DNA of 41,991 nt. Source: an uncultured Lachnospiraceae bacterium (lineage in GTDB: Bacteria; Bacillota; Clostridia; Lachnospirales; Lachnospiraceae). The stretch spans positions 1 to 41,991 of the forward strand of contig CAJOLA010000004.1 of assembly GCA_905235275.1 (NCBI GenBank), given 5' to 3'. This document shows positions 1-41,991 of this stretch, piece after piece. Made by a program: the position numbers and the translations under genes. How positions within the stretch are numbered: the stretch's first letter is position 1; the number at the start of each line of letters is the position of its first letter. The notes under the pieces are model-generated. The model had not been told where the DNA came from, searched no databases, and saw nothing but the letters and a program-made list of their open reading frames with translations.

Positions 1-966
1 CCTTTCAGTATCGGCATTAAATTTGGTTTTTAAGTGATTATACAAATCAAGCCTCTGACTTATCCTTGAAAATTCCTCCTCGGAATAATCATCGCCATCC
101 GCATAATCGCTTAATGCTCTCACGGAGTCACTTATTATCCCCTCAGCATCGCCAAGCATTTCGTTTAAATTCATAATTTCCCCGTCATAATCGGAAATCT
201 GACTTAACGCTTTCCTTGCGGCGCCTATCATGTCAACCACGTTCTCATTCCCGTATGAGAGCTTACCGAGCGCATCGCTTAACCCCTCATTTATCTTTTG
301 ATGGTTTTGAAGCTTTACGAAGTCTCCTTCGAGTTCAGTGTCTTCACCGACCTTCAGTGCTGCGCTTTCAAGCTCATTCACCTCGAAGCGCAAAAGGTCG
401 GCTTCTCTGAGTCTTACCTCTTCATCTTCTCCGAGTCCCTGCAGCTTAGCTTTTAATTCCTGATATTCACCATACTTATCACGTAAGTCTTTTTTATCGG
501 CCGCAAATTTCTCTCCGCAGAAATAATCCACCATTTCCAGCTGATTTTCTTCTTTTAAGAGTCTGAGATTATCTCTTTGGGCATGCAAATCAAGCAGGAC
601 GGGTGCAATCTCCTTTACCTGCGCCGAATTTACGTTTATTGAATTAATTTTAAACTGTGAACGTCCGGAAAGAATCTTCCGTTGAATAATAAGCTCCCCG
701 TCAGGGATATCGGTATCGAGCATCTCACTTAACATCTCCAATACCTTTTTGTCCGAAAAATAAAAGCCTGCCTGTGCAATCGCAGGTTCGTCCGTCTCCC
801 GAAGCATCTCTCCGGGATTCTTCATGGCTAACGCTATGGCAAGCGAATCAAGAATAATTGACTTACCCGCGCCCGTCTCACCGGTAATCACGGTGAGTCC
901 GCTTTCAAAATCAATATCAGCCTCATCTATCAAAGCCATGTTTTTGACATACAGATTTGTTAGCAT
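1..966 (-). CDS. recN: DNA repair protein RecN, N-terminal part (truncated by left window edge)
   Basis: Manual reverse translation from the ATG at 966: MLTNLYVKNMALIDEADIDFESGLTVITGETGAGKSIILDSL...; SMC-like Walker A GETGAGKS; open to window edge; next to argR. Confidence 0.95.
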   Translation of the reverse strand, partial: MLTNLYVKNMALIDEADIDFESGLTVITGETGAGKSIILDSLAIALAMKNPGEMLRETDEPAIAQAGFYFSDKKVLEMLSEMLDTDIPDGELIIQRKILSGRSQFKINSINVNSAQVKEIAPVLLDLHAQRDNLRLLKEENQLEMVDYFCGEKFAADKKDLRDKYGEYQELKAKLQGLGEDEEVRLREADLLRFEVNELESAALKVGEDTELEGDFVKLQNHQKINEGLSDALGKLSYGNENVVDMIGAARKALSQISDYDGEIMNLNEMLGDAEGIISDSVRALSDYADGDDYSEEEFSRISQRLDLYNHLKTKFNADTER

Positions 967-976
967 TTTTCCCCCG

Positions 977-1429
977 TTATTTTTTTATTACTTTATTAAT
1001 CTTCTCCATAAGAGTCTCTGCCGCCTCGTCATCCTTTGTCGCAAGCATAATGGTATCGTCTCCCGCTATGGATCCGATCTCCTCATCAAAAGAAAGGGCG
1101 TCCACCGCGGCACATACCGCCATGGCCATTCCCGACACGGTCTTTATGACAAGAAGATTCTTTGCCGTATCCATGGATATGAATCCTTCTTTTAACACGT
1201 TTACGTATTTATCACCCATGCTGAATTCGGAAGGATTAAGCACCACATACTTCTGATGCTTTCCGTCCGTGGATGTCTTGGTAAGCTTAAGCTCTCTTAT
1301 ATCTCTTGAGACAGTTGCCTGCGTCACGTTATAACCGGCTCTCTGAAGAGCTTCCGCAAGCTCGTCCTGTGTCTCAATATCATTATTCTCAATAAGTTCC
1401 AATATTTTTTTATGTCGCTGTGTTTTCAT
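977..1429 (-). CDS. argR: Arginine repressor ArgR/AhrC (likely start at internal Met 8 of the ORF)
   Basis: MKTQRHKKILELIENNDIETQDELAEALQRAGYNVTQATVSRDIRELKLTK: ArgR winged-helix signature; conserved position between nadK and recN. Confidence 0.95.
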   Translation of the reverse strand: MKTQRHKKILELIENNDIETQDELAEALQRAGYNVTQATVSRDIRELKLTKTSTDGKHQKYVVLNPSEFSMGDKYVNVLKEGFISMDTAKNLLVIKTVSGMAMAVCAAVDALSFDEEIGSIAGDDTIMLATKDDEAAETLMEKINKVIKK

Positions 1430-1437
1430 GTGCCCCC

Positions 1438-2298
1438 TTATACAAAGCATTGCCTTACGCGCTGCAAAAAGCTGATCTTATTCGTTCTGATAAACAGTGC
1501 CTCTTCGGGAAATCTTCTGATAAGAATCTTATCTCCCGTTTCAAGCTTAAAGCTCGTCTCTCCGTCAAATGTTATCTCTTTGCCTTCGCCCACCATCTTT
1601 TTATCGGTTATCTCGATCTTAATCTCATCATCCGGATCAAGAATAATACTTCTTGAGTTCAGAGTGTGCGGGCAAATCGGAGTTATCATTATCATCTTGG
1701 CATTCGGCTTGATAATCGGTCCTCCCGCAGAAAGTGAATAAGCGGTCGATCCCGTGGCAGTCGTTATTATCACACCGTCGGCAAAGTATGTATTAAGAAA
1801 TTCATTATTTACGGATATATCAAAGTCGATAACCTTAAGACCGCCGCTTCTGTTAATTACGGCTTCGTTAAGAGCAAAATTATCGTAGACGGTCTCTTTG
1901 TTCCTGATAACCTCACCCCATATCATCATACGCTTGGCTGTCTCATATTCTCCCGCAAGATATCTGTCGAGCGACTCGGTTGCCGTCTCCATATCCGTAT
2001 CCGTAAGGAATCCCACAGTACCGATGTTAATTCCAAGAATCGGTATCTTAAGATAATGCAGGTCTCTTGAAGCCTGAAGTATCGTTCCGTCTCCTCCGAG
2101 AGCGATGATGCAGTCAACATCATCAGGCACCTGATTCGCATCCGTATAAAGATACTTTTTATTCTTAATGTTGGGATTCGGCTTCCAGACCGTACACTCC
2201 ATACCTTTTGACTCAAGATATTTTCTTATATTTCCCGAAATCTGCCCGTCAGGGTCTTTATGTTGGTTGGATACTATAAAAAAACGTTTCGTTTCCAT
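1438..2298 (-). CDS. nadK: NAD kinase
   Basis: GGDGTILQASRDL motif and TGSTAYSLSAGGPI; conserved context. Confidence 0.95.
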   Translation of the reverse strand: METKRFFIVSNQHKDPDGQISGNIRKYLESKGMECTVWKPNPNIKNKKYLYTDANQVPDDVDCIIALGGDGTILQASRDLHYLKIPILGINIGTVGFLTDTDMETATESLDRYLAGEYETAKRMMIWGEVIRNKETVYDNFALNEAVINRSGGLKVIDFDISVNNEFLNTYFADGVIITTATGSTAYSLSAGGPIIKPNAKMIMITPICPHTLNSRSIILDPDDEIKIEITDKKMVGEGKEITFDGETSFKLETGDKILIRRFPEEALFIRTNKISFLQRVRQCFV

Positions 2299-2322
2299 AT
2301 GATATATACCCTTTATTTATAT

Positions 2323-3129
2323 TTATAAGCTTTTATGCGCTGCCTCTACTATACCACTAATTAAAGCCTCCGAATCAAAAATATCCGATTCCGGCTTTTC
2401 TCTCATCAGAAAGACAAGGTACTCGATATTACCCTCGGGCCCTTTAATAGGCGAAAAATCAAGGCTTACGGGATACAGTCCCAGGCTTTTTGCATATTCG
2501 CAAACCTTCCAAATCACTTCCTCGTGAACCTTGGAGTCTCTGACCACACCTTTTTTTCCAACCTGCTGCCTTCCGGCCTCAAACTGCGGCTTTATCAGAC
2601 ACACCATCCGGGCGTCGTCACTTAGCAATTCCTTCACGGGCTCAAGTATCTTGGTAAGTGAAATAAATGAAACATCGGCACTCGCAAATTCTATCCTGTC
2701 GGAAATATCCTCCGGCGTCACATACCTGATGTTTGTTCTCTCCATGCAGACAACGCGTTCGTCATTTCTTAAACCCCAGTCAAACTGACCGTGTCCCACG
2801 TCAACCGCATATACCTTTGCCGCGTCATTTTGCAGCATGCAGTCTGTAAAGCCGCCTGTCGATGCGCCTATGTCCATGCACACCTTCCCGGCAAGGTCTA
2901 TCCCGAAGCTCTTTATTGCTTTATCAAGCTTCAGGCCGCCCCTGCTTACAAAGGGAGGCTTTTCACCGCGCACTTCTATATCGGAATCCGTCGAAAATGT
3001 AGCGCCGGCCTTATCTTCCTTTTGTCCGTTCACGTATACGTTTCCGGACATGATAAATGCCTTTGCCTTCTCTCTTGAAGAGGCAAGACCTTTTGAAACC
3101 AGCAGCACGTCCAAACGCTCTTTTTCCAT
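2323..3129 (-). CDS. tlyA: TlyA family rRNA 2'-O-methyltransferase/hemolysin
   Basis: S4 domain N-terminus (RLDVLLVSKGLASSREKAKAFIMSGNVYVNG) plus FtsJ-like KVCMDIGASTGGFTDCML. Confidence 0.93.
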   Translation of the reverse strand: MEKERLDVLLVSKGLASSREKAKAFIMSGNVYVNGQKEDKAGATFSTDSDIEVRGEKPPFVSRGGLKLDKAIKSFGIDLAGKVCMDIGASTGGFTDCMLQNDAAKVYAVDVGHGQFDWGLRNDERVVCMERTNIRYVTPEDISDRIEFASADVSFISLTKILEPVKELLSDDARMVCLIKPQFEAGRQQVGKKGVVRDSKVHEEVIWKVCEYAKSLGLYPVSLDFSPIKGPEGNIEYLVFLMREKPESDIFDSEALISGIVEAAHKSL

Positions 3130-3136
3130 AGCTCTC

Positions 3137-5008
3137 CTATCTGTCGGAAACGTTATTATATTCGGAAATTATACGTTTTTTAACCGTTTCCGGATCTATT
3201 CCCGATTCCTCGAAAAGTATCTTTACGCTTCCATGCTCGACATAATCATCGGGCAATGCTATCGGAAGCACCTTCATGTCAGTCTCCGATTCCGTTACAT
3301 ATCTGCAGACATGCTCTCCCAGTCCGCCCGTCAGGACATTCTCCTCTAAGGTGACAAGGAGCTTATGATTTTCCGCCAGACTCTTAATCAGCTTCTTATC
3401 AATGGGCTTTGCAAATCTTGCATTAATAAGAGTTACGTTAAAGCCCTCGTCCTTTAATCTCTCTCTTGTATTAGCGGCAACGTCAACCATTCTTCCGAGC
3501 GCAAAAAGAGCAATATCCTTCTCTTTATAAATGACCTCGGCTTCTCCCTTTTCTATCGGAGAATTAAATTCCTCAAGCTTTACGGAGGCAGGTCCGCTCG
3601 GATATCTGAGCGCTATCGGACCCGTTGCTTTATTTACCGCATAATCAATCGCTTCCGTCAGTTCTTTTCCGTTCTTTGGCGCAAGCACTGTCATCCCCGG
3701 TATAGATGTAAGGAAGGATATATCAAAAATACCCTGATGCGTCTCGCCGTCACTTCCCACAAGCCCGGCATGATCGATTGCAAAAATCACCTTCAGATTC
3801 TGAAGGCACACGTCATGAACAATCTGATCGTAGGCTCTCTGTAAAAACGAAGAATATACTCCGAATATCGGAATCGCACCGCCCGCGGCAAGACCGGCAG
3901 CAAATGTTACGGCGTGCTGCTCGGCAATACCGACGTCATAATATCTGTTCGGATATTCCTTTGAAAATCTCTTTAAGCCTACTCCGTCAGGCATGGCTGC
4001 CGTAATGCCGACTATCCTGTTATTACTCTTTGCCATCTCGCATATCTTATCCGAGAAAACGGAAGCATAAGACGGACCGGCAGTTTTTAATTTTTCTCCG
4101 GTCTGTATGTCGAACGGTGCCACGCCGTGGAATGATGACGGTGATTTCTCGGCAGGAGTATATCCCTTTCCCTTCTTGGTAAGGACGTGAACCATTACCG
4201 GTCCGCTTATCTTGGACGCATAATTAAAAGCTCTTACCAGCTTGTTAACGTCATGACCGTCAACGGGACCCACATATGTAACTCCGAAGGTTTCCATTAT
4301 CTGTCCCGGAAGAAGTCTCTTCCTGAGACTGTCCTTGGTTCTTTTTAATCTTTTTGTGATCTCACGACCGTGCGGTATGTTCTTTAAATCCTTAATAACA
4401 CGCTCTTTTAAGTCATAATATCTGTCAGAGGTTCTAAGGTCCGTTAAAACATCCGACACACCGCCGACATTCTGTGAAATGGACATATTGTTATCGTTAA
4501 GAACGATAATGAAATTCCCTTTAATATTAGGAGCGTTATTAATGGCTTCATATGCCATGCCTCCCGTAAGGGCGCCGTCTCCTATAACCGATACGACCTT
4601 GTATGTCTTTCCTTCCATGTCTCTTGCGGCCGCATATCCGAGTCCCGCAGAAATTGAGGTCGAGCTGTGTCCCGTATCGAATGCGTCAAATTCGCTCTCT
4701 TCTCTCTTAGGAAAACCGCTCATACCGCCGAATTTGCGCAGTCTGTTGAATCCGCCCTTTCTGCCGGAAAGCAGCTTATGCGTATATGACTGATGTCCGA
4801 CATCCCAGATAATCTTATCCTCGGGAAGATTAAATGCAAGATGGAGCGCCATTGTAAGCTCAACAACGCCCAAATTGGACGCAAGATGACCGCCCGTCTT
4901 ACTTACGCTCTCAATCAGGAACTTTCTGATCTCGCCTGCAAGCGTTGCATATTCAGACGGTGGTATTTTTTTTATGTCGTTTGGATTGTTAATCTTTTCA
5001 AGTATCAT
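3137..5008 (-). CDS. dxs: 1-deoxy-D-xylulose-5-phosphate synthase
   Basis: Full-length transketolase-like protein; GHQSYTHKLLSGR, GDGALTGGMAYEAIN, GLVGSDGETHQG. Confidence 0.97.
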   Translation of the reverse strand: MILEKINNPNDIKKIPPSEYATLAGEIRKFLIESVSKTGGHLASNLGVVELTMALHLAFNLPEDKIIWDVGHQSYTHKLLSGRKGGFNRLRKFGGMSGFPKREESEFDAFDTGHSSTSISAGLGYAAARDMEGKTYKVVSVIGDGALTGGMAYEAINNAPNIKGNFIIVLNDNNMSISQNVGGVSDVLTDLRTSDRYYDLKERVIKDLKNIPHGREITKRLKRTKDSLRKRLLPGQIMETFGVTYVGPVDGHDVNKLVRAFNYASKISGPVMVHVLTKKGKGYTPAEKSPSSFHGVAPFDIQTGEKLKTAGPSYASVFSDKICEMAKSNNRIVGITAAMPDGVGLKRFSKEYPNRYYDVGIAEQHAVTFAAGLAAGGAIPIFGVYSSFLQRAYDQIVHDVCLQNLKVIFAIDHAGLVGSDGETHQGIFDISFLTSIPGMTVLAPKNGKELTEAIDYAVNKATGPIALRYPSGPASVKLEEFNSPIEKGEAEVIYKEKDIALFALGRMVDVAANTRERLKDEGFNVTLINARFAKPIDKKLIKSLAENHKLLVTLEENVLTGGLGEHVCRYVTESETDMKVLPIALPDDYVEHGSVKILFEESGIDPETVKKRIISEYNNVSDR

Positions 5009-5027
5009 GGCGTCTCCTAAGAAGAGA

Positions 5028-5936
5028 TCAGCTTTTCCTGTTAATAAGGCTTCTTATGAGCATAATCAAAAATTCATTGTCACCTGCATTTTTAATTATG
5101 TCTTCTGCTTTAATCGAAAAATCGCTGACGTCCTTCTCTGCTTTTTCAAGTCCGTAAAGTGTCACATATGTCGTCTTATTATTATCGGCGTCACTGTGAA
5201 CGGGCTTGCCTATTTCTTCCTGGTTTCCTGTTTCATCAAGTATATCATCTCTTATCTGAAAAGCCATACCCGTAAATAAACCGGCTTCTCCGAGAGCCTT
5301 AATCTTCTCATTATCAGCCCCTGCAAGAATTGCTCCCGCCATAAATGCCGCCTCAATTAAAGCTCCCGTCTTTAATCTAAATATAAAATCAAGTTCTTCT
5401 TCGCTTAGCTTCTCACCGGTGAGATCCACGTCCAGACACTGTCCTCCCACCATCCCGAATATTCCGGCTTTCTTTGATATAACGCTCATTGCACGCGCAG
5501 CATCTGCGGACCCGGTATTTACCGTCGCATCCGACATAACCTCATATGCAAGATTAAGAAGCGCATCTCCCGCAAGAATTCCGAAATCTTCTCCGTACTT
5601 CGCATGCGTCGTCGGCAGTCCCCGTCTTAACATGTCATTATCCATAGCCGGCAGATCGTCGTGTACGAGTGAGTATGTATGGATAAATTCCATACCTGCC
5701 ATAAAAGGCGCAACTAACGACTCTTCCTTTGACTTATCTCCACCGCAAAGTCTGTAGCTCTCCAGGATAAGCATCGGGCGAAGTCTTTTACCGCCTGCTT
5801 TCACGCTGTAATTTACCGCTTCGGATATCTTTTTATACTTATCTTTTTCTTCGGGAAGAAAATTATAAATAAGAGAATTAATATAATCAACTTCTTTTTT
5901 TAATATTCCCTTAAATTCCTCTTCGGTCATATTCAA
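5028..5936 (-). CDS. ispA: Polyprenyl (farnesyl/geranyl) diphosphate synthase
   Basis: DDLPAMDND and DDILD Asp-rich motifs; GGKRLRP. Confidence 0.93.
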   Translation of the reverse strand: MNMTEEEFKGILKKEVDYINSLIYNFLPEEKDKYKKISEAVNYSVKAGGKRLRPMLILESYRLCGGDKSKEESLVAPFMAGMEFIHTYSLVHDDLPAMDNDMLRRGLPTTHAKYGEDFGILAGDALLNLAYEVMSDATVNTGSADAARAMSVISKKAGIFGMVGGQCLDVDLTGEKLSEEELDFIFRLKTGALIEAAFMAGAILAGADNEKIKALGEAGLFTGMAFQIRDDILDETGNQEEIGKPVHSDADNNKTTYVTLYGLEKAEKDVSDFSIKAEDIIKNAGDNEFLIMLIRSLINRKS

Positions 5937-6142
5937 CCTTCCTCTTCGGTCTCTGATTCCTCAGATATTATCTGCATTTCCTTTTCGACTTTATTAATGC
6001 TGTCATTACAGTTTTGAACAAGCTTAATTCCCTTTTTGTATAATTCAAACGACTCATCAAGAGATAACTCTCCCGACTCCATCTGTTCAATTATCTTATC
6101 AAGCTCTTCAAAATTACTTTCCAAAACATCCTTCTTTTCCAT
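5933..6142 (-). CDS. xseB: Exodeoxyribonuclease VII small subunit (likely start MEKKDVLESNFEELD)
   Basis: LDKIIEQMESGELSLDESFELYKKGIKLVQNC; directly downstream of xseA. Confidence 0.93.
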   Translation of the reverse strand: MEKKDVLESNFEELDKIIEQMESGELSLDESFELYKKGIKLVQNCNDSINKVEKEMQIISEESETEEEG

Positions 6143-7394
6143 CGGTCTTCTCCTTAATGGCTGCTTTCGCATTTCCGTCCGTAAAATATATCTTTACCGT
6201 ATCGTCGATATTAATATCATTAATGCTGTTTACACGCTTCCCCTTTTCATCCTCGACATATCCGTATCCCCTCGATAATGAATTAAGAGGAGAAAGCGCT
6301 TCGAGCTTACCTGCATAGCCTGATATCTGCTGCTTCCCCATGGCAAGCGTCCGGCTCATAAGCATTTGTATCTTGTCCGCATTACCCGACACCATCGCGG
6401 AATATCTCATAAGAACATTTTTTAAAATACGATCCAAAAGTTCTTTTTTGTTTTGTGCCAGCTTCTTTTGGGAATCAAGCTTTGCCTTCGGGCTTTGAGC
6501 CTGCAGCTTTAACCGGTAATTCTCAAGCCTAATTTTTAGATCATCTATCTTATCCGCCAAAATACCCGTCACCGTATCACGGTATCCGAATATCCGCTCC
6601 TTAATATAACTCCATTCGCACACCGCGCGCCTTGCCGCATCGGAAGGCGTCGCCGCCCTTACGTCGGCAACAAAATCGGTGATTGCAACGTCCGTCTCAT
6701 GTCCCACGGCAGACACTATGGGAGTTTTTGCCATGAATACGGCCTCAGCCGTCTCCCTCTCGTTAAATGCCCAGAGGTCTTCAATGGAGCCTCCGCCGCG
6801 ACCGATAATAATCACATCAAGCCCCAGCTTATCAAGGGTTTTAATACCTTTTACGATACTTGCCGTTGCACCTTCACCCTGAACAAGTGCCGGATACAAA
6901 AAAAGTTCGACGTACGGATTCCTGTCATAACTGATGTGCATTATATCCTGAATGGCCGCTCCGGTCCTTGCCGTAACTATACCGATACGTCTTGCAAATT
7001 CCGGAATCGGTTTCTTATATTGCGCGGAAAAGTATCCTATCTCCTCGAATTCTTTTTTTAACTGTTCAAACTTAAGATGGAGATCGCCCAGCCCTTCAGG
7101 CCTTATCTCCAATACGTTTATCTGATAATAACCGCCAACCTCATATACCGAAATGCTTCCGGTAACTATAACCTTCTGTCCGTCCTCAAGGTTAAATGCC
7201 GGTCTCGGTCTCGTTTTCCATAAAACGGCTTTAATGTTGGACTTTTCATCCTTTAAAGTAAAATAAATGTGTCCGTTATCATGATGCTTACAATTGGATA
7301 TCTCACCCTTCACACAGATATTGCTTAACGCAAAATCCTGGGAAATAAGAGTCTTTATCCTCGCATTCACTTCAGATACTGAATATTCTTTCAA
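6114..7394 (-). CDS. xseA: Exodeoxyribonuclease VII large subunit
   Basis: OB-fold N-terminus, GIVTARTGAAIQDI, IIIGRGGGSIEDLWAFNE, SAVGHETDVAITDFVADVRAATPSDAA. Confidence 0.97.
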   Translation of the reverse strand: MKEYSVSEVNARIKTLISQDFALSNICVKGEISNCKHHDNGHIYFTLKDEKSNIKAVLWKTRPRPAFNLEDGQKVIVTGSISVYEVGGYYQINVLEIRPEGLGDLHLKFEQLKKEFEEIGYFSAQYKKPIPEFARRIGIVTARTGAAIQDIMHISYDRNPYVELFLYPALVQGEGATASIVKGIKTLDKLGLDVIIIGRGGGSIEDLWAFNERETAEAVFMAKTPIVSAVGHETDVAITDFVADVRAATPSDAARRAVCEWSYIKERIFGYRDTVTGILADKIDDLKIRLENYRLKLQAQSPKAKLDSQKKLAQNKKELLDRILKNVLMRYSAMVSGNADKIQMLMSRTLAMGKQQISGYAGKLEALSPLNSLSRGYGYVEDEKGKRVNSINDINIDDTVKIYFTDGNAKAAIKEKTDGKEGCFGK

Positions 7395-7852
7395 TCTTTT
7401 GCTCCCGAATCCTTCGGCTTTACAGCCGCCAAAATCCCGTTAATAAAGGCAGGCGCATCAGCCTCGCCATAACTTTTGGCAAGCTCAACCGCCTCGTTAA
7501 TTGCCACATTATCGGGAATATTCTCATCAAAAAGAATCTCGTAAACAGCCACTCTGAGTATGGCAAGCTCTGCTTTTCCGATCCTTGAAGTGGACCACCC
7601 CTTGGAGTTCTTATTGATAACCTCGTCAATCTCACCGACGGACTCCAAAATCTTTGCGGACTTATCCGCGATATAGTCTCTGTCTTCGTCGTTTAGAATG
7701 ATTGCATTTCCGTCATCATCCGTCAAATTATCAAGGTACAAGGAAATCTGTTCAGGGGCCCGTTCTTCTTCGATAAAATCCTTAGTAAATATAATCTTAA
7801 AAATATGTTCTCTAATCTGTGATCTTGTAACTGAATCCTTACCCTTACTCAT
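7391..7852 (-). CDS. nusB: Transcription antitermination factor NusB
   Basis: NusB fold signature ILRVAVYEILFDENIPDNVAINEAVELAKSYGEADAPAFINGILAA. Confidence 0.95.
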   Translation of the reverse strand: MSKGKDSVTRSQIREHIFKIIFTKDFIEEERAPEQISLYLDNLTDDDGNAIILNDEDRDYIADKSAKILESVGEIDEVINKNSKGWSTSRIGKAELAILRVAVYEILFDENIPDNVAINEAVELAKSYGEADAPAFINGILAAVKPKDSGAKD

Positions 7853-8228
7853 TATCTACTGATACTCCGGCAATTTTTACGTTTACGCTTTTTACTTTAA
7901 GACCCGTCATGGTCTCAATGGCTGACTTAACCTTTTCCTGTACCTGCTCACAAACCTCGGGTATCTCATATCCGTCGGCAATGTTAATGGAAACGTCCAC
8001 ATCAATGGTCTTCTCGCCTACGCGAAGCTTAACTCCTTTTGAGAGCTTCCCTGCTCCAAGGTGGCTTACAAGCTCATTAGTCACGTTACCGGCCATTGAC
8101 TCGACACCTTTTACCTCTGTTGCCGCAAGTGCTGCAATAACCACAACAACCTCATCCGAGATACGCACTTCACCTATATTAATGTTCTCCCTTATTGGAT
8201 AATTGATACGCTTTGCCTCACTCATCAC
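7845..8228 (-). CDS. Asp23/Gls24 family envelope stress response protein
   Basis: ISDEVVVVIAALAATEVKGVESMAGN...KGVKLRVGEKTIDVDVSINIADGYEIPEVCEQVQEKVKSAIETMTG. Confidence 0.93.
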   Translation of the reverse strand: MMSEAKRINYPIRENINIGEVRISDEVVVVIAALAATEVKGVESMAGNVTNELVSHLGAGKLSKGVKLRVGEKTIDVDVSINIADGYEIPEVCEQVQEKVKSAIETMTGLKVKSVNVKIAGVSVDNE

Positions 8229-8274
8229 AAACCTCCTGATTCTAGGGCTTATTACCGTAAATTACTTACCCCCG

Positions 8275-8280
8275 ATTATA
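8275..8280 (-). promoter_or_regulatory. Putative extended -10 (TGATATAAT) for the asp23-nusB-xse-isp-dxs-recN cluster
   Basis: Minus strand reads TGTGATATAAT about 50 nt upstream of the asp23 start; -35 not clear. Confidence 0.6.
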
Positions 8281-8292
8281 TCACATTTTGAA

Positions 8293-8321
8293 TTTACAAA
8301 ACAAAAACTTTACAGTAAAAT
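8293..8321 (+). promoter_or_regulatory. Putative sigmaA-type promoter for the MurE-like gene: TTTACA-N17-TAAAAT
   Basis: -35 at 8293-8298, 17-nt spacer, -10 at 8316-8321, upstream of the start at 8364. Confidence 0.6.
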
Positions 8322-8363
8322 GCAATCATCTATTTGCACGATTAAGCGCGGGGAGGCATTTCC

Positions 8364-9932
8364 ATGACATTTTCACTTAAATTCTCACAAATACGCGATT
8401 TACTAAAGAGACATTCTCTCTTAAAAGAGACAAATATCACGCAGGACGGAGAAGTTGACTTCGTAACGTACGACTCCAGACAATCAAAAGACGGCGCCCT
8501 TTTTGTATGCAAGGGCGTTCATTTTAAGGAAGAATATTTCGAAAGCGCCAAAAACGCCGGCTTTGCCTGCTATATGTCCGAAACCGTCTATGATGACAGC
8601 CTTCCTTTCTTTTTGGTAAATGACATAAGAAAAGCCCTTTCCGTTGTCTCCATTGAATATTACCGCCGTCCGTCGGATTCCTTTAAGCTTGTGGGAATCA
8701 CGGGTACGGCCGGTAAAACTACGACCGCATATATGATTCACTCAATCATGAACGCCGAATCGGGAAAGGAAACGGGGCTTATCTCGACAAATGAAACATA
8801 CTGCGGAGGGGAGCATCTTGAAGCGGAAAATACAACACCCGAATCACTTAAGCTTCAGGCTCTTTTTGCGGAAGCACGAAAAAATGAACTCCCCTTTGTT
8901 ACCATGGAGGTATCATCTCAGGCCTACAGTGTGTTTAGGGTGTATGATCAGACATTTGACGTCGGGATATTTATGAATATCGACAAGGATCATATCGGGG
9001 GACCGGAGCATCCGTCTTATGAGCATTACCGCGACTGCAAGCTCGAGTTTATAAAAAACAGCCGTATCGTACCCGTTTATGCGCGAACAAAAGAGATGGA
9101 CAGGATTATCGAGACCGCACGCGCGGCTGACTGTAAGCTGATTTTATTTGATGTATTTAACGATAATATCACTCTTTCCGCAGACAGCGAGATTAATGCG
9201 ACGGAAACTCCCGATATTAAGGCTCTTGAAGAAAAACTGGGACGTGCCATTGACTTTTGTTATATCGACAGCGTTAAGCCGCTTGACGACGGCGGGTATT
9301 CATTTGTATACCACGGAAATGACGGGGAATCGCTCACTCTTTCATGCGATATGACCGGATATTTTAATATAATAAATGCATGTGCCGCAGTTGTCGCAGC
9401 CAAATACCTGGGCGTTAAGAATGAATCTATTGTAAAGGGACTCTCTCACGTATATGTGCCCGGCCGCATGAATGTCTACAAAAAAGACAATTGCACCATC
9501 ATCGTTGATTATGCCCATAACCGCCTTACTCTTCTTGAATTCCTTAAAGCATGCAGGAGGGATTATGAAGGTCACAGACTCAGTGTCGTAATCGGTGCGG
9601 CCGGCAAAAACCATCTGCGCCGTGATGATATCGCAGGACTTTGCGGAAAGTATGCTGACTTTTTATATCTTACGGATGAGGATCCCGATTTCGAGGACCC
9701 GCAGGAGATATGTGAAGACATCGCATCACGCATTCCCGAAGGCAGCGCGCCTTACGAGATAATAGTCGGACGTCCCGATGCAATAAAAAAAGCACTCGCC
9801 GACTGCCTTGCCCGTGATGATAAGAATATCATCGCGATTCTTGGCAAAGGCTCGGAGCGCTTTATTAAACTTCATGGAAAGCATGTCCCCTGTGAATCGG
9901 ATTCTGAAGTTGTTGAGAATCTGATTAAATAA
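8364..9932 (+). CDS. Mur ligase family protein, MurE-like (UDP-N-acetylmuramyl-tripeptide synthetase-like), amino-acid specificity uncertain
   Basis: GITGTAGKTTTAYMI P-loop, MEVSSQAY, VDYAHN; DEDPDFEDP where DAP-adding MurE has DNPR; GKGSERF where MurE usually has GKGHE. Confidence 0.88.
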   Translation: MTFSLKFSQIRDLLKRHSLLKETNITQDGEVDFVTYDSRQSKDGALFVCKGVHFKEEYFESAKNAGFACYMSETVYDDSLPFFLVNDIRKALSVVSIEYYRRPSDSFKLVGITGTAGKTTTAYMIHSIMNAESGKETGLISTNETYCGGEHLEAENTTPESLKLQALFAEARKNELPFVTMEVSSQAYSVFRVYDQTFDVGIFMNIDKDHIGGPEHPSYEHYRDCKLEFIKNSRIVPVYARTKEMDRIIETARAADCKLILFDVFNDNITLSADSEINATETPDIKALEEKLGRAIDFCYIDSVKPLDDGGYSFVYHGNDGESLTLSCDMTGYFNIINACAAVVAAKYLGVKNESIVKGLSHVYVPGRMNVYKKDNCTIIVDYAHNRLTLLEFLKACRRDYEGHRLSVVIGAAGKNHLRRDDIAGLCGKYADFLYLTDEDPDFEDPQEICEDIASRIPEGSAPYEIIVGRPDAIKKALADCLARDDKNIIAILGKGSERFIKLHGKHVPCESDSEVVENLIK

Positions 9933-9935
9933 AAT

Positions 9936-11369
9936 TTATAATAATTCTTTCAGAAGCTTGTTTACAAGTCCCGGATTCGCCTTACCGCCCATGGCCTTCA
10001 TGGTCTGCCCCACGAGGAATCCGAGGGCTTTTTCTTTTCCGCCTCGGTAATCCTCCACTGACTGCGGATTCTCATCTATCACCTTCTGCACGGTATCTCT
10101 TAATGCGCTTTCGTCATTTACCTGCGCAAGACCTTTTTCCTTAACATAGCTTTCGGGATCGATATTATCCGCAAATACTTTTTCAAAAACTTCAGTCGCT
10201 ACGGATGAATTAATCGTACCCTCTTCGGTGAGTTTGACAAGCTTCGCGAGATTCTCCGGCGAAAACTTAATGTCGTCGGGGTCCATGTCATGCTCCTTTA
10301 AGAGACGAATGGTGTCCCCTATAAGCCAATTGGCGATCTTCTTTGGACTGTTGCAAAGAGCGCTCGCCTCTTCAAAGATGTCTGCCATCTTCTTGGAGTC
10401 CGTGATGATATCAGCGTCACCTTTAGGAATCCCGTACTCACTGATATATCTTTCCTGTCTTGCCGCCTTAAACTCAGGCTCCCTTTGCTTAATCTCATCA
10501 ATCCATTCCCGGCTTATGAATATTCCCGGCAAATCAGGATCCGGAAAATAACGATAGTCCTGTGCATCTTCCTTGGAGCGCATGGAATATGATTCTTCTT
10601 TGTTATCATCCCAGCGTCTTGTCTCCTGGATTACCTGCCCGCCGTCTTCGATTATGACAATCTGCCTGTTCCTTTCATTTTCTATGGCACGGGCAATTGC
10701 CTTGAATGAATTCAAATTTTTCATCTCGGTCCTTGTTCCAAGCTTATCGGAGCCTGCTTCCCTTACCGACAGATTCACATCGGCACGCATGGAGCCTTCC
10801 TGCAGCTTGCAGTCGGATGCACCAAGATACTGAATGGTCGTGCGCAGTGTCTCAAGGTATGCAATCACCTCATCTGCCGAGCTCATGTCAGGCTCTGAAA
10901 CTATCTCGATAAGAGGAACTCCCGACCTGTTAAAGTCTATGAGAGAGCCGTCCTTTAACTCATCATGAATAAGCTTTCCGGCATCCTCCTCCATGTGAAT
11001 CTCATGGATTCGCACCTTTTTCTCATAACCGTCAACATTAATATTCACATGACCGTTTAAACAAATCGGCTCGTAGAGCTGTGATATCTGATAATCCTGA
11101 GGATTGTCCGGATAAAAATAATTCTTGCGATCGAATCGGCAGTTTCGGTTAATCTCACAATTAGTCGCAAGGCCGACAGCCATGGCATATTCGACAACCT
11201 TCTTATTCAGAACGGGAAGCGATCCCGGCATCCCTGTGCAGACGGGACATGTATGAGTATTGGGCTTACCTCCGAACTGAGTCGGACATCCGCAAAATAT
11301 CTTTGTCTTTGTGGCAAGTTCAACGTGAACCTCAAGACCTATGACCGTTTCATACTTCTTCATATTCAC
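9936..11369 (-). CDS. gatB: Asp-tRNA(Asn)/Glu-tRNA(Gln) amidotransferase subunit B
   Basis: YETVIGLEVHVELATKTKIFCGC...; GatB/YqeY C-terminal domain. Confidence 0.97.
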   Translation of the reverse strand: MNMKKYETVIGLEVHVELATKTKIFCGCPTQFGGKPNTHTCPVCTGMPGSLPVLNKKVVEYAMAVGLATNCEINRNCRFDRKNYFYPDNPQDYQISQLYEPICLNGHVNINVDGYEKKVRIHEIHMEEDAGKLIHDELKDGSLIDFNRSGVPLIEIVSEPDMSSADEVIAYLETLRTTIQYLGASDCKLQEGSMRADVNLSVREAGSDKLGTRTEMKNLNSFKAIARAIENERNRQIVIIEDGGQVIQETRRWDDNKEESYSMRSKEDAQDYRYFPDPDLPGIFISREWIDEIKQREPEFKAARQERYISEYGIPKGDADIITDSKKMADIFEEASALCNSPKKIANWLIGDTIRLLKEHDMDPDDIKFSPENLAKLVKLTEEGTINSSVATEVFEKVFADNIDPESYVKEKGLAQVNDESALRDTVQKVIDENPQSVEDYRGGKEKALGFLVGQTMKAMGGKANPGLVNKLLKELL

Positions 11370-12859
11370 GCCTCCTCTCCGCCCGGCTTAATACTTTCGC
11401 CGTATTTTCTCTCAAATGCAAAAGCTGCTTTTATTATCGTCTTCTCATTAAAGCAGTTACCGGTAAGCTGCAAGCCTATCGGCAGCCCCCGGGAATTTAC
11501 ACCGCACGGAAGCGATATGGCGGGAAGCCCCGCAAGGTTTGCGGAAACCGTATATATATCTCCCAGATACATCTTTATCGGGTCGATAAGCGACTCCCCG
11601 AGCCTTGGCGCAACGGTCGGTGCCACGGGTCCCAGTATAACGTCATATTCTTCAAATGCTTTATCAAACGCCTGCTTTATGAGAGCCTTTGTCTTTAAGG
11701 CTTTCATGTAGTAGGCATCATAATATCCTGAGCTGAGCGCAAATGTTCCAAGCATGATTCGACGTTTAACCTCTTCCCCGAAGCCTTCGGAGCGGCTGCG
11801 TTTATACATCTGATGCAGGCCCTCGTAATCCTTGGCCCTGTATCCGTACTTAACGCCGTCAAATCTTGAAAGATTGGAGCTTGCCTCTGCCGATGCGATT
11901 ATGTAGTAAGCCGGAACCGCGTAGTGAACAAGACCCAGATCAAACCTTTCAACCTCTGCCCCCATCTCTTTTAAGGTATCTGCAGCCGCTAAAACCGCAG
12001 TACCCACTTCCTCATCAAGGCCTTCACCGAAATAATCATTCGGAATTCCTATCTTTAATCCCTTTACGTCACCGCCAAGTGCCGACGTAAAATCAGTATC
12101 ATCTCTTTTAACGGATGTTGAATCCTTAGTATCGTAGGATGCTATAGCCTCAAGTATTGCAGCGCAGTCCGTCACATCCTTTGCAATCGGACCTATCTGG
12201 TCAAGAGAGGACGCATATGCAATAAGCCCGTTTCTGCTTACCGTGCCATATGTCGGTTTAATGCCCGTCACACCGCAGTATGCACTCGGCTGTCTGATGG
12301 ATCCTCCCGTATCGGTACCGAGAGCATATGCTACCTCGCCTGCAGCCACAGCAGCCGCCGAACCGCCTGAAGAACCTCCCGTCACCCTTTCGGCATCATG
12401 CGGATTTTTAACCGCACCGAAAAAGGAAGTCTCGGATGTACTTCCCATTGCGAATTCGTCCATATTGGTCTTGCCGATAATTACCGCTCCGGCTTTCTCA
12501 AGATTCTCGACTGCCGTCGCACTGTAAGGCGGAACAAAGTTCGAAAGAATCTTTGATGCACATGTGGTGCGAAGACCCTTCGTGCACAGATTATCCTTAA
12601 GAGCCACGGGCACACCCGCAAGAGGACCGGTAAGACTCCCATCCTCAATCTGCCTTTGCACTTCCTCTGCTCTTTTTATGACGCCGGCCTCATCTGCCAA
12701 TGTCACAAATGCATTTAAGCCCTTGTCTTTTTCTTTTATATTCTCAAGAGACTCTTTTGCGGCATCAACCGCAGTGACTTTTCCTTCTTTTATCCTTTTG
12801 CCAAGCTCCGTGGCCGTAAGATCAGTTAAACTCAAAAATAATCCCTGCTTTCTTATCAA
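11366..12859 (-). CDS. gatA: Asp-tRNA(Asn)/Glu-tRNA(Gln) amidotransferase subunit A; TTG start, possibly the downstream TTG near 12835
   Basis: Amidase signature GGSSGGSAAAVAAGEVAYALGTDTGGSIRQPSAYCGVTGIKPTYG. Confidence 0.96.
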   Translation of the reverse strand: MIRKQGLFLSLTDLTATELGKRIKEGKVTAVDAAKESLENIKEKDKGLNAFVTLADEAGVIKRAEEVQRQIEDGSLTGPLAGVPVALKDNLCTKGLRTTCASKILSNFVPPYSATAVENLEKAGAVIIGKTNMDEFAMGSTSETSFFGAVKNPHDAERVTGGSSGGSAAAVAAGEVAYALGTDTGGSIRQPSAYCGVTGIKPTYGTVSRNGLIAYASSLDQIGPIAKDVTDCAAILEAIASYDTKDSTSVKRDDTDFTSALGGDVKGLKIGIPNDYFGEGLDEEVGTAVLAAADTLKEMGAEVERFDLGLVHYAVPAYYIIASAEASSNLSRFDGVKYGYRAKDYEGLHQMYKRSRSEGFGEEVKRRIMLGTFALSSGYYDAYYMKALKTKALIKQAFDKAFEEYDVILGPVAPTVAPRLGESLIDPIKMYLGDIYTVSANLAGLPAISLPCGVNSRGLPIGLQLTGNCFNEKTIIKAAFAFERKYGESIKPGGEEA

Positions 12860-13153
12860 TCAGTCAAATGTATGCGGTACGACATATTGTCCGTCTTTTT
12901 TCTCGGGTGCGTTTGCAAGCATGGCTTCCCTGTCATCCGGGTTTGTAATCTCATCCTCACGGAAAACATTGCCTGTATCTATCACCTGAACGAGCGGCTC
13001 GACATCCGCGGTATCAAGTTCATTTAACATATCCACGTAATCAAGCATCTTCTCCATGTCTAAGCGAATCTTTTCTTTTTCGGCATCCCCGAATTCAAGC
13101 TTTGCCAGGATACCCACATACTCAATCATCCCGTTATCTATCTTATCTGACAT
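12860..13153 (-). CDS. gatC: Asp-tRNA(Asn)/Glu-tRNA(Gln) amidotransferase subunit C
   Basis: EYVGILAKLEFGDAEKEKIRLDMEKMLDYVDMLNELDTADVEPLVQV; gatCAB order. Confidence 0.95.
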   Translation of the reverse strand: MSDKIDNGMIEYVGILAKLEFGDAEKEKIRLDMEKMLDYVDMLNELDTADVEPLVQVIDTGNVFREDEITNPDDREAMLANAPEKKDGQYVVPHTFD

Positions 13154-13176
13154 GATTTATCACCTTCCGTTCTTAC

Positions 13177-14541
13177 TTAAAAAAAGTCGATTGCCTCCCG
13201 GATATCGGCAACTCCCGTCACCTTTATATCGTCTCTTTTCCCGATTCTGTCTAAACATACCTTCGGAACGATGCATTCACTAAATGAAAGCTTGGCTGCT
13301 TCATTTACACGCTCCTTAACGCCCGTTACGGCTCTTACTTCTCCCGAAAGCCCTACTTCACCGAAGCATACGACGTCGGGCGGCAGCTCCTTATTCTTAA
13401 AGCTTCCCGCAATCGCCATAACTATCGCAAGGTCAAGCGCAGGCTCTGTCGCCTTCATTCCGCCGGCCACATTCACGTAAGCGTCATGCCCGGAAAGCCT
13501 TAAGCCGGATCTTTTCTCCATAACGGCCATAAGCAGATTCACGCGGTTATAGTCCGTTCCCGAAGCGGTTCGTCTCGGTATCCCGAAATCAGACGACGTT
13601 ACAAGCGCCTGAATCTCCATCATTATCGGTCTCGTGCCTTCCATGAGACATGTGATGACTGACCCCGATGCGTTAATCGCTCTTCCGCTCAACATATATG
13701 CTGAAGGATTTTGCACTTCCTGCATACCGCTTGCGCACATTTCAAAAACACCTATCTCATTGGTTGCTCCGAACCTGTTTTTTACGCCGCGAAGTATCCT
13801 GTAGGCCGCATTCCTCTCGCCTTCCAGATAGATAACGGTATCTACCATATGCTCAAGCATTCTCGGTCCCGCAACGACACCTTCCTTGGTAACATGCCCG
13901 ATAATAAATACGGAAATTGAGCTTTCTTTTGAAAGCCGAAGAAGCCTCATCGTGCTCTCACGCACCTGACCGGGACTTCCCGGCGCCGAATCGGACTCAT
14001 TCGAATAAACGGTCTGAATGGAATCGATGACCATAAGGTCCGGCTTAATGTCTTCTGCCGCAGCCGTAATATCATCTATGTCCGTAGCACAAAGAATCTT
14101 TAAGCCCTCGGGTAACTCACCCAGTCTGTCGGCACGAAGCTTAATCTGCCTGAGTGATTCCTCTCCCGATATGTAGAGCACGTTCTTCCCGGTCTTTGCC
14201 GCATTAATGCAAACCTGCAAAATAAGAGTCGACTTCCCGATTCCGGGGTCGCCTCCCACAAGCGTGAGGCTTCCCGTAACGATTCCGCCACCAAGCACCC
14301 TGTCAAATTCTTCAAATCCGGTCGATATACGTCCGGCATCCTCCGTCTGTATGTCGCGCACGGATACGGGAGTCGGTCTGTCCGTCACAGACTTTTTCCC
14401 GGCCTTGAATTTGTCATTTTTGGCAGGGGCAGGCGCCTCGGTAAATGTATTCCATTGCTTGCAGGCAGGGCACTGACCGAGCCACTTTGATGACTCGTAT
14501 CCGCACTCTCCGCAAAAATATAATTTAGTATTTTTTGCCAT
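13177..14541 (-). CDS. radA: DNA repair protein RadA
   Basis: Zn finger CGECGYESSKWLGQCPAC, GGDPGIGKSTLILQV, KNRFGATNEIGVFEM. Confidence 0.97.
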   Translation of the reverse strand: MAKNTKLYFCGECGYESSKWLGQCPACKQWNTFTEAPAPAKNDKFKAGKKSVTDRPTPVSVRDIQTEDAGRISTGFEEFDRVLGGGIVTGSLTLVGGDPGIGKSTLILQVCINAAKTGKNVLYISGEESLRQIKLRADRLGELPEGLKILCATDIDDITAAAEDIKPDLMVIDSIQTVYSNESDSAPGSPGQVRESTMRLLRLSKESSISVFIIGHVTKEGVVAGPRMLEHMVDTVIYLEGERNAAYRILRGVKNRFGATNEIGVFEMCASGMQEVQNPSAYMLSGRAINASGSVITCLMEGTRPIMMEIQALVTSSDFGIPRRTASGTDYNRVNLLMAVMEKRSGLRLSGHDAYVNVAGGMKATEPALDLAIVMAIAGSFKNKELPPDVVCFGEVGLSGEVRAVTGVKERVNEAAKLSFSECIVPKVCLDRIGKRDDIKVTGVADIREAIDFF

Positions 14542-14545
14542 ATTT

Positions 14546-14962
14546 TTAGTTTAATTTCTTGATCTCAATATTTGTAAGCTCATCTTCCACGCTTGCGAAG
14601 TTAAGAGAAAGCTTTCCGCCAATGCCTGTGGTAATGGACTCTGCGTATTCTCCGTCAATGATTACCGCATATCTTGCGTCTTCCTCAAGACCGATTGTAA
14701 TCTGTGCATCCTCCAGAGCATCAACGTCAAAGATAACGCCCTCTTCCGTCTCCTTGAAGTTAAAGACCGCGGTTCCCGGAACCGACTCATATACAAACGC
14801 TTCATTCTTCTCAAGCTTAGTAATGTCTTTAAACGTCTTGACCTTGTAGATATCGCCGAGATGCTCAAAATCGGAAACCTTACTCTTCTCATTAAGCTTA
14901 AAATTACCAAAGCTTAAAGTACCGTCTTCTTCACCGCGAATAATTTCTTCTACTACTGCCAT
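14546..14962 (-). CDS. Uncharacterised small protein (138 aa) between clpC and radA
   Basis: Complete ORF in the co-directional cluster, 1-4 nt from its neighbours; acidic, beta-rich-looking sequence; no motif recognised. Confidence 0.85.
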   Translation of the reverse strand: MAVVEEIIRGEEDGTLSFGNFKLNEKSKVSDFEHLGDIYKVKTFKDITKLEKNEAFVYESVPGTAVFNFKETEEGVIFDVDALEDAQITIGLEEDARYAVIIDGEYAESITTGIGGKLSLNFASVEDELTNIEIKKLN

Positions 14963-14963
14963 T

Positions 14964-17420
14964 TTATTTCCTTCCTTTCTTCTTAACCGTGAATTCCAAC
15001 TCTTTATCTTTTACGGAAATACCGATATTATCATTTTCTTTTATTTTGCCGCTGAGTATCATATCGACCAGACGATCCTCAATTTCACGCTGAATCGCGC
15101 GCCTTAACGGTCTTGCACCGTACTTGGGGTCGTATCCTTTTTCGGTAATGAATTTTTTGGCTGCGGCATTCAATGTTACGGAAATACCTGAAATCTCTTT
15201 TGTTCTCTTATTCAGGTCTGCAATCATTATATCAACAATCTTTCCGATTTCATCCTTGGAAAGCTGTCTGAACACAATTATTTCATCGATTCTGTTGATG
15301 AACTCCGGCTTGAATTCCCTGTTCACATCATTCATTACTTCCGACTTCATCTTCTGATAGAGGTCTTCGTCAGTCTTTCCGACCTCAAAGCCCAGTGACT
15401 TCGGCTCGACGATGCTTCTTGCACCTATATTGGACGTCATGATAATGATACAGTTTTTAAAATCTACCACGCGTCCTTCCGAGTCGGTAATACGTCCGTC
15501 ATCCAACACCTGCAATAATACGTTGAAAATGTCCGGATGCGCTTTTTCTATCTCATCAAAGAGAACAACCGAATACGGCTTTCTTCTTACCTGTTCACTA
15601 AGCTGTCCGCCTTCCTCGTATCCTACGTATCCCGGCGGTGAACCGATCATCTTGGAAACGGTATGCTTCTCCATGTACTCTGACATGTCCACTCTTATGA
15701 GAGCATCCTCCGAACCGAATACCGCAGATGCAAGTGCTTTTGAAAGCTCCGTCTTTCCGACTCCGGTAGGTCCGAGGAACATAAACGATCCGATAGGTCT
15801 GTTCGGACTTCCTATGCCGACACGACCGCGTCTTATGGCCTTTGATACGGCTTTTACGCCTTCATCCTGACCGATTACACGCTTGTGAAGCTCTTTTTCA
15901 AGATTAAGGAGTCTGTCTGATTCCTTTTCGGTAATGCGGTTAAGCGGAATGCCCGTCCACATGGATACAACGTCTGCTATCTCCTCTTCACCGATCTTAA
16001 TCCTGTTTGCCTTTTTGCTTCCGGTAAGCTTATCAATAAGAGCTTTAAGCTTCTTTTTTGCCTCTTCCTGCTTCTTTCTTATCTCGCCGGCCTTGTCGAA
16101 CTTGGACGCCTTAAGCGCCTTTTCTTTTTCTTCCTCGAGTTCTTTAAGAGTCGCCTTTAACTCATCGACTTTTTTATTCTTACCGCCCGCGTTAAGCTTT
16201 GACTTGGATGCCGCCTCATCAATAAGGTCGATTGCCTTATCGGGAAGAAATCTCTCGGAGATATATCTTCTTGAGAGCTTAACGGCTGCATCAAGTGCCT
16301 CATCGGTAATTTCCACTCCGTGGTGCTCTTCATATAAAGGTCTTAATCCTTTTAAAATCTCTTTTGTTTCTTCCTCCGTCGGTTCATTCACCTTGACGGG
16401 CTGGAATCTTCTCTCAAATGCGGCATCCTTTTCGATGTGCTTACGATACTCATCCGTCGTGGTCGCACCGATTATCTGAAGCTCGCCTCTTGCAAGATAC
16501 GGCTTTAAGATATTGGATGCATCGATTGCGCCTTCCGCATTACCGGCACCTATGATGGTATGAATCTCATCAAGGAAAAGAATGACATTACCGTCATCGA
16601 TAACCTCACGTATTACATTCTTAATTCGTTCTTCAAATTCTCCGCGGTACTTCGATCCCGCAACCATGCCGGACATATCAAGAGTTACCACGCGCTTGTT
16701 AAGAAGTGTATCCGGCACGTCACCGTCAACGATTCTTTGCGCGATGCCCTCAACTATCGCCGTCTTACCAACTCCCGGATCTCCCGTAAGACACGGATTA
16801 TTTTTTGTTCGTCTGTTGAGTATCTGAATTACTCTTTCGATTTCTTTTTCTCTGCCGATAACGGGATCGAGCGCATGCAAAGCGGCAAGGTCCGTTAAAT
16901 CTCTTCCGTGCTTATCAAGAGTCGGCGTATCGGTTACAAAATTATCTCCCCTCTGTCCGAACTCTTCTCTTGCGGGACTGGACATATCTTCTCCCATTGC
17001 CGTAAGCGTGTCGTTATATATCTTAGCCGCATCGGCACCGAGAGTTGAAAGGATTCTTACGGCAACACTGTCGAACTCCCTTAAAAGCGCAAGAAGTATA
17101 TGCTCGGTTCCTGCAAGCTTGGAGCCGAATCTCCTCGCCTGCTTTCCGGCATTCTGAAGAACCTTGGTTGCTCTCGGGGTCCAGCCTGACGGATCCATAA
17201 TGAGAACATCCTCCTCCCCCATCATCTGCTCCGTAAGAGCCATAAGGGAATCTTCTTTTATGCCTGCCTCTGCGAGAATCTTTCCGGCAAGAGAGTCCTG
17301 CACATGCACAAGACCTATAAGCAAATGCTCAGAGCCTGCGGTCTTTCTGTTAAGGGCCTTGGCAGCCTCCTTTGCGCTTTTAATTGCCTGCTCGGCTTTT
17401 TTTGTAAATTTATCTTCCAT
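14964..17420 (-). CDS. clpC: ATP-dependent Clp protease ATP-binding subunit ClpC
   Basis: Two Clp N repeats, two AAA+ modules ([31 protein letters not shown]), UVR-like middle region. Confidence 0.96.
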
Positions 17421-17435
17421 CGTGAGATCACCTCC

Positions 17436-19004
17436 TTAATACCATCCGATCTTCTTGGAGACGGTAAGAATTCCAAAGTATATCAAAATACCGATGATTG
17501 CACTTATTATAAGCGGTATAAGTACCATTCCCATAACTGCATTCAATCCGGTATATATGAGTAAAGCTGCTATTCCCATAATTGATGCACTGTAAAGGGG
17601 CACCAAAAATGTTTTTACGATTTCCTGTCTGTAGCCGGTAAGCTTCCAAAGACTGTACAGATTAAGCGAAAATACAATTGCCGAAAATACCATGACGCCG
17701 ATAACAAGCGAATATATACCGAGGTTTGTGAATTTAAGAAGAATCACAACCAATGGTATATGAAAGGCGAGCGCTATCGCCGAATGTCTTACCGGAAGAC
17801 GCATTTTGTCGATACCCTGAAGCGCCGCACCCGTAATTGTCGATAATGTATAAAATACGATGGCTGAAGCACCGATCTTTAACATTATTGAACCTTCAAC
17901 GCTGTCATAGGATCTGAAAAGAACCTGTATAACCGGTTGGCCGAGAACCGTAAGAGCTATAACAAACGGAACCGCAACCATCATGGTTACCCTTACGGTA
18001 TGGGCAAGCTTCTTTCTTACTTCTTTTATATTGCCTATAGTATATGAATTAACTATCGACGGAAGAAGCGACGCCGACATGGCAGACGCTATTCCCATCG
18101 GAATACTTGTAAGTGTTGAAAAGCTCTGTCCGTAGTTACCTATGGCAATGGTTGCCTGCGTATCATCAAGTGTCGTCAAAACACTGAAAAGCGAGTCATC
18201 GACAACCGCACTTACGTTGTAAAATGTCTGTCCGATTATTATCGGAACGATAGTTGCAAAAATCAGCTTGTATGTATATCCGGCGCCTATGTCAACACTT
18301 TCCGTATCTGAAGCAATCCTTGATTTATACAATGAAAGATTCTTCATGAAAATAAAAAATACGACTCCGAGCGCCGCCAAAGCACCCATACACGTTCCAA
18401 GCGTTCCTCCCGCAGCCCCGTAAGCATATACGTTAACCGACTGAATAAACGTACGAATGAACAGGTAACTGGCCACGATACTTACAACGGCATTTATAAT
18501 CTGCTCAATAAGCTGTGAAATCGCGGTAGGAACCATGTTCCCCTGCCCCTGGAAGAATCCTCGAAACACTCCGAGTATCGAAAATATAAATACCGTCGGT
18601 GCCAGGACTCTTAAAGGTATCGCCATGCCTACATATCTTGCATAAAAAGTATGCTCAATAAAATCGGCTCCGAAAAATAACAGAATTGCGGCAGCACCGC
18701 CCATAATTACCGAGATGGTCAAAGCTCTTGCAAGAATAAGCTTGGTATTGCGATATTCTGACTTAACGAGTCTTGCCGATACGAGCTTGGATACGGCCAT
18801 CGGCATACCGTATGACGAAAGGATAAGAACTATGTTATAGACGTTAAATGCAACACTGTAGAGTCCCGCACCTTCACTTCCAATAATATTCACCATGGGG
18901 ATACGGTAAAACATACCGATTATTCTTACGATAATTCCGCTTATCGCAAGGATTCCACCCTGGAAAATAAAGCTTTTTTTAAGAGAACCAAATCTGTCCT
19001 TCAA
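17436..19004 (-). CDS. Polysaccharide/oligosaccharide flippase, MurJ/SpoVB-like (MOP superfamily)
   Basis: About 14 hydrophobic segments; GIIVRIIGMFYRIPMVNIIGSEGAGLYSVAFNVYNIVLILSSYGMPMAVSKLVS is typical of SpoVB-like proteins. Confidence 0.88.
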   Translation of the reverse strand: MKDRFGSLKKSFIFQGGILAISGIIVRIIGMFYRIPMVNIIGSEGAGLYSVAFNVYNIVLILSSYGMPMAVSKLVSARLVKSEYRNTKLILARALTISVIMGGAAAILLFFGADFIEHTFYARYVGMAIPLRVLAPTVFIFSILGVFRGFFQGQGNMVPTAISQLIEQIINAVVSIVASYLFIRTFIQSVNVYAYGAAGGTLGTCMGALAALGVVFFIFMKNLSLYKSRIASDTESVDIGAGYTYKLIFATIVPIIIGQTFYNVSAVVDDSLFSVLTTLDDTQATIAIGNYGQSFSTLTSIPMGIASAMSASLLPSIVNSYTIGNIKEVRKKLAHTVRVTMMVAVPFVIALTVLGQPVIQVLFRSYDSVEGSIMLKIGASAIVFYTLSTITGAALQGIDKMRLPVRHSAIALAFHIPLVVILLKFTNLGIYSLVIGVMVFSAIVFSLNLYSLWKLTGYRQEIVKTFLVPLYSASIMGIAALLIYTGLNAVMGMVLIPLIISAIIGILIYFGILTVSKKIGWY

Positions 19005-19020
19005 CTTCCCAACCTCTGCA

Positions 19021-21426
19021 TCAACCTACTATATTCACCAATTTACCGGGTACATAAATCTCTTTTTTAATGTTTTCCGGCAGTTTATCGGCAATAATGT
19101 CTTTTGCCGCATTTATCACGGTTTCTTTGTCGGCTTGTGCGTCCACTTCGATTCGTCCGCGAACCTTGCCGTTAACCTGTACCACGATTTCAATGCTTGA
19201 TTCCTTCATTGCTTCCTTATCTGATTCGGGCCACCTTTGAGCAAATACACTGTCGGTATGACCCAACATCTCCCACAGCTCTTCAGCCATGTGCGGAGCA
19301 AAAGGCGCAAGCAATACGGCCATTGCTTCCAGGGTACCTTTATCGGTACCTTTTTGCTTATTGTTTAAATCGCTGATTTTATTGAAATATTCCATAAAAC
19401 CGCTGACAACCGTATTAAGCGAAAAACTCTCAAGTCTTTCGGTAATGTCAAATATCATCTTATTGCGAAGACGAAGCATGTCAGGCGTCTCAGCGCAATC
19501 GGACTCTACATTCTCGCTTACCAGCCTGTAAAGTCTGTTAAGGAATCTGAATACGCCGTCGATACCGCTGTCATCCCACTCCGCATCCATATCGGGCGGA
19601 CCCACAAAAAGCTCGTACATGCGAAGGGAATCGCATCCGTAATTTTTTACGAGGTCGTCCGGTGAAACCACGTTTCCTTTGGACTTACTCATCTTGGCGC
19701 CGTCCTTTACAATCATTCCCTGATTGAAAAGCTTGGTAAAGGGCTCTTCGAATCCGACAACACCGATATCCTTAAGGAACTTCGTATAGAATCTCGCATA
19801 CAGAAGGTGAAGAACGGCATGCTCGACACCTCCGACGTACATATCCACCGGAAGATACTTATCTGCTTTTTCGCGACTCACGGGTTCTTTTTCGTTATGA
19901 ACATCAACATATCTTAAGAAATACCATGAAGATCCTGCCCACTGCGGCATGGTATTAGTCTCTCTTCTTGCGGGCTTGCCGCATTTCGGACATGTGGTAT
20001 TTACCCACTCTTCTATGGCTGCAAGAGGTGACTCTCCCGTACCTGTCGGCTCATACTTTTCGACATCCGGCAAGGTGAGAGGAAGTTCATTTTCAGGCAC
20101 TGCCACTGCTCCGCAATCGTGACAATGCACAATCGGTATGGGCTCACCCCAATATCTCTGACGTGAAAATACCCAGTCACGAAGCTTGTAATTCTTGCGC
20201 TTATGTCCGATTCCCATCTTCTCGATGATGTCGGGTGCTTCTGCCTTTAACTCACCTGACTCTCTGCCGTTCCAGTCACCGGAATTAATAAGTATTCCTT
20301 CAGCCTGCGTATATGCTTCGGTAAGAGGCTCAATCGGCTCGCCGTCTTTTGCGATAACCTGAATAATCGGAATATCAAACTTGGTTGCGAATTCAAAGTC
20401 TCTCGTATCATGAGCGGGAACGCACATGATTGCACCCGTTCCGTAATCCGCAAGAACATAATCGGAAATCCAAATCGGTATTTTTTTGCCGTTAATCGGA
20501 TTAACCGCATATGAACCGGTAAAGACTCCGGTCTTTTCTTTATCCTGCATACGGTCCACGTTGGACTTTGTTGATGCTTTGTAAATGTAATCTTCCACTG
20601 CCTGCGCATTCTCCTGCGTGGCAAGCTCCTTTGCCATGGCATACTCAGGTGCGATTACAAGGAATGTTGCACCGTGCAGCGTATCCGGTCTTGTGGTATA
20701 TACGGTAATATCCTTATCCGTTCCGTCCACCTTAAACAAAACCTCGGCACCGTAGCTTCTTCCGATCCATTCGGACTGCATCTTCTTAACCTTTTCCGGC
20801 CACTCAAGGCTCTCAAGGTCATCAAGAAGTCTGTCGGCATATGCCGTAATCTTAAGCATCCACTGTCTTAAATTTTTCTTTGTGACTTCGGCACCGCATC
20901 TTTCGCACTTGCCGTCAACAACCTCTTCATTGGAAAGTCCGGTCTTACATGAAGGACACCAGTTTATCGGCATCTCCTTCTCGTAGGCAAGACCGTTCTC
21001 AAACATCTTCGTAAAAATCCACTGCGTCCATTTGTAATAATCGGGATCCGTGGTATTAATCTCCATATCCCAATCATAAACGGCAGCGATTTCTTTTATC
21101 TGTCTGCGGATATTGTCGATGTTACTCTCAGTTGAAACACTCGGATGCTGTCCCGTCTTGATGGCATAGTTTTCAGCCGGAAGTCCGAAGGCATCCCATC
21201 CCATAGGATGAATGACGAAATTGCCTTTCAGAATCTGGTATCTGCTCCATACGTCACTGATTACATAACCTCTCCAATGGCCCACATGAAGACCCGAACC
21301 TGAAGGATACGGGAACATATCCAGACAGTAATACTTAGGCTTCTTACCGTCATTTACGTTAATTGGCGCCACATCCCATTTTGCACGCCATTTTTTCTCG
21401 ATTGCACTGTAGTTATAAGTTGACAT
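19021..21426 (-). CDS. leuS: Leucyl-tRNA synthetase
   Basis: DMFPYPSGSGLHVGHWRGY (HIGH region), KMSKSKGNVVSPDD (KMSKS), full length. Confidence 0.98.
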   Translation of the reverse strand: MSTYNYSAIEKKWRAKWDVAPINVNDGKKPKYYCLDMFPYPSGSGLHVGHWRGYVISDVWSRYQILKGNFVIHPMGWDAFGLPAENYAIKTGQHPSVSTESNIDNIRRQIKEIAAVYDWDMEINTTDPDYYKWTQWIFTKMFENGLAYEKEMPINWCPSCKTGLSNEEVVDGKCERCGAEVTKKNLRQWMLKITAYADRLLDDLESLEWPEKVKKMQSEWIGRSYGAEVLFKVDGTDKDITVYTTRPDTLHGATFLVIAPEYAMAKELATQENAQAVEDYIYKASTKSNVDRMQDKEKTGVFTGSYAVNPINGKKIPIWISDYVLADYGTGAIMCVPAHDTRDFEFATKFDIPIIQVIAKDGEPIEPLTEAYTQAEGILINSGDWNGRESGELKAEAPDIIEKMGIGHKRKNYKLRDWVFSRQRYWGEPIPIVHCHDCGAVAVPENELPLTLPDVEKYEPTGTGESPLAAIEEWVNTTCPKCGKPARRETNTMPQWAGSSWYFLRYVDVHNEKEPVSREKADKYLPVDMYVGGVEHAVLHLLYARFYTKFLKDIGVVGFEEPFTKLFNQGMIVKDGAKMSKSKGNVVSPDDLVKNYGCDSLRMYELFVGPPDMDAEWDDSGIDGVFRFLNRLYRLVSENVESDCAETPDMLRLRNKMIFDITERLESFSLNTVVSGFMEYFNKISDLNNKQKGTDKGTLEAMAVLLAPFAPHMAEELWEMLGHTDSVFAQRWPESDKEAMKESSIEIVVQVNGKVRGRIEVDAQADKETVINAAKDIIADKLPENIKKEIYVPGKLVNIVG

Positions 21427-21433
21427 TTTTTGG

Positions 21434-22342
21434 TTACTCCTCCAGGTATTTTTTAAGGGAATCTATGGCAGCTTGGGTATCCCTAAGCCCCAAATAGTAA
21501 AGAGCCGCAAGCTCTTCCAAATCATTACAGAAAAGTGTCAGTTCAAGCTCCTCGGAAGGCGCTATAACATATATCCTGCCTTCCTTTTCAAGCTCTGCCA
21601 CATGATCTATCTCTTTGTTGTAAATAAATGAATTAAATCTTAATTTATCCACCATTTTCGGAAAACGTCGTCCGTAAAGAAGTTTTACCATGTTATCCGA
21701 AAATTCTTTTTTGGCCTTGTAATTTTTATCGCGGGTTTTAACCACAACTATCTTCTCATAGCCTTCCTTAACGGCCCAGTCCACCGGGATATGCACGGCT
21801 ATTCCTCCGTCCAGATACGGAACACCCTTTAACTTAACCGGCACCGCACCGAAAGGAATGCTTGCTCCCGCCTGCATGGCATAAAGAAAGTCATCGCCCT
21901 TGCACTTGTTCTTTTCGAAATATTCCGCTTTGCCGGTATTAAGGTTGGTTGCCACGCATACGAATCTTCTGTCGGGATTATCATACTTTTCCCTGTTAAG
22001 AGGTATGTCCTTTTGTACCTCCGTCCACATATACTTAAAGCCGGTAATTCCTTTATTCTCAAGTATGGCCCGGGCTCCTATGAACCTGCTGTCAGGCCTG
22101 TATTTCAGGGTGAGATACGGTCCTCTTCCGATCTGACCAGACAGGTAATTCACCCCGTTCATGGCTCCCGATGAAACACCTATATAACAGTCGAAGTTAA
22201 TGTCGTTCATCATAAGGGCATCAAGCACACCCTGGCAGTACATTCCGCGGAGAGCGCCCCCTTCAACAACAAGGCAGCCATGTGTCAATTTGTCCGAAGC
22301 TTCGCCTCTTGGAAGCTCATCTAACTTATCGTAGGCTTTCAT
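21434..22342 (-). CDS. Patatin-like phospholipase (likely start MKAYDKLDELPRGEASD)
   Basis: GGALRGMYCQGVLDAL oxyanion region, GVSSG nucleophile elbow, DGG motif; SD (AGGAGGG) just upstream of the Met at 22342. Confidence 0.93.
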   Translation of the reverse strand: MKAYDKLDELPRGEASDKLTHGCLVVEGGALRGMYCQGVLDALMMNDINFDCYIGVSSGAMNGVNYLSGQIGRGPYLTLKYRPDSRFIGARAILENKGITGFKYMWTEVQKDIPLNREKYDNPDRRFVCVATNLNTGKAEYFEKNKCKGDDFLYAMQAGASIPFGAVPVKLKGVPYLDGGIAVHIPVDWAVKEGYEKIVVVKTRDKNYKAKKEFSDNMVKLLYGRRFPKMVDKLRFNSFIYNKEIDHVAELEKEGRIYVIAPSEELELTLFCNDLEELAALYYLGLRDTQAAIDSLKKYLEE

Positions 22343-22369
22343 ATTCCCTCCTATGTATATATTTAACCT

Positions 22370-22398
22370 ATTATACTGATTGCGGCTTATCTTTACAA
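22370..22398 (-). promoter_or_regulatory. Putative sigmaA promoter for the patatin-leuS-flippase-clpC cluster: TTGTAA-N17-TATAAT
   Basis: -35 rc at 22393-22398, 17-nt spacer, -10 rc at 22370-22375; 28 nt from the start codon. Confidence 0.78.
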
Positions 22399-22434
22399 GT
22401 GGATTAAAGGGACAAAAAGCACGCATCGCGCAAC

Positions 22435-22463
22435 TTCACAATTCAAAATCTTAAGCGTATAAT
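22435..22463 (+). promoter_or_regulatory. Putative sigmaA promoter for tyrA: TTCACA-N17-TATAAT
   Basis: -35 22435-22440, 17-nt spacer, -10 22458-22463; 33 nt upstream of the tyrA start. Confidence 0.75.
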
Positions 22464-22496
22464 AGAGCGCAACAATTTATTTTAAGAGGTTTATTT

Positions 22497-23342
22497 ATGC
22501 ATAATTTCGGTTTTATAGGACTGGGACTTATCGGCGGTTCCATTGCGAAGGGACTGCGTCGCGCTTATCCGGACTGTGTCATCACGGCCTACAGCAGAAC
22601 GCCCGACAACATGCTCCCCGCTCTTGACGACGGAACGATAGATTACATAGCCGATGAAATAGACGGACGTTTCAGAGACTGCGACGTCTGCTTTTGCTGT
22701 GCACCCGTCCTGAATCTCCCGGAAGCCTTCGAAGCTCTAAAAGATACGGTTTCCGAAAAATGCATAATAACCGACGTAGGCAGCGTAAAATCCTTCGTTC
22801 AAAAGAAAGCAGGTGAAGCCGGGATTTCCCGGATGTTTATCGGCGGACACCCAATGGCCGGCTCCGAGAAATCAGGATATGCGAACTCTTCGCGCTCTCT
22901 TCTTAAAAACCGCGCATACGTTCTTACGCCTTCCGATGACACCCCAAAGGAGCGGCTTGAATTTCTGGAGGAAATCATCGACAGTCTCGGTTGCAAGGTC
23001 ATTATCACCAATCCTAACGACCATGACCGTGCGGTGGCAGGCATCAGCCATATGCCCCATCTTGCCTCCGCGGCGTTATCGGACTGCATAAGAAAAAAGG
23101 ATGCGTCAGGTCTTATGAAGCAGCTCGCGGGTCCGGGATTTTTGGATACGACCAGGATATCCGCTTCATCCCCGGAGATCTGGATGCAGATTTGCGCATC
23201 GAACAAAGATAATATCCTTGAATCACTTGATGCATATATAACCGAATTGGAAAATGTACGAAAATCACTTGCAGATGATGATATTGAAAAGATAGGCCGA
23301 CTCTTTAAAGATGCGGGCGGTTACCGCAATTCAATCGAATAA
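22497..23342 (+). CDS. tyrA: Prephenate dehydrogenase
   Basis: GFIGLGLIGGSIAKGLRRAYPD Rossmann, GGHPMAGSEKSGY, SHMPHLASAAL. Confidence 0.93.
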   Translation: MHNFGFIGLGLIGGSIAKGLRRAYPDCVITAYSRTPDNMLPALDDGTIDYIADEIDGRFRDCDVCFCCAPVLNLPEAFEALKDTVSEKCIITDVGSVKSFVQKKAGEAGISRMFIGGHPMAGSEKSGYANSSRSLLKNRAYVLTPSDDTPKERLEFLEEIIDSLGCKVIITNPNDHDRAVAGISHMPHLASAALSDCIRKKDASGLMKQLAGPGFLDTTRISASSPEIWMQICASNKDNILESLDAYITELENVRKSLADDDIEKIGRLFKDAGGYRNSIE

Positions 23343-23357
23343 CAGGCTATATGAAAG

Positions 23358-23379
23358 ACCGGGGATTCCCGGTTTTTTT
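23358..23379 (+). terminator. Rho-independent terminator of tyrA
   Basis: ACCGGG-GATT-CCCGGT stem-loop followed by a T tract, 15 nt after the tyrA stop. Confidence 0.88.
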
Positions 23380-23387
23380 GATAAAAA

Positions 23388-23429
23388 GAAAAAGCCTTAC
23401 GACCCGCGCAGGACAAGCCGTAAGACCTT
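23388..23429 (-). terminator. Probable terminator downstream of tRNA-Lys
   Basis: Minus strand CTTACGGC...GTCGTAAGGCTTTTTCTTTTT: inverted CTTACG/CGTAAG followed by a T-rich tract. Confidence 0.6.
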
Positions 23430-23432
23430 TAG

Positions 23433-23505
23433 TACACCATCAGGGGTTCGAACCCTGGACACCCTGATTAAGAGTCAGGTGCTCTGCCAGCTGAGCTAAT
23501 GGTGC
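23433..23505 (-). tRNA. tRNA-Lys (anticodon CTT), 3' CCA not encoded
   Basis: GCACCATTAGCTCAGCTGGCAGAGCACCTGACTCTTAATCAGGGTGTCCAGGGTTCGAACCCCTGATGGTGTA folds as a cloverleaf; anticodon loop CTCTTAA. Confidence 0.95.
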
Positions 23506-23525
23506 TTAATTTCACAACTTTGGAT

Positions 23526-23554
23526 ATTATAAACAAATGCAATTATTTTTGCAA
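23526..23554 (-). promoter_or_regulatory. Putative sigmaA promoter for tRNA-Lys: TTGCAA-N17-TATAAT
   Basis: -35 at 23549-23554, spacer 17, consensus -10 at 23526-23531 (minus), about 20 nt from the tRNA 5' end. Confidence 0.82.
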
Positions 23555-23581
23555 GTACTTTTTTTAAATTTTTTACAGACA

Positions 23582-23632
23582 AAAACCTTCGGCTAAAAAC
23601 GGCATTGTACGCACGTTTACACCGAAGGTTTT
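23582..23632. repeat. 11-bp perfect inverted repeat AAAACCTTCGG / CCGAAGGTTTT with 29-nt loop
   Basis: Left arm 23582-23592, right arm 23622-23632; T-rich flanks on both strands. Confidence 0.85.
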
Positions 23633-23682
23633 CTCTTAACTAAAGCTCTTAAAAATGATACAATGCTCACACGGAGGAAAAT

Positions 23683-24198
23683 ATGACTGACGAATCTACA
23701 CGCTTATACAAATTAATGATAATGTACATGTTGAACAGGGTGGACTTCCCGCTGTCCAACAGCCAGATATCAGACTTTATGCTTGAAAAGCAGTATACGG
23801 GATACTTTACCCTTCAGGAGATTATTCATTCTCTTGAGGAGGATGATTTTATACGCTCCATCGAATACCACAACATAACGCAATACAGATTAACCGATAC
23901 GGGGCAGGAAACCATCAATATATTTTCGGGCAAGGTACCCACTTCCATAAGAGAGGATATCGATCAATATCTTACCGATAACAAATACGAATTAAGATGT
24001 GAAGCCGATACCGTTTCCGAATATTATAAAACAGACAGCGGAGACTATACCGCGAGACTTCGTGTTATTGAAGGTTCACGAACTCTCATAGACCTCTCAC
24101 TGTCTGTTCCGTCGGAAGATGAAGCGGGAGCCATATGCTCCAACTGGAAGAAAAATAATCAGGATATTTATGAATTTATCATGAAAAATCTCATGTAA
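23683..24198 (+). CDS. DUF4364 family protein (winged-helix-like)
   Basis: ESTRLYKLMIMYMLNRVDFPLSNSQISDFMLEKQYTGYFTLQEIIHSLEEDDFI; SD GGAGG upstream. Confidence 0.82.
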   Translation: MTDESTRLYKLMIMYMLNRVDFPLSNSQISDFMLEKQYTGYFTLQEIIHSLEEDDFIRSIEYHNITQYRLTDTGQETINIFSGKVPTSIREDIDQYLTDNKYELRCEADTVSEYYKTDSGDYTARLRVIEGSRTLIDLSLSVPSEDEAGAICSNWKKNNQDIYEFIMKNLM

Positions 24199-24766
24199 GT
24201 ATGGCATCCCATACTTCTTCAATGCCTTCCTTTTTGGCTGAAGAAACTAAAATCAGCACATCATCTTTTTGCATATTAAGCGCATCGCGAATGATGCGCT
24301 TATTTTTTTCTTTTTCGCTCTTTTTTAATTTGTCTGACTTCGTTGCGATTATCACGGGGCGAAAACCGTTACTTACAATCCAGTCATACATTATCTTATC
24401 ATTTGACGAAGGCTCATGCCTGCTGTCTATGAGAAGAAATACCTTTGTAAGCTTTTCGGATCTCTTCAGGTATCTCTCGACCATCCTGCCCCACTGCTCC
24501 TTGGCTTTTACGCTTGCTTTCGTATAGCCGTATCCGGGAAGATCCACCAGATAAATCTCATCATTAACATTGTAATAATTAATCGTCTGGGTTTTCCCCG
24601 GCTGAGCCGACGTTCTCGCATATGCCTTTCTGTTCATAAGAGCATTGATAAGCGAAGATTTTCCGACGTTGGACTTACCGGCAAATGCAACCTCGGGCAT
24701 ATCCGTCTCCGGTACTTTGCTTGTCACGCCAATGACTATATCAAGATTTACTTTTTTAATTATCAT
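24191..24766 (-). CDS. ysxC: Ribosome biogenesis GTP-binding protein YsxC/EngB
   Basis: FAGKSNVGKSSLINALMNRKAYARTSAQPGKTQTINYY, DLPGYGYTKAS. Confidence 0.95.
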   Translation of the reverse strand: MIIKKVNLDIVIGVTSKVPETDMPEVAFAGKSNVGKSSLINALMNRKAYARTSAQPGKTQTINYYNVNDEIYLVDLPGYGYTKASVKAKEQWGRMVERYLKRSEKLTKVFLLIDSRHEPSSNDKIMYDWIVSNGFRPVIIATKSDKLKKSEKEKNKRIIRDALNMQKDDVLILVSSAKKEGIEEVWDAILT

Positions 24767-27102
24767 TTCTTCACTATCACTTCTTCCAGAACTTCATCCA
24801 TTTTTTTGACGTAAATCAATTTCATTTTCCCGATTATCTCTTTATCAAGAGCTTCTATGTCGGAGCGGTTGGCTTCCGGTACCAAAACCCTCTTCATACC
24901 CGCTTTGTTGGCAGCAAGAAGCTTCTCCTTTAAACCGCCGACGGGAAGAACCATTCCTCTTAAGGTTATCTCACCTGTCATCGCCACATCACCGTAAACC
25001 TTCCTGCCAGTTACAGCCGAAAATATTGCGGTCGCCATGGTGATTCCTGCAGACGGTCCGTCCTTTGGCACCGCCCCTTCAGGTATGTGGAGGTGGATGG
25101 AGGCGGTTTCAAAATAGTCATTCGGTAAATCCGTGATCACCGATCTTACGTAAGAAAGGGCTATACGGGCGGACTCCTTCATGATGTCACCCATCTGACC
25201 GGTAAGAATAAGATCTCCTCTGCCGGGCATCGTATTAACCTCTATCTCAAGAACCGTTCCGCCTACGGATGTCCAGGCGAGGCCGTGAACCACGCCAAGT
25301 GCCGGTTTATGCACATATACGGGCACGGGCACCTTTTCCGTTCCCAGGAATTCTTCCAGGTTATCCTTCGTAACGGTAATCTTTTTATCACTGATTGCAC
25401 CCTTTTTGTAGAGCTTTCGCACCGCCTTACGGCAAATCTGAGCAATCTTTCTCTCAAGAGTTCTGACCCCCGCCTCAGCGGTATACTCGTCGATAATGAG
25501 GCTTAGTGCCTTATCGGTAATGGCAAGGTTTTTCTTCTTCAGGCCGTTTTTCTTCAGCTGTTTCGGGATAAGATGCTCTTTTGCGATATGCATCTTTTCA
25601 TTCTCCGTATAGCTGTTAAGCTCTATTATCTCCATCCTGTCAAGGAGCGGACGGCTTATCTGCGAAACGTCATTGGCCGTCGATATAAATAACACCTCCG
25701 ACAAATCAACGGGAAGTTCGACATAGTGATCGACAAATCTTGAGTTTTGCTCACCGTCAAGAACCTCAAGCAGTGCAGCCTGAGTATCTCCCCTGCTATA
25801 ATCGGCACTCGCCTTATCAATCTCATCAAGCAAAATAAGCGGGTTCTTAACCTTGGCATCTATCAGGCCGTTAATAATGCGCCCGGGTATCGCACCGACA
25901 TATGTACGTCTGTGACCGCGTATCTCGGCTTCATCACGAACGCCTCCAAGTGCGATGCGGATATATTTCTTGTTCATGGCACGGGCCACCGACTGGGCAA
26001 TCGATGTCTTTCCCGTTCCGGGAGGCCCGACAAGGCAAAGTATCGGTGCATCGCCCGCGTTTGTAATGTTACGGACAGCCAGGGCTTCAACCACTCTCTC
26101 CTTTACCTTTGTAAGACCGTAGTGGTCCTCATCGAGAGCCTTCTTTACCGCTTCGATGTCGCCCGACTCTTCAGACATGTCTTCCCACGGAATATCAAGA
26201 AGCGTTGTTATGTATCCTCTGGACACATTGGCTTCCGGAGAATTCGGTGAGAGCTTCTTAAATCTTTTAATTTCTTTTTCAATCTTTTCTTTTACTTCTT
26301 CCGGCGCGTTCAGACTTTTAAGTCTGTTATTTAATTCGTCAACCTCGCTCTCCACGGTCTCACCGTCAAGCTCTTCGTTTATAACCTTTATTTGCTCGCG
26401 AAGAACGTAGTCTCTGTGACTTTTGTCCATGTTCTGTCTGACGCGGCTGTCGATATTCGACTTGATTTTATTGACCTGAGTCTCATCGTTTATCGTTGCA
26501 ATAAGTATTTCAAATCTGTGACTGATATTGGCAAGATCAAGAAACGTCTGCTTCACCTTATAATCAAAAGGCAGATCACCCATCACGGCTTCCATGTATT
26601 CGGGGATATTATCAATCTCACGCCATTTAAGAATAAGATTTCTTTTATGCTGCGGTGAAGAATTAAGCGACTTAAAATAATCGGCAAGAAGCTCTTCAAT
26701 CTCAAGCCTCATGGCTCTCGCAAGATTAGGGTCGTTTTGCGCTTCCTTTTGCATAACCGCCCTGTTCTCCATAATTACATCCGCATAGGCTATATTTCCG
26801 TCTTTATTAATATCTTCGATTCTTGCCTTGATAACGCCCTTAAATGTCACGTTATATATACCCTGAACCTCTTCCGTGCTTGTAATCTCCGAAATGGTTC
26901 CTGCAGGATACGGCTCTCCCGTCTTAGCATCACGCTCCGTTACCAGAAAAAGACGCTTATCGGCGTCCATAACTTTGTTAATGGTCTCAATAGCGTCTTT
27001 TTCATTGGTATTTAAACGGATAATTGCGCCCGGTATCATTGTCATCTGCTTCACCACCATCATCGGCAGTGTCACATTTCTGTTATTTGAACTTTCCGGC
27101 AT
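24763..27102 (-). CDS. lon: ATP-dependent protease Lon
   Basis: [15 protein letters not shown] Walker A and Ser/Lys active site [17 protein letters not shown]. Confidence 0.96.
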
Positions 27103-27120
27103 GCATCTATCCCCCTTTAA

Positions 27121-28380
27121 TTATTGTGCCTTCTTTTTACTGTTGTATTCTATGAGAGGCAGGCTCACACCTTCAACCGCTTCTTTCGTTATGACGCATT
27201 TTTCAATGGTCTCATCGGAAGGTATGTTAAACATCACATCGGTCATAATCGACTCAAGAATGGCGCGAAGTCCTCTTGCTCCGGTATTACGCTCGAAGCT
27301 CTTCTTGGCAACGGCTCTGACTGCGTCATCCGTAAATTCAAGCTCGACATTGTCCATCTTAAAGAGTGATTTATACTGCTTAAGAATTGCATTCTTTGGC
27401 TCAGTGAGAATCTTTACGAGTGCTTCCTCATCAAGACTGTCAAGCGCCACAACCACGGGGATACGACCGATAAATTCGGGAATCATTCCAAACTTAACAA
27501 GGTCCTGTGGAAGTACCTTGTGGAAAAGCTCTCCTATATCGGAATCCTTTTTGGACTTAACGTCTGACTCGAATCCGATGGCGTTCGTCCCCATTCTGTT
27601 CTCGATAACTTTTTCCAAACCGTCAAATGCACCGCCGCAAATGAAGAGAATGTTGGTTGTATCAATCGGAAGCAGCTCCTGCTGCGGATGCTTTCTTCCG
27701 CCCTGTGGAGGCACATTGGCAACCGTACCCTCAAGAATCTTAAGCAACGCCTGCTGAACGCCCTCACCCGATACGTCTCTCGTAATGGATACGTTCTCTG
27801 ACTTCTTACTGATCTTATCGACCTCATCGATATAGATAATTCCCCTCTGGGCCTTCTCTATGTCATTATCAGCCGCCTGGATAAGCTTAAGAAGGATATT
27901 CTCAACATCCTCGCCGACATATCCGGCTTCGGTAAGCGTTGTGGCATCAGCGATGGCAAAAGGAACATTAAGAAGCTTTGCGAGATTCTGCGCGAGGAAT
28001 GTCTTACCGGAACCCGTGGGACCGATAAGAAGGATGTTACTCTTTTGAATCTCGACATCATCTTCCTGCTCGAACAAAACTCTCTTATAGTGGTTATATA
28101 CCGCTACGGATAAAGCTTTTTTGGCTTCATCCTGACCGATAACATACTCGTCAAGATAATCCTTTATCTCTTTTGGCTTTAAGAGATTAATCTCTTCCTG
28201 TTCCTGATTTTTTTCATCGCTGAATATACCGAGCTCTTCTTCAAGAATCTCTCCGCATATATCCACACACTCATCACAGATAAATACACCGTTCGGTCCC
28301 TGGATAAGCTTTTTTACCTGGCTTTGTTTTTTGTTGCAAAATGAACAGCGAAGCTCTTCGTCATTTTTCTTTCCTGCCAT
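27121..28380 (-). CDS. clpX: ATP-dependent Clp protease ATP-binding subunit ClpX
   Basis: Zn-binding [10 protein letters not shown]...[35 protein letters not shown]. Confidence 0.98.
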
Positions 28381-28462
28381 ATTTCTCCTTTTTTCGCATA
28401 AAGCGTATCAGTCAAAACAAGGGACCGTGTATTCACAGCCCCTTTTTATAACGTGCAGTTTA

Positions 28463-29059
28463 TTACTTTTCCCTGCTTTCAACAACTTTATCAATAAGTC
28501 CGTACTCGAGAGCTTCCTGAGCCGACATGTAATTGTCACGCTCTGTATCTCTCTCGATGTCTTCGTATGACTTACCGGTATTATCCGCCAATATCTGATT
28601 AAGCTTCTTTCTTGTCTTTAAGATATTCTCGGCAGCAATACGAATCTCTGTTTCCTGACCCCTTGCTCCACCGGAAGGCTGGTGAATCATTATTTCCGAA
28701 TTGGGAAGGGCAAGTCTTTTTCCTTTGGTACCGCCTGCCAGAAGGAAAGCTCCCATGCTGGCCGCCATACCTATACAAATCGTGGAAACGTCACATTTAA
28801 TATACTTCATTGTGTCATATATGGCAAATCCCGCGGATACGGAACCTCCGGGGCTGTTGATATATAAATTAATATCCTTGCCCGGGTCCTCTGACTCAAG
28901 GAATAAAAGCTGTGCAACAACGAGACTTGCAGTCACATCATTAACTTCTTCTCCGAGAAAAATAATTCTGTCCTTTAAAAGCCTGGAGTATATATCATAA
29001 GATCTTTCCCCTCTGCTTGTCTGTTCAACGACATAAGGTACTAATGACATTCTCTTCAC
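28463..29059 (-). CDS. clpP: ATP-dependent Clp protease proteolytic subunit ClpP
   Basis: [54 protein letters not shown]. Confidence 0.98.
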
Positions 29060-29075
29060 CCCCGTATATCAAAAA

Positions 29076-30623
29076 TTACTCAGATGACTTAGCCGTGGTC
29101 TTCTTTGCGGTTGTTTTTTTAGCCGTAGTTTTCTTGGCTGTAGTCTTCTTAGCTGTTGTAGTCTTCTTAGCAGCCGTTGTCTTCTTAGCTGTTGTTGTCT
29201 TTTTAGCAGCTGTTGTCTTCTTTGCTGCCGTAGTCTTCTTAGCTGCAGTAGTCTTCTTGGCCGGCTTCTTCTCCTCGCCGTCTTTTTCGTCGGAATCCTT
29301 AGCTGTCGCGCTCTTGGAAGCAGATTCCTTTTTCTTCTCTGTCTCGATGGCTTCTTTTACGATAAGCTCGATGGCCTTACGTATGGAAACATCATTTCTG
29401 ATATCCTCTTTGCCTTCGTCGCCCACTGCCACTTCAAAGTCTTCAAGGTCTAACTGATAGCTCTCAGCCGCCTTTTTCATCTCTTCAATAAACTCTTCGT
29501 CTGAAACTTTAATGCCCTCTGCTTTAGCGATGGCTTCAAGGATAAGTCTCTGCTGAATTCTCTTGGTAGCCTCAGGCTTAAGATCTTCGATGAACTTCTC
29601 CGGAGTAATTCCCATGTACTGAAGATACTGCTCAAAGCTCATTCCCTGCTGCTGAATGTTTCTCTGAACGTCTCCCGCCATACGGTTAGCCTGTGTCTCA
29701 ATCATAGGCACCGGAATATCAATCTCGGTATCACCGATGATTACTTCAAGAATCTCTCTTTCTTTTGTATTCTTGGCCTGTGTTTCCTTATTCTTCTTAA
29801 GGTCATTTTTGATTGACTCTTTATATTCGGCAAGATTATCAAATCCGTTATCAACGGCGAAATCATCGTCTAACTCAGGAAGACGTCTCTCTTTAATCTC
29901 TTTTAATGTTACGTGGAATACGGCATCCTTACCCTTAAGAGCATCTGCGTGATACTCCTCAGGGAACTTAACCTTAACATCCTTTTCTTCGCCAACCTTC
30001 ATACCGACTACCTGATCTTCAAAGTTGTCGATAAATGTATGAGAACCGAGTGTTAAAGGATAATCTTTTCCGGTTCCGCCTTCGAAAGGAACTCCGTCGA
30101 TTGTTCCTTCAAAATCAATGGTTGTAACATCCTTATCCTGAGCAGGTCTGTCAGTAACCTCAACAATTCTTGCGTTTGTATTGCGGACCTTTTCAATCTC
30201 TTCGTCCACTTCCTTGTCGGTTACTTCAGTGTCATATTTGGATATCTCAACGCCCTTGTATTTGCCAAGCTTAACTTCAGGCTTAACTGCAACCTCTGCG
30301 GTAAATACAAGAGGGTTCTCCTCATCCATCTTTACAACCTTAAGTGTCGGCTTTGATACGATATCAAGATCGCTCTCTGCTACAGCCTTCTCATAAAGCT
30401 CCGGAACAATCTCGTCCACTGCATCATTGTGGAAGAAGTTCTTACCGTACATCTTCTCAATGATCTGACGAGGTGCCTTACCCTTTCTGAATCCGGGAAT
30501 GCTTAATCTTCCCTTATTCTTCTCGTATGCTCTTGCAACGCCCTTCTCGAACTCCTCTGCGGTAGCTTCGATGATAAGGCGATACATATTCTTTTCACCC
30601 ATTTGTTCGACTTTTACTTCCAT
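29076..30623 (-). CDS. tig: Trigger factor with long Lys/Thr/Ala-rich C-terminal tail
   Basis: GFRKGKAPRQIIEKMYG ribosome-binding signature, PPIase domain; C-terminal KKPAKKTTAAKKTTAAKKTT... tail. Confidence 0.96.
   Translation of the reverse strand: MEVKVEQMGEKNMYRLIIEATAEEFEKGVARAYEKNKGRLSIPGFRKGKAPRQIIEKMYGKNFFHNDAVDEIVPELYEKAVAESDLDIVSKPTLKVVKMDEENPLVFTAEVAVKPEVKLGKYKGVEISKYDTEVTDKEVDEEIEKVRNTNARIVEVTDRPAQDKDVTTIDFEGTIDGVPFEGGTGKDYPLTLGSHTFIDNFEDQVVGMKVGEEKDVKVKFPEEYHADALKGKDAVFHVTLKEIKERRLPELDDDFAVDNGFDNLAEYKESIKNDLKKNKETQAKNTKEREILEVIIGDTEIDIPVPMIETQANRMAGDVQRNIQQQGMSFEQYLQYMGITPEKFIEDLKPEATKRIQQRLILEAIAKAEGIKVSDEEFIEEMKKAAESYQLDLEDFEVAVGDEGKEDIRNDVSIRKAIELIVKEAIETEKKKESASKSATAKDSDEKDGEEKKPAKKTTAAKKTTAAKKTTAAKKTTTAKKTTAAKKTTTAKKTTAKKTTAKKTTAKKTTAKSSE
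29079..29270 (-). repeat. Degenerate 12-18 nt coding repeats encoding (A)AKKTT(T) units
   Basis: Ten KKTT units in 64 codons at the tig 3' end. Confidence 0.9.
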
Positions 30624-30728
30624 TGTAGCGAACGTCCTCCTTGAATTTTAAGTGTATCAAACGTATAAAGTTAACGTATTTGTGTATTGTATCATAACTG
30701 TCAGATTTCCACAAATAAAAAAGGGAAA

Positions 30729-31676
30729 TTATGATTTTGCGTATTCTTTGTAAATATTTATGTGATCTTCGCACATCTGACGGCTGTTGGGCGCAAAAAG
30801 AGTCACAAGAATATACTTATGTCCGTCTTTTTCGGCCTCGGTCACCATGCATACCTTGGCTTCCCCGGTATATCCGGTCTTTCCGGCAGTAATCTTGAAT
30901 CCGCCCATATCCACTCCTTCCATATATGCGAAGGTATGGCTCCACATCTCAAGCCCTTCGGGATGCTGCTCGGTATTCCCGGTCTTATGATAAGCGGTTC
31001 CAAGCACCTCACGCCCCGTCTTATTATCAAGGGCGTATCCGAAGATAATGGCTATATCAAGCGCCGTCGAATAATTATTCTTATTATGCAGACCGCTGCT
31101 TTCCCTGAATCTCGAATCGAAAAGCCCCATCTTGGCAGCCTCAAGATTCATAAGCACGGAGAAGTTTTCTTTATTCCCGCCGACCACCTTCTCGATGCCG
31201 ACTGCCCCGTCAGCGCCCGAAGGCAGTATCAGACCGTAAAGCAATTCTTTAAACGGTACCTTCTCTCCCGCCGCAAAGCCCGCAAGAGATGCCTCCCTTG
31301 CATAAAGCTCCGATAACTCCCCGTCGCTTAGCTGTCCCTGAATGTCGGTTTTTTCGACGAAATCAAGAGCCGTTATAAGCGTAAGCACCTTGGTAAGCGA
31401 TGCGGGATATACCCTTCTTAGCGCACCCTTGCCGGCAAGAACCGTGTTCGTCTCCTCATCAAGAAGCACGGCGTATTCGGACGAAATATTTTCAAGCTTT
31501 CTGTATTTATCGGACATTACGGGAAGACTGCGGAAATTCAAAACGGTAGATTCTTTGTTTACCACGGTAATCTCTTTTTCATCCGCATGTGCGTTTGGTA
31601 TCAGGTTCAGAAAAAGAACCGATATGCCCGAAATAATAAGAGCCTTTTTTAAGGCTTTAAGTTTATTTGCGTTCAT
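30729..31676 (-). CDS. D-alanyl-D-alanine carboxypeptidase (PBP5/DacA-like)
   Basis: SLTK, SGLHNKNNYS and KTGYTGEA penicillin-binding motifs; N-terminal signal sequence. Confidence 0.9.
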   Translation of the reverse strand: MNANKLKALKKALIISGISVLFLNLIPNAHADEKEITVVNKESTVLNFRSLPVMSDKYRKLENISSEYAVLLDEETNTVLAGKGALRRVYPASLTKVLTLITALDFVEKTDIQGQLSDGELSELYAREASLAGFAAGEKVPFKELLYGLILPSGADGAVGIEKVVGGNKENFSVLMNLEAAKMGLFDSRFRESSGLHNKNNYSTALDIAIIFGYALDNKTGREVLGTAYHKTGNTEQHPEGLEMWSHTFAYMEGVDMGGFKITAGKTGYTGEAKVCMVTEAEKDGHKYILVTLFAPNSRQMCEDHINIYKEYAKS

Positions 31677-31682
31677 AAATCA

Positions 31683-32240
31683 TCACTTATCTATATACTG
31701 TATGTCTACTCCAAGCTTTTCCGCTTCTTCTTCACCGATAAGAACGCCTGTAAGAGCAAGTCCGAGATCAATTGCGGTTCCCATTCCTCTTGCGGTAAAT
31801 ATATTGCCGTCAACCACCACTCTTGCGGGAGCTTTTAAAACCTTTGCTCCCGTAAGAGCCTTTTCAAATCCCGGGAAGCATGTGGCGTTTTTGCCCTTGA
31901 GCAGGCCCCAATGTCCGAGCACACTTGGTGCCGCACATATTGCCGCAATCACTTTGCCCGCATCATTATGCTCCAAAACGACCTCTTTTAAATCCTTCAT
32001 CTCTTCAAAATCAAGAGATCCCGGACCGCCCGGAAGAAATACGGCGTCAGCCTCTTCGGATGCCTTGTCAAAAAGTCTGTCGGCTTTAACGATAATATCC
32101 TGGGCACTCTTTACGTTTAAATCACCCGTTACGGATACCGTATCTACCTCCACTCCCGCTCTTCTTAAGATGTCAACAACGGCAAGCGCTTCCACCGTCT
32201 CAAACCCTTCAGTCAGGTAAGCATTTACTTTCATCTTCAA
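31683..32240 (-). CDS. DJ-1/PfpI family protein
   Basis: VNAYLTEGFETVEALAVVDILRRAGVEVDTVSV; AAICAAPSVLG nucleophile elbow. Confidence 0.92.
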   Translation of the reverse strand: MKMKVNAYLTEGFETVEALAVVDILRRAGVEVDTVSVTGDLNVKSAQDIIVKADRLFDKASEEADAVFLPGGPGSLDFEEMKDLKEVVLEHNDAGKVIAAICAAPSVLGHWGLLKGKNATCFPGFEKALTGAKVLKAPARVVVDGNIFTARGMGTAIDLGLALTGVLIGEEEAEKLGVDIQYIDK

Positions 32241-32289
32241 TACTCCTTTCGATATAAGATGACTTTATTGCCTTTTATTATACAGTCAG

Positions 32290-32317
32290 TTGCTAAAAAA
32301 ATAAAATTAAATATAAT
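32290..32317 (+). promoter_or_regulatory. Putative promoter for mnmA: TTGCTA-N16-TATAAT
   Basis: -35 32290-32295, spacer 16, consensus -10 32312-32317. Confidence 0.65.
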
Positions 32318-32346
32318 TATCATTAACTATAAACGGAGTATATGAC

Positions 32347-33420
32347 ATGGATAAAAAAGTATTAGTGGCAATGAGCGGCGGAGTGGATTCAAGCGTTACC
32401 GCCCTTCTTATAAAACAGGCGGGATATGAATGCATGGGTGCAACCATGAATCTGTTCCAAAATGAAGATATCGGAATCTCCCTTGAAAAGACCTGCTGCT
32501 CTGCGGCAGACATTAAGGATGCCGAGAGCGTCTGCGAAAGGATAGGCATCGATTTCAGAGTCTTTAATCTTCAGGAAAAATTCAAAGAAAACGTAATCGA
32601 CAGATTTATAAGCGCCTATGAAAACGGTGCAACCCCGAACCCCTGCATCGACTGCAACAGATATTTAAAATTCGGGCGGTTATTCGAGAGGGCGCAGTCC
32701 CTCGGATTTGACTGCGTTGCCACCGGTCATTATGCACGCATCGAATTCAACGACGAAACCGGCAGATGGAATCTTAAAAAATCCAAGGATTTACGAAAGG
32801 ACCAGACATACGTCCTATATTCCATGACTCAGGATATGCTCAGTCGCACCGTTCTTCCGCTCGGCTCTCTTACAAAAGATGAGGTAAGGGAAATCGCTGC
32901 CAAAAACGGATTTACGAATGCAAAAAAAGCCGAAAGCCAGGATATCTGCTTTGTAAAAGGGCAAAGCTACGCGGATTTTATAGAATTTTATACCGGAAAG
33001 CATTATCCGCCCGGCGACTTCATCGACACCGCGGGGAATGTCCTCGGCAGGCACAACGGTCTCATCCGCTACACCATCGGTCAGAGAAAGGGGCTTGGCA
33101 TCTCTTTCGGTGAACCGATGTATGTATATGACAAGGACCCCGTAACCAATACCGTTACTCTTGCAAGAGATGACGAGCTCTTTTCAAAAGAGCTTGATGC
33201 AACCGACATTAATCTCATAAGCGTTGATGAGATAAAAGACGGTATGCGTGTAAATGCGCGTTCAAGATACAATCAAAAAGAGCAGCCTGCGATTGTTACG
33301 CAAACTGCTCCGGATTCTTTTCATGTGATATTCGACGAACCCCAACGCGCCTTTGCCGGGGGGCAGGCCGTCGTGCTTTATGACAAAGATACGGTGGTCG
33401 GCGGCGGAACAATCATTTAA
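32347..33420 (+). CDS. mnmA: tRNA-specific 2-thiouridylase MnmA
   Basis: VAMSGGVDSSVTALLI, NPCIDCNRYLKFG, CVATGHYARI, KAESQDICFV. Confidence 0.96.
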   Translation: MDKKVLVAMSGGVDSSVTALLIKQAGYECMGATMNLFQNEDIGISLEKTCCSAADIKDAESVCERIGIDFRVFNLQEKFKENVIDRFISAYENGATPNPCIDCNRYLKFGRLFERAQSLGFDCVATGHYARIEFNDETGRWNLKKSKDLRKDQTYVLYSMTQDMLSRTVLPLGSLTKDEVREIAAKNGFTNAKKAESQDICFVKGQSYADFIEFYTGKHYPPGDFIDTAGNVLGRHNGLIRYTIGQRKGLGISFGEPMYVYDKDPVTNTVTLARDDELFSKELDATDINLISVDEIKDGMRVNARSRYNQKEQPAIVTQTAPDSFHVIFDEPQRAFAGGQAVVLYDKDTVVGGGTII

Positions 33421-35015
33421 CCCTCCGTATCATTTACCACAAGCATATCTCCCGTTTTAATAACGATATCCCCGCTCGGGATTATAACCTCTTCACCTCT
33501 CCGAACCATGATGATCAGTCCCTGATCTTCTCTCGGTATCTCGGAGAGTTTTTTATTTTCATAATCATCGCCTGCTTTTACGATGATTTCGGAAAGCTCT
33601 ATTCCGTCGACATTACCCGGCGTCGCTGCGCTAAGAATTATCTTATCTCCGGATTTAATGACAGTCGTGCCGCTTGGCGCGATTCGCTCGGCGCCTCTCA
33701 TTAAAAGCACGACTATGGTCTCGGGCGGAAGCACTATGTCTTTAAGGCTTTTTCCCTCCCATACGTGTCCCTCAGGGATCTCGAACTGTATGAACTGCAC
33801 CGGCATCTCTTCGGAGTAGTCCGTAAACGTCTTCATGACATTTTCATCTTCGTCTATCATTCCCAGCTTGTCTGCCACCATCGGCAAAAGCGTACCCTGC
33901 AGCGATATCGAAACAAGCACTATAAAGAATGCTATATAGAAAATGTTATTTTGCGTCGTCGCCCCAAGAAGCACAGATATCGCAAAAACTATCGATGACG
34001 CTCCCCTAAGTCCCGACCATGACACGAGAAGTATCTGTCTTACTTTTGCCTTGAACGGCGCAAGAAGCGCAAATGCCGTTGCGGGACGCGCTATAAATGT
34101 CATAAAGAGCGCGATTATTATTCCCGGAACGAATACTGTCGGAAACATCGATGGCTCCGACAATAATCCGAGAAGGAAAAATACAAGCATCTGTGCCGCT
34201 GCCGTGAATCCGTCAAAAAAGTGTACTATCTCGGACTTGTCATGAATTCTCGTATTCCCAAGCACCATACCTACTATGTAGGTACTTAAGTACCCGTTAC
34301 CGCCGACAGCCGAAGGTATCGCGTATGCCGCAACGGCTATACCCGCGATTGCAATCATGTTGAAGCCGTCCCCCAGACTCCTTGCTTTTTTAAGGACCAT
34401 TCGCGAAACAATGGCAATACCGAATCCTATCGCAAGACCGTATACTATCTGGGCAAATACCATGTAAAAAATCTCACCGCCGCTGATTCCGCCCTGATAT
34501 ACGGCAAGAAAGATTGCCGTCATCATATACGCAACAGGGTCGTTACTTCCGCTCTCAAGCTCGAGTATGGATGCGGTATTATATTTCAGGTTAAGATTCC
34601 TTGAACGAAGCATCGAAAACACGGATGCTGCATCGGTTGAACTGATAACGGATCCGGTAAGGAAGCTTTCAATCCATGAAAACTGCAAAACGAAGTGCAC
34701 GAATACGGCAACTATGCATGCCGTCATAAGCACACCCACCGTGGACATAAGTATTGACTGCTTCGCCACTTTCTTAGCCTGCTTCCAGTTCGTACCGAAA
34801 CCGCCGTAGAACATAATAAAAATAAGAGCCACGGTACATATCTGTTCCGCAAGCCTGTAGTTACTGAAGCCGATTTTAAAAGGTCCACCCACACCGAAAA
34901 GCATTCCGAGACCTATAAAAGCAAGAAGCGTGGGGATACCCAATTTATTGGTGACTCTGTTCATGAATACACATGCAAAAATCACCACCGAAATTATAAT
35001 CAGATAAAACGCCAT
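33417..35015 (-). CDS. Potassium/proton antiporter, CvrA/NhaP2-like (CPA1 with C-terminal RCK_C repeats); likely start MAFYLIIISVV
   Basis: Multi-TM CPA domain followed by two RCK_C-like segments (IAPSGTTVIKSGDKIIL; IIPSGDIVIKTGDMLVV); SD AAAGGGG before the Met at 35015. Confidence 0.87.
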   Translation of the reverse strand: MAFYLIIISVVIFACVFMNRVTNKLGIPTLLAFIGLGMLFGVGGPFKIGFSNYRLAEQICTVALIFIMFYGGFGTNWKQAKKVAKQSILMSTVGVLMTACIVAVFVHFVLQFSWIESFLTGSVISSTDAASVFSMLRSRNLNLKYNTASILELESGSNDPVAYMMTAIFLAVYQGGISGGEIFYMVFAQIVYGLAIGFGIAIVSRMVLKKARSLGDGFNMIAIAGIAVAAYAIPSAVGGNGYLSTYIVGMVLGNTRIHDKSEIVHFFDGFTAAAQMLVFFLLGLLSEPSMFPTVFVPGIIIALFMTFIARPATAFALLAPFKAKVRQILLVSWSGLRGASSIVFAISVLLGATTQNNIFYIAFFIVLVSISLQGTLLPMVADKLGMIDEDENVMKTFTDYSEEMPVQFIQFEIPEGHVWEGKSLKDIVLPPETIVVLLMRGAERIAPSGTTVIKSGDKIILSAATPGNVDGIELSEIIVKAGDDYENKKLSEIPREDQGLIIMVRRGEEVIIPSGDIVIKTGDMLVVNDTEG

Positions 35016-35064
35016 GACAGCCCCTTTATTCAATCGTAATTTTTTATATATGATAACATGTTTC

Positions 35065-35093
35065 TTGATTATGCGCCTTAAATAACGTAAAAT
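35065..35093 (+). promoter_or_regulatory. Putative promoter for DUF885 gene: TTGATT-N17-TAAAAT
   Basis: -35 35065-35070, spacer 17, -10 35088-35093. Confidence 0.6.
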
Positions 35094-35127
35094 ATACGAA
35101 ATTTTATTATTATACGGAGTTTTTAAT

Positions 35128-36987
35128 ATGAGCAATTCATCAGGGAAAAAATCAAACAGCTTTAGAATAATTGCAATTATACTTCTGATAATCGGAGGGT
35201 CTTTTTTTGCATTTATGCTGGTTATCAGACTTAACCCGTCATTATACAGAAAAATGTTTTTACATGCTTCATCAAGCACCCCCGCGGACTTAGATCCGTC
35301 TCCCGCTTCCACTCAGCCGATTATATCCACTGAAGGCGGAAACGACGATTACAGAAGCTTTATGCTTGATGTTACTGCCGCAGTCATTTCCGAAAGCGGA
35401 TCCGATCTTAACACATCCGTAATTAATCCGGAAAAATACGGTATTAATTCTTCCAAGGTGACGGAATATTTTATAATGAACGATTCCGAAAAAGAAAAGC
35501 TGTGGAACGATTACAGACAAAAGCTTGAGGGATTTGATTATAATTCTCTTTCTTCAAGCCAGCAGCGCTCCTATGACTCCATTAAATTCTATCTGGACAA
35601 CAAAAAATCCATGGAACCGTACGGTCTGTTTTCTTCTGACGTTGTCGGAGATATTTCAGGCCCTTATGCCGTAACAACCGTGTTTACCGAATATCCGATT
35701 AATTCCGAAGTTGACGCGGCCGAATACGTATCCCTCCTTAGGAATATGGATTCATATTTTAAGAAAATCGAAGATGCCGAGAAAAAGCGTTCCGAAGCCG
35801 GCTTTTTCATGCCTGATAATCAGGCAGATAAGTCAATCGATCAACTCTCCAAGATCCGTGAAAATATCGCAGCGGGTTCTTTTAAAGACTCATTTTTGGA
35901 GAGATTAAACAAAACAGATCTTAACGGCGCCGTAAAGGATGAATACATAAAAGAACATGACAAGGCAATAAACGAAGTAATTCTTCCGGGATATGACAGC
36001 CTCATAAAAACGCTCGAATCTCTTAAGGGCACATCCAAATATTCCGGCGGGCTCTGCAATTATCCGAACGGAAAGGAATATTTTGCTTCTCTTATCGAAA
36101 CATATGTGGGAGCCGGAAAGGAAAGTCCGGATGCATATTTTAATCTTATAGATTCTTATCTGGAATCCTTCTACAAAAAGACCGATGAACTCACGGCCCA
36201 AGACCGTAATCTTACAAGACAGATTGACGGATTCTCCCTGGAAAAAGGCACAACGGAAGAGCTCGTAAACGATCTTAAAGAAAAATACAAAAACGACTTT
36301 ACCGAAATTGCCGATTTCCCATATGACATAACACCCGTTGAGGAGAATCTTTCAGAGGACACGAGAGAAGCCTTCTACTCCTCTCCCGCTCTTGACGCAG
36401 GCTTTGGCGGAACATTATACATAAATGAAAAAAAGGCAGCCGAGGATGATAATTACTATGAAACGGTTGCGCATGAATCCTTCCCGGGACACATGTATCA
36501 GACCATGTATATGGCCAATCAGGTAAACAGCGGAAAAGAAGATGTCGTCCGCTACTTCCTGACTCCCAAGGGTTATATCGAAGGATGGGGAATATACTCA
36601 GGATTTTACGCATTTGATTATACCGACGATTACTCCCGTAATCTTGCGGATCTCGTAAAGGCTTTCGAAGAAGGATATATTTGCCTTCTCGGTCGTGCCG
36701 ACTTCATGGTCAACTACTACGGCATGCCGTTTAATGAAGTCAATAATTTCTTTGCCGGATACGGATATGCGACAGAGTCCGTTCAGGAGGTTTATGATTT
36801 TGTAGTTGAATCTCCGGGCGAATATGCCATGTATTGCCTCGGATTCCTCGAAGTAAAAGAAATGCAAAGAAAAGCCATTGACCTGAAAGGCGAATCATAT
36901 ACCGATAAGTCATTCAATGACTTCATGATTCGAACAGGACCAATGGCCTTCTCGGATATAGAAAAACGTATCTATACAATTGAATAA
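35128..36987 (+). CDS. DUF885 family protein, putative membrane-anchored zinc metallopeptidase
   Basis: N-terminal TM segment; VAHESFPGHMYQ (HExxPGH signature of DUF885). Confidence 0.88.
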   Translation: MSNSSGKKSNSFRIIAIILLIIGGSFFAFMLVIRLNPSLYRKMFLHASSSTPADLDPSPASTQPIISTEGGNDDYRSFMLDVTAAVISESGSDLNTSVINPEKYGINSSKVTEYFIMNDSEKEKLWNDYRQKLEGFDYNSLSSSQQRSYDSIKFYLDNKKSMEPYGLFSSDVVGDISGPYAVTTVFTEYPINSEVDAAEYVSLLRNMDSYFKKIEDAEKKRSEAGFFMPDNQADKSIDQLSKIRENIAAGSFKDSFLERLNKTDLNGAVKDEYIKEHDKAINEVILPGYDSLIKTLESLKGTSKYSGGLCNYPNGKEYFASLIETYVGAGKESPDAYFNLIDSYLESFYKKTDELTAQDRNLTRQIDGFSLEKGTTEELVNDLKEKYKNDFTEIADFPYDITPVEENLSEDTREAFYSSPALDAGFGGTLYINEKKAAEDDNYYETVAHESFPGHMYQTMYMANQVNSGKEDVVRYFLTPKGYIEGWGIYSGFYAFDYTDDYSRNLADLVKAFEEGYICLLGRADFMVNYYGMPFNEVNNFFAGYGYATESVQEVYDFVVESPGEYAMYCLGFLEVKEMQRKAIDLKGESYTDKSFNDFMIRTGPMAFSDIEKRIYTIE

Positions 36988-38514
36988 TTATTTATTGTTT
37001 TTAAGGTCTGAAACCGACTTTACGCAAACGGCGGTATGGCCGTTTGGAAGAATCAGTATGTCGCCTCTCTGTAATTTATTCGGGGAGGCGATATATTCTT
37101 TTGACGTATATAATGTAAACTTGCCGGTAGCCATAAGCTTATCCTTCATAATGTACGTATAGAGACTGTTGTTATTGACTCTTACATCACTCGTTTTTAA
37201 TCCGGCATACAAAAGAGCCACGGAAACAAGTGCACTGCAATCCGTCTCAACATCCTTTGTAACCTTACCCGGATCCCAGCCTACCTTGGCAGCCTCCATA
37301 TACAGGGTATTCCTCTGGCTCATGTCGTAGCCGATATGCTCGTTATATGCCGCTCTTGTCATTGCCACGGCAAGCCTCTCCTGCATATTCTTATCCTTCG
37401 GTCTTAAGACATATTGCCATGGTCTGTTATACCAGGTTCTGAAATATGCTTCGGACTTTGTCTGATCGCCCGCTTTACCGTACATGAATTCCTCACGCTC
37501 ATCCTTGGCGGCATGAGCAAGGATACATGTTCCCTGAACGGGACCGTCGGTTGCACCGTTTTTAATGTTGTACCAGGTTCCCTGCTGATTAACCTGAGAT
37601 ACACCGTTAAATGCCGTCAGCACCTCGCCCTTCTGCAAGAAGTACCATTTATCATTACATTTGTACCAATTATTTACGGATGTATTGCGTTTCAATACTC
37701 CGCTTATGCCTTTTATCTGAGCTTCATTATATAATTTATTGTCTATGATATTGTTTCCGGTAGCCATCCATCCCTTATTATCAAAATAATGATCTCCGTT
37801 ACCGTCTTTGTACCATTTGCTTATCTGAAGCCAACCGTTTACGGCAAAATAAGACCAATGATCCTTGGTTTCACCGTCAGCCTTTGTGAAATGCTTCCAT
37901 TCGGTCTGAAGCCAGCCGTTCTTTCCGAAATATGAGTAATGATCCGTGGACTCACCGTCAGCCTTCGTGAAATGTTTCCAGCCCGTCTGAAGCCATCCGT
38001 CATATCCGAAATATGAATAATGTTCTTTACTGCTTCCGTCGGGATTATTCTTCGTACCCATTTTCTGCCATCCGGTACGAAGCCATCCGTCAGCTCCGAA
38101 GTATGAATAATGCTCTTCTTTTTCTCCTTCGGCTTCTCCCATCTTATGCCATCCCGTATAAAGACGGCCTTTATCATCAAAGTATGAAAAATGAGCGACT
38201 GATTCACCATCCGCCTTGGTAAAAGCCTTCCAGCCCTTAACAAGCTCTCCGTCTTTTACAAAATGATAATAACCGTTGGACTTAACCCATTTATTGCCGG
38301 TTGTGGGAACGCTGACATTCTTATTTTCAATCTTTATCTTTTTGGTCTTTGCTTTCTTTTCCGTCGTCGCCGACGTATTCGAAGCGGTCCCGGTTGTCTT
38401 TTCGGCTGTTTCGGCATAGACGATATTTGCAAAAGGCACGTTAATGCTTGATACGGCTCCGGCAAACATGGCTGTTGCAATTACCCCTAAGCCTAAAATC
38501 TTTCCTTTCTTCAT
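36988..38514 (-). CDS. Secreted cell-wall-binding-repeat protein with C-terminal phage-lysin-like NlpC/P60-type cysteine hydrolase domain
   Basis: Signal peptide; repeated GW..(F/M)..HYSYFG.DGWLQT units; C-terminal TWYNRPWQYVLRPK...HIGYD...DCSALV...GHTAVCV. Confidence 0.85.
   Translation of the reverse strand: MKKGKILGLGVIATAMFAGAVSSINVPFANIVYAETAEKTTGTASNTSATTEKKAKTKKIKIENKNVSVPTTGNKWVKSNGYYHFVKDGELVKGWKAFTKADGESVAHFSYFDDKGRLYTGWHKMGEAEGEKEEHYSYFGADGWLRTGWQKMGTKNNPDGSSKEHYSYFGYDGWLQTGWKHFTKADGESTDHYSYFGKNGWLQTEWKHFTKADGETKDHWSYFAVNGWLQISKWYKDGNGDHYFDNKGWMATGNNIIDNKLYNEAQIKGISGVLKRNTSVNNWYKCNDKWYFLQKGEVLTAFNGVSQVNQQGTWYNIKNGATDGPVQGTCILAHAAKDEREEFMYGKAGDQTKSEAYFRTWYNRPWQYVLRPKDKNMQERLAVAMTRAAYNEHIGYDMSQRNTLYMEAAKVGWDPGKVTKDVETDCSALVSVALLYAGLKTSDVRVNNNSLYTYIMKDKLMATGKFTLYTSKEYIASPNKLQRGDILILPNGHTAVCVKSVSDLKNNK
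37759..38235 (-). repeat. Cell-wall-binding (aromatic/Gly) tandem repeats, about 6 units
   Basis: GWKAFTKADGESVAHFSYFDDKGRLYT / GWHKMGEAEGEKEEHYSYFGADGWLRT / GWQKMG..HYSYFGYDGWLQT / GWKHFTKADGESTDHYSYFGKNGWLQT / EWKHFTKADGETKDHWSYFAVNGWLQI / WYKDGNGDHYFDNKGWMAT. Confidence 0.88.
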
Positions 38515-38646
38515 GTACGAAAACCTCCTTATATGTTAAACGTCGCCGTTATTGTACCACTTGCTTTTCTTTAAAATATGACGACTTTATGATTTTTTTT
38601 TCACAAGCTTACTCTCTACTATATAAAAAAATTTAAAATCGTGCAA

Positions 38647-38687
38647 CAAAAAAACGTTTCGCGCAGTAAAAACCGCACAAAACGTTT
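38647..38687 (-). terminator. Rho-independent terminator of groESL
   Basis: 13-bp stem AAACGTTTTGTGC / GCGCGAAACGTTT (two G.U pairs) followed by a T run on the minus strand, 25 nt after the groEL stop. Confidence 0.88.
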
Positions 38688-38711
38688 TAAATATTCCATA
38701 TCCGGAAATTA

Positions 38712-40331
<1,620 letters not shown>

Positions 40332-40356
40332 TTATATAACCTCCCTAATAACAATA

Positions 40357-40641
40357 TTATTTAATAACAGCAAGAATGTCTGACTGGCTTACAATAATAA
40401 AATCATCGCCGTCAAGCTCCACGTCAGTACCTGCATATTTGGAATAAATTACCTTATCCCCTTTTTTAACCTGCATCTTAACTTCATTGCCGTCAACCGT
40501 GCCACCGGGTCCTACCGCAATAACTTCACCCTGTGAAGGCTTATCCTTTGCCTCTCCGGGAAGTACAATACCGGACTTGGTAGTTTCCTCTTCTTTTATG
40601 GCTTTTAAGACAACTTTGTCTCCAAGTGGTGCTAATGTCAT
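40357..40641 (-). CDS. groES: Co-chaperonin GroES (start MTLAPLGDKVVLKAI)
   Basis: PLGDKVVLKAIKEEETTKSGIVLPGEAKDKPSQGEVIAVGPG; upstream of groEL; SD GGAGG before Met. Confidence 0.97.
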   Translation of the reverse strand: MTLAPLGDKVVLKAIKEEETTKSGIVLPGEAKDKPSQGEVIAVGPGGTVDGNEVKMQVKKGDKVIYSKYAGTDVELDGDDFIIVSQSDILAVIK

Positions 40642-40664
40642 AATATTTCCTCCATTTCTTTTTG

Positions 40665-40691
40665 TTAGCACTCTTTTTTTATGAGTGCTAA
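40665..40691 (-). promoter_or_regulatory. CIRCE operator (HrcA binding site), perfect TTAGCACTC-N9-GAGTGCTAA
   Basis: Exact consensus inverted repeat with 9-nt spacer directly upstream of groES. Confidence 0.98.
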
Positions 40692-40702
40692 TGTTATTCA
40701 TT

Positions 40703-40731
40703 AAGTTATCATCATTACATTTAAATGTCAA
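40703..40731 (-). promoter_or_regulatory. groESL promoter: TTGACA-N17-TAACTT with TG extended -10
   Basis: -35 rc at 40726-40731, 17-nt spacer, -10 rc at 40703-40708; CIRCE immediately downstream. Confidence 0.75.
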
Positions 40732-41621
40732 CCGTTATTTTTATTATTTCCATTTTCTCTTGCGTATGCAAAAAGATATTGCTGGGCATAGCCGCCGTAC
40801 TCTCCGAACTTCTCCTTTGCAAGCTCACTTAAAACCGGCATGCTTTGTTTTTCAGAGTCAAAATAGAGCTCTTCCATTATGCGCTTCATCCATACATCTA
40901 TAGGAAAAGCCTCCCTTTTACCGAGACCGAAAAGCATGATACAGTTTGCAACCTTGGGACCTATCCCCTTTACCGTGCAAAGAAGCTCGCTGCATTTGGA
41001 AATGTCCGATTCTCTTAAGAGCTTTTCAAAGCCGGGTGTGCTTTTTTGCTTATTTATGGCATCACACAGATACCCTGCCCGAAATCCGGTCTTTAAATCC
41101 TTAAAATCATCCTCACAGGCGCTGCAAAACTCATCCGGAGTCGGAAATGCATACATCGTATCCGTAAGCATTCTGCCCCACTTTCGGGATATGGCAGCCA
41201 CAATTCCCTTTATTCGCGGAATACGGTTATTCTGAGAAATGATAAATGACATCATCGTCTCGAAGAATTCCTGATTAAGAATCCTGATACCGCGGTTTTG
41301 CTTAATGATGTCTTTTAGCTCCGGGCTTCTTTTTGCTATATATCTTTTTATCTTCCCGTAATCTCTGTCCAGGTCAAAATAGTTTTTCCAGATATCATTA
41401 AAGTCCTTCTTGGAGGTATCAAAGAAAATGAATTTATCATTTTCCTGTGCTATATGAAGATATTTGCCGTAAGCGCTTATCTCATATTCGGAATATTTAT
41501 CATCCGGATCCTCATCCAATCGGACAAAATGAAAGCACTGACCACATTCCATGGTCTGTGCCAGATTAAAGTCGGAAACATCCGAGAGTATAAGATTTTT
41601 TCCCTTTTTTTCAATTACCAT
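40728..41621 (-). CDS. ogg: 8-oxoguanine DNA glycosylase/AP lyase, OGG1-like
   Basis: HhH-GPD: LLCTVKGIGPKVANCIMLFGLGKREAFPIDVWMKRIM; MECGQCFHF N-terminal OGG motif. Confidence 0.93.
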   Translation of the reverse strand: MVIEKKGKNLILSDVSDFNLAQTMECGQCFHFVRLDEDPDDKYSEYEISAYGKYLHIAQENDKFIFFDTSKKDFNDIWKNYFDLDRDYGKIKRYIAKRSPELKDIIKQNRGIRILNQEFFETMMSFIISQNNRIPRIKGIVAAISRKWGRMLTDTMYAFPTPDEFCSACEDDFKDLKTGFRAGYLCDAINKQKSTPGFEKLLRESDISKCSELLCTVKGIGPKVANCIMLFGLGKREAFPIDVWMKRIMEELYFDSEKQSMPVLSELAKEKFGEYGGYAQQYLFAYARENGNNKNNG

Positions 41622-41623
41622 AA

Positions 41624-41991
41624 TCAGTAAGATATAACCTCATGTCCGTCTTCGGTAACAAGTACCTGTACCTCCCACTGAGCGGACGGTTTTCTGTCTT
41701 TTGTATAGACTGTCCAGTTATCATTCGAATCGGTAACAACCGCATGCGTTCCCATATTAATCATGGGCTCAATCGTAAACATCAGCCCCGGAACCATAAG
41801 CATACCGGTACCCTTTCGGATGACATAGCTTACGAAAGGATCCTCATGAAACTCAAGTCCCACACCGTGCCCGCCGATGGAGCGCACGACCTGATAGCCG
41901 TTTGCCGCCGTGGGGTTGACCGAAACGGTCAGCGTGGGCTTGGCGACGCTTTGGAATCCGGCCGGGACTGTGCCGAAATCGAAGAAGCCGC
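41624..41991 (-). CDS. map: Methionine aminopeptidase, C-terminal part; 5' end truncated or joined to unrelated sequence near 41900
   Basis: GYQVVRSIGGHGVGLEFHEDPFVSYV...MFTIEPMINMGTHAVVTDSNDNWTVYTKDRKPSAQWEVQVLVTEDGHEVISY; the reading frame stays open to the edge but upstream residues do not look like MAP. Confidence 0.8.
   Translation of the reverse strand, partial: GFFDFGTVPAGFQSVAKPTLTVSVNPTAANGYQVVRSIGGHGVGLEFHEDPFVSYVIRKGTGMLMVPGLMFTIEPMINMGTHAVVTDSNDNWTVYTKDRKPSAQWEVQVLVTEDGHEVISY

Follow-up and report, generated by a model that had tools for sequence, protein, structure and literature searches.

Very probable assembly chimera at a contig end, joining the 3' part of a methionine aminopeptidase gene to a stub of a surface-protein gene

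In this work, the right edge of a stretch of 41,991 bp was analyzed. This stretch, called the window, is an entire contig (C4), so that the end of the window is also the physical end of the contig. The bin that holds it is fragmented and of the metagenome type, with 1,260,200 bases in 93 contigs and 86.5% completeness. On the minus strand, the sequence is open from the contig end (41989) down to a stop at 41624, a frame of 121 residues with no stop before the edge. The translation of this frame in the original prediction is exact as quoted. No relevant repeat was found in the last 368 nt of the contig. The features at the edge are as follows.

40728 to 41621, minus strand: DNA glycosylase-like protein of 297 aa, adjoining map (from the ORF tables; the name comes from the translation read by eye).
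41624 to 41905, minus strand: 3' part of map, for a type I methionine aminopeptidase (MAP) of the kind with a SEC-C motif, covering some 94 C-terminal residues out of about 290 (94% amino acid identity to map of the closest congener; Pfam and NCBIfam matches).
41886 to 41905, minus strand: junction overlap of 20 nt, GCAAACGGCTATCAGGTCGT (NGYQV), assignable to either source by identity to both gene types.
41906 to 41991, minus strand: foreign stub, an in-frame piece of a gene for a SpaA-domain, LPXTG-type surface protein (GFFDFGTVPAGFQSVAKPTLTVSVNPT), assigned by nucleotide identity to the loci L046, L047, and L048.

The genes that follow map in the window, namely the DNA glycosylase-like gene, groES, and groEL (38712-41621, minus strand), have the same order as in the closest congener (G008), and the interior of the contig near 38712-41621 is therefore normal. 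Further inward (36988-38514, minus strand) lies a gene for a secreted protein of 508 aa, in which several cell-wall-binding-like repeat units (YFG..GWLQTGW) precede a cysteine peptidase-like domain, according to a reading of the translation. In G008, map is flanked by the same DNA glycosylase-like neighbor, then groEL, and on its other side by a gene of 549 aa that is DHH-type pyrophosphatase-like, also by reading of the translation.

Homologues of MAP matching the 121-aa frame were present in 55 of the 61 genomes searched, its own genome included. Of the other 60 genomes, 25 had as best match a MAP with 57-94% identity. All of these matches start at residues 23-30 of the fragment, and the first 22 residues are covered by none of the 25. 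The MAP homology thus starts abruptly at about 41905 on the minus strand, close to the boundary of "about ANGYQVV" that had been read from the letters, and everything below about 41885 is accounted for by map alone. It had also been proposed to look in relatives for the residues that precede GYQVVR in the window. They were found in none, and the six relatives aligned in detail have ordinary MAP residues at this place. The closest congener, for example, has an ordinary map of 290 residues with ECMDLGLEKVKPWGFLGDIADAVQTHAV before ANGYQVVR, which has little in common with GFFDFGTVPAGFQSVAKPTLTVSVNPTA in the window. The fragment matches the profiles Pfam Peptidase_M24 (E = 3e-12), NCBIfam PRK12318 (E = 5e-29), and TIGR00500 (E = 2e-26), although only positions 142-208 of 208 in PF00557 and 154-245 of 247 in TIGR00500 are covered, with 92.8 bits against a cut-off of 171.35. 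Residues 27-121 share 94% identity with the C-terminal third of MAP in the congener, and downstream the window has the same DNA glycosylase-like and groEL neighbors. The closest known enzymes are those of type I with a SEC-C motif (PRK12318/TIGR00500; PF00557 and PF02810). Unlike these enzymes, the window lacks the N-terminal two thirds, with the SEC-C motif and both aspartate ligands, and has about 28 foreign residues instead. Judged by this homology, the fragment is a truncated map that has been cut by the contig end.

Methionine aminopeptidases bind their metals through five ligands (D, D, H, E, and E). The fragment keeps the histidine (GGHGVG) and both glutamates (TIEP and QWEVQV), and both aspartates are missing; the region that holds them (NVDCSTILNGFFSDSS in G008) falls upstream of the junction. 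As both aspartate ligands of this set, which is taken from general knowledge, are missing, the predicted fragment could not be an active aminopeptidase. Only one map was detected in the bin, and congeners with a match also show a single map. Neither the N-terminal half of MAP nor the gene that precedes map in G008 was found elsewhere in the bin, so the contig breaks inside map.

The other side of the junction was approached with a pattern scan allowing synonymous-only variation of FGTVPAGFQSV in 84,980 species genomes. It returned three contigs (L046, L047, and L048), all from Clostridia or Oscillospiraceae MAGs, in which the match lies within a large open frame with a common C-terminal organization, e.g., YYDFGTVPAGFQSVAKPTLTVSVSPTAVNGYQVINR...LPKTGY. 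The two that were scanned with profiles, L046 and L047, carry multiple SpaA prealbumin-like domains (PF17802, E ≤ 6e-102 and down to 1e-117). The stub has 79-84% nucleotide identity to the three genes over 100-102 nt. Moreover, identity at tail nt 46-86, beyond the searched pattern, is 80-90%, so that the match is not merely a product of the search pattern. The residues DFGTVPAGFQSVAKPTLTVSVNPTAANGYQV give a gapless alignment with the C-terminal region of these LPXTG-anchored proteins; unlike them, the stub lacks everything upstream as well as the residues that lead on to LPKTGY, and it switches to MAP after NGYQV(V). With about 30 residues it has no profile match of its own, and the SpaA domains and LPKTGY are present in the relatives. 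Going by these alignments, the stub was traced, by type, to the C-terminal part of a surface protein with SpaA domains and an LPKTGY anchor, and the earlier guess of an extracellular beta-sandwich-like sequence holds.

No exact record for the tail was found, so the donor is known by type alone (79-84% nucleotide identity). The 35-aa tail had no match in Pfam or NCBIfam, and it was found in none of 390 other genomes of the class (391 searched, including its own). When phages and plasmids were searched by tblastn, with either the tail or the 166-aa donor C-terminus as query, the outcome was chance-level matches, matches to the MAP part, or none at all, and scans of viral contigs were empty. No further pieces of the surface protein were found in the bin. 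Near the surface-protein gene lie TrbL-like, NlpC/P60-like, and PrgI-like genes, as in conjugation modules, all with matches below the curated cut-offs. The three loci, one of which comes from roe deer abomasum, share a conserved pair formed by the large SpaA-domain LPKTGY protein and a TrbL-like protein whose C-terminal tail is long and of low complexity; in L046, the NlpC/P60- and PrgI-like genes are also near this pair. The pair looks like a part of a conjugative element.

The original prediction counted 58 G+C in the last 91 nt, which is correct (63.7%, the mean of the window being 44.7%). This value is reached by only 63 of the 41,901 windows of 91 nt, and 49 of them lie within the same terminal stretch. 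The stub itself has 65% G+C against a window mean of 45%, a composition explained by the 58-61% G+C of the three surface-protein loci. The G+C content stays high for about 55 nt into genuine MAP sequence (59% at tail nt 107-160), and the step in composition and the homology boundary are thus not exactly coincident. Furthermore, among 42 contig ends of the bin that were examined, the right end of C4 has the highest G+C content, which argues against a general defect of the ends in this assembly. The same 42 ends were compared with most of the G008 genome (1.51 Mb); many align to their last bases and others stop earlier, and since such early stops may reflect divergence or gene order, this control gives no base rate of chimeric ends. 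At several other ends of the bin, e.g., C2 left, C2 right, and C8 right, about 150-300 nt within an open frame have no alignment to G008; divergence is one possible reason, and a further misjoin another.

The similarity to surface proteins covers tail nt 5-106, and that to MAP begins at tail nt 87. Both homologies therefore overlap by 20 nt at 41886-41905 (GCAAACGGCTATCAGGTCGT), where the two unrelated proteins encode NGYQV in the same frame. This word has 75-85% identity with the surface-protein genes and 80-90% with map of the two closest congeners, and the best-scoring breakpoints lie in or beside it. Two unrelated homologies hence meet at a short common word in a contig that ends at 41991. 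Runs of metaSPAdes with k = 21, 33, 55, and 77, and contig ends extended with incorrect reads, have been reported (PMC7953547). An overlap of about 20 nt comes close to the minimum word size that common metagenome assemblers use (k = 21 for metaSPAdes in that study), although the assembler of this bin may differ. In chimeric contig ends of short-read metagenome assemblies, unrelated sequences are likewise joined at the contig end via a word of about one k-mer; the present case differs in that the common word lies in the same coding frame in the two genes, and otherwise nothing is notable.

We hypothesize, with a probability of about 0.94, that the terminal join is an assembly chimera formed at the contig end via the common 20-mer. 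The contig would be correct up to about 41905, and its proper continuation would be the N-terminal two thirds of map. Here the assembler would have followed a word of about 20 nt that is common by chance to map and to a G+C-rich foreign gene, run about 86 nt into the latter, and then stopped. The donor would be another organism, or an element absent from the bin, and the piece would encode part of the C-terminal region of an LPKTGY-anchored protein with SpaA domains, whose gene is carried together with conjugation genes. Because both genes have NGYQV at this point in a common frame, the misjoin would look like an in-frame fusion. The absence from the bin of the N-terminal half of MAP and of the gene upstream is expected if the contig breaks at map. 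An assembly chimera or contig-end artefact was also the first choice of the original prediction, and it is supported by the contig end itself, by the two homologies with their overlap of about 20 nt, and by the two missing halves, neither of which is in the bin. From the same observations we infer that the two sequences were joined by the assembler rather than in a cell.

A strain-specific illegitimate recombination in a cell, between the surface-protein gene of a conjugative element and the 3' part of map via microhomology of about 20 nt, is improbable. It would agree with the 20-nt stretch common to both sequences and with a join in frame, and the donor gene type could be mobile, as it adjoins TrbL-, NlpC/P60-, and PrgI-like genes. 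On the other hand, the join is not at the edge of an element but within a cargo gene, with some 50-odd codons left before the stop. The event would inactivate the only map found in the bin, in a group where congeners with a match have a single copy, and the part lost carries both aspartate metal ligands. Moreover, no further part of the surface protein or of its element is seen in the bin, and the join coincides with the contig end.

A natural in-frame fusion protein, with a new N-terminal domain on a catalytic fragment of MAP, is hardly credible. The open frame does extend to the contig end uninterrupted by a stop, and the reading frame is kept across the join since both genes encode NGYQV in the same frame, a continuity that is no independent evidence for a functional fusion. 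However, such a fusion is found in no relative, the real C-terminus of the surface protein continues to LPKTGY, and the MAP part begins after the residues matching both aspartate ligands, so no active aminopeptidase would be possible. The 121-aa frame is not an expressed fusion protein. A tail formed by diverged or frame-shifted normal MAP upstream sequence, without foreign DNA, has only its position in its favor and is refuted by tail nt 14-86, where six map genes show 20-31% identity, the level of unrelated sequence, and the surface-protein genes 75-90%.

The relevance of this join is thus one of quality control only. The terminal 86-106 nt or so of the contig should be trimmed, and no database should list the 121-aa frame as a new MAP architecture or as a fusion protein. 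The chimera would mean that the contig end holds an ordinary assembly error and no new fusion gene, and that a common coding word shared by chance, here NGYQV, can give a misjoin the look of an in-frame fusion.
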